57,437 nt of DNA from Chlorobiaceae bacterium (GCA_013334755.1 JAAXWX010000007.1:1-57437); one strand, 5' to 3'; positions 1 through 57,437 are shown, counted from the first letter of the stretch. The notes: a model not told the origin generated them from the letters alone. Translations and numbers: made by a program.

Positions 1-294
1 GGTTGGCAGGTTTTTGGAAAAATCACTCTCCCAAACATTCGCTGGGGCCTTTTGTACGGCATGATTCTCTGCAGTGCACGCTCCATTGGTGAATTTGGAG
101 CAGTCTCGGTTGTCTCAGGTCACATCCGCGGCCAGACAAATACTATTCCTCTGCATGTGGAAATTCTCTACAGCGAATACAATTTTGCAGCATCATTCGC
201 TGTTGCATCACTCCTCGTCTTCCTTGCCCTCCTTACGGTGGGTGTTAAAGTGACAATGGAAAAACAATTTCAGAAAAACAGCTTTCACCATTAG
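1..294 (+). CDS. cysW: Sulfate ABC transporter permease CysW (3' part)
   Basis: C-terminal about 97 residues of an inner-membrane permease of the sulfate/thiosulfate ABC importer; the reading frame is already open at base 1, so the 5' part lies outside the window. The visible part contains the typical end of the permease domain ([19 protein letters not shown], corresponding to the EAA-loop region that docks to the ATPase) and one last hydrophobic helix near the C-terminus. It ends 8 bases before cysA, so the two are certainly co-transcribed. CysW is preferred over ModB because of the cysA downstream and the convergent sulfate assimilation genes. The substrate (sulfate versus thiosulfate) cannot be read from the sequence. 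Confidence 0.85.
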
Positions 295-302
295 GATCTG
301 AC

Positions 303-1376
303 ATGGGTATCGAACTTCAAAACATTACCAAGAAATTTACCGGCTACACGGCGCTCGACAATATCAGTCTCAACGTCGCTTCCGGGGAACTTGTTGCGCT
401 TCTTGGACCGTCGGGCTGCGGAAAAACCACCTTGCTGCGCATCATTGCCGGACTGGAACTGCCTGACTCAGGGAAAATCATTCTTGAAAACAAGGACACG
501 ACAAATCTTCCGCCCCGAAAAAAGAATGTCGGATTTGTCTTTCAGCATTACGCGCTTTTTCGCCGTCTGAACGTCTTTGATAATGTTGCCTTTGGGCTCA
601 GGGTCCTGCCACTCCGTGATCGACCATCCCGCAGTGAAATCAGTGACAGGGTGGAACATCTTCTGAAACTGGTTCAGATGGACTGGGCCATCAAACGCTA
701 CCCGTCGCAACTCTCCGGCGGACAACGTCAGCGTGTTGCTCTTGCAAGAGCATTGGCAGTCAATCCAAAAGTACTGCTGCTTGATGAGCCATTTTCAGCC
801 CTTGATGCAAAGGTACGCCAGGAACTGAGACGCTGGCTCAGAAAACTGCACGATGAAATACATATCACCAGTATTTTTGTTACCCACGATCAGGAAGAAG
901 CGCTTGAACTTGCTGACCGGATCGTCGTGATCAACAAAGGACGGATCGAACAGTTGGGCACGCCCCAGGAGGTCTATGACCACCCGGTCAATGCCTTTGT
1001 CTATAATTTTCTTGGTAATGTCAACGTCTTCCATGGACGTATCAAAAACGGCAAGGTCAGTCTTGGCACTCACCATGTCGATGCGCCGGATGAACTGAAA
1101 CATACAGAAGAAAAGCCAAGTCAGGCATTTGTAAGGCCTCACGAAATCGGAATCAGCAGAATACGAAGTAACGAAACCGACCTCACCGGAACTATCCGTG
1201 AAATACGTCTGATGGGTGGACAGATCGGATTAAACATTGAATGCGACGAATTTAAAGAGGCAATTGACGCGGAAATCCCCCGAGAACTCTACCAGAATCT
1301 TCAGCTTGCCAAGGGCGAAAAGGTTTTTATTTCTCTTAACCGCGTCAAGGTATTTACCGGTGATTATGAAATCTAA
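303..1376 (+). CDS. cysA: Sulfate/thiosulfate ABC transporter ATPase CysA
   Basis: 357-residue ATP-hydrolysing subunit that powers sulfate import at the cytoplasmic face of the inner membrane. Walker A GPSGCGKT is at about residues 35-42, the ABC signature LSGGQ at about 137, Walker B LLLDEP at about 158, followed by the switch histidine in [12 protein letters not shown]-terminal regulatory (TOBE-like) domain of about 110 residues follows, as in CysA and MalK. It follows cysW by 8 bases as the last gene of the transporter operon. The next gene is convergent. ModC or PotA paralogues share this architecture, but the neighbouring cysN/D/H/sir genes argue for sulfate. Confidence 0.88.
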
Positions 1377-1387
1377 AAAACGGTGAC

Positions 1388-1416
1388 AAAAAAAGCTTCC
1401 CGATTGAGCGGGAGGC
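1388..1416 (-). terminator. Intrinsic terminator of the sir-cysHDN operon
   Basis: An 8-bp stem with one G-U pair (1395-1402 with 1409-1416) and a 6-base loop is followed on the minus strand by seven T (1394-1388). It lies 26 bases beyond the cysN stop codon. On the plus strand no T tract follows, so it is a much weaker signal for cysA. Confidence 0.8.
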
Positions 1417-1441
1417 GAAGTAAACAGTTACATTCAAACCT

Positions 1442-3268
1442 TCATATCTGATAGTCAATGATGATCTCTTTTGTCTTAAGCAGATCGGCAACCGAACTCA
1501 CGGCATCGGCTACAGCCCCTCCATCCGGCAACTGAAGATCAGGTTGGTATCTCGAAAAACCATTTTCACCGAGATTGACAACAAGAATATCGTTCGGTTC
1601 GTTGAGCAGCTTCAGCGTTTCAATATCGTAGTCGTCAGCATCATCAATGGTTGTGATAAAAATAAGTCCGGCATCAGTGAGAATGCGGGCAAGTTCGCCG
1701 ATTCTTCGCAGCCTCTCCCCCGCACTGTCTGCCAGAGAACCGAGGTCAGCATCAAGACCACGGTCGATATTGGCCACACCGAGGTAGTAGGCGTTCATAC
1801 CGTTTTGAAACAGTCCCTGCTCAAGCGCTTTGGCCACAGCCCGTTTGCCGCTGCCCGGAACCCCGGTAAAGACAATAAATTTTGCCCTGTGCCGGTTTAC
1901 TACTGCCCGTTGTTCTGCTCTTACAAGCCCTGCTTCCCAGTTGTTTTCACGATCCCTGATATGCTGCTGCAAAAGGGACTCTCCCGCAGAAAGATTCTCA
2001 ACCACGACGCCGCCACCGGCAATTTCATAATTATCTACAATAACAAACCGTCCCGTTGCCTCGCTCACAGAGGTTATATCGAAAGCAATCGGGCGGGAGG
2101 TTTCAAGAATACATTCACTGACATCACGGCAATCGATCTGTGGCTTGCTTTTACTGTAACTTAAATCAGAGGCATCAAGTGTATTGCATATTTCCGCAAG
2201 CTTGACGGTTGCCCGTGCAGAACCAAGCTTGAGCTTATACTCTTTCTGCTTGATCATCGGCGCCCTGCCAAGCCAGAAAAGATTGACCCTGAAACGGCAG
2301 CCAACTTCCGGTAAAGGCTCAGAAGGGTTCACCATAAGCTCGCCAGGCCGCACATAGATCTGTGTGGCAAGGGTAAAGCCTGAGGCCTCGCTGGCTGAAG
2401 CGGATTGTTTCGGCAAGGTATTGAACGACTCAATCGATTGTATAATGGACTGCTTGCCCGAAGGAAGAAAAAGCACCTCGTCGCCAACCTGCACCGAACC
2501 GGCAGCAACCGTTCCCGCAACAATCCGTCTATCATCGTTTGAGCGGGTAAATTTGTAGATGTCCTGAACAGGAAAACGGAAAGGCTTCTCCTGCAACTCC
2601 ATGTCACTGGTGAACTGGTCGAGCTGCTCAAGAACAGATACTCCTTTATACCAGGGCATTTTTTCAGAAAGGGATACAATATTGTCGCCTTCTCGGGCGC
2701 TGACGGGAATAAAACTGAGAGGCGTAACATTGATCTGGGCAAGAAAAGCGGAATAGTCGGCTTTCAGCTTTTCAAAAATATCCTCGCGGTAACCGACAAG
2801 ATCCATTTTGTTAACCAGCACCGTCACCTGCTTCACTCCGAGCATTGAAACCATCTTGCCGTGCCGCTTTGAGTTCTCCTTTATCCCCTCATCGGCATCA
2901 ATGACAAGCAGAGCCGATTCCGCCCTCGAAGCACCGGTAATCATATTTTTCAGAAATTCAATATGGCCGGGAGCATCGATAATGATGTAGTCCCGCGCCG
3001 CTGTTTTAAAAAAGCAGCGTGCCATATCAATGGTAATCCCCTGTGCCTGCTCATCCTTGAGCGCATCCAGCAGAAATGCATACTCAAAAGGCTTCGAATT
3101 TCTCCGGCAACTCTCTCGCACCGATTCAAGCTTCCCCTGCGGCAAGGAGCCTGTGTCGGCAAGGAGTCGGCCGATCACGGTGCTTTTTCCATGATCCACA
3201 TGACCGACTATAACAATATTCATTTGCGCTCGACCATTCATTCCAATATTTTTAATAAATTTATCCAT
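1442..3268 (-). CDS. cysN: Sulfate adenylyltransferase subunit 1 with degenerate APS kinase domain (CysN-CysC fusion)
   Basis: 608-residue cytoplasmic protein. Residues about 15-450 form the GTPase subunit of ATP sulfurylase, which couples GTP hydrolysis to activation of sulfate to APS with CysD: G1 [10 protein letters not shown]3 DAPGH and G4 NKMD are all present, followed by translation-factor-like beta-barrels. Residues about 465-608 align with APS kinase, but its P-loop reads GVPGSGKR (about 469-476), with Arg in place of the Mg-coordinating Ser/Thr. The usual DGDN motif reads GVAN (about 497-500). The kinase half is therefore probably inactive. It is the last gene of the operon, 19 bases after cysD. 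Two further in-frame Met codons lie just before the G1 motif, so the start is uncertain by about 15 residues. Confidence 0.9.
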
Positions 3269-3287
3269 TGTCCATTATCCACCTGCT

Positions 3288-4169
3288 CTACATATAACCG
3301 TCACGGCGAAGGGTTTCAAGCCCGCCACCGTCTTCGCTGTCTTGGGCGCGCCCTGATCGCTCGGCTATATTGGAAAACTTGCCGGTTTTGATTTCATCAA
3401 TAATCTCAGAAACCGTTTGCGAATCGGAATTGACTGGATTGGTACATGGATAACACCCAAGTGAGCGATAGCGGGTACCGCCGCCCTGATTAAAATAGAG
3501 CGAAACTACAGGTATCTTTTCACGCTCAATATATTCCCAGATATTCTGCTCGGTCCAGTCAAGAAGAGGATGAATGCGTACATGAGTTCCAGGTGCAAAA
3601 TCAGTCTTGAACTGGTTCCAGAACTCGGGAGGCTGATCACCGACATCCCAGACGTTATCTTTGTCGCGAGGTGAAAAATATCTCTCCTTGGAACGGCTCC
3701 CCTCTTCATCAGCCCTGACACCGACAACAACGCCGTTATAGGGCTCTTTCCGCTCATCAACAACATAGCGCCGTTTATCATGATCTATCCTGTAACGAGG
3801 CCACTCCCCTGAAAGCGTATGTTTCAGCGCTTCACTTTTCAGATATTTGCAGCAGGTAATGCGATCAGTATTGCCATCCGGAAAGGTGAGCTTGCCGTCA
3901 AGAGCCTCCAGGTTTTCTCCGTAGATCATGTTCAGGTTCCACTCAAGGGCAAAACGGTCGCGGTACTCAATCATTTCAGGAATCTTGAAGTGCGTATCAA
4001 TATGCACCAAGGGAATGGGAACATGACCGAAAAAAGCTTTCCGGGCAAGCCAGAGCATGACTGTACTGTCCTTGCCGATCGACCAGAGCATGCAAAGGCT
4101 TTTAAATTCACGATATGCTTCCCTGAGGATATAGACGCTCTGTGCTTCAAGTTTGTCAAGATGATCCAT
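3288..4169 (-). CDS. cysD: Sulfate adenylyltransferase subunit 2 (CysD)
   Basis: 293-residue catalytic subunit of ATP sulfurylase, which adenylates sulfate with ATP to give APS. It starts [20 protein letters not shown] as the family does. It carries the PP-loop-type nucleotide motif [10 protein letters not shown] at about residues 31-40, and ends with the conserved tail rich in arginine and glycine ([17 protein letters not shown]). Length and N- and C-termini match full-length CysD. It sits 18 bases after cysH and 19 bases before cysN in a tight minus-strand operon, consistent with the CysDN complex. Confidence 0.93.
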
Positions 4170-4187
4170 ACTTTTTCTTCAATAAGG

Positions 4188-4910
4188 TTACTGTTTCTCA
4201 CGGTGCAACCCGCACTCCCTGTGTTCAGGAATCTCCCACCACCAGCGTCCTGCCCGGACATTCTCTCCCGGCTCGATGGCTCTGGTACAGGGGGCACACC
4301 CGATACTCGGGTATCCCTTGTCATGAAGGAGATTACAGGGGACGTTATGTTTCCTGATATATTCCCATACCGTTGCTTCAGTTACCTCGGCAAGCGGATT
4401 GATTTTATAAAGACAAAACGACTCATCCCACTCGACAGGGGCTATTGCGGTTCTCGTAACGGACTGCTCTCGTCGTAATCCGCATATCCATGCCTTCAGG
4501 GTTGAAAGCTTTTTTTTTAGCGGCTGCACCTTTCTGATGCGGCAACACTCCCGACGAAGCTCAACACTCTCATAAAAGAGGTTTGGCCCATAGCGCGTTA
4601 CCATTCCCTCAACTGCACTGGTTTCCGGAAAAAGCACCTCCACCTCTATACCATAACGCTTCCTCGTTGCCTCCAGAACGTCATAGGTTTCCTGGGGAAG
4701 CCTCCCGGTATCAAGGGTAAAAACCGGTATCTGCAGTTTCTCCTGTTGCAGCATATCGACAATAACCTGATCTTCTGCACCCAGACTTGATGCCAGCGCA
4801 CACTCTCCGGCAGAAAAAAAACCGTCAGCCCAGCGCAAAATCTCTTCAGGACTCTTAGCGGACAACCCGGAAAGCTCATTACTCAATTTCTCTGCTATCT
4901 CCCTGCTCAT
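4188..4910 (-). CDS. cysH: Phosphoadenylyl/adenylyl-sulfate reductase, APS-reductase type (CysH)
   Basis: About 240 residues; reduces activated sulfate to sulfite in the cytoplasm with thiol reductant. PP-loop-like motif ASSLGAEDQVIV is near the N-terminus, then TLDTGRLPQETY. A double Cys (ECCRIRK) and a later CAPC pair together give the CC...CXXC set that binds a [4Fe-4S] cluster in APS-using enzymes and is missing from PAPS-only CysH. ECGLH near the C-terminus supplies the catalytic Cys. The ATG at 4910 is chosen (AGGA about 11 bases upstream); a longer frame could start at TTG 4940 but has no better ribosome site. Use of APS agrees with the defective APS kinase domain of the neighbouring CysN. 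Confidence 0.9.
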   Translation of the reverse strand: MSREIAEKLSNELSGLSAKSPEEILRWADGFFSAGECALASSLGAEDQVIVDMLQQEKLQIPVFTLDTGRLPQETYDVLEATRKRYGIEVEVLFPETSAVEGMVTRYGPNLFYESVELRRECCRIRKVQPLKKKLSTLKAWICGLRREQSVTRTAIAPVEWDESFCLYKINPLAEVTEATVWEYIRKHNVPCNLLHDKGYPSIGCAPCTRAIEPGENVRAGRWWWEIPEHRECGLHREKQ

Positions 4911-4952
4911 AAACGTTGTGTTCCTGTTAACAATGAACAATCATCTCGACAC

Positions 4953-5846
4953 TTAACTGGTGCCAAGAATTTCCTCCCTGACCTTTTCTATCCCGATACG
5001 ATCAATCATATGCCCGAATCGCTCTTTTTTCCGTCCATTATTCCGAAAACAGGTCAAGGCTTTCCGGGTCAAATCGTAGAGTTCCTCCTCGCTCTCAACC
5101 AGCTTTTTCAGTACTGTAGCAAAACGGGGTATTTTGCCCATGGTGCCGCCAATAAAAAACGTGTACCCTTGTCTGCCGATGACCCAGGCCTCTCCTGGAC
5201 AAAGCTGGGTACAGATGTTGCAGTTAATACAACCTTCCCGATCAATGCTGTAGTCATATACCCTGGTGCCATTACTGCCGCTCTCTTTTCGCTCAATCGC
5301 TTTGGCAGGACAAAATTTGAGGCAGAGCCCACAGTCGCAGCAGGACGACGAAACCCATTCCGGCTCAATCGCACCCTTGATGCCGATATCGTTTTCATTT
5401 GCCTTGGTACAGTTATTGGCACAGCCCGTTACCGCCATCTTGAATTTCGATGGAGCTTCCTGGTTGAAAAACCTTTTATCAAGCTCTATTGCAATCTTCC
5501 TGGTATCAAAGGCTCCCCATTTGCAGGTTGCTTCTCCAGGGCAGGCAACAATCACCCGTACCCTGGTCCCAGAGGCACCCATTTCTACACCCGCAGCCTG
5601 CAAAGCAACCCTTGCATCATCAATATGGTCACGATGCACATTATGGATCTCAACCCCCTGACGGGTGGAAAGATGAACAAAACCGCTGCCATATTGTTCA
5701 GCGACAACAGCAATACAGGCAAGCTGAGAGGCACTCAAATCACCAGCAACAGCCTTGAGACGCAGCACATGGTACTCTGGCTGCTTCTGGCGAATCACCC
5801 CGCTCACTGCCACCAAACCAGTTTCAAGTTCCGCCATATTCCCCAA
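4953..5846 (-). CDS. Small siroheme/[4Fe-4S] sulfite reductase with ferredoxin domain
   Basis: 297-residue protein predicted to reduce sulfite to sulfide for cysteine synthesis. It has the nitrite/sulfite reductase fold in a minimal one-copy form. The siroheme/[4Fe-4S] cysteines are at about C102 and C108 (ACPGEATC) and C142 and C146 (GCANNC). A two-cluster ferredoxin insertion follows with C169/C172/C175/C179 and C206/C209/C212/C216. It is about half the size of CysI and resembles the low-molecular-weight assimilatory or Dsr-like single-subunit enzymes. It is first in the sir-cysH-cysD-cysN operon, which fixes an assimilatory role despite the similarity to DsrA/B. The electron donor is presumably ferredoxin (inference). 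Confidence 0.85.
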   Translation of the reverse strand: MGNMAELETGLVAVSGVIRQKQPEYHVLRLKAVAGDLSASQLACIAVVAEQYGSGFVHLSTRQGVEIHNVHRDHIDDARVALQAAGVEMGASGTRVRVIVACPGEATCKWGAFDTRKIAIELDKRFFNQEAPSKFKMAVTGCANNCTKANENDIGIKGAIEPEWVSSSCCDCGLCLKFCPAKAIERKESGSNGTRVYDYSIDREGCINCNICTQLCPGEAWVIGRQGYTFFIGGTMGKIPRFATVLKKLVESEEELYDLTRKALTCFRNNGRKKERFGHMIDRIGIEKVREEILGTS

Positions 5847-6105
5847 TTTTTTTTAATGTTACCGTAAAAGTACACTCCATATAGTCATGAATCAATTGGG
5901 AGGATTCTGACCATTGCAAGTATTAACAATCGTTAATAAAAGCCATCAGAGACGATATCTCCAACCATTTTCAAAAAAATACCGCAAATATGGTATGGAA
6001 ATTGGAGACTAAAAAAATCCGGGCACACTTGAAGATCAAGATGTATACATCCACCCCTAAAGTGCCTACATAACTTTACAAATGGCACTAGGATAGTTGC
6101 AAAAA

Positions 6106-7200
6106 TTAGAACGTTACTGTTGCATAAAGCTCGGTGCGAAGCTGGTTATCATCTTTTGTACCAGCACCGGTTTTTGTGCCACTTGCACGATAACGCAAGG
6201 TTGGTGCAAGACTGAAGGTACCGGTCGCTGATTCATGCAGCTTGACATTATATGACGCCCACACAAACAGATTGTCGTAATCAATCCTGGTCGCTGCTGA
6301 TTTATCTTTAGTCTGGTTGTAGTCAACCCATGCTTTAAGCGGTCCGGACTCACCTTTGACTCTCAACAGATAACCGCTGTAGTCAACCTTGGTCGTTGTA
6401 TTCGGCAGAGTATCATCGGCAAAAGTATAGAAACCGCTGAGAGAAATTTTTGATTTACCTGCCGGAATAGATGCGGTCGCCCCAAAAGTATTTGGAGTAA
6501 CACGTCCCCAGGCGGATGCAAAATTGGTTAACGTCACGAATGCCTGCGGCTCAAGTATAACATCGCTGGCATTGAACTTGTAATCAACGTAGAGCCCGTA
6601 GCCATCATTGAAAAGACCGTCGCCTGAAGCCTTAACCTTGTTGTCACTGATCGTGTTGTCCAGAATGCCAAGCAGGGCCGTCAACTCACCATCACCGAGT
6701 TTAGCGCCGTATTGAAAACCAAAAAGGCGATCAAAATTTCTTAAGGTTACAGGGGTATCAACCGGGCGGGTCGGATACAGAAGCAGATCAAAAATCGGAT
6801 TATTGAAGCTCCCCAGAGGAAGACGGCCAAAAGCATACCTACTGTTTTCAAGATTTCGACCAAAGTAGAAATTTGAGACTTCAAGATTGTAGGCACCAGC
6901 GTTATTCTTGCCAACCTCAGCCCAGCCGCCAGCGAAAGCAACTCCTCCGGCCGAGTCCTCTCTCTGAATCAATCCTTTGAAGTAATAGCCACTTCCAAGA
7001 TCGGCTGATGGTTTCAGGCGTACCCTGTACTGGAATTTCAGATCATCTTCATTATCCTTGACCCCGGCATATGATTTGGTATCCTTAAACTCTCCTCTCA
7101 GACGGATAGCGGCTTCGCCGCCGAGCTTTACCGCAGCTGAAGCCGTTGATATGTAAAACAAAACTACAAACATTGCAGCAAGTAATACCATCCTTTTCAT
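6106..7200 (-). CDS. Outer-membrane beta-barrel porin-like protein
   Basis: 364 residues with a clear signal peptide (MKRMVLLAAMFVVLFYISTASA, cleaved after ASA). The rest is a run of alternating amphipathic strands with many aromatic and glycine residues, ending in an aromatic residue (ATVTF), as expected for an outer-membrane barrel. No specific family could be assigned with certainty. It begins in the same general way as the porin at 47953 (a short Gly-rich strand then an IRLRGEF/IRYRYQS-type segment). It stands alone, 259 bases from sir, so a role in sulfate entry is only a guess from position. Confidence 0.75.
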   Translation of the reverse strand: MKRMVLLAAMFVVLFYISTASAAVKLGGEAAIRLRGEFKDTKSYAGVKDNEDDLKFQYRVRLKPSADLGSGYYFKGLIQREDSAGGVAFAGGWAEVGKNNAGAYNLEVSNFYFGRNLENSRYAFGRLPLGSFNNPIFDLLLYPTRPVDTPVTLRNFDRLFGFQYGAKLGDGELTALLGILDNTISDNKVKASGDGLFNDGYGLYVDYKFNASDVILEPQAFVTLTNFASAWGRVTPNTFGATASIPAGKSKISLSGFYTFADDTLPNTTTKVDYSGYLLRVKGESGPLKAWVDYNQTKDKSAATRIDYDNLFVWASYNVKLHESATGTFSLAPTLRYRASGTKTGAGTKDDNQLRTELYATVTF

Positions 7201-7394
7201 TTTTTTCGCTTCAGTCGGGTTATATGATTCATCAAAAAAAACTGTAAATGCAAAAGCTGGCTCCCCGTGACAAAAAAACGACTTCGAAATAATCCCCCCC
7301 TGAACAACAGGCGCACTATGCCGATAATCGCTTCCTCAGCCTCACAGTATCTTTCCAAAGACAACAAGGTCCATATGAAAATCATCAACCTTAC

Positions 7395-8018
7395 TCATCC
7401 TGTAAGGGCATGTTTCTTCATGCCGATATTAGGATCAGGCAGGCGGAGAACTTCGCAGATCAGAAAATAGACCGGCCCGTTAAGCAGATAGGCCGCCTTC
7501 ATCCAGCCGGGGACATGAATGCAGTCAAGCAGTGGTAAACCAGCATACTGCGCTGTCGCTATGTTGCGGAAGTTAAAAAAACGATAAGCCAGAATTTCGG
7601 AACTAAAAAGAAGCCCCCAGTAGAGCAAGGTAAAAAAGGCCATCTTTTTCATAAAGGTCATCTTCCGAAAAGAGGGAACCCAATGCGCGTAGATAAGAAA
7701 AACACCGAACAGTCCGACAGCCCAGGCAAAAAGCGGATAGACATTATATCCGGCTATCACCAGCAGTTCACGGTTATACCCATATTGCTCCCTGGCAACA
7801 AAAAGCCAGCAGCAGGCTACGACAGAAGAGACCAGTAGATGAAAAACCGCATGCCAGCGATGTGTCAAATAGAGATAAGGAAAAAGCAGCAGATAGAGCG
7901 CGATAATCATGAAATCGGCACGGATGACACTAAAGCCCAGTGAAAACAGCGCCAGAACGCAGATAACCTTGTCTGCGATCATGATTGATTTGTTACTGAT
8001 AGATAAGAAATGCTGCAA
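7395..8018 (-). CDS. Integral membrane protein of unknown function
   Basis: 207 residues with about five or six hydrophobic segments: near residues 15-35, 38-52, 58-75, 92-115, 125-145 and 175-190. The loops contain THRWHAVFHLL and YAHWVPSF, with histidines and aromatics near membrane boundaries. No signature I can name was found. The layout of short helices with conserved-looking His/Trp is reminiscent of small membrane enzymes or lipid/carotenoid-type proteins, but this is not evidence of function. It lies between a porin and a glutamine amidotransferase on the same strand with gaps of about 190 and 300 bases, so no operon partner is obvious. Confidence 0.65.
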   Translation of the reverse strand: MQHFLSISNKSIMIADKVICVLALFSLGFSVIRADFMIIALYLLLFPYLYLTHRWHAVFHLLVSSVVACCWLFVAREQYGYNRELLVIAGYNVYPLFAWAVGLFGVFLIYAHWVPSFRKMTFMKKMAFFTLLYWGLLFSSEILAYRFFNFRNIATAQYAGLPLLDCIHVPGWMKAAYLLNGPVYFLICEVLRLPDPNIGMKKHALTG

Positions 8019-8317
8019 GGAAACTGCTTACTCGTGTCTGCAAAGATTCTTTGACCAACCCGACTCCCGCCTGTGATACCGGGCAAAAACCGTTTTCACA
8101 TTTTTCAATCCTGAATGTAGGTAATTTTTGTCTTATTGTCATTAATGTCCAAATCAACGGCACTCACCAAGCTTTCGATAACCATCGGATATTTCAAAAC
8201 CTATTGGCGGACAGAATCGACTCAACTGCTTAAATAGCAGTGCATACAATGCAGTCTGCCGAAAAGATGTTGCAGGTACAGCAAGTAATCCCGGTATTGA
8301 AAAAGACAGCAGGCCCA
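8019..8317. other. Intergenic region, no recognised feature
   Basis: About 300 bases between the amidotransferase stop and the start of the membrane-protein gene at 8018. Short open frames exist but have no recognisable protein similarity or ribosome site. No hairpin with a T tract was seen. It probably contains the promoter of the minus-strand gene at 8018. Confidence 0.4.
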
Positions 8318-9043
8318 TCAAGAACATCTGTCGGCATCAGCCAGCGCTGCAAAATTGGTTAGAATCTTTCGCGCAAACGGTGTTGTTGTTACCCCTGACA
8401 GCAAAGCATCGGCATTGCGGCCGGATTTTCTCAGGCTTTCTGCCTGGGCTGTTATATATGCCTGCATGACAGCGGCAGTGTACTCGGGATGAAACTGAAC
8501 ACCCCAGGCAGAGATGCCGACCCGGAAGGCATGATGCGGCTCATGTGCGTTACCGGCAAGGAGCAGCGCTCCCGGAGGAAGACTTAGAACGCTTTGCGCA
8601 TGGGTGGCATGGGCAGTAAAAAGAGCCGGGATCCCCTGAAACAGCTTATCATTACACGCTTCCGGGGTAAGAGTGACATCAACCGTACCGATCTCCCTGC
8701 CGAGAGGATGATACCCTGCCTCTCCGCCCATGGCACGCCCGAGAAGCTGATGTCCATAACAGATCCCGAGAAAAGGTACCCCCGCAGCAACCAGCGAGGG
8801 AATCCATGATTCGATTCGGAGACTCCATTCCAGATTTTCGGTGACCATGGCATGCGACCCGGTCACGATAACGCCATTGCAATCCTGCGGTGAGGGAAGA
8901 GTTCCGCCTCCCACGATATCGATAACTTCAACAGGAACGTTCACTCCGCCAAGCGCACTTTTAATCCAGTCATCGAAATCTCCAAGAGTTTCAAGGTTTG
9001 AAGAATATGTAGTGCCAGCCTTTATGATGTATAACTTTTTCAT
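8318..9043 (-). CDS. Class I glutamine amidotransferase (GMP-synthase-like, stand-alone)
   Basis: About 241 residues from the ATG at 9043 (MKKLYIIKAGTTYSS); an upstream in-frame extension to 9121 is not family-like. The nucleophile elbow reads GICYGHQLLG and the catalytic His-Glu pair is in GVQFHPEY, so the glutaminase triad is intact. There is no synthetase domain. It thus belongs to the stand-alone group annotated as GMP synthase-like or YfeJ-like proteins, which may hydrolyse gamma-glutamyl compounds or pair with another subunit. The neighbours (membrane protein, divergent aroK) do not define the substrate. Confidence 0.85.
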   Translation of the reverse strand: MKKLYIIKAGTTYSSNLETLGDFDDWIKSALGGVNVPVEVIDIVGGGTLPSPQDCNGVIVTGSHAMVTENLEWSLRIESWIPSLVAAGVPFLGICYGHQLLGRAMGGEAGYHPLGREIGTVDVTLTPEACNDKLFQGIPALFTAHATHAQSVLSLPPGALLLAGNAHEPHHAFRVGISAWGVQFHPEYTAAVMQAYITAQAESLRKSGRNADALLSGVTTTPFARKILTNFAALADADRCS

Positions 9044-9173
9044 TTTTTTAATTTTACTGAAAAATCTTCTTGTATACTGAAAGCCGCTGTTCCCTTCTCT
9101 TAAAGCAAACTGTTCCCGCACAAAATCGAAAACTTCCTGGAATTATGACAGCAGAAAATGGGCTTAACAAAGT

Positions 9174-9215
9174 AATCCGGACTTTTTTGGACGGACGGTG
9201 CCGGATTTTTTTTTA
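9174..9215 (+). promoter_or_regulatory. Terminator-like hairpin in the aroK leader
   Basis: A 7-bp GC-containing stem (AATCCGG at 9174-9180 with CCGGATT at 9201-9207) is followed directly by a run of T on the plus strand, the form of an intrinsic terminator. It lies just before the aroK start (GTG 9221 or ATG 9233) and no plus-strand gene precedes it. It could be an attenuator for aroK-aroB, or the end of a short leader or antisense transcript. No leader peptide was identified. Confidence 0.45.
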
Positions 9216-9220
9216 TTTTC

Positions 9221-9877
9221 GTGAAGCTTTGCATGACTTATGCTGAGCACTATGCAAAACAGAAAGGTTTTGAACAATCAGTCGTGACTAAAGAACACAC
9301 CCTTATTTTTTTAACCGGGTTCAGCGGATCAGGTAAATCAACAATTGGACCGTTGCTTGCCAACTCACTTGGCTATGAATTTGTTGACCTTGACCAGAGT
9401 ATTGAACAACGTGCAGGTAAAACCATTACCCGGATTTTTGAAGAAAACGGGGAGGAATACTTTCGGGCTCTTGAACTATATGCTCTGAAAGGACTTGCCA
9501 GGCAGAACAACATGGTTATCTCCCTGGGTGGAGGAGTATTGGAAAACAATGAGTCATACGAACTCATCCAGAAATCCGGCACCATGGTCTATCTGAAATC
9601 ACCGTCCAAAACCCTTGCCAGGAGACTCTGCAACAAGAGTGACCGGCCTTTGCTGAAAGGTGAAAAAGGACAAAAACTCTCGCGTGAAGACATAGAGGAG
9701 AAAATCACGACAATCCTTGCCAAACGCGAACCTCGTTATAAAAGTGCCGACATAACCGTAGAGACTGACGTGAAACGCATCGGTTCAACAGTCGAAGAGC
9801 TGACCCGTAAAATAGAACGGCACGTACGGAATGCGTCCTCAACATCCGGTGATCAATACTCAAAAGAGAAGCTGTGA
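9221..9877 (+). CDS. aroK: Shikimate kinase
   Basis: 218 residues from a GTG at 9221 (an ATG at 9233 is an equal alternative). Phosphorylates shikimate at the 3-hydroxyl with ATP in the pathway to chorismate. P-loop GFSGSGKST is at about residues 34-42. The shikimate-binding DLDQSIEQRAG follows, then SLGGGVLE, and the lid region with KSDRPLLKGEKG. The family is usually about 170-190 residues, so the N-terminal 28 residues before the first strand are extra and the true start may be further in. It overlaps aroB by four bases (GTGA), so the two are translationally coupled. Confidence 0.93.
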   Translation: MKLCMTYAEHYAKQKGFEQSVVTKEHTLIFLTGFSGSGKSTIGPLLANSLGYEFVDLDQSIEQRAGKTITRIFEENGEEYFRALELYALKGLARQNNMVISLGGGVLENNESYELIQKSGTMVYLKSPSKTLARRLCNKSDRPLLKGEKGQKLSREDIEEKITTILAKREPRYKSADITVETDVKRIGSTVEELTRKIERHVRNASSTSGDQYSKEKL

Positions 9878-10971
9878 GCACAATAATTGTTGGAACACCG
9901 GTTATCGCCGAACTGGGATCATTCTTCAAAACCCACGGCCTTTCAAAAAAAACCGTACTACTTTTCGATGAGCACACCCGCAAGCTTTTCGGTGGGTCTC
10001 TTCTGAAAACCCTTCATGATGAAGGGTTCGAATGGAAAGAACTGGTCGTCCCGGCTCGGGAAGCTTCGAAAAGCTTCAGCGTCGCCTATCGTCTTTATGG
10101 CGACATGATCAAGGCCGATGTTGACCGGAGCTGGAACCTGCTCGCGGTTGGCGGTGGCGTTATCGGTGACCTTGGCGGGTTTGTCGCTGCAAGCTATTTC
10201 AGGGGAATTCCCGTGATCCAGCTTCCTACCACGCTGCTTGCCATGACAGACAGCTCCATTGGAGGAAAGGTCGCCATCAACCACCCGCTTGGTAAAAATC
10301 TGATCGGCTTCTTTCATCTACCGGAACTTGTTCTGATTGATCCTTCATTCCTTGCAACCCTTCCAAAACGCGAAATCTATGCCGGAATGGCAGAAGTGGT
10401 TAAATACGGCTTCATTGCAGATGAGCCCTTTTTCAGCTTTCTTGAGCTCCATTTCAGTGATATTACAAACCTGAAGGAACCATTCGTGACCGAAGCAATC
10501 AAAAAAAGCGCCTTTATCAAAGCTGATGTCGTGAAAAAGGATTTCAGGGAAACTGAAGGACTTCGGGCGACCCTCAATTTCGGCCATACCTTTGCACATG
10601 GACTTGAAAAGCTTGCTGAGTACCGTTATCTTCGACACGGTGAAGCAGTCACCATCGGCATGGTCTGCGCCCTCTTTTTATCACATCAGCTCGGTTATCT
10701 TGATCACCATTCACTTGAACGCGGGCTCTCTTTGCTGAAAAAGTTCCATTTTCCAAAAGGGCTTCTGAAAAAAAGGTTTCTTGATATCGACAGCGCTCTG
10801 CTCCTTGAAAACATGCTTTCAGACAAAAAAAAGCTGGATAAAAAGCTTCGTTTTGTCCTCCTGAAAAAGCTGGGAGAAGCTTTTCTGCTGGAAGAGAGTA
10901 TTGATGAGAGCCTTGTACTTAAAGCCATTAATGACGGACGTGCATTCTTCAGCCGAAAGGGTGTGCATTGA
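9874..10971 (+). CDS. aroB: 3-dehydroquinate synthase
   Basis: 365-residue NAD- and metal-dependent enzyme converting DAHP to 3-dehydroquinate, the second step of aromatic biosynthesis. The nucleotide-binding GGGVIGDLGGFVAA, the LPTTLLAMTDSSIGGKVAIN block and the metal-ligand stretch with FGHTFAHGLE are all present. It starts at a GTG overlapping the aroK stop, forming an aroK-aroB pair. Its 3' end overlaps the 3' end of the convergent coaX by 23 bases, leaving no room for a terminator between them. Confidence 0.95.
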   Translation: MSTIIVGTPVIAELGSFFKTHGLSKKTVLLFDEHTRKLFGGSLLKTLHDEGFEWKELVVPAREASKSFSVAYRLYGDMIKADVDRSWNLLAVGGGVIGDLGGFVAASYFRGIPVIQLPTTLLAMTDSSIGGKVAINHPLGKNLIGFFHLPELVLIDPSFLATLPKREIYAGMAEVVKYGFIADEPFFSFLELHFSDITNLKEPFVTEAIKKSAFIKADVVKKDFRETEGLRATLNFGHTFAHGLEKLAEYRYLRHGEAVTIGMVCALFLSHQLGYLDHHSLERGLSLLKKFHFPKGLLKKRFLDIDSALLLENMLSDKKKLDKKLRFVLLKKLGEAFLLEESIDESLVLKAINDGRAFFSRKGVH

Positions 10972-11767
10972 GCGAGAAAAGATAGCGGGTACCCCTGAGC
11001 ACCGCAAGTTCTTCAAGCTCGGGAGAAATGTTAAGCATACCCGCAATAAGTGGCGCATTGCCTCCCGTAGCAATCACCCTGATATTCTTCTCATTGTGCT
11101 CGTCATGAAGCCATGTTTTAATTTTGACGAGCAGCCCATCGATACCGGAAACACATCCAAGAGCGATCCCATTCCTGATGCAGTCTACAGTTGAAGATCC
11201 GACAAGGGCTTCCGGACGATCAATACCGACCAGAGGCAGACGTGCGGTATGTTCATGCAAGGCCTTTGCCATGAGATCAAGACCCGGCATAATGAGACCG
11301 CCAAGATAGTCCTGACCGGAACCAAGCACATCAACCGTAATGGCAGTACCAATATCGAGGGCAATAACCGCCTCTCCTGGATAACGCAGACGACTCAAGG
11401 CACAAAGCGCAATGCGGTCAGCTCCAAATGAGCCTGGGGAATCATAGTGCAGAATAAAGGGAAGGTGCATTGATGAGGTGACCATCACAACCTCACCAGT
11501 CAGATGAGAACGAAGGAAACTGCTTATTGGAGCGTCCAGTGAAGGAACAACACTGCAGAGTGCGGCATCACAGAGGTCTGGATATTTCGTGATAAACGGC
11601 GCAAGCTGTGCATCAATGCTCTCCTGACCAAAAAAGGCAAGCGTAGGTACCTTGTGAATTTCAATGCACTCTTCGGCCCTGAAAACCGCAATTGAGGTAG
11701 TAGTGTTGCCTGTTTCAACAACAAGAAGCAGGAAATCAAGAGGCGGTTGTTCGCCGGAAAAATGCAT
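10949..11767 (-). CDS. coaX: Type III pantothenate kinase (CoaX) with Asp-to-Glu change in the first motif
   Basis: 272 residues; phosphorylates pantothenate, the first step of coenzyme A synthesis. Shows the ASKHA-fold motifs of CoaX: the GADRIAL stretch, ALDIGTAITVD, IMPGLDLMAKALHEHTA and a C-terminal VIATGGNA. The N-terminal phosphate motif, normally D-x-G-N-T, reads ETGNT with Glu at about residue 18 (codon 11714-11716). This position is catalytic in characterised members, so activity could be altered. It is convergent with aroB (23-base overlap) and is followed upstream by an unknown membrane protein gene 24 bases away. Confidence 0.85.
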   Translation of the reverse strand: MHFSGEQPPLDFLLLVVETGNTTTSIAVFRAEECIEIHKVPTLAFFGQESIDAQLAPFITKYPDLCDAALCSVVPSLDAPISSFLRSHLTGEVVMVTSSMHLPFILHYDSPGSFGADRIALCALSRLRYPGEAVIALDIGTAITVDVLGSGQDYLGGLIMPGLDLMAKALHEHTARLPLVGIDRPEALVGSSTVDCIRNGIALGCVSGIDGLLVKIKTWLHDEHNEKNIRVIATGGNAPLIAGMLNISPELEELAVLRGTRYLFSLNAHPFG

Positions 11768-11791
11768 AATCGTATATCCTTAATAAAAAAA

Positions 11792-12298
11792 TCAGCGAAG
11801 CTTTGCTTCAATTCCGGTTCTCCTGGAAAGGTCAGAAAGAAAACGCTTGTAACCTGGAAGGTTTGTTGTAACAAAAAGAGAGTCCCTGAGAGGAGACTTT
11901 ACGGCAACAATAAAGATTTTCGGTGGAGGATTATAGGTGATACTCTCCTGATAAATTGACTTAATATCAGCAATTCCAAGTTTTTTTTCGTTGCCTTTAC
12001 GATCAAGATAGAGCAGTGTATCACCTGAAATTTTTATAGAATCACCATCCTGTCCGTGCTCCCCGGCAAAACGGGTATTATAGAAATTGGGTCCGCCAAG
12101 CGATACAGTAGTGAACAGAACAAGCAGTGTGGTTTTCCAGAAACAGCCAAGGTCAACACCGTAGGAAAATTTACCATACCGATAAAAAACAGCCCACACA
12201 AGACCAAGAAAAAGCATGCCGAAAGACCAGGTCGCGATGAAATAGTAATCAAGCCACAGGGCAGGATAGCTCATGGGATATTGAAAAACCTCAGGCAT
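11792..12298 (-). CDS. Two-helix membrane protein of unknown function
   Basis: 168 residues. Two hydrophobic segments lie at about residues 20-40 and 55-72, leaving a C-terminal part of about 95 residues that contains a short beta-rich stretch ([18 protein letters not shown], then [19 protein letters not shown]) reminiscent of a PH-like or bPH domain. That comparison is by eye only. The gene ends 24 bases before coaX, which suggests co-transcription. No enzyme motif is visible. Confidence 0.6.
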
Positions 12299-12417
12299 AT
12301 CGGTATGGGTTATTTTTTCATATTAAGGGTATACGGATGCTAAAAATAAGGCATAACTTAACGTTTGCAATAAAAAAAGTGCATTCCGGCACCACAACGA
12401 TAAACTCTTTATATCTT

Positions 12418-12837
12418 ATGAAATCGTACCATAAGGAACTTTTGATGCATGTGCCTGCAAGAATGGATTTCATAAACATTACGGGCGATGTCGAACATAC
12501 TCTCAAGGAGAGTAATATAGAAGAGGGACTCTGCCTCGTCAATGCAATGAACATAACAGCATCGGTTTTTATCAATGATGATGAACCCGGTTTGCATCAT
12601 GACTATAAACGCTGGCTTGAGGAACTTGCACCGCATGATCCTCTCAGCCGATATCGTCACAACCTTACAGGCGAAGATAACGGTGATGCCCATCATAAAC
12701 GGCAGATTATGGGACGGGAAGTCGTTATTGCAGTTACAAAAGGCAAATTGCATTTAGGAACATGGGAACAAATCTTCTACGGGGAATTCGACGGTATGAG
12801 AAAGAAGCGGGTACTTGTCAAGATTATCGGTGAATGA
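12418..12837 (+). CDS. YjbQ/UPF0047 family protein
   Basis: 139 residues from the ATG at 12418. Belongs by pattern to the YjbQ (UPF0047) family, some members of which have thiamine-phosphate synthase side activity. Visible are the [14 protein letters not shown] start, [32 protein letters not shown], the [20 protein letters not shown] block and [13 protein letters not shown] near the end. The usual His-Thr-Thr-Ala stretch after the central strand reads NITA here, while the later histidines are kept. It is divergent from the membrane-protein gene at 12298. A strong hairpin follows its stop. Confidence 0.85.
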
Positions 12838-12880
12838 GCGATATCATGAATACTCCTTTTCGTTAACAGCTCATTCCTTA

Positions 12881-12904
12881 TGCAGAAAAATCCGTTTTTC
12901 TGCA
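12881..12904 (+). terminator. Hairpin after the YjbQ-family gene
   Basis: A perfect 10-bp inverted repeat (12881-12890 with 12895-12904) with a 4-base loop, whose 3' arm contains five T. It lies 43 bases after the YjbQ-family stop. It can act on the plus strand, and possibly on the minus strand beyond the glutamine synthetase terminator. Confidence 0.55.
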
Positions 12905-12907
12905 TAC

Positions 12908-12948
12908 AAAAACACAAAAGGCCCGCAAACGCGAACCTCTTGTGTTTT
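12908..12948 (-). terminator. Intrinsic terminator of the glutamine synthetase gene
   Basis: AAAACACAA (12909-12917) pairs with TTGTGTTTT (12940-12948). The stem continues past one mismatch with AGG/CCT and an inner CGC/GCG. On the minus strand the arm ends in a T run. It begins 16 bases after the glutamine synthetase stop codon. Confidence 0.75.
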
Positions 12949-12963
12949 ACGATAGACTTGGAC

Positions 12964-15108
12964 TCAGTGCTCAAACAGCATTTCAGAATAGGTAGGAAGC
13001 TGCCAGCGGCTACGGTCAACAATCTGTTCGAGACTGTCGGCGACGGCGCGCACCTTGTTCATCAACGGCAGAAGTTCATCAGCGCAGTAATCAGCCTTGT
13101 CGAACTCTGTTGCCAGTGTCTCGATTTTCTCGACAGCTTCATCAAGCTCTGCTGTCAGGTCAATCAGTGTTGAAAAACTCTCAGCAAGCAATTTCAGATT
13201 ACCTGCCTGACTCTGGAGCGCCTTGTCGGAAAGACCGATTGCATCAGCCGCAGAGAGCAGATTATTGAAGGAGTTGCCAAGATCACCCTGATACTCAGAA
13301 ACATCGGGAATGACAAAGGTCTTCAGCATGAGTTGCAGGGTACGGGCCTCAATGTCAATACCCTTGACATAACGTTCGAGACGTATATGCAAACGGGAAT
13401 TGGTCTCCTCTGCAGTCAGAACGCCATATTTGATAAAGAGATCCTGAACATCCTTCTTGAGCAGTACTCTTAGCGACTGCGGTGTATTCTTCAGGTTAGG
13501 CAAGCCTCTCTCTTTGGCCGCCTGCTGAAGGGCATCGCTGTAGTTATCTCCCTGGTAACGGATCGGCTTGGTCGCAGTGATCTGTTCGCGAAGGGTTTCA
13601 AGAATTGCTGCATCCCGCTCTTTTCCAGCTTTGATTTTAGCCAGTATAGCATCCGCAATCTCGTCAACAGCTTCAGCCATGAGGGTGTTGAGCACCATGT
13701 TCGGTACTGAGGCTGCCTGTGAAGAGCCGACAGCGCGGAACTCAAACTTGTTACCGGTAAAGGCGAATGGTGATGTCCGGTTACGGTCTGTATAATCCTT
13801 GTTGACAACCGGCACCTGTGAAAGTCCGAGGTTGAGTACCTGTTTTTCCGTTTTCAGATCAACCTTGCCGCTTTCGATTGCATCAAGAACCCTTTCAAGC
13901 AACTCGCCAAGGAAAACAGTTACGACAGCCGGAGGAGCCTCATTGGCACCAAGACGGTGATCGTTACCCATACTCGCAATGGACATTCTCAGAACATCGG
14001 CTCTTTTGAAGACACCTTTGAGAACGGCAACAAGGAAAACAAGGAAGTGAACATTCTTTTCAGGAGTATCACCTGGATCAAGAAGATTGATACCGGTATC
14101 AGTACCGATCGACCAGTTATTGTGCTTGCCTGAACCGTTGATACCGGCAAAAGGCTTTTCAGCAAGAAGCAGGGCAAAACCTTTCTTATCGGCAATCTTT
14201 CTCATTACCTCCATGACCAGCAGGTTATGGTCAACAGCGATATTGGCTTCTTCAAAAATCGGAGCAATTTCAAACTGGTGAGGTGCAACCTCATTATGAC
14301 GGGTCTTGGCTGGAATGCCGAGCAGATAAAGCTCATGTTCAACATCCTGCATGAACTCAAGTACACGGTCAGGAATCGATCCGAAATAGTGATCCTCAAG
14401 CTGCTGACCTTTTGGCGGGAGAGCACCAAGCAAGGTCCGGCCGCACATGACAAGGTCAGGGCGCTCGGAATAGAATTTCTTGTCGATAAGGAAATATTCC
14501 TGCTCACAGCCAGCGAAAGTTTTTACGCGTGAGACACCAGTAACACCAAGCACCTCAAGAAGCCTGATGGCCGACTTGCTGACAGCTTCCATGGAACGCA
14601 AAAGCGGAGTTTTCGCATCAAGCGCTTCGCCATGGTAAGAGATAAAGACCGTTGGAATACAAAGAGTCAGGTCTTTTCCACCTTTCATGAGGAATGCTGG
14701 ACTGGATGGATCCCATGCGGTATAGCCACGAGCTTCGAAAGTGGTCCGCATTCCGCCTGAAGGAAAGCTTGATGCATCAGGCTCTCCCTGAATAAGCTGT
14801 TCACCGGAAAATCGCTCGATAGGAGTACCATCGCGATCAATCGACAAAAATGCATCATGTTTCTCAGCCGTAGAACCGGTCATCGGCTGGAACCAATGGG
14901 TGTAGTGGGTTGCACCGTTTTCCATAGCCCACTCTTTCATGCCATGGGCAACAACTCCGGCAATTTCGCCGGTAATTTTTTTACCCGCCTTGATGGTATC
15001 CTGCAATGCGGCAAACTCCTCTTTGGGAAGTTTTGCACGCATGGCTTTTTGATCAAATGTCAACGAACCAAAATAGGTGGAGACTGGGATTTTACTATCG
15101 CTGTTCAA
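12964..15108 (-). CDS. glnN: Glutamine synthetase type III
   Basis: 714 residues from a TTG start at 15108. That start is chosen because a perfect AAGGAGG (15120-15114) lies five bases upstream; longer ATG frames reach back into the preceding regulator gene and lack such a site. Makes glutamine from glutamate, ammonia and ATP. Type III is shown by the length (about 700), the N-terminal SKIPVSTYFGSLTFDQKAMR block, the EVAPHQFEIAPIFEEANIA catalytic stretch, NGSGKHNNWSIGT and the long C-terminal extension. It lies 70 bases behind a Lrp-family regulator on the same strand, which suggests control by nitrogen or amino-acid status. Confidence 0.93.
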   Translation of the reverse strand: MNSDSKIPVSTYFGSLTFDQKAMRAKLPKEEFAALQDTIKAGKKITGEIAGVVAHGMKEWAMENGATHYTHWFQPMTGSTAEKHDAFLSIDRDGTPIERFSGEQLIQGEPDASSFPSGGMRTTFEARGYTAWDPSSPAFLMKGGKDLTLCIPTVFISYHGEALDAKTPLLRSMEAVSKSAIRLLEVLGVTGVSRVKTFAGCEQEYFLIDKKFYSERPDLVMCGRTLLGALPPKGQQLEDHYFGSIPDRVLEFMQDVEHELYLLGIPAKTRHNEVAPHQFEIAPIFEEANIAVDHNLLVMEVMRKIADKKGFALLLAEKPFAGINGSGKHNNWSIGTDTGINLLDPGDTPEKNVHFLVFLVAVLKGVFKRADVLRMSIASMGNDHRLGANEAPPAVVTVFLGELLERVLDAIESGKVDLKTEKQVLNLGLSQVPVVNKDYTDRNRTSPFAFTGNKFEFRAVGSSQAASVPNMVLNTLMAEAVDEIADAILAKIKAGKERDAAILETLREQITATKPIRYQGDNYSDALQQAAKERGLPNLKNTPQSLRVLLKKDVQDLFIKYGVLTAEETNSRLHIRLERYVKGIDIEARTLQLMLKTFVIPDVSEYQGDLGNSFNNLLSAADAIGLSDKALQSQAGNLKLLAESFSTLIDLTAELDEAVEKIETLATEFDKADYCADELLPLMNKVRAVADSLEQIVDRSRWQLPTYSEMLFEH

Positions 15109-15178
15109 ATGAACCTCCTTGTTGATTTGCAATGATGTAGCTGAATTAACCTCAAAAAAAAATGAAAACTGATTACTG

Positions 15179-15703
15179 TTACTTTCTCGATTTCTTTTCA
15201 TCAAACGTTATGAGCACCTGCCGGTCCTGAAGATTATTGCGAACGATTTCCGCACTGATCTTTTTGTTTTTCTTCAGCTGACTCAGCACAAAGCTTGTAT
15301 TGGTTCCAAGAACGCCCGGCCAGCTCTGTATTCTTGAAAGAAACTGTTCAAGAGATGCTGTATTGTGGGTCATAACCTTTAAAATATGAGAGCCCTCACC
15401 GGTAACTGAAAAACACTCCATGATCTCATCTTCTTTCATCACATGCTCCATAAATGACTTATAGTGCTTGGACGAATCGATTCTTACCCTTACAAACGCA
15501 TGAATATCAAAGCCAAGCTGCCGTTCATCAACTTCCATGGTAAAGCCTTTGATGATACCGCTTCTCTGCAGCTTGTCAAGCCGTTCACTTACAGACGGTA
15601 TTGAAAGACCGACGACCTCAGCAAGTTCACTCAAGCGAACTCGACCGTTTTCTCCAAGTGATTCAATAAGTTTAAGATCGATCAGATCAAGATGACCGGA
15701 CAT
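15179..15703 (-). CDS. Lrp/AsnC family transcriptional regulator
   Basis: About 174 residues from the ATG at 15703 (MSGHLDLIDLKLIESL); an in-frame TTG at 15742 is an alternative. The N-terminal winged helix-turn-helix reads RVRLSELAEVVGLSIPSVSERLDKLQRSGII. The C-terminal RAM/AsnC ligand domain follows (FVRVRIDSS..., then MECFSVTGEGSHILKV). It precedes glutamine synthetase III by 70 bases on the same strand, making local control of nitrogen assimilation the most likely role. The effector amino acid cannot be predicted. The last 25 residues are a basic tail. Confidence 0.9.
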   Translation of the reverse strand: MSGHLDLIDLKLIESLGENGRVRLSELAEVVGLSIPSVSERLDKLQRSGIIKGFTMEVDERQLGFDIHAFVRVRIDSSKHYKSFMEHVMKEDEIMECFSVTGEGSHILKVMTHNTASLEQFLSRIQSWPGVLGTNTSFVLSQLKKNKKISAEIVRNNLQDRQVLITFDEKKSRK

Positions 15704-16208
15704 AGCATTACTGTTTAAATCAATTTTAAAGAAATTACACAATTATAAGAAATAAACAACCATCCTCTTTAATATTAGAAAGTTTTTCGGCAAATATCTT
15801 AACAAATTTAGGGCGAAGCCCTTCAGTACGGTGTTACTGCCTATTCCAAAAGCAGTTGAGGGATTATCCTCCTTTTTTACACATTCTTCAAAAATATCTG
15901 CAGCATGTTTCAAAATTATATATTCACCAGGCGCGATTACCGCGCAATACCTGTTCATTCAGTGCTTGCCAGGCATGTCATCAGAACATCGAATGCTCTT
16001 ACAATTGAAAATATTTCAATATCTTGTGCCCAGCTTGAAAATAGAGAGTTTTGACCATGGGAAAAAGCGCATCTCTTCTTCGTCGAGTTGAATGTTATAT
16101 CCCCGAGCATAAGCTAAATTGTTTCCCAAGACGGCAGAAGTAATGCGTTAGAAACAGAATAACAGAATATAAAGAAAGAATTTAAAGCGACTGAGACTTT
16201 TAACAAAC
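15704..16208. other. Intergenic region between divergent lrp and crtQ
   Basis: About 500 bases. It must hold the promoters of the Lrp-type regulator (minus) and the carotene desaturase (plus). A 71-codon minus-strand frame at 15743-15958 exists but has no recognisable similarity or clear ribosome site. No terminator, repeat or RNA gene was recognised. Confidence 0.4.
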
Positions 16209-17570
16209 ATGAAAATAGCAATTTTCGGGGCAGGAGTTGCAGGCCTTAGTGCAGCAATAGAACTGGTAGACCGTGGACATAGTGTTGAGATTTACGAAAA
16301 ACGCAAAGTACTTGGTGGCAAGGTTTCTGTCTGGAAGGATAGTGACGGAGACTCCATAGAATCCGGACTGCATATTGTTTTCGGGGGTTATGAACAACTT
16401 CAGCAATACCTCAAAAGAGTTGGTGCTGAGGATAATTATCAGTGGAAAGATCATACGCTGATCTATGCCGAACAGGACGGAAAACAGTCGTTTTTCAAAA
16501 AAGCAAAACTGCCGAGCCCATGGGCTGAGGTCATTGGCGGTCTTCAGACTGATTTTCTCACCATGTGGGATAAAATTTCGCTGATCAAGGGCTTGTACCC
16601 TGCCCTTACTGGCAATGAACAGTATTTCCGAAGCCAGGACCATATGACCTATTCTGAATGGCACCGGCTTCGTGGAGCTTCCGAGCATTCGTTGCAGAAG
16701 CTGTGGAGGGCCATCGCACTTGCAATGAATTTCATTGAACCTAACATCATCAGTGCTCGGCCGATGATCACCATTTTCAAATACTTCGGCACCAATTACA
16801 CTGCAACTAAATTTGCCTTTTTCCGCAAAAATCCAGGTGATTCGATGATTGAGCCGATGCGGCAATATATTCAAAGCAAGGGTGGACGTATTTTTGTTGA
16901 TGCAAAACTGAACAGATTTGAACTGAACAGTGATGAAACCATTAAAGAGGCCGTCCTGCAGGATGGCCATAAAATTGAAGCTGATGCCTATATTTCTGCC
17001 ATCCCTGTTCACAACATTAAAACTATTGTACCGCAACAGTGGCTCGCCCATAAATATTTCCGCAATCTCCACGAGTTCGTCGGCAGTCCGGTAGCAAATT
17101 GTCAGCTCTGGTTCGACCGAAAAATCACCGACACCGATAATCTCATGTTTTCACAGAGCACAATTTTCGCCACATTTGCCGATGTGTCTATCACCTGTCC
17201 TGATGACTTCCAGAGCGGTACAGGCACGGCAAACGGCGGCAGCGTCATGAGTCTGGTGCTTGCACCTGCGCACCAACTGATGGATATGCCAAACGAGGTC
17301 ATTATTGAGCTTGTCATGAAAGACATTCACGACCGGTTCCCAAAATCCCGTAATGCGACACTACTCAAATCAACCATTGTCAAAATTCCCCAGTCAGTCT
17401 ACAAGGCTGTGCCCGATGTTGATAAATTCCGTCCAGACCAGATCAGCCCGGTCAAAAACTTTTTCCTTGCCGGTGATTACACCGACCAGCACTATCTGGC
17501 CTCCATGGAAGGGGCCGCACTAAGCGGAAAACTGGTTGCAGAAAAGCTTCTTATCAGGTTCGGCAACTGA
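16209..17570 (+). CDS. crtQ: Carotene desaturase, CrtQ-type (zeta-carotene desaturase)
   Basis: 453-residue flavoprotein with an N-terminal FAD-binding Rossmann motif (IFGAGVAGLSAAIEL, then YEKRKVLGGKVSVWKDSDG). The C-terminal FAD stretch is typical of plant/cyanobacterial-type desaturases (FFLAGDYTDQHYLASMEGA). It is of the CrtP/CrtQ group rather than bacterial CrtI. Green sulfur bacteria use CrtP, CrtH and CrtQ to reach lycopene. I assign CrtQ over CrtP from overall sequence feel and from what I recall of crtQ lying near glnN, csmH and bshB genes in Chlorobaculum, so P versus Q is the main uncertainty. A terminator follows and it seems monocistronic. Confidence 0.75.
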   Translation: MKIAIFGAGVAGLSAAIELVDRGHSVEIYEKRKVLGGKVSVWKDSDGDSIESGLHIVFGGYEQLQQYLKRVGAEDNYQWKDHTLIYAEQDGKQSFFKKAKLPSPWAEVIGGLQTDFLTMWDKISLIKGLYPALTGNEQYFRSQDHMTYSEWHRLRGASEHSLQKLWRAIALAMNFIEPNIISARPMITIFKYFGTNYTATKFAFFRKNPGDSMIEPMRQYIQSKGGRIFVDAKLNRFELNSDETIKEAVLQDGHKIEADAYISAIPVHNIKTIVPQQWLAHKYFRNLHEFVGSPVANCQLWFDRKITDTDNLMFSQSTIFATFADVSITCPDDFQSGTGTANGGSVMSLVLAPAHQLMDMPNEVIIELVMKDIHDRFPKSRNATLLKSTIVKIPQSVYKAVPDVDKFRPDQISPVKNFFLAGDYTDQHYLASMEGAALSGKLVAEKLLIRFGN

Positions 17571-17586
17571 GATACTTTTTCTCATA

Positions 17587-17612
17587 CAAAAGCCTTCAAA
17601 AGAAGGCTTTTG
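17587..17612 (+). terminator. Terminator after crtQ
   Basis: Perfect 11-bp inverted repeat CAAAAGCCTTC (17587-17597) and its complement (17602-17612) with an AAAA loop. The 3' arm carries four T. It begins 16 bases after the crtQ stop codon. Confidence 0.8.
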
Positions 17613-17739
17613 TCATAAACTGCACTCCCCCTTAACCAACCTGTAATCTTGGTTGAACGATTTTCATAAGTAAAAAGGTTATACAATACATACGGTAAAA
17701 CGATCTTTGCAGGAACAAACCTCTCAGCTTCAACCATAC

Positions 17740-18795
17740 ATGAACACACGCCCGTCGCTCCACAAGAGAAAAAGCGCCCTTGCTGATAGCGGGGAACAAA
17801 TCCGGATTCTTGAACACACAGACTGCAAGATTGTCAGTTTCGCCTCAAAACTTGCCGAAACCGGCCAATTTCCGCTTCGTCCGGATGGAACCACCATCCT
17901 GCAGGTCAACACCGGTTATCGCTGCAACCTGATCTGCAAGCATTGTCATGTAGACGGAGGGCCTGACAGGAGTGAAATGATGAGCCGGGATACCATGCGG
18001 TACTGTCTCGATGCACTGCACAAAAACCACATACAGACACTAGACATTACAGGCGGCGCCCCTGAGATGAACCCCGAACTACCCTGGTTTATCAAGGAAG
18101 CAAGAAAAATACTCCCCGATGGAGAGATCCTGGTAAGAACGAACCTGGCAGTTCTGGTTTCAGGAACACAATACCAGCATTTTCCAGAACTCTTTAAAGA
18201 AAGCCTTGTCACGCTTATCGCGTCTCTCCCCTGTTTTACCCGGGAGACTGTTGATGCACAACGCGGTGAAGGAGTGTTCGACCGCTCAATCGAAGCGCTA
18301 AAACTGCTTAACACTCTCGGATACGGAAAACAGGGAAGCGGTCTTGCACTGAACCTGGTATACAACCCCGGAGGCCCATCCCTTCCTGGAGCGCAACAGG
18401 GACTTGAAGCGGATTTTAAAACAAAGCTACAGAATGAATTCGGTATCGAATTCAACCACCTCTATACTATAACCAACATGCCGGTCAGCAGGTTTCTCGA
18501 ATCCCTTCTTGATACCGGACGCTTCTGCCATTATATGAGTCTGCTGGCAGGTCACTTCAATTCTGATGCCGTAAAAAACCTGATGTGCCGCACCACGGTT
18601 TCGGTCGGTTGGGACGGCACACTTTATGACTGCGATTTTAACCAGATGCTCAAGTTGTCCTTATGCTCTCCGGCTCCGGGCAACATCAGGAATTTCGATG
18701 AACATCTGCTGAGCAAAAGAGATATCGCTATTGGACAGCACTGCTACGGATGTGCAGCAGGAGCAGGATCAAGCTGCCAGGGATCTCTGTTATGA
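17740..18795 (+). CDS. ArsS-like radical SAM protein (DUF3641 C-terminus)
   Basis: About 351 residues from ATG 17740 (an in-frame TTG at 17707 is possible; neither has a strong ribosome site). The radical SAM cluster motif is CNLICKHC (CX3CX2C), preceded by ILQVNTGYR. The C-terminus has SVGWDGTLYDCDFNQML and the cysteine-rich end CYGCAAGAGSSC, typical of the family annotated as arsenosugar biosynthesis radical SAM protein ArsS. Its stop overlaps the start of the next gene (ATGA). In other bacteria this family is found with the same two glycosyltransferase families that follow here. The product made in this organism is unknown and no ArsM is in the window. Confidence 0.85.
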   Translation: MNTRPSLHKRKSALADSGEQIRILEHTDCKIVSFASKLAETGQFPLRPDGTTILQVNTGYRCNLICKHCHVDGGPDRSEMMSRDTMRYCLDALHKNHIQTLDITGGAPEMNPELPWFIKEARKILPDGEILVRTNLAVLVSGTQYQHFPELFKESLVTLIASLPCFTRETVDAQRGEGVFDRSIEALKLLNTLGYGKQGSGLALNLVYNPGGPSLPGAQQGLEADFKTKLQNEFGIEFNHLYTITNMPVSRFLESLLDTGRFCHYMSLLAGHFNSDAVKNLMCRTTVSVGWDGTLYDCDFNQMLKLSLCSPAPGNIRNFDEHLLSKRDIAIGQHCYGCAAGAGSSCQGSLL

Positions 18796-19400
18796 ACAAT
18801 GCCCGACTCCTCATTATTTTAACAAAAAACCTTGAAGCGGGACAGGTCAAAACACGCCTTGCGTATTCGATAGGAAACGAGAAAGCCCTTGAGATCTACG
18901 ATACCCTCAGACACCACACTGCTCTGGTGGCAGAGAAAGTTGACACCGAACGCTGGGTATTCTATTCGCGATTTCTCCCTTCTTCAGACCTCTTTTTTAC
19001 CGAAAAATACAGTATCCGGCTGCAGGAAGGTGATGATTTGGGGGCACGTATGCTGCATGCCATGCGCACTGGATTTGAAGCAGGCTTTCAACACATCGTG
19101 CTCATTGGAACAGACTGTTACGAACTGAGTGCCGAGATCCTCAATAATGCATTCAGCTCCCTTGAACAATCCGACGCAGTTGTCGGACCAGCCATTGATG
19201 GAGGGTTTTACCTTATAGGGCTGAACAGGCTGATACCTGAGCTCTTTCTGGATCGGCAGTGGAGCACTCCTGAAGTCTTTAAAGAGAGTATCGATATACT
19301 TCAACGCATCAATATACCTTATGAACTACTCTCAGCATTATCGGATATCGATACGCTGGACGACCTGAAAAAAAGCGGATTATGGACAATCAAACCATAA
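18792..19400 (+). CDS. TIGR04282/DUF2064 family glycosyltransferase
   Basis: 202 residues from the ATG at 18792, overlapping the radical SAM stop by four bases. Family features are the N-terminal LLIILTKNLEAGQVKTRL (a nucleotide-sugar-transferase-like phosphate loop), VLIGTDCYEL and AVVGPAIDGGFYLIGLN, all characteristic of the DUF2064 group with a GT-A-like fold. It also overlaps the next glycosyltransferase by 19 bases. Together the three genes form one translationally coupled unit, so the two transferases probably act on the product of the radical SAM step or on a shared lipid or sugar acceptor (inference). Confidence 0.85.
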   Translation: MNNARLLIILTKNLEAGQVKTRLAYSIGNEKALEIYDTLRHHTALVAEKVDTERWVFYSRFLPSSDLFFTEKYSIRLQEGDDLGARMLHAMRTGFEAGFQHIVLIGTDCYELSAEILNNAFSSLEQSDAVVGPAIDGGFYLIGLNRLIPELFLDRQWSTPEVFKESIDILQRINIPYELLSALSDIDTLDDLKKSGLWTIKP

Positions 19401-20074
19401 GCATCATTATACCAACCTTTAACGAGGAGACTATCATTGCGCATTCGCTTGAGACTCTTCTGACAATAACCGGACGTTCGGAAGGAATCGAGATCATTGT
19501 CACTGATGCAAGTACGGACAGCACTCCAGATATACTATCCCGTTTTCCGGTAACTATCTGCCACAGCGCAAAAGGTCGAGCCACACAGATGAACAGCGGT
19601 GCCCGTCTTGCTGGCGGTGATATTCTCTACTTTCTCCATGCCGATACCCTCCCCCCGGGAACATTTATCGAAGATATCCGTTCAGCGGTGTTTTCAGGGA
19701 AAAAAGCCGGGTGTTTCAGAATGTGTTTTGATGATGATGACCCACTTATGAAATTGTTTGGATGGTGCACCCAGTTTCCTCTGATGATTTGTCGCGGAGG
19801 AGATCAGTCGCTTTTTATTGATCGAGCACTTTTCCTGGCCATTAAGGGGTTCGACGAAACCATGCTCATTATGGAAGATTACAACATCATTACCCGTATC
19901 GAGCAGCATGAGCAGTTTCACATCATCGAAGCAGAAGTCACAACTTCGGCCAGAAAGTACCACCAAAACGGCATTATCCGCCTCCAACTCCTTTTTGGAA
20001 TGCTTCATCTCATGTATGCTCTCGGATTTGACCAGGAAACCATTATCCGTTACTACAGGGAAAATATTATGTGA
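19382..20074 (+). CDS. TIGR04283 family GT2 glycosyltransferase
   Basis: 230 residues; family 2 glycosyltransferase. Starts ISIIIPTFNEE, followed by IEIIVTDASTDSTPDI, RATQMNSGARLAGGDILYFLHADT (DXD-type metal site in HADT) and GGDQSLFIDRALF. The usual TIGR04283 members are described as arsenosugar-associated transferases next to TIGR04282 proteins, exactly the arrangement here. It overlaps the preceding transferase by 19 bases. No membrane helix is obvious, so the enzyme is probably cytoplasmic and membrane-peripheral. Confidence 0.85.
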   Translation: MDNQTISIIIPTFNEETIIAHSLETLLTITGRSEGIEIIVTDASTDSTPDILSRFPVTICHSAKGRATQMNSGARLAGGDILYFLHADTLPPGTFIEDIRSAVFSGKKAGCFRMCFDDDDPLMKLFGWCTQFPLMICRGGDQSLFIDRALFLAIKGFDETMLIMEDYNIITRIEQHEQFHIIEAEVTTSARKYHQNGIIRLQLLFGMLHLMYALGFDQETIIRYYRENIM

Positions 20075-20193
20075 TCGAACGCAAACCCGCTCACCCCTTC
20101 TAAAATACTTCTGAGAGGTGAATGACTTAGTAAATAAGTTGTTATATTTAGGAAAATATTTTCTATTACTTACCTTTAATCCACCAAATAATT

Positions 20194-20859
20194 ATGGCAG
20201 CAGAAGAGATTAACAAACCAGCAGGATCACTCCAGCAGGCCTCTCCGAATAATCAGGGATCCGGTGTCGGAAATGGCGACATGGCCCATCTGATAGGAAG
20301 CATGGGGAGTCTGATTGATTCAACAATAGTGTCTGTGCAGGGAATAATCAGCTCAGTTAGTTCCGCAACCGGCCAACTTATCGAAGGCGTTTCGTCGACA
20401 ATTAACTCCGATTCAGTTCAGGGAATGATCAACTCGGTAGGCACTGCAACAGGGCAACTGATTGATGGAGTTACCTCGACTATCAACTCCGAACCGGTCA
20501 AAGATATTCTCCATAACGTCAACTCCGCTACCGGGCAACTGATAGAGGGCGTCACAGCCACCCTTAAGTCAGATCCGATTCAAAACTCTGTTCATGAATT
20601 CGGCAAATTATGGACCGGTCTGCTTGAAAACCTCAATACCACGGTAAGCTCAAATCAGGTGCAAAACCTCTTTGAGAATGTAAGCTCAGGACTTGGACAA
20701 CTTGTGGGCAATGTCTTTTCGGCACCAGGCATGCCATCAGGCCGTGAAAACCGGCATAAAAAGGATGTCACGGAAATCCGGTACACTCCAAAAGAGATTC
20801 CCGCTGAAATAAAGCCTCCGGCTCCAGCTCTTCCTCTTGATCAGACAAAAAAAAGCTGA
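20194..20859 (+). CDS. csmH: 27-residue-repeat protein, probable chlorosome envelope protein (CsmH-like)
   Basis: 221 residues without signal peptide or true membrane helix. An N-terminal segment (MAHLIGSMGSLIDSTIVSVQ) is followed by four tandem 27-residue repeats, residues about 53-160, each built on SATGQLIEGV-STINSDPV. A partial fifth copy and a charged, proline-rich C-terminus follow. The repeats are amphipathic and rich in Ser, Thr, Val and Gly, which fits a protein lying on the galactolipid/wax-ester monolayer around the chlorosome. CsmH is my best match from memory of a csmH-dut-bshB neighbourhood in Chlorobaculum; the exact Csm name is uncertain. It is a single gene with its own leader. 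Confidence 0.5.
   Translation: MAAEEINKPAGSLQQASPNNQGSGVGNGDMAHLIGSMGSLIDSTIVSVQGIISSVSSATGQLIEGVSSTINSDSVQGMINSVGTATGQLIDGVTSTINSEPVKDILHNVNSATGQLIEGVTATLKSDPIQNSVHEFGKLWTGLLENLNTTVSSNQVQNLFENVSSGLGQLVGNVFSAPGMPSGRENRHKKDVTEIRYTPKEIPAEIKPPAPALPLDQTKKS
20350..20673 (+). repeat. Four tandem 81-bp coding repeats
   Basis: Four head-to-tail units of exactly 27 codons inside the CsmH-like gene, with a partial fifth unit up to about 20727. The first three are closely similar in protein; the fourth is diverged (LWTGLLENLNTTVSS). DNA identity between units is lower than protein similarity, so this is an old internal duplication rather than a fresh unstable repeat. Confidence 0.85.
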
Positions 20860-20898
20860 CAAAACGGTCAGGCACTACTGCTTATTCTCTGCCATTCT

Positions 20899-20948
20899 GA
20901 GCATCAGCGAAGAATCCATCGAGTCGCATGGATATTTTGCTGATGTTC
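20899..20948. other. Long imperfect hairpin between csmH-like gene and dut
   Basis: GAGCATCAGC (20899-20908) pairs with GCTGATGTTC (20939-20948, one G-U). A symmetric 5+5 internal loop and an inner ATCCAT/ATGGAT stem (20914-20919 with 20928-20933) follow. It lies between the convergent csmH-like and dut genes. No T tract follows on either strand, so if it terminates transcription it is not of the classical form. Confidence 0.4.
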
Positions 20949-20973
20949 ACGATGACGATATCCAATCCTTGTT

Positions 20974-21420
20974 TTATTTGCAGCCGGTACCAGTGTGACC
21001 AAATCCTCCTTGACCCCGCACTGTTGAACCAAGCTTCTCAACCTCTACAAAATGAACTTGTTCGACCTTTGCAACCACCATCTGCGCAATACGATCTCCA
21101 TGATTGACAATGAATGACTCCTTGCCGTAATTGATAAGAATCACCTTCACCTCTCCACGATAATCGGCATCAATAGTTGCAGGCGTATTTGGCAATGATA
21201 TCATGGAGCGTAAAGCAAGACCGCTTCTCGGACGAAGTTGAGCCTCATACCCTTCGGGCAACTCAAGGGCAAAACCTGAAGGAATCAATGCTGTTGTAAA
21301 AGGTTCAATGGTAACAGGCTCATCAATACATGCAGAGACATCCATTCCGGCAGCATGTGCAGTTGCATAAACCGGAAGTAAGGCTTGCTTGTTAAGGCGA
21401 ACAATCTTTACTTTAAGCAT
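20974..21420 (-). CDS. dut: Deoxyuridine 5'-triphosphate nucleotidohydrolase (dUTPase)
   Basis: 148-residue trimeric dUTPase that hydrolyses dUTP to dUMP and pyrophosphate. All five family motifs are visible in order: [33 protein letters not shown] and the C-terminal glycine-rich [10 protein letters not shown]. Length is standard. It is divergent from bshB, whose start lies only about 70 bases away, so the two promoters must overlap in that gap. Confidence 0.97.
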
Positions 21421-21490
21421 GAGTCAGAACTGGCTTGTTGTCAATTTTTATACGATGCCCAATATAACGACATTAACCACAAGGCAATTG

Positions 21491-22228
21491 ATGCAATCAC
21501 CTGAAAACGTCTATGCGCTGGCATTCGGCGCCCATCCCGATGACGTGGAACTTGCATGCGGAGCTACGCTGCTGAAAATCATGGGCGAAGGAGAATCAGT
21601 CGCCGTCTGCGACCTCACAAGGGGAGAGATGGGAACGCTTGGAACCCCTGAAACACGAAAAGAAGAATCAGCCACAGCCACGACGCTTATGGGGTACAGC
21701 AACCGCATAACACTCGACCTCGGCGACTCGAAACTCTTCCATACCGAAGAGAATATTGCGCAAATCATCAAGGTTATCCGCAAATTCAGGCCAAAGGTCG
21801 TTTTTGCCAACTCTCCGGACGAACGACACCCCGACCATATCAAAGCATCTAAACTTGTTACAGAAGCCTGCTATTATGCCGGACTGCAGCAACTTGCCAC
21901 CACCATGAACGGAAATGCCCAGGAACCATACCGTCCAGCCCACCTGCTTTACTATATCCAGTTCAAACATCTGGAACCCGACATCATAGTCGATATCTCG
22001 GAAACCTTCGAAGCATCAAGAAAAGGAGTGCTCGCCTTCTCCTCACAATTCTACCAGAAAGGCACAACCGAAAAACCGAAAACAATGATCAAGCGCAGAG
22101 AGTTTCTCACCGGACTTGAAGCGCGCGCCAGATACTTCGGTGAACAGATCGGCACCATCTATGGTGAAGGATTCAAACTTGCCGGAACGCTCGGGATCAA
22201 ATCATTCACAGGTACGTTCATCGTATAA
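21491..22228 (+). CDS. bshB: Bacillithiol biosynthesis deacetylase (BshB1-type, LmbE family)
   Basis: About 245 residues from ATG 21491 (AAGG six bases upstream; the start then reads MQSPENVYALAFGAHPDD, as in the family). ATG 21455 is an alternative. Zinc-dependent N-acetylglucosaminyl-malate deacetylase: GAHPDDVELACGATL gives the His-Asp-Asp zinc motif, then LTRGEMGTLGTPETR, DERHPDHIKAS with the third ligand, and YYIQFKHLEPDIIVDI. Green sulfur bacteria are reported to contain N-methyl-bacillithiol, so this gene supplies the low-molecular-weight thiol of a cell handling sulfide. It is convergent with the siroheme gene cobA. Confidence 0.88.
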   Translation: MQSPENVYALAFGAHPDDVELACGATLLKIMGEGESVAVCDLTRGEMGTLGTPETRKEESATATTLMGYSNRITLDLGDSKLFHTEENIAQIIKVIRKFRPKVVFANSPDERHPDHIKASKLVTEACYYAGLQQLATTMNGNAQEPYRPAHLLYYIQFKHLEPDIIVDISETFEASRKGVLAFSSQFYQKGTTEKPKTMIKRREFLTGLEARARYFGEQIGTIYGEGFKLAGTLGIKSFTGTFIV

Positions 22229-22251
22229 TCAGATAACAAAAGCCTGGTCAC

Positions 22252-22286
22252 AAGCTTCAGTGATCAACATTACCACTGAAAAGCTT
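22252..22286. other. Imperfect inverted repeat at the bshB/cobA junction
   Basis: AAGCTT-CAGTG (22252-22262) pairs with CACTGAAAAGCTT (22274-22286) with a two-base bulge. It covers the last codons of cobA just beyond the bshB stop. It might assist termination of the two convergent transcripts, but no T tract is attached. Confidence 0.3.
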
Positions 22287-23291
22287 TATATACTCGGCTT
22301 GAGTGTCATGATCAGCTGTTTTTACAACAATTCTATTCGGAAGTGTTTTATGAAGCTGCCGGAAATCCCTGACACAAGAGGGTGAAGAGAAGTATATCTC
22401 ATCAATAAAATCAAGATCTAAAGCTTCCATGTTCTCAGTTAAATCATGATCATCATCCTCAACCTGTTTGCAGGGAAAATGTACCTTGATAAAATCTCTT
22501 GTATTGGAAATCATGGAATCTTCGCCAGCAATCAGCAACTTTTTCTTTTTGGAGTACCAGTTATCCTCGATAACCTGCCTGATGCTGTCACCGATAAGCA
22601 GCAGTGCAGGTGAAGAGACCGATGGTGCTCTTTTCCTCATCTCCCCCAACGTTCCGGTAATAATCTTTTGATTATACCTTGTTGCATTCTGCACGATAGC
22701 AACAGCAGTATTTTCATCTCTCCCCTTCTGAACGACAGCATCAAGCACCTCATAAACAGTTGAGGCAACCATATAGTAAACAATGGTGTCCGTATCGGGC
22801 ACCTGGATTTTACTGACCGGATGACCGGTACAAAATGCCACGGAAGAAGAAATTTTTCGCATGGTCAGTGGTATTTCGGTATAGGCACTGGCACCATGAG
22901 CTGCCGTAATACCGGGAATAATTTCATACCCGATTCCGTTTTGACGAAGCACCTCTATCTCTTCACCACCACGTCCAAAAATAAAGGGATCTCCACCCTT
23001 TAACCTGGCAACTATTTTTCCTTCCCCTGCATGCCGAAGAATCTCTTCGTTGATGGCATCCTGTTCAAAATGGTGACTATCTTTCCGTTTTCCGGTATAA
23101 ATTTTAAGCGCACTAAACTGTGCAACAAGGTCACTGCTGACAAGATCATCATAAAGGATAACGTCAGCCTCCCTTAAAACCCTTGCCGCCTTTATGGTCA
23201 GCAGTTCCGGATCACCCGGACCAGCACCAACAATATAGACATATCCCCTTTTCTGCTGATCCGAACCCTGTATATTATTATCTACTTTCAT
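22257..23291 (-). CDS. cobA: Uroporphyrinogen-III C-methyltransferase with truncated HemD-like tail
   Basis: 344 residues. Residues about 15-255 form a complete [59 protein letters not shown], and HPVSKI. It makes precorrin-2, the precursor of siroheme. The last about 90 residues ([13 protein letters not shown]..., then [15 protein letters not shown] and [16 protein letters not shown]) resemble one lobe of uroporphyrinogen-III synthase but are far too short for a whole HemD. It is the last gene of the minus-strand sulfur island, 36 bases after the sirC gene. Its natural job is siroheme for DsrAB (and perhaps the assimilatory sulfite reductase). GSB literature may call it dsrW. Confidence 0.88.
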
Positions 23292-23327
23292 ATTAATGAC
23301 TTGACCTCTCTTATCGCGACCAATAAC

Positions 23328-23777
23328 TCAGAAATCACTTTGCTGCAAGATAGATTTCAGTTTATCCCGCCACTCAACTGACTTTTTTACATTTTCACCA
23401 TTTGAAGATACCGCAATAGTCATCTCATCCTGCTTTATAACTGCCGGTGATATAAAATCGGACAACTCCCTGTTATCGACAACATTCACCAGAATTCCAT
23501 ATTCACCCGCATCGTTTTTTATTCTTCGATTCACATCAATATTGTTGGTGCAGGCATAGACAAGAAAAAAGCCCTTGAGATCTGAACTTTCATACTTTTT
23601 ACGGATTTCTGTCAATCCCATCTGATGCAACTCGTCATGAATTTCTGGCGATACAATCGAAATATTACGGGTGTACTGCCCAACCGTCTTGATCTTGTGA
23701 AGTGCAATTTTACCACCGCCAACAAAAAGAATTTTTTTGTTATCTATCCTGATATTCAGTGGTAGAAAACTCTTCAT
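23328..23777 (-). CDS. sirC: Precorrin-2 dehydrogenase / siroheme synthase-like protein
   Basis: 150 residues from ATG 23777 with GGAGA upstream. NAD-dependent oxidation of precorrin-2 to sirohydrochlorin, the second step to siroheme; some relatives also insert iron. The Rossmann motif [58 protein letters not shown] and [19 protein letters not shown] are typical. It lies between dsrP (104 bases away) and cobA, so the dsr transcript appears to carry its own siroheme-supply genes. GSB literature may call it dsrV. No separate ferrochelatase is seen in the window. Confidence 0.88.
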
Positions 23778-23880
23778 GATCTCTCCATTTATGGTAAAAA
23801 AACCGGCCCCCTGCATACCCGAAAAGCAGGGAGCCCTTTGGTTAAAATACCGTTGCAAAACCGGAATCTATAGTAAACAA

Positions 23881-24978
23881 TCAACATTCATTTTCAACCT
23901 TTACTGCAACAACAACCTTTAACAGCGCTGTAAGCAAAAGCGTACCAAAACTCCATATTCCAAGAGCAACAAAAATTTCAATTGACGTCGGTACATACTC
24001 AGCAATTGACCCAAGCGGGACAGGAACAGGCCCTCCACCAATCATTAACCCGGCACTCTTGTCAATCCATATTGAGAGAACAAGAGTGGTACAAGCCGCA
24101 ACAAACAACTGCTGTGATTTTCTTAATGCTGGAACAAGGAGAATAATAATCGAAACAACACCGGTTATGAAGGAAAACCACATCCATGGAACATTGCTGT
24201 AGGATGTAGTAAAAAATGCCAGGCCAAGCAGAAAGATATTGGCTAGTCCTGCGTATGCAGCAAATGTGACAAGCTTTTCACTTGCCTTTTTTCCGGCATC
24301 AAAGCCTGTTGTTCGCTTAAGGATAAGTGTAACCACAATCAACAGCGAGCACCCGGCCGCACATGCAGAAGCAATAAAACGAATGGCCAGCATAATCGTC
24401 AACCAGAGATTAAGATCAGGCAATCCAGCATAGAGAACTGCTGTAACCGTATAAATAAAGAGTGCTAAAGGAATTGAAATATATAAGACAGACTTCACCC
24501 ATACAGGCGGCGGCACCCCCTTCTTCTCAGCGCCAAGCATCGCCCATCCGGAAATGATGCTGGTGGCAAGATAACCCGAAAGCAGCAGGAGATCCCAGAA
24601 AACCAGAGATCTCGGGTTTGGATAGAATATGAGATTAAGGAAACGATCAGGCTTTCCCATATCAGCCACAACAAATAATATACTCATCAAGGCTGCTGAT
24701 GCTGCCATGAACAGAGCAATAATAACTGTTTTTGCAAATTCGTGCTGGTGAAGCAGATAGTATAAAAAAACCACAAGAACAGAGGAAGCAGCAACACCAA
24801 TGAGAAACGTAAATTGCGCTGTATAAATACCCCAACTTGCATCCACTCCCATACCGGTAACACCAAGCCCGAACCATCTCTGCTGATAATAGGCAGAAAG
24901 ACCAGTGGCAATAAGAGCAAAAAGAGATGCAATCCAGATCCAGTATGCGCGGTTTCCTTTCAGAGCGTTCTCAATCAT
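23881..24978 (-). CDS. dsrP: DsrP, NrfD-like integral membrane subunit of DsrMKJOP
   Basis: 365 residues with about ten hydrophobic helices, the NrfD/PsrC-type quinone-interacting membrane subunit of the DsrMKJOP complex. Loops such as DMGKPDRFLNLIFYPNPRS and MIGGGPVPVPLGSIAEYVPT are typical. It follows dsrO by 9 bases. In sulfur oxidisers the complex is thought to oxidise the DsrC trisulfide/thiol and pass electrons to or from the quinone pool and a periplasmic cytochrome. Assignment rests on membrane topology plus position at the end of dsrMKJO. Confidence 0.93.
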   Translation of the reverse strand: MIENALKGNRAYWIWIASLFALIATGLSAYYQQRWFGLGVTGMGVDASWGIYTAQFTFLIGVAASSVLVVFLYYLLHQHEFAKTVIIALFMAASAALMSILFVVADMGKPDRFLNLIFYPNPRSLVFWDLLLLSGYLATSIISGWAMLGAEKKGVPPPVWVKSVLYISIPLALFIYTVTAVLYAGLPDLNLWLTIMLAIRFIASACAAGCSLLIVVTLILKRTTGFDAGKKASEKLVTFAAYAGLANIFLLGLAFFTTSYSNVPWMWFSFITGVVSIIILLVPALRKSQQLFVAACTTLVLSIWIDKSAGLMIGGGPVPVPLGSIAEYVPTSIEIFVALGIWSFGTLLLTALLKVVVAVKVENEC

Positions 24979-24987
24979 GGGAAATCG

Positions 24988-25764
24988 TTAAATAATGTAA
25001 AAAATTGAAGGTTTGGTCCCCAACTCAGGTTTCCTCTGCATGGTAACATTGTCCTCAAGCAGCACGCGGATATCTGAGGCTGGATCGTTCAGATCACCGA
25101 ATGTAAGAGCCTCTTCAGGACATGTTTCAACGCATGCTGGCTGCAAGCCCTTGACCAGTCTGTCGGAACAGAAATTGCACTTTTCAACAACGCCCTGCTG
25201 CCTTGTCGGGTACGCCGTGACCGGATCAACGATCGCAGTCCGGGGATCCTGCCAGTTAAAACTCAATGAGCCATAAGGACATGCGGGCATACAGAAACGA
25301 CATCCAATACAACGATGATAATCAATCTCAACGATACCATCCCAGCGTTTAAAGGTTGCTGATGTCGGACAGATTTGTGTACAGGGAGCATCTGCACAAT
25401 GATTGCACAAGGAGAGGACAGCGCGATTCTGAATCTTTTTACTTACACCGGCATCATTTGAAGTCGGAAAAACATTCTTGTATGAGCTTTTCCTGATCCA
25501 CCTGATCTCCTCATTCCTGTTTTTGAAGGAAGGCACGTTATGCTCATGATGGCATGCAGCAACACACTGCTGGCAGCCCTCCTTGCATTTGCGGGTATCA
25601 ATCAGCATTCCCCAGCGAATTTTTCCCTGAACAGGTTTTTCATCCCAGACAGGAAGAGCCGTTTTTTCAAGTGAAAATGCAGGAACAAGCCCGGATGAAG
25701 CACCGAGCCCTGCAAAAACCCCTAATGCGGTTTTTTTGATAAATTCTCTTCTTTGTTCATTCAT
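24988..25764 (-). CDS. dsrO: DsrO, periplasmic Tat-exported ferredoxin subunit
   Basis: 258 residues from ATG 25764, which overlaps the dsrJ stop. A twin-arginine signal ([20 protein letters not shown]) exports the folded iron-sulfur protein. Four cysteine clusters for [4Fe-4S] centres follow: [38 protein letters not shown] and CNFCSDR...CVETCP. It hands electrons between DsrP and DsrJ on the periplasmic side. The C-terminal block of about 45 residues is shared with other NrfC/PsrB-type proteins, including the fused one at 42638. Confidence 0.94.
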
Positions 25765-26144
25765 CATGGTGTTTCCATCGGCGACAGATGACAATTCCAA
25801 CACTTTGGTTTAACATTGGCATAGCTATGGCAGTTGAAGCAGAATAGCCGGTTGTTATGACAACCAAGGCAGGTATTCAGGCTCTTCTGGAATCGGCTGC
25901 CATTTGCAGCGATATGCACTCGATTTCCCTCTCGCACTACTGACTTCTCCCATGCATTCAACACCTGCATGTGGTTGGCACGCATAAACTCTGACGGCGC
26001 GATGCATTTTGTGCTGTCGATAGCTGAAGCTCGAGCAACTGGTTTCTGTGGCGTTTCAGCCTCCCCACTCCGGAAAACATTAAGCACTGCAAAGCAACAG
26101 ATAACAAGAACAGTCACCATCAAAATCAGTTTGCTACTCTTCAT
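25764..26144 (-). CDS. dsrJ: DsrJ, triheme cytochrome c
   Basis: 126 residues from ATG 26144, chosen because GGAGG lies five bases upstream; an upstream in-frame ATG is less well placed. An N-terminal hydrophobic segment (about 6-24) serves as an uncleaved anchor or signal. Three CXXCH haem sites are present: CLGCH (92-96), CFNCH (102-106) and CWNCH (115-119). C47 in [12 protein letters not shown] is the conserved cysteine thought to give one haem the unusual His/Cys ligation known from Allochromatium DsrJ. It overlaps the dsrK end by 11 bases and the dsrO start by three. Confidence 0.95.
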
Positions 26145-27783
26145 CATCACCTCCATCCTCAAAACCAGCCATATCGTTCTCTCTCAAATCTGTCGTTCTC
26201 TTTTTCTCTCCCTGCATGACAAGAGCATTTCCAACCAGTTCGTGGAGACCATAAACCGAAACACCTGGATTCCAATACCTCATCAGAGGAGGTAAACTTG
26301 CACGATCAATAGCGCAGATTGTAACAAGAGAGTCAACTTTGTGACGCTCCTTGACATATCTGACTGCATGAGCTCTTGGAAACCCTCCCCTCATCCTGAT
26401 ATCCATATATTCCTCGGCATTCAGACCACTTCCGGATCCACAGCAGAATGTCTTCTCCCTGATGGTATTTTCCGGCATTTCATGAAAACTGTTGCAGACA
26501 TTACGAAGAACATACCGAGGTTCCTCGAACATGCCCATTCCTCTGGCGACATTGCATGAGTCATGGAATGTTGTCCGAAGATGATCATTGCGTTTCGGAT
26601 CAAGCTTCAATTTATTGTGGTGAATCAAATCAGCAGTAAATTCAGCGATGTGTACCATTTTTGTAGCAGCAGCATTACTGAACCGGGTTCCTGTGATCGG
26701 AGATACCGGCTGCTCAAGAAAATCTGCCGGACCATTCATGGTGTTCATGTACTGATGCACCACACGCCACATGTGACCACACTCACCGCCAAGTATCCAT
26801 TTCACACCAAGCCGTTTTGCTTCATGATACATCTTGGCATTCAGCTTCTTCATCATATCATTGGAAGTGAACAAACCAAAATTGCCCCCCTCCGAAGCAT
26901 AGGTACTGATGGTATAATCAAGACCGATATGATGGAACAGCAAAAGATAACCCATCATTGTATAGACACCGGGATCTCCGAAAACATCGCCAGAGGGAGT
27001 AATGAAGAGCACTTCAGCACCTTTACGGTTGAAGGTCGGCTCAACCGTAACACCAGTAAGATCTTCAATATCCTCAGCAAGAGAGTTAATATTCTGCACA
27101 AAGGTATGTGGCTCAATACCAAGGTGGTTGCCCGTACGATTGCAATTGGAAACGGGACCAAGAATCCAGTTGTTGTTCACGCCTATCAGGTTCAGCAGCT
27201 CCCTGACCATAATCGTTATTTCTGCCGTATCTATTCCGAAGGGACAAAAAACAGAGCAACGACGACATTCGGTACACTGATGAAAATACATGTGCCACTC
27301 TTTGACCACCTCTTCTGTCAGCTTCCGGGACCCGGAAAACCCCTTCAGAATTTTTTCAACCAGAGGAAAATCATTACGATAAACCGAGCGAAGCAGCTCA
27401 GCCCTGACTACCGGCATATTTTTGGGATCACCTGTGCCAAGAAAAAAATGACATTTGTCAGCACATGCTCCGCAACGAACACAGGCATCAAGAAAGAGCT
27501 TCAGCGAACGATACTTCCTAAGACGACTATGCAATCCATCACTGATAGTCTTCTGCCAGCCTGAAGGCAGTTGCCAGTCTTCGTCGGTAGCAGCCCATTT
27601 CCTTGGATTGGCGAAACCAAGATCATCGAGCACCTCCGGTTTGGCGGGAAAACACCAGTTCCCATCACGGAACTCTACGGGCAGATTCCACCATTCCCGA
27701 GGAGAATAGTCTCCTTTAAGAACACTTGGCTTTTCGTCGAACTCTTTTTTCAGCTCTGACAGTTTAGGAAGGTATTTCGACAT
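26134..27783 (-). CDS. dsrK: DsrK, HdrD-like iron-sulfur subunit
   Basis: 549-residue cytoplasmic catalytic subunit of DsrMKJOP, related to the HdrD subunit of heterodisulfide reductase and believed to act on the DsrC cysteines. Two [4Fe-4S] ferredoxin motifs are present (CVRCGACADKC and CTECRRCSVFCP). The CCG-domain motifs near the C-terminus (FHDSCN and FCCGSGSGLN) build the special active-site cluster. The C-terminus is very acidic (DGGDDEE). It lies 2 bases after dsrM and overlaps dsrJ. Confidence 0.95.
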   Translation of the reverse strand: MSKYLPKLSELKKEFDEKPSVLKGDYSPREWWNLPVEFRDGNWCFPAKPEVLDDLGFANPRKWAATDEDWQLPSGWQKTISDGLHSRLRKYRSLKLFLDACVRCGACADKCHFFLGTGDPKNMPVVRAELLRSVYRNDFPLVEKILKGFSGSRKLTEEVVKEWHMYFHQCTECRRCSVFCPFGIDTAEITIMVRELLNLIGVNNNWILGPVSNCNRTGNHLGIEPHTFVQNINSLAEDIEDLTGVTVEPTFNRKGAEVLFITPSGDVFGDPGVYTMMGYLLLFHHIGLDYTISTYASEGGNFGLFTSNDMMKKLNAKMYHEAKRLGVKWILGGECGHMWRVVHQYMNTMNGPADFLEQPVSPITGTRFSNAAATKMVHIAEFTADLIHHNKLKLDPKRNDHLRTTFHDSCNVARGMGMFEEPRYVLRNVCNSFHEMPENTIREKTFCCGSGSGLNAEEYMDIRMRGGFPRAHAVRYVKERHKVDSLVTICAIDRASLPPLMRYWNPGVSVYGLHELVGNALVMQGEKKRTTDLRENDMAGFEDGGDDEE

Positions 27784-27785
27784 AA

Positions 27786-28781
27786 TTATTCCTTTTCAAC
27801 GGGCAAATTGGCCTTTTTCATCTTCTCGCGGTAATCATCCTCATATTCAGCATAGGTCCTGAATTTGATATCAGCATTCCAGGGGTTAACATGCCGTTTC
27901 TCACGACTGTTATTACACTGGTTTCTGGTAGGGCTTAAAAAAACCGCACCTGCATGCATAAGCTTGCTGAATGGGAAATAGAAAGCAAGAACAGAAACAA
28001 GAAAAAAGTGAACATAAAAAAGCGCGCCAATTTCTCCCGGGGCGTCAAAACTGAAATTGACCAGCCTCAACATCTGGTCTTTGACCGGCATAATATTGAC
28101 TCTTACAACGTATCGCATGAGCACTCCAACCACTACAATCGCAGCAATCAGAAAAAGAGGAAAATAATCTGTCTGCAATGAGATAAGACGCATTTTAGCA
28201 TCATTCAGCCGACGAAAAACAAGAAAGGTGATTGCTGCAAGAATCAGTGCATCAGTGGTATAAAAAGCAGGAAGGATTATATCGAAAAAACCGTCAACAT
28301 GAGTCAGAACATCAGCAAACCCTGGCACCATCACAAAAAAGAAACGTGAGTGACGAAGCACAATGACAAGGAATGACCAGTGAAAGACCAGCCCGCCAAG
28401 CCAGAGCCATTTGTGTGACCCGTAGGCAAGATTGGCATCTTTGTGAAGCTCGGCCTTTGTGTTGCGAAAAAGAGAACGAAAAAACAGCACTTCAAACAAC
28501 ATCCTGACGATCACTTCCCAGGAACGAGAAGGACTTTCGAATCTATTCTGCTTGATCCAATCAAGAGATTTTTCCTGTCCACAGGTTGTCGGAATACGAA
28601 ATGGCACTGGCCTCCTGAGCCAGTCAACCAATCGCAGCAGAAAACCGAAAACAAGGACAGTAAAAGCTGTATAAGGTATTATAACCCCAAAAAGATAAGA
28701 GAGCCCTGCGTATTGTACTCCAATGTAAGGGAGAAGCGCAAGAAACAAGACTATCCCAAGGGGCATAAGCACTTTCTTCAT
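27786..28781 (-). CDS. dsrM: DsrM, NarI-like cytochrome b subunit
   Basis: 331 residues. An N-terminal pair of helices is followed by a NarI-like four- to five-helix domain carrying diheme b-type histidines (for example GLVFHWSFLVIVLRHSRFF and FYVHFFLVSVLAFYFPFSKLMHAG). It exchanges electrons with menaquinone/chlorobiumquinone and pairs with DsrK. The ATG overlaps the dsrT stop by four bases (ATGA). The C-terminal 60 residues are a soluble basic tail (NPWNADIKFRTYAEYEDDYR), as in other DsrM proteins. Confidence 0.94.
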   Translation of the reverse strand: MKKVLMPLGIVLFLALLPYIGVQYAGLSYLFGVIIPYTAFTVLVFGFLLRLVDWLRRPVPFRIPTTCGQEKSLDWIKQNRFESPSRSWEVIVRMLFEVLFFRSLFRNTKAELHKDANLAYGSHKWLWLGGLVFHWSFLVIVLRHSRFFFVMVPGFADVLTHVDGFFDIILPAFYTTDALILAAITFLVFRRLNDAKMRLISLQTDYFPLFLIAAIVVVGVLMRYVVRVNIMPVKDQMLRLVNFSFDAPGEIGALFYVHFFLVSVLAFYFPFSKLMHAGAVFLSPTRNQCNNSREKRHVNPWNADIKFRTYAEYEDDYREKMKKANLPVEKE

Positions 28782-29260
28782 GCCTCAGCCCTCCTCAGTG
28801 CCATAAACATCCGACGACTTCCCTCTTCAACTTTCAGTTGAGCTATTTTTTCACGATGTTGCATATAGCTGTCGAATGCCTGAAGAACAAGCTCATCGAT
28901 GCGTGAAGAGAATTCAGTCTGCACCTTCTGCGTCAGGCTCTCCGCCACATTGGATCTCTTCATAATCTCACGGAACATTGCTTTCGGTTCAAAAAAAATT
29001 GAGATCGCCCTCGATGGCGGGAAGTTTTGTACTGCAAGAATACGGGTGATATCATCAAGAGCGTCCATGAAGCGTTGATCCTCCTTTCCAAGCCCAGTGA
29101 GCAACGTTCCTAATGCTTCAGCAAGTGCATCTGCAACAGGTGTGTCATAACCCATTTTTTCCGGGAACAAGGCAAGTGAACAATCAAGCCACTGCCCAAT
29201 AATCACATCGCGATTGGCATCAATGATGTATGCCCATTCTGTACTCATGGAATAGTTCAT
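28778..29260 (-). CDS. dsrT: DsrT-like protein with RsbRD N-terminal-type helical domain
   Basis: 160 residues, all helical by composition, without cysteine motif or membrane helix. The body (REWLDCSLALFP-like start, then a Pro-Pro-Ser-Arg block and QHREKIAQLKVEE at the end) resembles the RsbRD N-terminal domain found in a small gene just before dsrMKJOP in green sulfur bacteria and many sulfate reducers, usually called dsrT. Function is unknown. It overlaps dsrM by four bases, so coupled synthesis with DsrMKJOP is likely. ATG 29260 or ATG 29248 may be the start. Confidence 0.7.
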   Translation of the reverse strand: MNYSMSTEWAYIIDANRDVIIGQWLDCSLALFPEKMGYDTPVADALAEALGTLLTGLGKEDQRFMDALDDITRILAVQNFPPSRAISIFFEPKAMFREIMKRSNVAESLTQKVQTEFSSRIDELVLQAFDSYMQHREKIAQLKVEEGSRRMFMALRRAEA

Positions 29261-29293
29261 AACAGTCTCAAAATTCTGAAACGAATTGACAAC

Positions 29294-29587
29294 TCAGAGC
29301 CAACTGTTCACCTGATGTTCTTCGACAAGCCCCACAAATCCTTCATAATCTACACATTGTACCCCTTCAGTAACCACGGTGAGACCACGAGCAGTCAAAT
29401 CGGGCTGAAGTGCAAATACAGGATTATTTTTAAGGGTGTTTGCAATTATCGCTGAAAACCTGTTTCCTGCCTGAACAGCATAAACTCCATCCTCAATAAA
29501 AAGAATGGGGTCGCCGGGAAGCAGAAACCTGATACAGGTCTCAAAAGTGGAATTCTCGAAGGGAGATTTATTGATGGTATGCAACAT
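29294..29587 (-). CDS. dsrH: DsrH, TusB-like sulfur relay subunit
   Basis: 97 residues; smallest subunit of the DsrEFH hexamer that passes sulfane sulfur to DsrC. It starts MLHTINKSPF as TusB/DsrH proteins do. C18 (FETCIRF) corresponds to the conserved DsrH cysteine. It ends VNSWL. It lies 12 bases after dsrF and 33 bases before dsrT, within the same operon. Confidence 0.92.
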   Translation of the reverse strand: MLHTINKSPFENSTFETCIRFLLPGDPILFIEDGVYAVQAGNRFSAIIANTLKNNPVFALQPDLTARGLTVVTEGVQCVDYEGFVGLVEEHQVNSWL

Positions 29588-29599
29588 AATTTCGTACGG

Positions 29600-29980
29600 T
29601 CAATGGTGAATAATGACATCCTGTTCCCTCATCAGGCCCCCGATCACTTCAGCATCGAGAACTTCAACATCAACAACCAGATCATCTTCAGTCAAGCCTC
29701 GTTCTTCAAGTGAAAGTTTATCGACATAGAGCTTTTCAACATCATAGCCATCAAGAGCCATAAAAGTCTTTGCAAAGCCTTTGATTCCGATACCGGCAGT
29801 CTCCTGGTTTTTTTTAAGCGCATAAACCCCGTCCCCAATGAACACGACAGAAAGATCCTGCTCGTAAGCAGCCATGATCAGAATCATCTCCAGCCCTTCA
29901 TAAGAATAAATCGTGCCATGAGGTGCATGACGCAGGACATGCATGATTTTGTTTACATTTTCATTTTCCATGTTCTTCAA
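29600..29980 (-). CDS. dsrF: DsrF, TusC-like sulfur relay subunit
   Basis: 126 residues; TusC-type subunit of DsrEFH. Shows the APHGTIYSYEGLEMILIMAAY and DLSVVFIGDGVYAL pattern of the family. No conserved sulfur-carrying cysteine is evident, consistent with DsrF having a structural role in the complex. Its ATG overlaps the dsrE stop by four bases. Confidence 0.92.
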   Translation of the reverse strand: MKNMENENVNKIMHVLRHAPHGTIYSYEGLEMILIMAAYEQDLSVVFIGDGVYALKKNQETAGIGIKGFAKTFMALDGYDVEKLYVDKLSLEERGLTEDDLVVDVEVLDAEVIGGLMREQDVIIHH

Positions 29981-30336
29981 TCTCCAAAGGTTACCAGTCT
30001 GTCGTTACGGATGGCAATGTCTGTAAGGGTACCAAGGCCTGTGATAGCACTGCCTTGCACAAGAACATCATCGTTTATTCCCCGTCGTTTTGATGCTGCT
30101 ATGCAGGCAAGTACCTCAACGCCATGTTTCTGGCTCAACTCACTCCAGCGAGCAGAAATATTACGGTCATCCTGGGGTGGATCCATGAGCTTCGTAACGT
30201 TGGTCACCCCGTCATTGTATAGAAAAACCGCATCAACAGTATGTCCTTTTTTGATGGCAGCTTCAGCAAACTTGAAGGCCGTATCAGACGCCTGATGGTT
30301 GTACGGCCCCTCCTTGAGCAGAATTCCTATTTTCAT
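29977..30336 (-). CDS. dsrE: DsrE, TusD-like sulfur-binding subunit
   Basis: 119 residues from ATG 30336 (MKIGILLKEGPYNHQ), the usual DsrE start; an upstream extension reaching the previous gene is not family-like. C78 in VEVLACIAASKRRGI matches the persulfide-carrying Cys78 of Allochromatium DsrE exactly in position. It receives sulfur from TusA and donates it to DsrC as part of DsrE2F2H2. It overlaps dsrF by four bases and lies 50 bases behind the unassigned 122-residue gene. Confidence 0.94.
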   Translation of the reverse strand: MKIGILLKEGPYNHQASDTAFKFAEAAIKKGHTVDAVFLYNDGVTNVTKLMDPPQDDRNISARWSELSQKHGVEVLACIAASKRRGINDDVLVQGSAITGLGTLTDIAIRNDRLVTFGD

Positions 30337-30386
30337 TGTCACTATGTTCTGTAAAATTATGTAAGCATGCAAAGTGCCCCAACTGT

Positions 30387-30755
30387 TCAATGCCCGGAAA
30401 GCTTCTCTTTTAGAGCTTCATAGAGAGGCAACCAGGTTTTTGAAGAATCTGTAAACGGTTTTTCTATATACTGACAAAAATAAAGGGCATTCTCAGCCGC
30501 AGAAAAATTGCCGTCTTTCAGTGCATCCAGCGCCTTCTGACCTGAATCAGCCGCTTCATTACCAGTAAGCTTCACCTGATTCCAATAGTTGACAGCTTCC
30601 TGCCGAAAAATAAAATTTTTCGGCAGTGACTGGGCCTGCTTGAGCGACGAGACCTCTACATTACGGGGGCCGAAGGTAACCGGCCATCCTGTTTCAGACC
30701 ATTTTTTTGAGACTGCAATAGCCTCCTGAACCTGATATGTGACATCTTCTGACAT
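30387..30755 (-). CDS. Unassigned 122-residue protein within the dsr operon
   Basis: Soluble, predicted all-alpha protein with four tryptophans and one cysteine (ENALYFCQYIEKP, about residue 93). The N-terminal half has VTFGPRNVEVSSLKQAQSLP, and the C-terminal half looks like two antiparallel helices (a TPR- or HEPN-like hairpin) around DALKDGNFSAAENALYFC. I do not recognise a family. Its place between dsrL (43 bases) and dsrE (50 bases), on the same strand and in frame with operon spacing, argues for a real gene that works with the DsrL/DsrE step, but this is inference from position alone. Confidence 0.7.
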   Translation of the reverse strand: MSEDVTYQVQEAIAVSKKWSETGWPVTFGPRNVEVSSLKQAQSLPKNFIFRQEAVNYWNQVKLTGNEAADSGQKALDALKDGNFSAAENALYFCQYIEKPFTDSSKTWLPLYEALKEKLSGH

Positions 30756-30798
30756 GGATCCGTTATCTCCTTGTTTTCATGGTTTCTTTTCCAGAGGC

Positions 30799-32535
30799 TT
30801 AAAGACCCTCACCCATTCCCATCTGGATATATCCGGATGGGCAGACCAGTGAGCAAAGATGGCACCCAACACATTTACTGTAATTGGTGTAAACCACCTC
30901 ACCGGGCAGATTGTCCCTGAACCGGGTAACTGCTTCCTGTGGACAGAAAGAGACGCACTGTTTACAGTCGAAGCAAAGCCCGCAGCTCATGCAACGCTCT
31001 GATTCGGCCTTTGCCTCACTTTCGGTCAGCGCAACAAGAAGTTCATCATGATTGCCAATCACATCCTCCAGCTCAATCGTCTCTCTTTGTGCCTGTTCAG
31101 AGTGGGTAAAGTAAAGCACGTCCTGTTTATGGACTTTTGTTATCTCCCGATAACCCTGCTCAGGAAGAGGCTCCCCTTTGAGATACGCATCAATGGAATT
31201 TGCAGCCTTTCGTCCATGACCAACTGCTGTGGTGATAAGATCAACTTTTATGGCATCACCGCCCCCAAAGAACTTCTCTTTGCCTTGCAGGCGAAAATAC
31301 CGGTCAACCTTGAGCCATGGGCTGCCGGCGGTAACACTTTCAAAACCCTGCAAATCCGCACTCTGCCCAATGGCAGCGACAATCATGTCAGCCTCAATGT
31401 CAAAAGTTTCTCCGGTATTTTTGTAACGGAAAAAGGGTATAGGAGAATTCCAGCCATCCTCTCCCTTCACTTTTTTCTCCATTCTGGCACAGCGCAGAGC
31501 CTGAACCCCCTCTTCCCCTTTGATAACCTCCAGTGCCCCGCTCATGTAATGCATGACGGCTCCTTCCCTGGCTGCATCTTCAAATTCAATCTGGAAGCAT
31601 GCCATCTCCTCCCTTGGAACTCCGGCAACCACAGAAGCCTGGGAACCAAGACGAAGCGCAAGACGCGCTACATCCATCGCAACATTTCCGTCGCCTATAA
31701 CCAGCACTTTTTTGCCGATGGAAATGGCATCACCCTGTACTTCGTAGTTTCTTAGAAAATCAATGGCATTGGTCACTCCCGGCATATCCGCAGAACCGGG
31801 AACCGGAAGAGCACGACCCAGCTGGGCTCCTGGAGCAATAAAAATCGCGTCATACTCTGCCTCCAGTTGTGCAAGGGAAATATCTGTTCCAATGCGTATG
31901 CCCATTTTTGTTTCAACCCCAAGGTTGATGATTCGCTGGATTTCCGTCTCAAGAATGTTGCGGTCGACACGATATCCCATGATACCGTACAACACCATTC
32001 CACCAAGTTTCTCATTGGCATCGTAAATCGTCACTGCATGGCCTTTCCGGCGAAGCTGATATGCTGCTGAAAGTCCTGCCGGGCCACCTCCGATGACGGC
32101 GACCCTTTTTCCTGTGTCAGCACCAGCTCCCGGCAGTTGCAGGGCTGCTTCAATGCCGTAATTACCAATCACCTGCTCAACGGCATTAATAGCCACACTT
32201 TCGTCATGGTACTGGCGGTTGCAGGCGCTTTCGCAGGGATGCGGACATATCCGGCCCATAACGGCAGGAAATGGGTTCGCATCGACAATTGTCTCCCATG
32301 CGGCTTTCAAGGCATTGTCAGACTTGTCAACACCGTTCAGCAACCGGTGATAGCCGCGGATGTTCTCCCCTGCCGGGCACTCCGCCATACATGGCGCAAG
32401 CTGGCTCACATAAACCGGACACTTGTGGCTATGGTCTCCAAATGCAACTATTTTATCGGTTCCCTTCATTTCACTGAATGGCGGGAAAACATAAGATGTC
32501 GCAAAATCAAGGATAGGATTCGATTCTACCTTCAT
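30799..32535 (-). CDS. dsrL: DsrL, NAD(P)H:acceptor iron-sulfur flavoprotein
   Basis: 578-residue GltD-like oxidoreductase that carries electrons between DsrAB and NAD(P). N-terminal Fe-S cysteines lie in CMAECPAGENIRGYH and CPHPCESAC. An FAD motif VAVIGGGPAGLSAAYQL is at about 147. The NAD(P) motif VLVIGDGNVAMDVARLAL is at about 277. A C-terminal two-cluster ferredoxin has CMSCGLCFDCKQCVSFCP and CVGCHLCSLVCP. It is shorter than Allochromatium DsrL (about 655 residues) at the C-terminus, the usual state in green sulfur bacteria as far as I recall. It lies 18 bases after dsrB. Confidence 0.94.
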   Translation of the reverse strand: MKVESNPILDFATSYVFPPFSEMKGTDKIVAFGDHSHKCPVYVSQLAPCMAECPAGENIRGYHRLLNGVDKSDNALKAAWETIVDANPFPAVMGRICPHPCESACNRQYHDESVAINAVEQVIGNYGIEAALQLPGAGADTGKRVAVIGGGPAGLSAAYQLRRKGHAVTIYDANEKLGGMVLYGIMGYRVDRNILETEIQRIINLGVETKMGIRIGTDISLAQLEAEYDAIFIAPGAQLGRALPVPGSADMPGVTNAIDFLRNYEVQGDAISIGKKVLVIGDGNVAMDVARLALRLGSQASVVAGVPREEMACFQIEFEDAAREGAVMHYMSGALEVIKGEEGVQALRCARMEKKVKGEDGWNSPIPFFRYKNTGETFDIEADMIVAAIGQSADLQGFESVTAGSPWLKVDRYFRLQGKEKFFGGGDAIKVDLITTAVGHGRKAANSIDAYLKGEPLPEQGYREITKVHKQDVLYFTHSEQAQRETIELEDVIGNHDELLVALTESEAKAESERCMSCGLCFDCKQCVSFCPQEAVTRFRDNLPGEVVYTNYSKCVGCHLCSLVCPSGYIQMGMGEGL

Positions 32536-32553
32536 GAATTATCTCCTGTAAGT

Positions 32554-33633
32554 CTAAAAACGGACATGAGCAGACTGATTGAACGTAGTTCTTGCATGAC
32601 GGTAGCTGTCGATCATATCATCATCAAAAACAAGTCCTGTTTCTTCAAAAAAGCGCTTCCATCCAATCCGGTTAATCCACTCCCCTACTCGTTCCCAGGG
32701 ACGTCCACCCTCTTTGTATGCGGTCAGGATTTTTCCGATTACCTCGGTGACCTCTGGCCATCTTGGCGGATTGTTTGGCAGATTGTGGGCAACAATACTC
32801 ATTGTTGATGGTTTGGAGCGGGCATTGCTGTTTTTGCCACCAACCCAGATCGCAAATTTCGAATGCTCAGGATGGTTGATCTCCATGGCCGGGCAGGCTC
32901 CGAAACAGGCGCCGCAGCAAATACATTTTTCCTCATCGACCATGAGCGATTTCTTGCCGTTTATCACTGTCGGCCTTATAGCCGCAACAGGACAACGAGC
33001 AACCGCTTTCGGTAATTCACATATTGTTGCGAGATGATCGTGATTGATTCTTGGAGGACGTGTGTGTTTGACCACCACAGCGATATCTGCCTGGCCGCCA
33101 CAGTTGATTGCACAACAGGAGGTCGAAAGCCTTACCTTGTTGGGCATCTGCATCCCCTTGAATTCATTGTAAACCGTATCCATCATTGATTTCACAACTC
33201 CTGATGCATCAGTCGCCGGAATATCACAATGAAGCCACCCCTGGGTATGTGAAACCGAGGAGACACACATACCTGTTCCACCGACAGGAAAACCCATCTC
33301 TTCGAGTTCCCTGATCATCGGTTCAACATTTCCTTCGTTGGGAGTCAGAAACTCAACGTTGTTGCGTACCGTAAAGCGAAGATAACCGTCACTGTATTTA
33401 TCGGCAACATCACAAAGCCGTCTGAGCATATCAACCGTATCCTGACGAGGCGTTCCTGCCCGGACAGTGTAGATGGCATCACCACTTTGCGCCACATGCT
33501 TCAGAACTCCAGGCTTTGGTATCTCGTGATATTTCCACTTCCCGTAGTTTTTTCTTACAACCGGATGCAAGGCCTCCTCATAGCTGTGAGGCCCCGACTC
33601 AACGGTTTTCCACTTTTTTTCAGGACTGCTCAT
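32554..33633 (-). CDS. dsrB: Dissimilatory sulfite reductase subunit beta (DsrB), oxidative type
   Basis: 359 residues; beta subunit of reverse-acting DsrAB, which oxidises protein-bound sulfane sulfur to sulfite in the cytoplasm. The STSCCAINCGGQADI stretch carries siroheme-cluster cysteines, and CICCGACFGACPAMEI binds a ferredoxin [4Fe-4S] cluster. The start MSSPEKKWKTVESGPHSYEE and the end TRTTFNQSAHVRF-like tail are DsrB-specific. It follows dsrA by 80 bases and precedes dsrL by 18 bases. Confidence 0.96.
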   Translation of the reverse strand: MSSPEKKWKTVESGPHSYEEALHPVVRKNYGKWKYHEIPKPGVLKHVAQSGDAIYTVRAGTPRQDTVDMLRRLCDVADKYSDGYLRFTVRNNVEFLTPNEGNVEPMIRELEEMGFPVGGTGMCVSSVSHTQGWLHCDIPATDASGVVKSMMDTVYNEFKGMQMPNKVRLSTSCCAINCGGQADIAVVVKHTRPPRINHDHLATICELPKAVARCPVAAIRPTVINGKKSLMVDEEKCICCGACFGACPAMEINHPEHSKFAIWVGGKNSNARSKPSTMSIVAHNLPNNPPRWPEVTEVIGKILTAYKEGGRPWERVGEWINRIGWKRFFEETGLVFDDDMIDSYRHARTTFNQSAHVRF

Positions 33634-33713
33634 AGTGTTAATTCCTTATAAGTTGTTCCTTCCTTTTGAGGTTTTTTACTGCCTCATTGAAAGATTTGCA
33701 TACACTCAACGGC

Positions 33714-34967
33714 TCAGTACTTTGCCTTGAAATAGGGATTGTCACGAGGCCTTGTCACCATATTGATATTTGCTTCAAGACCGACGCCTTCCAAGAAAAG
33801 CTTCAAACCGACACGCTCAATCGTTTCACCTATACGTTCGTGATCAAGACCATTGTCATCCCACCAGTCGATAATCCCCTCAACCAGTTCGATAAATTCC
33901 TCGATATCCTCGTCACTATCCATCTTCATGAACGGTACAACCAGCGATCCCATGTTGACACCGACTTTCAGGGTATTCTTTCCACCCATCAAGAGGGATA
34001 TTCCGCGCTCCTTGCCAGGAGAAAGTGCCTTGGGCATGACATTCAGGCAGTGCATGCAACGCACGCAGTCCCTGCTGTCAATGACCATCTCCCCATCCTT
34101 GAGCGATATCGCCTTGGTCGGGCAAAGATTAATTACCTGGTTAACCACTGCGTCAATCCCATGCTCTTTGACCCAGGCGGATACCTCCTCGCGTTCAATC
34201 TGGATAGCATCCTTCCATGTCCCGATAACCGCCAGATCAGAGCGCATAATTGCATTGGTGCAATCATTCGGACATCCAGAAAACTTGAATTTGATCTTAT
34301 AGTTCCACTCGGGGCGATGCAGTGGTCCCACAAAATGTTTGAGCAGTTTGAGATGAGCATTGAGATTGTCGTAGCAGGCATTCTCACAGCGGCCCGGCCC
34401 GATACAGGAAACCGCCGTACGCATACCGGCACCTGCACCTCCAAGATCCCATCCTGCCTGATTAAGTTCATCAAAACAATCCTGCACTTTATCCTGTTCA
34501 ATACCCTGCAGCATGATGTCGCCAGTCTGCCCATGCATGGTAATTATGCCGCTGCCGTACTTCTCCCAGGTATCACAAAGCCCGCGAAGCATCGCTGTAT
34601 TGTAGTGAAGCCCCGGAGCAGGCTGAATTCGCATGGTGTGAAATTCAGCGGCTTCCGGAAACTTGTCCTTTATCATCGAGTAGCGTGTAATAACACCTGC
34701 ACCATAACCGTCCACCGTCACGAGACCACCTTTCCAGTACCCCATTTTGGTATTGTAGGAGTACTCAAGCTGATCCATAACCCCACGCAGCATGGGTTTT
34801 TCTGTTCTTTCAGCAAGTTCCTTGAACCCTGAAATGAAACTTGGCCATGGGCCTTTTTCCAATTCATCAAGCATTGGTGTAGGATTCAGAAACTGTCCGT
34901 TTCCATCCGGGCCACCATTTTTATCACGCATTACTTCCTCTGAAGCAGCCTTTTGAGCTTCATCCAT
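33714..34967 (-). CDS. dsrA: Dissimilatory sulfite reductase subunit alpha (DsrA), oxidative type
   Basis: About 417 residues from ATG 34967, with AAAGGAGG five bases upstream (the preceding ATG at 34970 is too close to that site). It contains the siroheme/[4Fe-4S] motif CIGPGRC with GCPNDCTNA, and a ferredoxin domain with LCPTKAISL and CVRCMHCLN. Together with DsrB it is the core of oxidative sulfur metabolism. The rDsr (oxidative) rather than reductive assignment follows from the accompanying dsrEFH, dsrL and tusA genes and the phototroph markers in the window. Confidence 0.96.
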   Translation of the reverse strand: MDEAQKAASEEVMRDKNGGPDGNGQFLNPTPMLDELEKGPWPSFISGFKELAERTEKPMLRGVMDQLEYSYNTKMGYWKGGLVTVDGYGAGVITRYSMIKDKFPEAAEFHTMRIQPAPGLHYNTAMLRGLCDTWEKYGSGIITMHGQTGDIMLQGIEQDKVQDCFDELNQAGWDLGGAGAGMRTAVSCIGPGRCENACYDNLNAHLKLLKHFVGPLHRPEWNYKIKFKFSGCPNDCTNAIMRSDLAVIGTWKDAIQIEREEVSAWVKEHGIDAVVNQVINLCPTKAISLKDGEMVIDSRDCVRCMHCLNVMPKALSPGKERGISLLMGGKNTLKVGVNMGSLVVPFMKMDSDEDIEEFIELVEGIIDWWDDNGLDHERIGETIERVGLKLFLEGVGLEANINMVTRPRDNPYFKAKY

Positions 34968-35021
34968 CATGACCTCCTTTGATTCACAGTAAATTGGGAT
35001 CAGCAAACCTCTCTTTATCCA

Positions 35022-35357
35022 TTAAACACAACCCGTAGGCTTCGGCAATCCCGCAATTTTACAGGCCTGCAAACCTGGGCCTTTCGGAAAAAGCCCGTAC
35101 AAAAATTCGGACGCCGCTTTCTTGTCCATCTCTTTCTCATTGGCAATAGCCTTGGTAAGTACCTTGACGGCAGGAGCAATCTGATACTCCTCATAATACC
35201 CTCTGAGAAAATTGATAAGATCCCAATGTGCTGGAGTCATTTCGATCTCCTCACCCTCTGCCAGCACCTTTGCGATATCCTCTGTCCAGTCTTCAAGATT
35301 AACGAGATAGCCATTCTCATCGGTCTCGTAACGGATACCATTGACTTCAATCGCCAT
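35022..35357 (-). CDS. dsrC: DsrC, sulfur-carrier protein
   Basis: 111 residues. The mobile C-terminal arm ends ACKIAGLPKPTGCV with both key cysteines, C110 (penultimate) and C99 (11 residues earlier), so this is a true DsrC able to form the intramolecular disulfide or trisulfide. Conserved body motifs include WTEDIAKVLAEGE and TPAHWDLINFLRGYY. It is the first gene after a 172-base gap behind dsrN and thus probably starts the dsrCABL... transcript. Confidence 0.97.
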   Translation of the reverse strand: MAIEVNGIRYETDENGYLVNLEDWTEDIAKVLAEGEEIEMTPAHWDLINFLRGYYEEYQIAPAVKVLTKAIANEKEMDKKAASEFLYGLFPKGPGLQACKIAGLPKPTGCV

Positions 35358-35529
35358 AATTTGCTCCTTTACAGTTAATACAATATTATATTATGAGTTA
35401 CGTTTTTTTAATCATCAAGGAAAGGGTGAAATAGATACGATAGCGAAAAAGCGTTAAACTGCAGGTTCTGCTACCATAAAAAATACACACCAAGCTTCAA
35501 ATTCCGGAACATTTTTTTACAAGAAAACA
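35358..35529 (-). promoter_or_regulatory. Probable promoter region of dsrC-led operon
   Basis: The only gap above 105 bases within the dsr cluster proper. It holds an A/T-rich partial palindrome just upstream of dsrC (about 35378-35398, AATACAATATTATATTA) and no T-tracted hairpin. The region is likely to contain a dsr promoter so that dsrC-led transcripts can exceed dsrN transcripts. No known operator was recognised. Confidence 0.45.
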
Positions 35530-36936
35530 CTATAACCGAGACCTATGCTCTCTGGCTTTATATTCACTGGCCAGAGATACGAAGGTTTCAGCCCAAAGAG
35601 GACAGGCAACAACATGCAGGTGCGCAAACGATGCAAACAGATTCCTGTATAACGCGCCATCATTTTTTCCTGTTATCCCCTCTCCCCGCATGACATCAAA
35701 CTGAAAGGAGTGAAGCCCTGCTGGCAGAAGCACCCTGGAATAATGAAATTCGTGAGCCTTTACACACTCACCCTTCCTGAACCAGGGAGAATTTTCCCTG
35801 CTTTTCAAATCAAGATATCCGTGTCCCGCAGGAGCTTCGCCAAAGCTGATCTCAAAAGGAAAAACACCCGCAAGCTGATAGCGTTTGCCTTCATAGGTGG
35901 CATTCCGGCAAAGGTAGATCAACCCGCCGCATTCAGCATAAACCGGCAAATCTCCCTCAATCCTCTCGCGCACATCCTTCAGCATCCCCTTATTTGAACT
36001 CAAAACTTCAAAGAACGATTCAGGAAAACCACCGCCGAGATAGAGTGCGTCAACATCAGGCAACGAATTCTCCTGAAGGGAGTTGATGAAGACAAGCTCT
36101 GCACCGTTGCTCCTCAACGCTTCCAGGTTTTCCGGATAATAAAAACAGAACGCCGCATCCATGAATACCCCGATCCTTACTCTTGCCGCAACATGCTTCC
36201 TGGAACTTCCTCGCCTGCGCCCGGCCATCGCTGGAGCCTCATGAAAAAGGGTAAGAAGAGCCTGCATGTCACAATAACGCTCAACCATTTCCGCCGCGCA
36301 CTGAATAAATTTCTCAGCATCAGCTGTTTCAGCGACTGTTGTCAAACCAAGATGCCTTTCCGAAATAACCAGCTCATTATCACTGGGAATCTCACCAAGT
36401 ACAGGCACGCGGCAGTACTGCTCAATTGCACGCTTCTGTTTTTCTGCGTGCCGCAAACTTTTTACCTGATTGAGTATGACTCCCCTGATATCAGCCTTGG
36501 GCGACATCACCTGCATACCCATAACCAGTGCCGCTATTCCCCTGTTCATTTTTCTGCTGTCAACCACCAGCACCACCGGAGTTTCAAGCATTCGGGCAAC
36601 TCCCGCACTGCTGTCAGAGCCATCAAGGGAGATGCCGTCATGCAGGCCATGATTGCCTTCTATGAGAGCAAGGCTTCCATTCCCGGCAGAACTCTTCGCA
36701 TGAAACAAATCAAGAGATGCCTCTCTTCCCATAAGCCAGGGATCAAGATTCGAACTCTCGGCACGACTGGCCAACCTGTGCCATTGCGGATCAATATAAT
36801 CCGGCCCTTTCTTGAAACTGCTTACAGCAATCCCCTGATTTGCAAGATGTCGTAAAATACCAAGAGTGACCGTCGTTTTGCCTGCGCTCTTATGGGGCGC
36901 AGATATCATCAGACGAGGCACCTTTACCAAATCCAT
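35530..36936 (-). CDS. dsrN: DsrN, siroheme-amidating CobB/CbiA-type enzyme
   Basis: 468-residue ATP- and glutamine-dependent amidase of the cobyrinate a,c-diamide synthase family. The N-terminal P-loop-type motif SAPHKSAGKTTVTLGIL and DYIDPQWH identify the synthetase domain. The C-terminal class I glutaminase has YAECGGLIYL as the nucleophile site. In a dsr cluster this protein is DsrN, thought to convert siroheme to siro(haem)amide for DsrAB. A role in cobalamin synthesis is the alternative, but position next to tusA and dsrC favours DsrN. Confidence 0.92.
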   Translation of the reverse strand: MDLVKVPRLMISAPHKSAGKTTVTLGILRHLANQGIAVSSFKKGPDYIDPQWHRLASRAESSNLDPWLMGREASLDLFHAKSSAGNGSLALIEGNHGLHDGISLDGSDSSAGVARMLETPVVLVVDSRKMNRGIAALVMGMQVMSPKADIRGVILNQVKSLRHAEKQKRAIEQYCRVPVLGEIPSDNELVISERHLGLTTVAETADAEKFIQCAAEMVERYCDMQALLTLFHEAPAMAGRRRGSSRKHVAARVRIGVFMDAAFCFYYPENLEALRSNGAELVFINSLQENSLPDVDALYLGGGFPESFFEVLSSNKGMLKDVRERIEGDLPVYAECGGLIYLCRNATYEGKRYQLAGVFPFEISFGEAPAGHGYLDLKSRENSPWFRKGECVKAHEFHYSRVLLPAGLHSFQFDVMRGEGITGKNDGALYRNLFASFAHLHVVACPLWAETFVSLASEYKAREHRSRL

Positions 36937-36968
36937 TTCATCTCCCCCCAGCCCTCTTCATTCTCGAG

Positions 36969-37205
36969 TTACCGTTTCCTGATAAGAAAGGTATGCACAT
37001 TCGACGCCTCGGTATGAGAAACAAGTTCATGCCCGGTACGTTTTGCCCATGATTCCATGTCATTAACTGAACCTGGATCGGTAGCGGTCATTTTCAGTAT
37101 CTCGCCACTGTTCAGTGAATCAATAGCTTTTTTTGTTTTCAGAATCGGTAAAGGACAATTCAGGCCTTCACAATTCAGCTCAAGATTGCTTGCAATTTCA
37201 CTCAT
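36969..37205 (-). CDS. tusA: TusA sulfur-transfer protein
   Basis: 78 residues with the TusA/SirA fold. The sulfur-carrying cysteine is C17 in the CPLP motif (CEGLNCPLPILKTKKAID). C12 precedes it. It accepts sulfur from a rhodanese and passes it to DsrE. It forms the rhd-tusA-dsrE2 module with the two genes upstream and lies 32 bases before dsrN. Confidence 0.96.
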   Translation of the reverse strand: MSEIASNLELNCEGLNCPLPILKTKKAIDSLNSGEILKMTATDPGSVNDMESWAKRTGHELVSHTEASNVHTFLIRKR

Positions 37206-37256
37206 AAAAACCTCCTGATGATAATTTTGTATTTACTTCAAATCTTTCAGCATCGG

Positions 37257-37730
37257 CTAAGGTCTCGGCGCCTTTTGCTCCGGACGAAGCTTTACCGTAA
37301 AATATTCGTCAGCATCTGCCTCGTCAACAAGAGTCCCGGTACTGCTCCAGAGCGGTTCTTCATAATCATTCCATCCCCTCAACCCCGTCCGCAGAGAACA
37401 AACATTTTGATAGCCCAGCAATTGCATGGATTGGACAGCAAGAGCACTACGGGAGCCTGAACGGCAAACCACCACAATTTCACGCATCCTTGCTTTCACC
37501 AACATCGGCACCGTATCCTCATAGTCCCATTCAGAGGCGGATTCAAGAATACCCCTTGGAACATTGATGGAATTCCTGATATGCAGGGTATCAAACTCAT
37601 AAGGCTCACGCACATCAAGAATAAGCAGCTCCGGATTCTCCTTCATGCGCAGGACAAGATCCCAGGGCATGATCTCCCTGACCTGAGACAAACAGTTCTG
37701 AACAAGTTCCCTGTAAGTCAGCATGGTCAT
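37257..37730 (-). CDS. Rhodanese-like sulfurtransferase
   Basis: 157 residues from ATG 37730 (ATG 37724 also possible); the longer frame to 37841 lies inside dsrE2 and is not family-like. A single rhodanese domain has LLILDVREPYEFDTLHI and the active-site loop CRSGSRS (C89). There is an N-terminal leader of about 20 residues and an acidic C-terminal extension of about 35. It transfers sulfane sulfur from a low-molecular-weight persulfide to TusA. It lies between dsrE2 (10 bases) and tusA (51 bases). Confidence 0.93.
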   Translation of the reverse strand: MTMLTYRELVQNCLSQVREIMPWDLVLRMKENPELLILDVREPYEFDTLHIRNSINVPRGILESASEWDYEDTVPMLVKARMREIVVVCRSGSRSALAVQSMQLLGYQNVCSLRTGLRGWNDYEEPLWSSTGTLVDEADADEYFTVKLRPEQKAPRP

Positions 37731-37740
37731 CAATTTTTTT

Positions 37741-38250
37741 TCAGATAAAGAGTGAAATATCAGCGTCGGCCGCATACTCAAGAAAGGTTGCCGCACCGCC
37801 ATATTCAACGCCGTCAATGAACTCCTCCTTTTCAAATCCAAAAACCTCCATGGTCATCTGGCAGGCAATAAAGCGTACACCGAACTCCTGGCACATACCC
37901 CGAAGTTGCTCGATTGTGGCCACGCCTTTTTTCTTGAAGGTCTCCTTCATCAACATGGTTGCCATGTTATCAAAACCGGGAATATTACCGGAGATAACAT
38001 TCGGTACCGGCCAGTTGATTGACTGGAAATCCTTGCTGCCGAAGGGCATTTTCATCGGCATGGCCGGATTTGTGTGAGGAGATACTTTGGCATCAATCTC
38101 CTTTTTAAGCAATGGCAACCCATAAAAAGTAAAAAAAATAACAGCTTCCATATCCATAGCCGCAGCAGTTGATGCCAGAATGAACGGAGGATATGCCCAG
38201 TCAAGTGTTCCCTGGGATGCAATGATTGCAAGTTTTTTTGTATCAGCCAT
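37741..38250 (-). CDS. dsrE2: DsrE2 sulfur-transfer protein
   Basis: 169 residues of the DsrE/DsrF-like family, DsrE2A type. Conserved features are LAIIASQGTLDWAYPPFILA, FFTFYGLPLL, and a pair of cysteines, C120 (RGMCQEFG) and C130 (IACQMTMEVFG). It starts the dsrE2-rhd-tusA module that feeds sulfur into DsrEFH. Two short hydrophobic segments are visible, consistent with reported membrane association of DsrE2. It lies 110 bases after the DUF1634-like gene. Confidence 0.93.
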   Translation of the reverse strand: MADTKKLAIIASQGTLDWAYPPFILASTAAAMDMEAVIFFTFYGLPLLKKEIDAKVSPHTNPAMPMKMPFGSKDFQSINWPVPNVISGNIPGFDNMATMLMKETFKKKGVATIEQLRGMCQEFGVRFIACQMTMEVFGFEKEEFIDGVEYGGAATFLEYAADADISLFI

Positions 38251-38360
38251 AACTCCTCAATTTTTTCGATTACGAGTTTCTGAAAGAAGAACTATAAAAA
38301 TATTCCGGCAAAATGTTCGTCACCAGCAAAAAATGCAGTGGAAGACTAGTTGACGGATAA

Positions 38361-38774
38361 TCAATGGCCTCCGGAAACTATTCCCGCTGCAGCAAAAACA
38401 AGTACCAGTACCTGAAGCAATGTCATAACTGCATAAATCATATCTTTTTCCTTCAAAAAAAGAGGAATGATAACAACAAGGCAGAGCATCGTTACCGATG
38501 AAAGATAGACGACAGAGGCATAACTGAGAACATCTCCCCGGCCCAATTGATAAATCCAGTCCCAACCGGAAGGAACAGGAACAATCTTGTGTAATTCAGC
38601 AGCCCGAAGATGCCAGTGCAAGGCTACCTCAGAAGGAGAAACCGTGGAGGGAAGCAATTGAAAAACATAAACAAGATATCCTGCTACAACAAAGATTATT
38701 CCCAAAGTAGAGGTCCAGGAGAGCACAGTGGCATAAGTCAACTGAATCCTGTTTGCGTGAAGCTGTTGTTTCAT
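38361..38774 (-). CDS. DUF1634-like three-helix membrane protein
   Basis: About 137 residues from ATG 38774 (an in-frame ATG at 38798 inside tauE is less likely). Three hydrophobic helices lie at about residues 22-44, 82-105 and 112-135; FLKEKDMIYAVMTLLQVLVL before the last helix matches the DUF1634 pattern. Such proteins often sit next to a TauE/SafE permease, as here, where the two are 13 bases apart. Probably a small partner of the exporter; the function is not established. Confidence 0.65.
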   Translation of the reverse strand: MKQQLHANRIQLTYATVLSWTSTLGIIFVVAGYLVYVFQLLPSTVSPSEVALHWHLRAAELHKIVPVPSGWDWIYQLGRGDVLSYASVVYLSSVTMLCLVVIIPLFLKEKDMIYAVMTLLQVLVLVFAAAGIVSGGH

Positions 38775-38787
38775 GGTGCAATTATCG

Positions 38788-39744
38788 TCAGATTCCAAAT
38801 CCTTTTAAAAGAGCCCTCATTCCGGCGGCAGCAAGGAGGGTGATAACAAGTTTCCTCACCACACTGGTGTGAACCTTTGTCAGAAGTCTGGCGCCAATTT
38901 TTGTACCGAGCATCATACCCGCAACGGATGGCACTGCAATCAGGGGAAGAACTGCACCCTTATGCAGGTAGACCCATGCTGCAGCAGTATCATTGACAGA
39001 GAGTACAAAAATGCTTGTCGCCACGGAGACTCTCAGCGGAGCACCAAGAACCAGGTTGAATACCGGCACATTTGCCCAACCGGCGCCAAGCCCGAACATT
39101 CCTGCCATAAATCCAATCACAATAAAAAGAAAGAGGCCAACTGGTGTGCGATGAATCTGCCAACTGACATCTTTTTTAAGATGTTCATCGTAATAGATTC
39201 CATAGATATGCAATATCCTGGAAAGCGTATCCGGTTCAGATATTTCAGGATAGGCCGAATTTTTTGAAAGCAGCATGATCACTGAAATACCAAGAATTGC
39301 CGTTCCAAGAGATAACTGCACCATATTTTCCGGCATTGCAAGGCCGACCATGGCACCGGCTATTGAACTGATGGAGGCGATCAGCGCCATCGAAAGAGCC
39401 AGTTTAAGATTGGCCAATCCCTTTTTCAGAAGAGGAGCGCCTGCTGAAAGCGCTCCGGAAAGCGCCACAAGCAGTCCCGCACCCCGCACAAAGTCAATAT
39501 GAAAAGGGAAGAAACTGCTGACAATCGGAACAAAGAGCACTCCCCCTCCGACCCCGGCGATAACTGCGATGATGCCCAGAAAAAAAGAGAAGACAAAAAG
39601 CGCAATTTCCCAAATCCACCACTCCGTTTGTACAGGAGGCTGAGATTGTGCCGCAAAAGCCACTGCCGGCAAAAAAAGCAGCATGCCGGCAAGCAGGGTA
39701 AGGAAAAAACCGGAGCCAATTGATCTATAACAACTTTGATTCAT
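38788..39744 (-). CDS. TauE/SafE family sulfite/sulfonate permease
   Basis: About 318 residues from ATG 39744, 7 bases after the molybdoenzyme stop (an in-frame ATG at 39783 would overlap it). An N-terminal signal-like helix ends in AFAAQS. About eight membrane helices follow, with the internal-repeat motif GVGGGVLFVPI and GLGAGWANVPVFNLVLGAP of the family. By family it exports or imports sulfur oxyanions. Its place between a sulfite-oxidising-type enzyme and dsrE2 makes export of sulfite or sulfate the best guess. Confidence 0.88.
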   Translation of the reverse strand: MNQSCYRSIGSGFFLTLLAGMLLFLPAVAFAAQSQPPVQTEWWIWEIALFVFSFFLGIIAVIAGVGGGVLFVPIVSSFFPFHIDFVRGAGLLVALSGALSAGAPLLKKGLANLKLALSMALIASISSIAGAMVGLAMPENMVQLSLGTAILGISVIMLLSKNSAYPEISEPDTLSRILHIYGIYYDEHLKKDVSWQIHRTPVGLFLFIVIGFMAGMFGLGAGWANVPVFNLVLGAPLRVSVATSIFVLSVNDTAAAWVYLHKGAVLPLIAVPSVAGMMLGTKIGARLLTKVHTSVVRKLVITLLAAAGMRALLKGFGI

Positions 39745-39751
39745 CGCTCTG

Positions 39752-42619
39752 TCAGGGTTTTGAAATATAGAAGGTCTTTTCATCAGGCCTGAACGGACGA
39801 TTCATCCAGAGAGGACGGCGAAGACCGCCAGGCCCCGGCGCAGGCCTGGTCATAGCAAGCCACTCCTTGTAAATCTGGTGTGAACGATCTGTATCGACAA
39901 AAACATCACCGTAACGATCCTCCTCATGCGCTTTTTCGATACGCACCTTCTGGTGCCAGCAGTGCATGCCACTGATAGGATCAGGGTGAACCGGGAACGT
40001 GATGTTCTGGTGCACACCTCCGTCAGACCAGAAAATTCTCGATGAATCGGGATCGCTGCTCTCGTAGGGTTCAATGCTCTCATCAACACGCATTTTCCAT
40101 TTACCGCTTCCTTCATGCTTGATCTGCACCCTGTTGGTCGACCAACGGTTAGCCGCCGGATCCTGTTCACGACGCCATCGACCGATATGATGTGAGCAGG
40201 CCAGCACTCCGGGCCGTATGCCTTCAGTTACCCATGCCCGGTTTATGAAAAAGCCGATATCAGTATTGACCCTGATGAGATCTCCATCTTCAAAACCGAG
40301 ACTCTTTGCATCTGCAGCATTGATCCAGACTGGATTACGATGCGCAATCTCGGCAAGCCATTTAGCATTGCCGGAACGGGAGTGAATCAGGACAGGAAGA
40401 CGAAAAGTAGGAACAAGCACAAATTCCCCTTTACTCCGGTTCATGATCTCCTGGTGCACGTGACTTTTGATGTAGCCGGGAAGTCTATACTCAGGCCACT
40501 TCCAGTCGACCATCGTCCGGGAATAAAGTTCCTGTTTGCGCGATGGAGTAGGAAAGCCGATTCGATTGGCGCCTTTAACCTGAACACCGACTGATTTTCC
40601 GTTTTTGGTTATAAGGCCTGTCTCAGGCTGCACGGTTGACCCTTGCATATCAGCCTCCGACAAAGTTCTTTCATTAACCTTGTATACGTTGCTTTCAACT
40701 TCGTATGCACCGTATTTCTGCATGTATTCCAATGCTGAAATTCCCTCTTTGGCCGCCGTTTCCGGCAGACCGGGAACACGCTCAAAAATATAGCGGTAAT
40801 ACTCCTCAATCGTGATTTTTTCACCAGGTCGGTATGGCGACATGCAATACTGCTTTATACCGAGGCTTCCATCAGGATCAATCCGCCAGGTAAGCTCAAT
40901 CCAGAACTCATCCTCTTCCCACACCTCGCCGGTATTTGCCTGCCAGGTGTATTCCACCGGATGCCCCATCTTTGCGTGAGCAACACGAAGAACCGGCTGA
41001 CGGAAAGCAATCCACTTGCCAGCATGGGTTTCGTAACTGATAATATCATGTCGTTCAGCAGAATGACCCATCGGCAGGACATAGTCGGCAAAATAGGCTG
41101 TTTCACTCCACGTAGGAGTTAGTGCGGCATGCAAACCGATTTTTGATTCATCTTCCAGCGCCTCAATCCAAGAGAACCCATCAGGATAGGTCCAGACGGG
41201 ATTGAACACCCTGGTAAAATAGACATCAAGTTTGCCTCGACCCTCCTTAAGAAAATGGGGCAGCAGGAAGCTCATTTCAAAATGAGCCAGAGGATACTCA
41301 TCAGGCAAGTGAAGTGTATTCCAGAACGTCTGTAGTTTTGGCTTGGCATGAACATCAGGGTGGAACTTGTTCCAGGCACTTGGTGACGTACCGCCGGGAG
41401 TACCAACACTGCCTGTCAAAACATTGAGAAAATGGAGCGTACGCGATACTTCCCATCCGCCAAGATTTCCACTGCTGGCACTTCGCCATACATGTGTTGC
41501 AAAATTGGTCCCGGCCTCGCCTATTTTGCGGGCAACTTCGATAATCGTTCCAGCCTTGACACCACTCTCTTTTTCAGCAAAATCGGGAGTGTATGAGCTA
41601 TACTCTTTTTTGAGTGCCTCAATGAACTCTTCAAAGGTTACAGGAGTGTCTTGATAATCCTGCTGCAGATACTCTTTCCAGTTCACCCAATTTTCAAGGT
41701 AGTCACGGTTGTAGAGCCCTTCGTCAAGAATCACTTTTGCCATGGCAAGCAGTACCGCTGACTCACTGCCCGGATAACTTGGCATCCAGTAGTCCGACAT
41801 GCTTGCTGTGTTTGAAAGACGGGGATCGAGTACGGCAAGTTTTGCCCCTTTCATTCTGGCCTCAACAATGCGCTGGGCATGAGGATTGAAATAGTGACCC
41901 GACTCAAGATGGGCACTTACCAGAAGCATGAATTTAGCATTGGTGTAGTCGGGCGACGGGCGATCCAGTCCTTCCCAGATAGCATATCCAAAACGTGCAC
42001 CTGATGAACAAATATTGGTGTGGCTGTTATGACCATCTACATTCCATGCCCTGAGCACCCACTCCATGAACCCTTCATGGCCGGGACGACCGACATGGTA
42101 GGAAATTTCGTTATTACGACCCTCCTGTATGGCCTTGCGCATTCTTCCCGCAATGTCATCCAGCACACTATCCCAGCTTACCCGATCCCATTTGCCACCA
42201 CCTCTTTTTCCCGATCGTTTCATTGGATAAAGCACCCTGTCAGTATCCTCAATCTGGTTGAGGGTTGCAGGACCTTTGGCACAGTTTCTTCCACGACTTG
42301 CCGGATGGTATGGATTCCCGACCAGCTTGCGCATCGTCATGCTTTCTTTATCAACATAGGCAAGAAGTCCGCAACCAGCCTCACAGTTAAAACAGGCTGT
42401 TGGAATCAGCATATACTCTTTCGACTTGCGCTCAGGCCAGCTTTTCGAATCATATTCCACCCAATTGTCCCACTGATCGGGAGGCGGACAATTAACCTGT
42501 GCGCCATCTACAGCAGCACTTTTCGTTGCAGGGCCACTCCCCTCAGCATGAAGATCAGCGATCAGATGCAATTTCTCTGCTATCGTTTCTATAACCGTTG
42601 GTTTATGGGTATAACTCAT
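39752..42619 (-). CDS. soeA: Molybdopterin oxidoreductase, SoeA/polysulfide-reductase-like (PSRLC3-type) catalytic subunit
   Basis: 955-residue DMSO-reductase-family protein. N-terminal [4Fe-4S] cysteines lie in ACFNCEAGCG and GRNCAKGPATLNQ. The likely molybdenum ligand is the Cys of NICSSGARFG. The C-terminal dinucleotide-binding domain begins around FVLVPTFRLPVLIHSRSGNAKW. No twin-arginine signal is seen, so it should act in the cytoplasm, as SoeA does for oxidation of sulfite to sulfate. GSB enzymes of this type have been called polysulfide reductase-like complex 3. It follows its fused B/C subunit by 18 bases. Polysulfide or thiosulfate reductase activity cannot be excluded from sequence alone. 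Confidence 0.82.
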   Translation of the reverse strand: MSYTHKPTVIETIAEKLHLIADLHAEGSGPATKSAAVDGAQVNCPPPDQWDNWVEYDSKSWPERKSKEYMLIPTACFNCEAGCGLLAYVDKESMTMRKLVGNPYHPASRGRNCAKGPATLNQIEDTDRVLYPMKRSGKRGGGKWDRVSWDSVLDDIAGRMRKAIQEGRNNEISYHVGRPGHEGFMEWVLRAWNVDGHNSHTNICSSGARFGYAIWEGLDRPSPDYTNAKFMLLVSAHLESGHYFNPHAQRIVEARMKGAKLAVLDPRLSNTASMSDYWMPSYPGSESAVLLAMAKVILDEGLYNRDYLENWVNWKEYLQQDYQDTPVTFEEFIEALKKEYSSYTPDFAEKESGVKAGTIIEVARKIGEAGTNFATHVWRSASSGNLGGWEVSRTLHFLNVLTGSVGTPGGTSPSAWNKFHPDVHAKPKLQTFWNTLHLPDEYPLAHFEMSFLLPHFLKEGRGKLDVYFTRVFNPVWTYPDGFSWIEALEDESKIGLHAALTPTWSETAYFADYVLPMGHSAERHDIISYETHAGKWIAFRQPVLRVAHAKMGHPVEYTWQANTGEVWEEDEFWIELTWRIDPDGSLGIKQYCMSPYRPGEKITIEEYYRYIFERVPGLPETAAKEGISALEYMQKYGAYEVESNVYKVNERTLSEADMQGSTVQPETGLITKNGKSVGVQVKGANRIGFPTPSRKQELYSRTMVDWKWPEYRLPGYIKSHVHQEIMNRSKGEFVLVPTFRLPVLIHSRSGNAKWLAEIAHRNPVWINAADAKSLGFEDGDLIRVNTDIGFFINRAWVTEGIRPGVLACSHHIGRWRREQDPAANRWSTNRVQIKHEGSGKWKMRVDESIEPYESSDPDSSRIFWSDGGVHQNITFPVHPDPISGMHCWHQKVRIEKAHEEDRYGDVFVDTDRSHQIYKEWLAMTRPAPGPGGLRRPLWMNRPFRPDEKTFYISKP

Positions 42620-42637
42620 ATTTACTCCAGCACTTGA

Positions 42638-44188
42638 TTAACTTAACGGAACTGTTTGCGGCGCATGAATCCAGACTTTTTCGGTGTAGAAGACACCACA
42701 AAGTCCAAAAATGGCGGCTACGGCAAGCATTAAAGGAGAGGAAAGAGCCATACACAACAACAGTGGTAGCACATTTCCCGCAATGAAACTGCCAAACCAG
42801 AACTGCTTCTTCAGAGATCCATGCAGAATGACCTCAGCAGCGCGTTCCGCATACTTTGAGGGATGCCTGCCATAGAGTTCAGAAAGCATGACAAGGATGT
42901 GGAGTATAAAACCGCCCGCAAGCGCTGGCCTTAATATTTCAAAAAGGTCAGGAGCACTGGAGGTCAGCACGCCAAGAACAAGCATCGCAGAACCTCCTGC
43001 AAGCAGCGAGTTCAGAAACATGTGCAACAGAAGCATCGGGCTTTGCCAGAAGTCTCTCCCCTTTGCTGACCCAAAAAGGAATGCCGTATAGATGGCCGTC
43101 AACAGTGCAAAAAGCGATCCACACCACAACGATATTGTTTCGAGAAGAGGCAACTGAAAATATTTTGCTACTCCCCACAAAGCAAGAAAAGCACCAAATC
43201 CGGCAATCGTCAAACCGCCCTTTACAAGCCATGAACTGAATTGCGGGCGGAGCATCACCGAGGAAAAGCGCTCTGGACGATCAAGATCCTTGACAAGAAA
43301 TCCTCCCGTAAGAGCAAGAAAAAGAAGAGATGTCGCCCATATGGCCCATTGCAGAGAATCTGACAGGGAGTATACCAAGAGCGTTTGCAACACAAACATC
43401 AGTAAAAACAATCCAGAAGCAACAGCCTTCGACCAGACATATGCGGGAACTTCCCAGCCCCAGACAACACCCTTTGACGGAGTATCATACACCTTTCTGG
43501 CCTTTGGTTTTCCATCGATTCCAGATGATGGAAGCAATTTTTTTGCAGGTTTGACAAAATGCTTACCTGCAAAATGGCCAACTCCGCGAGACTGCTCACT
43601 CCAGAGATAACCGTTGACTTCCGAAACCTCAAGTGGATCCAGTGAAGCCCCATCTCCATTGATATAATAAAGCTTGGGAGATGTGCCTTTTTCCGGCTTT
43701 CGCACCATAGTCTGCTCTTTCGCCACAAGCAGAGCTATTGGACTTCTGGGATCGTCAAGATCACCGGCAACAATCGCCTGCTGCGGACAAATCGAAACAC
43801 AGGCAGGCTTGAGTCCAACCTCTTTGCGATGAGCGCAATAATTACATTTCGCAGAGGTGTGAGTCTCTGGATCCATATAGAGCGCGCCGTAAGGACATGC
43901 CTGGGAACAGGCTTTACAGCCGATACAGCGACGCTGGTCAAAATCAACAATCCCATCATCACGTCGGTGCAGAGCCTCTACCGGACAAATATCAACACAG
44001 GGTGGTTCAGCGCAATGATTGCAGCGGAGAACAGTAAAATATCTTCTGCTGTCAGGAAAAGTACCCTTTTCAACATATTTAACCCAGGTACGATTTACAC
44101 CGAGAGGCACCTGGTTTTCGGATTTGCATGCTACCGTGCACGCATGACATCCGATACATTTCCGGGCATCAATAACAAAACCGTAATT
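42638..44188 (-). CDS. Fused iron-sulfur (B) and NrfD-like membrane (C) subunit of the Soe/Psr-like complex
   Basis: Residues about 1-200 (starting MNYGFVIDARKCIGCHACT at ATG 44188) are a PsrB/NrfC-type ferredoxin with four clusters: CIGCHACTVAC, CNHCAEPPCVDICP, CIGCKACSQACP and CNYCAHR...CVSICP. A linker of about 60 residues follows. Residues about 265-515 are an NrfD/PsrC-type anchor of about eight helices. It has no export signal at the N-terminus, so the ferredoxin part is cytoplasmic like the A subunit. In other bacteria (SoeB, SoeC) these are separate proteins. It precedes soeA by 18 bases and is led by a region holding the shared 20-bp element. Confidence 0.88.
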   Translation of the reverse strand, partial: NYGFVIDARKCIGCHACTVACKSENQVPLGVNRTWVKYVEKGTFPDSRRYFTVLRCNHCAEPPCVDICPVEALHRRDDGIVDFDQRRCIGCKACSQACPYGALYMDPETHTSAKCNYCAHRKEVGLKPACVSICPQQAIVAGDLDDPRSPIALLVAKEQTMVRKPEKGTSPKLYYINGDGASLDPLEVSEVNGYLWSEQSRGVGHFAGKHFVKPAKKLLPSSGIDGKPKARKVYDTPSKGVVWGWEVPAYVWSKAVASGLFLLMFVLQTLLVYSLSDSLQWAIWATSLLFLALTGGFLVKDLDRPERFSSVMLRPQFSSWLVKGGLTIAGFGAFLALWGVAKYFQLPLLETISLWCGSLFALLTAIYTAFLFGSAKGRDFWQSPMLLLHMFLNSLLAGGSAMLVLGVLTSSAPDLFEILRPALAGGFILHILVMLSELYGRHPSKYAERAAEVILHGSLKKQFWFGSFIAGNVLPLLLCMALSSPLMLAVAAIFGLCGVFYTEKVWIHAPQTVPLS

Positions 44189-44332
44189 CATAGAGTGGTT
44201 TGCTCTAAATAATTGCAAGACACTTGACCGGAAAAATCAGACCAAGCATGACTTCATAAAATATAATCGGGAACAAAGCGCAGACGAAAGGAAAATATAA
44301 TATTCTAATGGGTCATAAGATAAATATTATAT

Positions 44333-44352
44333 AACCATATAACTAAAAGGTT
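44333..44352. promoter_or_regulatory. Shared 20-bp element, copy 1 (upstream of soe-like operon)
   Basis: AACC-ATATAACTAAAA-GGTT, an imperfect inverted repeat centred about 155 bases upstream of the fused soeBC-like gene. Its sequence matches copies at 46090-46109 and 47561-47580, including the central TAYARCTAWA. The surrounding 225-base gap (44189-44443) is A/T-rich and has no other recognised feature. Confidence 0.55.
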
Positions 44353-44443
44353 GTTATAAATATTCAAAAAATATTGAAATTTTCCCAAAAATATCATCTA
44401 TAAAAAAGTCATCTGGTCGATTTTTGATGACAGCGGTGCGTAA

Positions 44444-45892
44444 CTACAGTGAATGCGAATAATTAAGTGACCAGTTGACCTGGCCGTGACTGATGAGCAG
44501 ACCGTCAGCATTGGTCGCTGATACCTTCGGGACAAAAACAAGAGCCGCAGCAACTGTTGATTTATCAGTCAACTTGTACCCAAAACCTCCGGTATAATGA
44601 TTTTCTGCAACCGCCGGAAACAGGGGATTAAGATAGCTGTCAGGGACGGGATTGTTTGAAAAACTTGCTCCTGCACGAAGTGCAAGCCGCTCTGAAGCCT
44701 TATACTCCACACCAACAGAATAAACCCACTGGTCTTCCCAGTTCTGGGTCATATCGACGTCAAGTGTCTGCCCCGCGAACGGCCCGTTAGTCACTGAATT
44801 ATCTGCAGTAAAGGTTGTGCTGAATTTGCTCATTGCCCATGCCCAGTCAAGATATTTGAGATCACCCACAATCATCCAGCGCTCTGCTGGATAGAGGGCA
44901 AAACCTGCTGCCCAGGTTTCAGGCCAGCCGAAATTTTTGACCTTCATGGTACCACTGACCGATACCGGATTTGCTTGACCGAATGCTGGCCCCTGGCCTG
45001 AAAAAGAGAGCACCGCTTTGGAGGTTTCAAGATCAGAAAGCCATGTCCGGGAGTGATAACTGCCCCCGACGGTCACCATTTTACTGAATTTGTGTGTAAA
45101 TCCCGTCTTGAAACCTGTCCCATACCCGATTGCTTCACCAATAAATGAACTGCCATTCGAAAAATTGTAACGGACATGGTTGATATCGGTAATGGCGCCC
45201 GAACTGATGAATGAACCAAGTGTATTAAACATGGAACCACTGACCGAGCCTCCTTTTCCCGCCATGCCCATGCCGGCAAAATGAGCCCCATCCATATCCA
45301 TCTGAAGATCCATGCTTCCCCAGAGCAGATCAAATGAGATACCAATTGTTGTATTTTCAGTGAGGTTATAGGCAAGAGGCAACATCAGACGACCTATGCC
45401 AACTTCCGATCGAATATCCTCGCCACTCAAGGGAACCACTTTGCTCATGTCCACAGGCATTCCATACCTGGACATAGGCATTCCGTAGTGGAACAAGGCG
45501 GAATTCTTGCCATACTCCGTACCCATCCCACCCTGGGCAAGCACAGCCAAACCCCAGGCAAACTTTCCATCCTTTCTCATATAAGAAACCGAGGGCATAT
45601 AATAGGCCGTCCCCGCCGACTTGACCTCATTACCATTGTAATCGACAGCTACATCGGGATGAAGCCCTCTGATACCAACTCCGAGCTCTTCCTCTCCCTC
45701 TTTCATCATGCCAAGTGTGGCTGGATTATTCATCACGGCGGAGTTGCCGGTGTCAAAGGCCATGCTGGTTCCACCAAGTGAATGGGATTTTGCACCATAC
45801 CCTTCGAGGTTCATGCCATTTGTGGCAAAAGCTGTAGAAGAACCCGAGAGCACGATCAACAGAGAGACGCAAAAAACTGATTTACTGATCAT
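44444..45892 (-). CDS. FadL/OMPP1/TodX-type outer-membrane protein
   Basis: 482 residues. Signal peptide MISKSVFCVSLLIVLSGSSTAFA, then the FadL-type N-terminal hatch NGMNLEGYGAKSHSLGGTS and MNNPATLG, followed by a long beta-barrel and an aromatic/His-rich end. FadL proteins carry hydrophobic molecules across the outer membrane through a lateral opening. Its place between sqr and the soe-like operon suggests a role with hydrophobic sulfur species, such as polysulfide or elemental sulfur export or uptake, rather than fatty acids. That is inference from position. It has its own upstream region containing one copy of the shared element. Confidence 0.85.
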   Translation of the reverse strand: MISKSVFCVSLLIVLSGSSTAFATNGMNLEGYGAKSHSLGGTSMAFDTGNSAVMNNPATLGMMKEGEEELGVGIRGLHPDVAVDYNGNEVKSAGTAYYMPSVSYMRKDGKFAWGLAVLAQGGMGTEYGKNSALFHYGMPMSRYGMPVDMSKVVPLSGEDIRSEVGIGRLMLPLAYNLTENTTIGISFDLLWGSMDLQMDMDGAHFAGMGMAGKGGSVSGSMFNTLGSFISSGAITDINHVRYNFSNGSSFIGEAIGYGTGFKTGFTHKFSKMVTVGGSYHSRTWLSDLETSKAVLSFSGQGPAFGQANPVSVSGTMKVKNFGWPETWAAGFALYPAERWMIVGDLKYLDWAWAMSKFSTTFTADNSVTNGPFAGQTLDVDMTQNWEDQWVYSVGVEYKASERLALRAGASFSNNPVPDSYLNPLFPAVAENHYTGGFGYKLTDKSTVAAALVFVPKVSATNADGLLISHGQVNWSLNYSHSL

Positions 45893-46089
45893 ATTTGTTG
45901 ATAGATTTAACAGATAATTAAAATTACCGGCTCAACTTCGACAGACACATTAAACCGGCACCATACCCATAGAAATGACAAAAAATCACTATCGACCTGC
46001 TGAAATCAAGTCGCAATAATACAGTAAACGATTCGATATCTGGAAGAAAACAGTGTGAGTCACGAACACAGAATCAATTCTAACCGCAT

Positions 46090-46109
46090 AACCTTACAAC
46101 TATACGGTT
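46090..46109. promoter_or_regulatory. Shared 20-bp element, copy 2 (upstream of FadL-type gene)
   Basis: AACC-TTACAACTATAC-GGTT, same length and spacer as copy 1, centred about 207 bases upstream of the FadL-type start and 20 bases beyond the sqr stop codon. It is flanked on the left by another AACC (46082-46085). A role in transcription of the FadL-type gene is inferred. Confidence 0.55.
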
Positions 46110-46119
46110 AGACTATTTT

Positions 46120-47346
46120 TCAGCCAACTTCCTTTCCGGCCATAACAAGGGTTGGTGGCGCTCCAAGATGCCTTCCCGCAAGAAGTACATTCCAGTAAAG
46201 CCACTCAAAACCGAGTTTTCCCTTCCAGTTCATCTTCGTCTCTTTCAGAAGAGTGAATGGGCCAAGTTTAGGCATCGGGAATTTTCCTGGCAGGGGCTCA
46301 ATCTTGTAGTTAAAGTCTATAAGCGAAGAGCTGCCTTTGGAATAGACAATAAAACAGGTTGAGTGCCCGTCATAAATCTCTTCCGGCTTGACGCCATGAA
46401 TTTCAGCCATGATATTGAAAACCACGACATCAGCTTCATAATGGGCAACAGATCCCGCCTTCGAGGTAGGAACATTGGTGGCATCGCCGATGACATAGAC
46501 ACTCTCGTGCTTGAGAGCCTTGAGAGTGTTCTGGTGAGTAGGCACATAGCCAATGCCATCGTCAAGACCCGACTTGCTGATCACCTCATCGCCAATAGTA
46601 GTGGGAACAATGACCAGGGTGTCATAGTTTATCCTGTCACCTTTTACAGACTCGATATACCGCTCTTTTCCATTCACCGAACTGAGTTCGAAACTCGTGC
46701 TTATCTTGATGTTTTTGCTTTTTGCCGACTCAGTAAAGACTGCCGAGGCCTTTGGTTTCGTGAACGCTCCAGCCAAAGGCGTAACCAGTTCAATCTCAGT
46801 CTTCTCCCTTATACCTTTATTACGGCAATACCAGTCCGCCAAAAAGACAAACTCAATAGGAGCCACAGGGCATTTAAAGGGAAGCTCTGCAATATTCATG
46901 ACCAGTTTCCCGCCATTAAACTCTTTCAATCTCTGGCGAAGCTGTTCTGCGGCAGCTATCGTATAAAATGAGAACGCATTCTTCCCCCATGCATCCATGA
47001 GCCCGTCATTCTCTTCAGGAGCAATCTTGCATCCTGTGGCAATGATCAGAAAATCGTATGTAAACGTATGGTTTCTGGTCTTTACCTCCTTCTTGTCAGG
47101 AGTGACATGAGTTATCTCATCAATCACAAAATCCACACCGGGCAGAATGTACTTTTTCCTTGAGCGTGTAAGGGTTTTCGCCTTTTGAAGTCCAAACGGA
47201 ACAAAGAGCATGCCGGGCTGATAGATATGCTGGTTGTCACGATCAATCACCGTGATCTCCCATTCCTCTGGCAAATGCCTCCTCAAATTATTGGCAACAA
47301 TCGTCCCGCCAGTACCTGCACCTAATACGACTATCTTTTTAGACAT
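46120..47346 (-). CDS. sqr: Sulfide:quinone oxidoreductase family flavoprotein
   Basis: 408 residues. FAD motif VVLGAGTGGTIVANNL at the N-terminus, ATGCKIAP (C106), PFKCPVAP (C159) and HSTCFIVYSKG (C331) give three cysteines in places used by SQR enzymes for sulfide oxidation. VIGDATNVPTSKAG is the second FAD contact. The C-terminal 60 residues (PKLGPFTLLKETKMNWKGK) include an amphipathic membrane-binding part. Sulfide is oxidised to polysulfide or sulfur and electrons go to the quinone pool. The SQR subtype is not settled; the ATGC motif suggests a group other than the classical type I. It is first in the minus-strand sulfur island. Confidence 0.87.
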   Translation of the reverse strand: MSKKIVVLGAGTGGTIVANNLRRHLPEEWEITVIDRDNQHIYQPGMLFVPFGLQKAKTLTRSRKKYILPGVDFVIDEITHVTPDKKEVKTRNHTFTYDFLIIATGCKIAPEENDGLMDAWGKNAFSFYTIAAAEQLRQRLKEFNGGKLVMNIAELPFKCPVAPIEFVFLADWYCRNKGIREKTEIELVTPLAGAFTKPKASAVFTESAKSKNIKISTSFELSSVNGKERYIESVKGDRINYDTLVIVPTTIGDEVISKSGLDDGIGYVPTHQNTLKALKHESVYVIGDATNVPTSKAGSVAHYEADVVVFNIMAEIHGVKPEEIYDGHSTCFIVYSKGSSSLIDFNYKIEPLPGKFPMPKLGPFTLLKETKMNWKGKLGFEWLYWNVLLAGRHLGAPPTLVMAGKEVG

Positions 47347-47952
47347 TCTTGCCCCCTTATTTTAGAAATCAGTTGTAAAAAAAATTGAAGTAAAGAGAAA
47401 AAAACACCAAAGCAACGCACACATGCTGTTGCAGATGTTACGTATAGAACGGCACTTCAGTGAAGCACTATTCTGTTATTTAAGAAAGGCTTAGATGTCT
47501 CTTGGGTAACGGTCAATATATGCAGACCCTTTGCCGCACACGCTATCAGTCCTATAAGAAAACCATATAGCTATATAGCTTAACAATTGATAATATATAA
47601 AAAATCACGCTATAAAAACAAATGTTTTCTTCACCGAAAACCCTGATTAATTACAGTTTGAAAGAAATTCAACGCAGAGCTTTCACGCCCTATCACAGCC
47701 TGATGTCGCCCAACCAGTCGTTTGATATATCGAAGCTATCGAGCGCATTTCACGCGAAATGATGAGCATTGAGAGGCACTGATTCGGAAAACCAACACAT
47801 GAACTGAACACGTTCCGGGAGTTCACAATCTTGTAGCACTCCCTTAACAATTCCTCAACAGAACGAATAGTACTTTGTGTGGCGCATGAAGATATGCGAA
47901 AGAGTTCCGGGATTTTCATGAACACATCACACAAACCAATCATATATTTCTT
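47347..47952. other. Divergent intergenic region between sqr and porin
   Basis: About 600 bases. It holds copy 3 of the shared element (47561-47580) and an A/T-rich block around 47575-47640. The remainder has no recognisable gene: a minus-strand frame at 47683-48174 runs into the porin gene on the other strand and has no family match. Promoters for sqr (minus) and the porin (plus) must lie here. Confidence 0.5.
47561..47580. promoter_or_regulatory. Shared 20-bp element, copy 3 (upstream of sqr)
   Basis: AACC-ATATAGCTATAT-AGCT, the third copy of the element, centred about 225 bases upstream of the sqr start. Its right half departs from GGTT, but the central TATAGCTATA keeps the shared pattern and makes the site more palindromic inside. 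It lies about 370 bases upstream of the divergent porin. Confidence 0.5.
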
Positions 47953-49113
47953 ATGAGAAAAGTTGCAATGATAGTCGGTCTGGCTGCTGCCCTTGGGTTC
48001 AACAACGCACACGCCGTCGACCTGAACTGGAAAGGAGATATCCGATACCGTTACCAGTCTGACCTGACGGATTTCCCAACACTGAAGAATGAAAACAGTC
48101 GCGACCGGCATCGCGCCCGCGTGCGTCTCGGCGTCTATCCATGGATCAATGAAGAGCTTTCTGGCGGTGTTCAACTCTCAACCGGAAGTGCCAGCGAAAC
48201 GACCTCGCGCAATGAAACCCTTAACGGCATCTTCCTTGCTGACGCTGTTTACCTGAATGAATACTTTATCAATTATCACCCTACCGCCCTCAACGGAAAC
48301 GTCAATGTTGTCCTTGGCAAAAGAGCTGTTGCAAATTCGCTCATCGTTGTTAACGATCTCGTATGGGATAGCGATCTTACCTTTGAAGGTGCCACACTGC
48401 AGTACGGCAAAGATGAAGATGGAAAAGAAAAAGATTGTATCAATGCTGTTGTAGGATACTACGAACTGACTGAGTTCAATGGTATCCAGTCCAAACTCGC
48501 AACGCCAGCATCAGGCAGAGAACAGAATGCCTACCTTATTGCCGCCCAGGCAGCCTGCAGCGGTGAACTGAGTGATCTCAACTACAAACTCGGTGCGGGT
48601 TATTATAATTATGTAAACTTCAATTATCAGATTGCAGCTCCAAACAGCCCGGCACCTAACTATACCGGAAAAGATTTCAACATTGTCGAGATCTTCGGGA
48701 AAGTTGGCGGTCAGCTCACCGACACGCTTCCCTGGCAGATCAATGGTCAGTATGCGTTCAACACTGCTAAAAAATCCTCCAGCTATCCCGGTATCGACAA
48801 CTCAAAAAGGAATAGTTACCTCGTCGAAGCCAAAATCGGTGATGCCAAACAGGTTGGGCAGTGGTCACTTAATGCTGACTATGTGAGAATCGAACGCGAC
48901 GCCCTTACCGTTCTCACCGATTCAGACCGTAATATGGGAGCCGCCACTGACCTTAAAGGATTTAAAATCGGAGCGGCCTACCATCTGGTGCAGAATCTGA
49001 CACTCGGCGTAAACTATTTCAATTTCAAAACAATTGATGACAAGACAACAGCTGCTGATGAGTCAGCTCCAACAAGGCATATTTTCATGGCAGATGCTGT
49101 TGTCAAGTTCTAA
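47953..49113 (+). CDS. Outer-membrane porin (putative phosphate-linked)
   Basis: 386 residues. Signal peptide MRKVAMIVGLAAALGFNNAHA, then VDLNWKGDIRYRYQSDLTD and a 16- to 18-strand-type barrel with RHRARVRLGVYPWINEELSGG, ending ADAVVKF with a terminal Phe. It belongs to the broad 'putative porin' group of Bacteroidota/Chlorobiota. The pstS gene follows 140 bases downstream on the same strand, so it may be a phosphate-entry porin (inference). Its A/T-rich upstream region is shared with sqr. Confidence 0.8.
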   Translation: MRKVAMIVGLAAALGFNNAHAVDLNWKGDIRYRYQSDLTDFPTLKNENSRDRHRARVRLGVYPWINEELSGGVQLSTGSASETTSRNETLNGIFLADAVYLNEYFINYHPTALNGNVNVVLGKRAVANSLIVVNDLVWDSDLTFEGATLQYGKDEDGKEKDCINAVVGYYELTEFNGIQSKLATPASGREQNAYLIAAQAACSGELSDLNYKLGAGYYNYVNFNYQIAAPNSPAPNYTGKDFNIVEIFGKVGGQLTDTLPWQINGQYAFNTAKKSSSYPGIDNSKRNSYLVEAKIGDAKQVGQWSLNADYVRIERDALTVLTDSDRNMGAATDLKGFKIGAAYHLVQNLTLGVNYFNFKTIDDKTTAADESAPTRHIFMADAVVKF

Positions 49114-49162
49114 AAAACTGTGTGTGTGCTGTTCTTTCTTTGTGTCGTTGTATGGCTGGTTT

Positions 49163-49197
49163 GCAAGGCTTTACCTGCTTCCGAAGGGCAGCCTTGC
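49163..49197 (+). other. Hairpin between porin and pstS
   Basis: GCAAGGCT (49163-49170) pairs with AGCCTTGC (49190-49197), with a smaller inner stem (CTGC/GCAG). No T tract follows, so it is more likely an mRNA stabiliser, processing element or pause site between the two genes than a full terminator. Confidence 0.4.
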
Positions 49198-49253
49198 TGA
49201 ACCGGTTTATGCTCATCAAACTCTTGTATCGTTTTCATTTTATCAACTCAATC

Positions 49254-50084
49254 ATGACAATCAACATGAAACTGTTCAAAAAAATACTTTTAAGTGCAAC
49301 CGTCTTCGGCGTCATGGCGTCCGGAACAGCCCAGGCCGCCGGGAAAATTGTTATTGACGGTTCAACCACTGTGGGGCCAATCGCAAAAGCATTTGCTGAC
49401 CACTATACCAAAACATCAGGCGTACAGGTTACCGTCAGCGAGTCGGGCTCGGGAAACGGTGCAAAAAGCCTGATCAATAAAACCTGCGACATCGCCACCA
49501 TGTCGCGACCAATGAAAGACAATGAACTTGCGGCAGCAAAAAGCAAAGGCGTCAACCCTGTTGAGCACATCGTCGCTCTTGACGGCCTTTCCATCGTTGT
49601 ACATCCGAGCAACCGCGTCAATGCACTTACAAAAGCACAGATCCGCGGCATTTACATGGGAAAGTACACCAACTGGAGCCAGGTTGGCGGACCTAATTCT
49701 GCGATCGTGATAATCCAGCGTGAATCGAACAGCGGTACTGCAGACTCTTTTAAAGAGCTGGTTATGGGCAAGGAGAACCCCATTTCCAAAAGAGCTGAAA
49801 CCCAGTCAAGCAACGGTGCCATCAAGAGTCGAGTAGCATCTACACCTGCAGCAATCAGCTATATTGGCCTTGGCTTTGTTGATTCATCAGTCAAATCTGT
49901 ATTGGTTGACGGTGTTGACGCCGACGTTAAAACAGTTAAAAACGGCACCTATCCTGTCCACCGCGCACTCTTCATGTACACCAACGGTCAGCCGACCGGA
50001 GCTGTCAAACAGTTCATCGATCTGCCAAAAACCGCTGACGGCAAACGCATCATCAGCGAGACCGGTTTTGTCAACTATTATTGA
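49254..50084 (+). CDS. pstS: Phosphate ABC transporter substrate-binding protein PstS
   Basis: About 276 residues from ATG 49254 (ATG 49266 equally possible). Signal peptide with KILLSATVFGVMASGTAQAA, then the mature start GKIVIDGSTTVGPIAKAFADHY. The phosphate-contacting SGSGNGAKSLI, TMSRPMK and RESNSGTADSFKELV stretches are present. Periplasmic phosphate capture. No pstC, pstA or pstB follows; a terminator and a convergent gene end the unit. It is therefore an orphan or spatially separate PstS that must use a transporter encoded elsewhere. Confidence 0.92.
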   Translation: MTINMKLFKKILLSATVFGVMASGTAQAAGKIVIDGSTTVGPIAKAFADHYTKTSGVQVTVSESGSGNGAKSLINKTCDIATMSRPMKDNELAAAKSKGVNPVEHIVALDGLSIVVHPSNRVNALTKAQIRGIYMGKYTNWSQVGGPNSAIVIIQRESNSGTADSFKELVMGKENPISKRAETQSSNGAIKSRVASTPAAISYIGLGFVDSSVKSVLVDGVDADVKTVKNGTYPVHRALFMYTNGQPTGAVKQFIDLPKTADGKRIISETGFVNYY

Positions 50085-50131
50085 TTGATTCCTTCCGGCA
50101 TCAGCCTTGCGATCCTGTCGGAAGAGCCAAA

Positions 50132-50170
50132 ACGAAAAAGCCCTCTCTCACTCCAGGAGGGCTTTTTCGT
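50132..50170. terminator. Bidirectional terminator between pstS and peptidase gene
   Basis: A perfect 14-bp inverted repeat (ACGAAAAAGCCCTC, 50132-50145, with its complement at 50157-50170) with an 11-base loop. Both strands show a T run in the 3' arm. It stops pstS on the plus strand and the C1 peptidase gene on the minus strand. Confidence 0.88.
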
Positions 50171-50186
50171 TTTCATCGATTTCAAC

Positions 50187-51104
50187 TCAGGCTTTGAATT
50201 CCCCACTGTCAATCCATTCATTTTTCAGGAGCGCCCACCAATCAACAGCCAATCCTTTCAAGACATAGTCATAAGGTAACCATCCATACCCACCGTCACC
50301 CCATCCGCTTCCCCAGGAGTTTCTTATCAGTAAGGCGCCTTTGGTTTCAGCTGTCTTGGCATTGGTATTTCTGATCTTCATACTGTCATCATAACCGACA
50401 GCATCAATTGCATGGCCGCCAGCTATTTTTTCTCCACGAGTGGGATAGGGTATTTTTCCGGTTTTGGCCGCCTGTGATATCGAATTATAGACGGTAAAAC
50501 CAAACATTGAGGGAATACCTGCTGATAAATTTGCCTTGATCTGTGTCAGTAATGCCTCCCTTGACGTTCCGGGCGGATCCAGACGATAGTAACTTATCGC
50601 CTGGAAGTTCTGGGCAAAGGCATAACAGAAAGCCGCCGGCTCTTTATCAAAATCAGCAACAACATAGGGAAGATATTCTTCCGGTGGCAACCCGAAAAGT
50701 ACCAGCGCACCCATGGTTGAACGAAGAAATGCTCCTGTATCTCCTGTCCAGCGCAAAAGGTTCCTTGTCGCCTTGTAAAGAAAGAGCCTTGATGCATCAA
50801 TATGTTTTCCAAATGCCCTTCTTTCAAAATACTCAACGATTCCTACGCCGGCATGTGCCGTACATGAACCAATTGATTCCTGGTCTTCGACAGGAGAACA
50901 CCATGCTCGTAAATCGACAGAAGCGGGCAATGTGAGTTTCGCCGGTTTAGCAACTCCTGATTTTGCAAGCATAGCCTTTATGGAGTCTTTTTGTCCAAAC
51001 TGCTTCATGCCAGGTGTAATTTGATTGTGATCTGCCGTGTAATCCCTGAAATCAGGATAATCCGGCAGCCATCCCATTCCCGATATTTCCAGAATTTGAT
51101 CCAT
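50187..51104 (-). CDS. Papain-like (C1A) cysteine peptidase
   Basis: 305 residues with no signal peptide and only a short N-terminal extension. The oxyanion Gln and nucleophile Cys lie in EDQESIGSCTAHAGV (about Q75, C81). The catalytic His is in GGHAIDAVGYDD and the Asn in IRNSWGSGWGDGGYGW. The full triad is thus present. Bacterial members of this group are poorly characterised and some are intracellular. It stands alone between a bidirectional terminator and a 413-base intergenic region. No target or inhibitor partner is evident. Confidence 0.9.
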   Translation of the reverse strand: MDQILEISGMGWLPDYPDFRDYTADHNQITPGMKQFGQKDSIKAMLAKSGVAKPAKLTLPASVDLRAWCSPVEDQESIGSCTAHAGVGIVEYFERRAFGKHIDASRLFLYKATRNLLRWTGDTGAFLRSTMGALVLFGLPPEEYLPYVVADFDKEPAAFCYAFAQNFQAISYYRLDPPGTSREALLTQIKANLSAGIPSMFGFTVYNSISQAAKTGKIPYPTRGEKIAGGHAIDAVGYDDSMKIRNTNAKTAETKGALLIRNSWGSGWGDGGYGWLPYDYVLKGLAVDWWALLKNEWIDSGEFKA

Positions 51105-51517
51105 AGATCCTCCGTTGTTTTACATTTGATGTCTGATTAATTCTATCACTTCTGCCTTCATTGGTATCACTTCCATATCAAACGTTCTGATTTTTTGTGC
51201 ATTGCTATGATGATGCCTGGGGGTTGGAAAGCTTCTTGCGTATCTGAATGACTACTATCGAAAGATTGAGAAAAAAGAGAAAAGGAACAAAAACAAAGTC
51301 CTCCCTTTAAAGAGTTATTGCTGTATCCGTTCTTTAAAATAACCGTATTATCTTGATATAAAACAACTTATAACCCACACTCAATCCGACGGTTACATCA
51401 ATAAATCTCATGTTATCAAGTTTTCGTCCGGGATGATCAAAGCTCTCCCGACATTGTCCATTTATCAATTGTTTTGCCTACCTTATGGTCATTCGATTAT
51501 TAATCAATTACCCAGGA
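51105..51517. other. Divergent intergenic region upstream of the peptide-binding lipoprotein
   Basis: About 410 bases between the minus-strand peptidase and the plus-strand lipoprotein gene. It holds an AACC...GGTT pair at 51372-51394 with a 15-base spacer that does not match the sulfur-island element. No ORF, repeat or RNA was recognised; promoters for both genes are expected here. Confidence 0.4.
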
Positions 51518-53212
51518 ATGAGACAAACCATCTTCCGAAAAATGCTCTCAGCGGCTGCAATCCTGCTGCTTCTTGCCGGAATGACAGCATGCCACCAGAA
51601 CAGCGACAAGATTCGAAATGAACAGATTGTTGCCGGTATTTCCGCTGACTTCGACTATCTCAACCCCCTGCTCATTCAGCTCTCCATGTCGCGTGAGGTG
51701 TGCACGCTTCTCTACCCTTCGCTGGTCAAACCATTCTATGATGACAAAAAGGGTGAGATCACCTTTCTGCCCAATACCGCCAAAAGCTGGGAGTTCTCTG
51801 CTGATGGCAAAAAAACAACCTTCCACTTGCGCAGCGATGCGATATGGGAAGATGGGGAAAAAGTGACATCACATGATTTCAAATACTCTTATGCCTTATA
51901 CAAACATCCAAAAATAGCAAGCTCCCGGCAGCATTACCTCAACGACCTGCTGCTTCTTCCTGATGGTACGGCTGATATCGAACGCGCTGTTGAAACTCCC
52001 GACGATTCAACGCTGGTGCTGCATTTCAGCAAACCGATGGCACAGGAAATTGTGCTCGACCATTTCAACGATCTGATGCCGGTAGCCCGGCATATCTTCA
52101 AGGCATATTCCCCGGATGAAATCCGCTCCAGGGCGACCGAAATACCGGTAGTAAGCGCAGGGCCCTTCAAGGTTAAACAATGGGCGCGCCAGGCAAAACT
52201 GGAGCTTGTCTCCAATCCCACTTCGCGCCTCCCCCGGCCTGCCACCATAAAAAACATGGTTTTTCTGGTGGTACCGGAATACACAACCCGCCTTGCCATG
52301 CTGAAATCAGCTCAAATCGATGTCATGATCTCAGCGGGCGGAATCAATCCGAAAGACATCAGGGAGCTTGCAAAAAGCTCGCCCTCGATTATCATCAAAC
52401 CGGTAAAAAACCGTTTCTTTGACAGTATCGTCTGGCTGAACATAGACGGTGAAGCCTGGCGCAAAAGCGGCAAGGTGGTGCCTAATCCGCTGTTTGGCGA
52501 CAAAGCAGTACGCCGGGCTCTTACGCTTGCCATAGACCGGCAGTCCATCATTGACGGCTTCATGGGACCGGAACATGCCACCATCGTCAACACCTCACTG
52601 TCACCTGCCTACCGGGAAATCAACGACACATCGCTTGACCCGTACCGTTATGACCCACAGAAAGCTTCAGCGCTGTTGCGCTCAGCCGGATGGTCGCCCG
52701 GCCCGGACGGTATCCTGCAGAAAAACGGCAGGAAATTTACCTTTGAACTTGCCGCCCCGGTCGGCAATCCCCGGCGCAACTATGCCGCGACCATTATCCA
52801 GCAGAACCTCCGCGAAATCGGTATCGATTGTCGCCTGAAGTTTGACGAAAGCCTTATTTTCAACAAAAACCAGAACGAGTACCGCTATGATGCCGCACTT
52901 TCAGGCATGGCTGCCGAAACACTGCCCTTCCAGCTTGTTATCTGGGGTTCTGACTTTGCCCGTCGGCCATTCAACTCAGCAGCTTTTCAAAACAAACAGC
53001 TTGACACCATTATTGCAGAACTGAGCAGCCCCCTTCCCAAAGTGCGCAGTGTTGCGCTCTGGAAAAGCTACCAGAAAATCCTGCACGAAGAGCAGCCGAG
53101 AAGCTTCCTCTATTACTACGATGAACTTGAAGGTGTCAGCAACCGCATCAAGAACACCAATATCAATCTTATCTCCACACTCTATAACGCCGGGGAATGG
53201 AGTGTACAATAA
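51518..53212 (+). CDS. OppA/DppA-type substrate-binding lipoprotein (family 5)
   Basis: About 564 residues from ATG 51518 (MRQTIFRK). The N-terminal signal ends in a lipobox-like LLLAGMTAC, so the protein should be membrane-anchored. It carries the family-5 pattern: DFDYLNPLL, LAKSWEFSADGKKTTFHLR, WEDGEKVTSHDFKYSY, VRRALTLAIDRQSIIDGF and a C-terminal RYDAALSGM. Binds peptides or related ligands outside the inner membrane. No permease or ATPase gene is near; the next genes are bchF, bchC and bchX, 119 bases downstream on the same strand. Confidence 0.87.
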   Translation: MRQTIFRKMLSAAAILLLLAGMTACHQNSDKIRNEQIVAGISADFDYLNPLLIQLSMSREVCTLLYPSLVKPFYDDKKGEITFLPNTAKSWEFSADGKKTTFHLRSDAIWEDGEKVTSHDFKYSYALYKHPKIASSRQHYLNDLLLLPDGTADIERAVETPDDSTLVLHFSKPMAQEIVLDHFNDLMPVARHIFKAYSPDEIRSRATEIPVVSAGPFKVKQWARQAKLELVSNPTSRLPRPATIKNMVFLVVPEYTTRLAMLKSAQIDVMISAGGINPKDIRELAKSSPSIIIKPVKNRFFDSIVWLNIDGEAWRKSGKVVPNPLFGDKAVRRALTLAIDRQSIIDGFMGPEHATIVNTSLSPAYREINDTSLDPYRYDPQKASALLRSAGWSPGPDGILQKNGRKFTFELAAPVGNPRRNYAATIIQQNLREIGIDCRLKFDESLIFNKNQNEYRYDAALSGMAAETLPFQLVIWGSDFARRPFNSAAFQNKQLDTIIAELSSPLPKVRSVALWKSYQKILHEEQPRSFLYYYDELEGVSNRIKNTNINLISTLYNAGEWSVQ

Positions 53213-53331
53213 GCATCCGGTAAAAGGCCGTTCGGCACAGTTTGCCGCCAGTACCGATTTTTACTATATTCAACTACTTTTTTACAAAGCAGTTAAAGAA
53301 TTTCCGCCATCATCTGTGAACTCATTGTTTT

Positions 53332-53805
53332 ATGCCTCGTTACACACCTGAACAACTGGAACGAAGAAATGCATCAGTCTGGACAAAAGTACAGGGAATC
53401 CTTGCACCTATCCAGTTCGTCATGTTTCTTGCCGGCCTGACGGTCACCTGGCTCTACCAGACCCATAACGGAATCGACAACTTTGCATGGATCACCTTTT
53501 TTGTCACCCTGAAAACCCTCATGCTTGTCCTGATTTTTGTGACCGGCGGCTTTTTTGAACTTGAGGTTTTCGGCCAGTTTGCCTTTGCTCACGAATTCTT
53601 CTGGGAAGATTTCGGCAGCGCCATAGCAATGGTAGTACATCTCTCATACTTCATCCTCTTCTTCATGGGGCTTGATGAAGCTACCCTTATCTGGACTGCA
53701 CTGCTCGCCTATCTGAGTTATCTCGTCAATGCCGCACAATTTGTCATCCGTCTGCTTCTTGAAAAGCACAATGAAAAAAAGCTCAAACAGCGTCAGGTCG
53801 TCTGA
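53332..53805 (+). CDS. bchF: 3-vinyl bacteriochlorophyllide hydratase (BchF)
   Basis: 157 residues, integral membrane protein with about four hydrophobic segments. Starts MPRYTPEQLERRNASVWTKVQGILAPIQF and shows EVFGQFAFAHEFFWEDFGSAIAM, both typical of BchF. Hydrates the C3 vinyl group on the way to bacteriochlorophyll a (and related chlorosome pigments). First of three bch genes; 23 bases before bchC. Confidence 0.92.
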   Translation: MPRYTPEQLERRNASVWTKVQGILAPIQFVMFLAGLTVTWLYQTHNGIDNFAWITFFVTLKTLMLVLIFVTGGFFELEVFGQFAFAHEFFWEDFGSAIAMVVHLSYFILFFMGLDEATLIWTALLAYLSYLVNAAQFVIRLLLEKHNEKKLKQRQVV

Positions 53806-53828
53806 GCACTGACAAAGAAAGTACTATT

Positions 53829-54833
53829 ATGAACGCAAAAGCCATTGTATTCACCGGTGTACGACAGATTGAGCTCAGTGATGTCTCCCTGAAGCCCCTC
53901 TCGTCAACTGATGTACTAGTTGAAACCTGGTGGTCGTCAATCAGCACCGGCACGGAAAAAATGGCCTGGAACGGACTGATTCCTTCCTGGCCATTCATCT
54001 TCCCCTTTATTCCCGGCTACGAAACCGTCGGAAAAATCATTCAGGCTGGTGATCATGTCAACCAGAGCCTGATAGGCAAGTTCGCCTATGTTGCCGGATC
54101 ATTCGGTTATGAGGGAGTCAACGCAGCTTTTGGTGGAGCTTCCGAATATATCGTCTGCCCTGTCGAGAGTATCACTATACTTGACAATATCGAAAATCCA
54201 AAGTGCGGCATCGCCCTGCCTCTTGGCGCTACTGCCCTGCATATTGTGGATCTGGCGCAGGTTAAAAACAAGAAAGTACTGGTGCTTGGTCAGGGCGCAG
54301 TCGGCATTCTTGCAGCCGAACTGGCAAAGCTTATGGGAGCTAAACTGGTGGCAGCAACTGAACCAAACAAGAACAGGTTACAGTTGTCATCAGCCGATCT
54401 GAAGGTTGATCCGGAAACTGAAGATGTTTCTGCCGCCTTGGCCGGACATGAGTTCGATATTCTGATCGACAGCACCGGCATAATGAGCGCCATTGACACC
54501 GGCCTGCGCTTTCTGAAGTTTCAGGGAACCGTTATTTTTGGAGGTTATTACCAGCGAATAAACATCGACTACTCCCAGGCCTTTCAGAAAGAGTTATCGT
54601 TCATTGCCGCAAAACAGTGGGCCAAAGGCGATCTGGAGCGGGTAAGGGAGCTGATCGCTCAGCGGAAACTCAATGCTGAAAGGATATTCACCCACCAACA
54701 TGCCGTTGATGAGTTTATCACGGAGGCCTACCAGAAGGCATTTACTGATCCGGACTGCATGAAAATGATTCTGCTCTGGAAAACCGGTACACAGCAGGAT
54801 GAATCGAGATGCACTATCACCGGAGAACCATAA
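53829..54833 (+). CDS. bchC: Bacteriochlorophyllide a dehydrogenase (BchC)
   Basis: 334-residue medium-chain dehydrogenase-type enzyme oxidising the C3 hydroxyethyl group to acetyl in bacteriochlorophyll a synthesis. Shows ETWWSSISTGTEKMAWNG, FIPGYETVGKI, a nucleotide-binding VLVLGQGAVGILAAELAK, and TVIFGGYYQRINIDY. It lies between bchF (23 bases) and bchX (10 bases) in one operon. Confidence 0.94.
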   Translation: MNAKAIVFTGVRQIELSDVSLKPLSSTDVLVETWWSSISTGTEKMAWNGLIPSWPFIFPFIPGYETVGKIIQAGDHVNQSLIGKFAYVAGSFGYEGVNAAFGGASEYIVCPVESITILDNIENPKCGIALPLGATALHIVDLAQVKNKKVLVLGQGAVGILAAELAKLMGAKLVAATEPNKNRLQLSSADLKVDPETEDVSAALAGHEFDILIDSTGIMSAIDTGLRFLKFQGTVIFGGYYQRINIDYSQAFQKELSFIAAKQWAKGDLERVRELIAQRKLNAERIFTHQHAVDEFITEAYQKAFTDPDCMKMILLWKTGTQQDESRCTITGEP

Positions 54834-54843
54834 GCCGTAATTG

Positions 54844-55956
54844 ATGACAGCAAGAACCATAGCGATATACGGCAAGGGCGGCATAGGCAAAAGCTTTACG
54901 ACCACCAACCTCAGCGCCACCTTTGCCCTGATGAACCAGCGGGTTCTTCAGCTTGGCTGCGACCCCAAGCACGACTCAACTACCTCCCTTTTCGGAGGCA
55001 TTCCTCTGCCCACGGTAACTGATGTTTTTGCTGAAAAAAACGCGCTGAACCAGCCGGTTTCCATCAGTGACATCGTCTTCCGCCGCGATATTGCTGGCTT
55101 TCCGCAACCCATATACGGTATAGAACTCGGTGGACCGCAAGTTGGCCGGGGATGCGGAGGGCGAGGCATCATCTCGGGTTTTGATGTGCTTGAAAAACTC
55201 GGAATTTTCAACTGGGATATCGACATCATCCTGATGGACTTTCTCGGTGACGTCGTCTGCGGAGGATTTGCCACACCGCTTGCCCGCTCGCTCAGCGAAG
55301 AGGTCATTCTGGTCACCAACAACGATCGTCAGTCCATCTTTACCGCCAACAACATCTGCCAGGCCAACAACTATTTCAGAACTATCGGCGGAGAGTCACG
55401 CCTTCTCGGTCTTATCATCAACCGTGATGACGGCAGCGGCGTAGCCGAACGATACGCCGAAGCGGCCGGCATCACGGTGCTCATGAAAGTGCCCTACAAC
55501 GCCGACGCCCGCGACAAGGACGACAGCTTCGACTTCGCCATCCGCCTGCCTGAAATCAGGGAAAAATTCCAAAAACTTGCGCAGGATATTATTGACAACC
55601 GCATCACCCCCTGCGAAGCCGTCGGTCTCGACTTCATGGGCTTTGTCCGCCTTTTCGGTGAAGTCAGCAATGATGCACCGCAACCCGCAACTGCAGATGA
55701 GCTTTTCGGGCGAAAAGGAATCAATTCCGGCAATGAAACGATAGCGGAACAAAGTTCACTCGAAAGTGACGATCTGAAGATGGCGCAATGCATTGACAAG
55801 CTTCCTTCAGAAGAACAGGAGGTCTACCGGATGATGGAGCAGGAAAAGAAGGCTCTGAGTGAGGTGGCTGAACTGACTTGCAGGGAGGAATCAGCAGTAC
55901 AGAATTTGCTTGCAAGTGCACGGAGAGAACTGGCGAGGCTTTTCTTCGAAAACTGA
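54844..55956 (+). CDS. bchX: Chlorophyllide reductase iron protein BchX with sigma-region-4-like C-terminal extension
   Basis: About 370 residues from ATG 54844 (a TTG directly before could also start). Nitrogenase-iron-protein-like ATPase that reduces BchYZ: P-loop IYGKGGIGKSFTTTNL, GCDPKHDSTTSLFGG, GRGCGGRGIISGF and DFLGDVVCGGFATPL hold the nucleotide and cluster-binding Cys residues. The BchX core ends near residue 275 to 300. The last 60 residues (about 55760-55953) read LPSEEQEVYRMMEQEK..., a helix-turn-helix like sigma factor region 4 (ALSEVAELTCREESAVQNLL). The Rhodobacter protein is about 333 residues, so the tail is extra. Confidence 0.93.
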   Translation: MTARTIAIYGKGGIGKSFTTTNLSATFALMNQRVLQLGCDPKHDSTTSLFGGIPLPTVTDVFAEKNALNQPVSISDIVFRRDIAGFPQPIYGIELGGPQVGRGCGGRGIISGFDVLEKLGIFNWDIDIILMDFLGDVVCGGFATPLARSLSEEVILVTNNDRQSIFTANNICQANNYFRTIGGESRLLGLIINRDDGSGVAERYAEAAGITVLMKVPYNADARDKDDSFDFAIRLPEIREKFQKLAQDIIDNRITPCEAVGLDFMGFVRLFGEVSNDAPQPATADELFGRKGINSGNETIAEQSSLESDDLKMAQCIDKLPSEEQEVYRMMEQEKKALSEVAELTCREESAVQNLLASARRELARLFFEN

Positions 55957-56353
55957 CAATGGGATCAGGTTCGCGGGACTTCACTGATAGCGGACTGGCA
56001 ACTTGCACTCTCAGGGCAGCAACCGTACAAAATTGAACCGCTGAGGTGAAAAATGAACCCACGAGTATTAACAGTCATGGTCATCATCCGGAATCAAACT
56101 CGACGACCTACAAAGAGTGCTCCGGCAAAAATACCATGACAATCTTCACATGCCCTACCTTTTTCTCAAGTCGGTTTACCTTTAGATCGGCCAGCGAATG
56201 CATAAAGAAAACCAGCCGTGTTTGCCAGAGTAGCTTGACGGGAAACTGGCACTTCCATCTACAGGCACTTACCTGCCTTGGGCGATACAATATTTTCAGT
56301 TAGTTTTTGCTGGGTGTAGTTTTTTCTGTTGCTGATCATATAATGGCAAATCG
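55957..56353 (+). other. Intergenic region after bchX
   Basis: About 400 bases. No convincing gene (an 85-codon frame at 56046-56303 has no family character and is Cys/Ser/Phe-rich in the way random frames are). No terminator with a clear T tract was found after bchX. Whether downstream bch genes lie elsewhere cannot be told. Confidence 0.4.
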
Positions 56354-56677
56354 ATGAAGAAGAATCATTCGGACGCTCCTGCAACAACCAATTTGGTTGA
56401 AAAAATCAGGCCTCTCATTGAATACTCCCACCAACTCGCACGAGAGGCGGAAAAGCTTTATACCCTGGAAGTTGCTGCGATCATAAAAGATCAGGAAAGC
56501 GACCCCGGGCGAATAGAACATTGCCTTGACGGAATTCTGGGTTTTTGCTTTGACGATAATATGCTGCTGTTATTCAAAAAGCTCTGCCGCCATTATTATA
56601 CAATCGATCCGGTTGCGACAGGAGAATATGTTTACGCTTACAAGGATATGTGGAATAATGATGATTCAGGGCGTTGA
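56354..56677 (+). CDS. Small hypothetical protein
   Basis: 107 residues, predicted mostly helical, soluble, with a central LDGILGFCFDDNMLLLFKKL and a C-terminal aromatic stretch RHYYTIDPVATGEYVYAYKDMW. I do not recognise a family. It is convergent with the rubrerythrin gene 13 bases away. The composition and codon use look like a real gene. Confidence 0.6.
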   Translation: MKKNHSDAPATTNLVEKIRPLIEYSHQLAREAEKLYTLEVAAIIKDQESDPGRIEHCLDGILGFCFDDNMLLLFKKLCRHYYTIDPVATGEYVYAYKDMWNNDDSGR

Positions 56678-56689
56678 CAGGGTTTCTGA

Positions 56690-57190
56690 TTAGCTGATTT
56701 CAATGAACTTGCTCCCGGGAACGTTGCAGATGGGGCAGGTGTCAGGAATACTGTTCTCGACGGTGTTACCGCATACAGGACAGATGTAGATCTTTCCAGC
56801 GGGCAGGTCTTTGCCGCCTTTTACGGCTTCAAGTGCTTTTGAGTAGAGTCCGTGATGGATCTCTTCTACAGCCAGCGCATTCTTGATGGAAAACTCGGCC
56901 GGTTTGTTGCCTTCCTGCTGTGCTTCAGCAAGATAGTCGGGATACATCCGGGTAAATTCAAATTCTTCGCCCTCGATGGCTTCCTGAAGATTTTCAGCAG
57001 TGCTTTTTATTCCCCCCATCACACGAAGGTGTGCAAGGGCGTGAACGGTTTCTGCTTCAGCCGCGGCGCGAAAAAGTTTTGCTACCTGTGGCATTCCTTC
57101 TTCTTCAGCTTTTTTGGCAAACGCAAGATATTTCCGGTTTGCCTGACTTTCTCCTGCGAAAGCGTTCTGCAGATTCTCGTTTGTTGCCAT
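56690..57190 (-). CDS. rbr: Rubrerythrin
   Basis: 166 residues. The N-terminal four-helix bundle carries the diiron ligands (AGESQANRKYLAFAKKAEEEG, AAEAETVHALAH and VEEIHHGLYSKAL). The C-terminal rubredoxin domain has CPVCGN and CPICN. Functions as a peroxide reductase in anaerobes, fitting a strictly anaerobic phototroph. It is convergent with the small gene at 56354 and lies 59 bases before the end of the truncated gene at the right edge. Confidence 0.96.
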   Translation of the reverse strand: MATNENLQNAFAGESQANRKYLAFAKKAEEEGMPQVAKLFRAAAEAETVHALAHLRVMGGIKSTAENLQEAIEGEEFEFTRMYPDYLAEAQQEGNKPAEFSIKNALAVEEIHHGLYSKALEAVKGGKDLPAGKIYICPVCGNTVENSIPDTCPICNVPGSKFIEIS

Positions 57191-57249
57191 GGTGTGTTTC
57201 TCCCTTGATTTTTATGCCTCTCCTTGTTTTTTCAGGAGAGTATTGTTGA

Positions 57250-57437
57250 TCAGACGTGCTCGATAGAGGTATGATTGGAAATTTCGGAATTGGTGGTACA
57301 TAAATCAGCTGGCGAGAGATGGTGAACATTATCATTACCGGTCAGACGGGCAAAGTCACGGAGTTCTTCGGTGACGGCTTTAAAAAAGTTTGCGACACGG
57401 ATGGCGGATTTATCGATGTCCAGACGGGCACTAAGGG
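57250..57437 (-). CDS. FMN-binding glutamate synthase-family protein (3' end)
   Basis: The last 61 codons of a minus-strand gene that starts outside the window; stop TGA is at 57252-57250. The visible end (NVHHLSPADLCTTNSEISNH, then TSIEHV) matches the C-terminus of single-domain glutamate-synthase-like FMN proteins (GltB2 type). The frame is open from the edge, and it is not an isolated ORF. Rubrerythrin follows it 59 bases downstream on the same strand. Confidence 0.75.
   Translation of the reverse strand, partial: LSARLDIDKSAIRVANFFKAVTEELRDFARLTGNDNVHHLSPADLCTTNSEISNHTSIEHV

What the first reader, a model, noticed from the sequence alone, without database searches (positions are those of the whole stretch)
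44333..47580. A 20-bp element occurs once upstream of each of sqr, the FadL-type gene and the soe-like operon
Copies at 44333-44352, 46090-46109 and 47561-47580 read AACC-N12-GGTT (twice) and AACC-N12-AGCT. The 12-base spacers share the pattern TAYARCTAWA, and about 14 of 20 positions agree in all three. Each lies about 150-225 bases upstream of a minus-strand gene in the sulfide/sulfite part of the island. I saw no equally good copy in the other gaps. This looks like the operator of an unknown sulfur-responsive regulator. It does not resemble the ATTC-N8-GAAT site of BigR/SqrR-type ArsR repressors.
Basis: partly seen in the sequence, partly recalled or inferred. Interest (0 to 1): 0.75.

Follow-up and report, generated by a model that had tools for sequence, protein, structure and literature searches.

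The report
ArsR-type operator of a sulfur-oxidation regulon
Three short DNA sites beside sulfide- and sulfite-oxidation genes of a green sulfur bacterium are copies of a switch site found at sulfur-oxidation genes across the whole family, and comparison across phyla points to one ArsR-type repressor as the protein that uses it.

Summary
The three sites are real and far beyond chance. A matrix trained only on dsrC promoters of other Chlorobiaceae ranks exactly these three first in the 57-kb window (27, 22, 20 bits; next independent hit 10). Over 1.16 Mb of related loci it gives 94 hits, against about 7 for column-permuted matrices, upstream of dsrC, sqr, soe, dsrE2 and fadL; soxY, fccAB and a second sqr follow. 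Consensus: TAACTATATARYTATATAGTTA.

Proposed regulator: a 129-residue ArsR-family protein (own genome C2:48813-49190), found in 62/66 genomes with dsr or sqr (the other four under 87% complete) and 10/20 with neither; its own promoter often carries the site. Homologues in other phyla carry the operator before their own gene, several divergent from rhodanese/persulfide-dioxygenase/TauE genes. A motif learned de novo from those foreign promoters puts its five best window hits on the three sites. An alpha5 cysteine is invariant, consistent with sulfane-sulfur sensing. Binding, repression and effector are inferred. The site is not ATTC-N8-GAAT, yet the regulator is most likely still ArsR-type.

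The parts
44333..44352 (-). operator copy upstream of the soe-like operon; a second overlapping dyad shifted by 4-8 bp extends it to about 44324-44356
46090..46109 (-). operator copy upstream of the FadL-type gene; lies inside a 34-nt hairpin 46079-46112 just after the sqr stop codon
47561..47580 (-). operator copy upstream of sqr (and 373 bp upstream of the divergent porin-like gene); strongest of the three
46120..47346 (-). target gene sqr: type III sulfide:quinone reductase (NF049943, 644 bits, cut-off 525)
44444..45892 (-). target gene: FadL/TodX-type outer-membrane protein; orthologues carry the operator in 14 of 27 upstreams
42638..44218 (-). target gene: soeBC/psrBC-like 4Fe-4S + NrfD fusion, first gene of the soe-like operon (ATG probably at 44191)
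39752..42619 (-). soeA-like molybdopterin subunit, second gene of that operon
47953..49113 (+). porin-like gene divergent from sqr, possible second target of the 47561 site; no family match
   Evidence: inference

Best explanation
The three elements are operators of one regulon that covers much of dissimilatory sulfur oxidation in Chlorobiaceae. The predicted regulator is a 129-residue ArsR/SmtB-family repressor encoded elsewhere in the genome (C2:48813-49190, minus strand). A dimer, perhaps two side by side on half-sites spaced 8 bp apart, binds TAACTATATARYTATATAGTTA; in some sqr promoters and in the regulator's own promoter the site covers the spacer and -10 region. When sulfide or thiosulfate supply sulfane sulfur (polysulfide, persulfide), the invariant Cys102 of alpha5, with Cys47 and/or Cys89 in Chlorobiaceae, is modified or bridged and the repressor leaves, so that sqr, soe, fadL, sox, fcc and (in many species) dsr are switched on. 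Shown by computation: the site, its target genes, its presence at the regulator's own gene inside and outside the phylum, gene co-occurrence, and the fold. Inferred: binding, sign of regulation, effector and cysteine chemistry.
For: Foreign dsrC matrix ranks the three sites first in the window; 94 hits against about 7 in permuted controls, at sulfur genes; target classes against 0/58 internal controls; whole-genome model hits are mostly sulfur genes and follow dsr/sqr content. ArsR orthologue present in 62/66 dsr-or-sqr genomes against 10/20. Operator at its own promoter: >=10 bits in 39/70 against 9/235 controls. Operator at ArsR genes of other phyla: 16/55 against 2/787 windows, some divergent from rhodanese/TauE/persulfide-dioxygenase-like genes. 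De novo motif from these promoters recovers the three window sites as its top hits; log-likelihood 182 against 32-48 in controls. Winged-helix ArsR fold near BigR/SqrR/HlyU; Cys102 invariant in 37/37.
Against: No binding or expression data. The ArsR gene is not next to sulfur genes in Chlorobiaceae. Its promoter site is weak in the window's own genome (10.3 bits) and absent in the closest relatives such as G058, G068 and G079. The SqrR Cys41 position is Arg here, and G014 lacks Cys47 (L315). 27 of 48 sqr upstreams lack a site of >=14 bits. Other TF families were not searched exhaustively.
Confidence: 0.8

Rival explanations
1. The sites are operators of a sulfur regulon, but the regulator is another protein (for example one of the two Rrf2 proteins or another ArsR), and the ArsR promoter matches only reflect its membership in the regulon.
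For: Two Rrf2 proteins occur in nearly every genome checked; Crp, TetR, LysR, MarR and others were not searched; the ArsR site is weak in some genomes.
Against: Homologues of this ArsR in other phyla carry the same operator at their own gene, and a motif learned from them alone recovers the window sites. Rrf2 does not follow motif content; HxlR is missing.
Confidence: 0.12
2. The elements are core-promoter parts: an AT-rich extended -10 or UP element, or the site of a dedicated sigma factor; an ECF sigma gene lies next to the arsR gene.
For: The right half contains TATATA; some sqr promoters have TTGACA 18 bp before it and the arsR promoter has TTTGAA-17-TATATA; ECF sigma and anti-sigma genes precede arsR.
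Against: The element is a full palindrome with both halves conserved, is limited to sulfur genes and arsR, and has no fixed position relative to a -35 in most targets.
Confidence: 0.05
3. The 46090 copy is only the sqr transcription terminator and not an operator of fadL.
For: It lies 11 bp after the sqr stop codon inside a 15-pair hairpin (46079-46112) that the terminator scan reports.
Against: The T-tract is poor (ATTGATTCTG); an operator palindrome also folds as a hairpin; fadL orthologues elsewhere carry the element (14/27); two independent matrices find it. It may serve both roles.
Confidence: 0.15
4. Chance similarity of AT-rich intergenic sequence, picked out after the fact.
For: The motif is AT-rich and was chosen by eye; the loose AACC-N12-GGTT frame is common.
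Against: Two matrices built without window sequence rank the three sites first; permuted and shuffled controls fail.
Confidence: 0.01

Closest known systems
SqrR of Rhodobacter capsulatus (ArsR-family persulfide sensor; PDB 6o8k-6o8o)
   Same: ArsR winged-helix fold, sequence relative (E 6e-8); predicted control of sqr and other sulfide genes; a cysteine in alpha5.
BigR (Xylella; NF040642)
   Same: ArsR fold. Foreign relatives of the candidate sit by rhodanese, TauE and persulfide-dioxygenase-like genes, the same kind of cargo as a bigR operon (own knowledge).
   Different: Scores 44 bits against the BigR model's cut-off of 155; different operator.
SoxR and sHdrR of Hyphomicrobium denitrificans (PMC10451225, PMC12423496)
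   Same: ArsR-type sulfane-sulfur-responsive repressors that control a sulfur-oxidation gene set of a sulfur oxidizer.
   Different: Encoded beside their targets in an alphaproteobacterium; here the gene is remote from its predicted targets and the targets are spread over the genome.
ArsR-type regulators next to cyanobacterial sqr (Geitlerinema, PMC5061849)
   Same: ArsR-type protein proposed to regulate sqr; cyanobacteria also hold homologues of the candidate at about 45-54% identity.
   Different: The cyanobacterial homologues fetched here lack a good copy of the operator, and the loci inspected show no sqr within 2.5 kb.
TTHA1953, CsoR-family regulator of sulfur oxidation in Thermus (PMC10318464)
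   Same: One repressor for a sulfur-oxidation gene set.
   Different: Different protein fold (CsoR).

Membership tests
ArsR/SmtB family (predicted regulator) | Sequence match to ArsR/SmtB models | tested here: met
   NF033788 83 bits, cut-off 55; found with PF01022 above cut-off
ArsR/SmtB family (predicted regulator) | Winged-helix fold of known ArsR proteins | tested here: met
   AF2 pLDDT 93; Foldseek hits Rv0081, NolR, BigR, SqrR, SmtB
ArsR/SmtB family (predicted regulator) | Palindromic operator, often at the regulator's own gene | tested here: met
   39/70 own promoters >=10 bits; 16/55 in other phyla >=12 bits. Shown in sequence only, not by binding
SqrR/BigR/SoxR sulfane-sulfur sensors | Cysteine pair as in SqrR C41 (alpha2) and C107 (alpha5) | tested here: not met
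   C41 aligns with Arg44; C47 is three residues away and Cys102 is invariant in alpha5, so a different pair is possible
SqrR/BigR/SoxR sulfane-sulfur sensors | Score above the BigR equivalog cut-off | tested here: not met
   44 bits against 155
   The sites read TAACTATATARYTATATAGTTA
SqrR/BigR/SoxR sulfane-sulfur sensors | Release from DNA by sulfane sulfur | not testable with these tools
   needs protein
HxlR or Rrf2 regulator (considered) | Distribution that follows the motif | tested here: not met
   No HxlR above cut-off in 17 genomes; Rrf2 present in genomes with and without the motif
Intrinsic terminator (considered for the 46090 copy) | GC-rich stem followed by a run of T | tested here: inconclusive
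   15-pair stem with 4 GC pairs and a weak T-tract

The most novel reading that the evidence does not exclude
One ArsR-type sensor with its own operator class is the master switch of phototrophic sulfur oxidation in green sulfur bacteria (sqr, second sqr, sox, fcc, soe/psr, dsr). It was recruited from an older persulfide-detoxification role still seen in other phyla. The repeated inclusion of FadL-type outer-membrane proteins then marks them as part of sulfur uptake or export.
Probability: 0.65. Interest if true: 0.8.

Novelty: new variant of a known kind. Interest (0 to 1): 0.74.

Why it matters
I found no regulator or operator for sulfur oxidation in green sulfur bacteria in the open-access library; subscription papers and Gregersen 2011 were not readable. 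The finding gives a short, testable list: one protein, one operator and several promoters per genome, in a family with cultivable species. It also ties unstudied FadL-type and porin genes to sulfur metabolism and gives an operator class to a widespread ArsR subfamily.

Tried and rejected
AACC-N12-GGTT as the definition: too loose, four other copies in the window. The first consensus with 2 mismatches over 86 genomes mixed true sites with coding matches, so I moved to matrices and a sequence-only model. HxlR, chosen because of a remembered ACTAT..ATAGT box: excluded. Rrf2: uninformative. ArsR group with ELCVCDL (arsenic/metal type): not found in G002 and G025 among motif-bearing genomes. RNA element: no Rfam match. 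Sigma-70 promoter scan: about as many as in shuffles; a fixed -35 position holds for only a fraction of sites. The match at the ArsR start in G034 first looked like chance; it became the lead once orthologous promoters were compared. The fadL, soxY, sqrD and fcc loci were fetched because of motif hits and are not an unbiased sample; fadL was therefore re-sampled by protein. dsrC counts include the training promoters. Genomes are related by descent, so the Fisher values for co-occurrence are indicative only.

Full report
Observation. On the + strand they read AACCATATAACTAAAAGGTT (44333), AACCTTACAACTATACGGTT (46090) and AACCATATAGCTATATAGCT (47561); 13 of 20 positions are shared. The downstream minus-strand genes are a soe-like operon (4Fe-4S/NrfD fusion plus molybdopterin subunit), a FadL/TodX-type outer-membrane protein and a type III sulfide:quinone reductase. 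The joint consensus with up to three mismatches hits only these places in the window (0.14 expected) and one other place in the 2.1-Mb genome. Since that consensus was made from the sites themselves, I looked for independent tests.

Independent test 1, relatives. The loose pattern in 86 Chlorobiaceae genomes hit the dsrN-dsrC gap in several of them, sometimes twice. A symmetric matrix from nine such dsrC sites, none from this genome, was run over the window. Its three best independent hits are 47561 (27.0), 44333 (21.7) and 46090 (19.5); the next independent one scores 10.4. Over 1.16 Mb around sqr and dsrA in relatives it gave 94 hits >=14 bits and 54 >=18, nearly all intergenic. Twenty column-permuted matrices averaged about 7, and fewer than 1 at >=18. 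The aligned sites give TAACTATATARYTATATAGTTA, and neighbouring hits are often offset by 8 bp, so half-sites repeat every 8 bp.

Regulon. With that matrix (>=14 bits within 400 bp), sites precede soeBC in 16/19 distinct upstreams, sqr in 21/48, dsrE2 in 11/23, fadL in 14/27 and dsrC in 37/52, against 0/58 for dsrL and dsrN. A sequence-only model of 45 foreign sites searched over 86 whole genomes, with follow-up of unexplained hits, adds soxY, fccAB, a second 484-aa SQR, a second psr/soeBC, rhodanese, NDH2-like and porin-like genes; these names are my reading of the protein starts. In the window's own genome it adds C88:95049 before the second SQR (25.7 bits) and C61:556 before soxY (16.7 bits). 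Model scores follow dsr/sqr content (46/66 against 2/20 genomes with E<0.1, Fisher p=3e-6); the genomes are related, so this value is indicative only. The window's own dsrC and dsrE2 promoters have no site: dsr is a direct target in many relatives but apparently not here.

Regulator. HxlR is missing and Rrf2 is uninformative. Among ArsR proteins one 129-aa orthologue fits. It is absent only from ten genomes that lack both dsrA and this sqr, and from four draft genomes of 77-86% completeness. In most genomes its promoter has a conserved block, TTTGAAT followed by ..TTAATAGCTATATA, some 40-90 bp before the start, which scores as the operator: 25.2 bits in G034, 23.0 in G071, 18.9 in G015, but only 10.3 in the window's own genome, and it is missing in the closest relatives. 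Overall >=10 bits in 39/70 against 9/235 control upstreams.

Independent test 2, other phyla. Homologues of 38-54% identity were fetched from Acidobacteriota, Balneolota, Bacteroidota, Verrucomicrobiota, Cyanobacteria and others, and one of 64% from Chloroherpetonaceae. Of these 55 non-Chlorobiaceae upstreams 16 score >=12 bits, against 2 of 787 other windows of the same loci. In six (L413, L421, L423, L433, L434, L450) the ArsR gene is divergent from rhodanese, TauE/YeeE or persulfide-dioxygenase-like genes with the operator between them; gene names here are by reading of the sequences. I then ran a de novo palindromic EM on 33 of these upstreams, with no Chlorobiota or cyanobacterial sequence. 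It converged on ATATTACTATATAGTAATAT with log-likelihood ratio 182, against 32-40 for shuffles and 48 for other regions of the loci. Scanned over the window its five best hits are 44329, 47557, 44337, 47565 and 46094: the three reader sites and nothing else. This ties the sites to this ArsR subfamily.

Protein. An AF2 model (pLDDT 93) is a winged helix with a long alpha5; structural neighbours are Rv0081, NolR, CadC, BigR, HlyU, SqrR, SmtB and YgaV. Cys102 in alpha5 is invariant in 37/37 homologues; many foreign ones add Cys106; Chlorobiaceae have Cys47 (70/70 in the set, but Ala in G014) and Cys89 (68/70). SqrR Cys41 aligns with Arg44, and SqrR is known to bridge C41 and C107 by sulfane sulfur (PMC9995734). 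So the candidate is ArsR and may work like SqrR, but it fails the SqrR/BigR membership features tested: cysteine position, operator and BigR model.

Mechanism. Most likely a dimeric repressor holds sulfur-oxidation promoters off and is released by sulfane sulfur. In some sqr promoters a TTGACA lies 18 bp before the right-half TATATA, and the ArsR promoter has TTTGAA-17-TATATA, so the operator would cover the -10 region; other targets show no fixed position. Repression, effector and cysteine chemistry are inference. The 46090 site may also serve as the sqr terminator.

Verdict. No earlier report was found in the open library searched (Gregersen 2011 not held).

Noticed in passing
46079-46112 (minus strand): A 34-nt hairpin of 15 pairs contains the fadL operator and sits just after the sqr stop codon; it could act as terminator and operator at once.
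   Followed up: partly
44444-45892; L094 (relative G058): The FadL gene lies between sqr and soe here, but G058 has no FadL match and sqr is followed directly by soeBC in L094; FadL-type genes sit elsewhere in other genomes and often still carry the operator.
   Followed up: partly
35358-35529: The dsrC promoter of this genome lacks the operator (3.2 bits) while most other Chlorobiaceae checked have one or two copies there; dsr control seems to differ in this clade.
   Followed up: partly
L387, L400, L401, L411 (ArsR loci): The arsR gene follows ECF-sigma-like and (in L400, L411) anti-sigma-like ORFs and precedes Hsp20 and DnaK genes, an arrangement kept in Chloroherpetonaceae (read from sequence).
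   Followed up: no
46120-47346: The SQR matches the NCBIfam model named 'type III sulfide quinone reductase, selenoprotein subtype' (644 bits, cut-off 525) with an open frame and no in-frame stop; whether relatives use selenocysteine was not checked.
   Followed up: no
L419-L466 (cyanobacterial loci): Several cyanobacterial homologues of the ArsR share a different conserved element (TTACTTTATTGTTATAAACAGA-like) about 83 bp upstream of the homology start, possibly a diverged operator.
   Followed up: no
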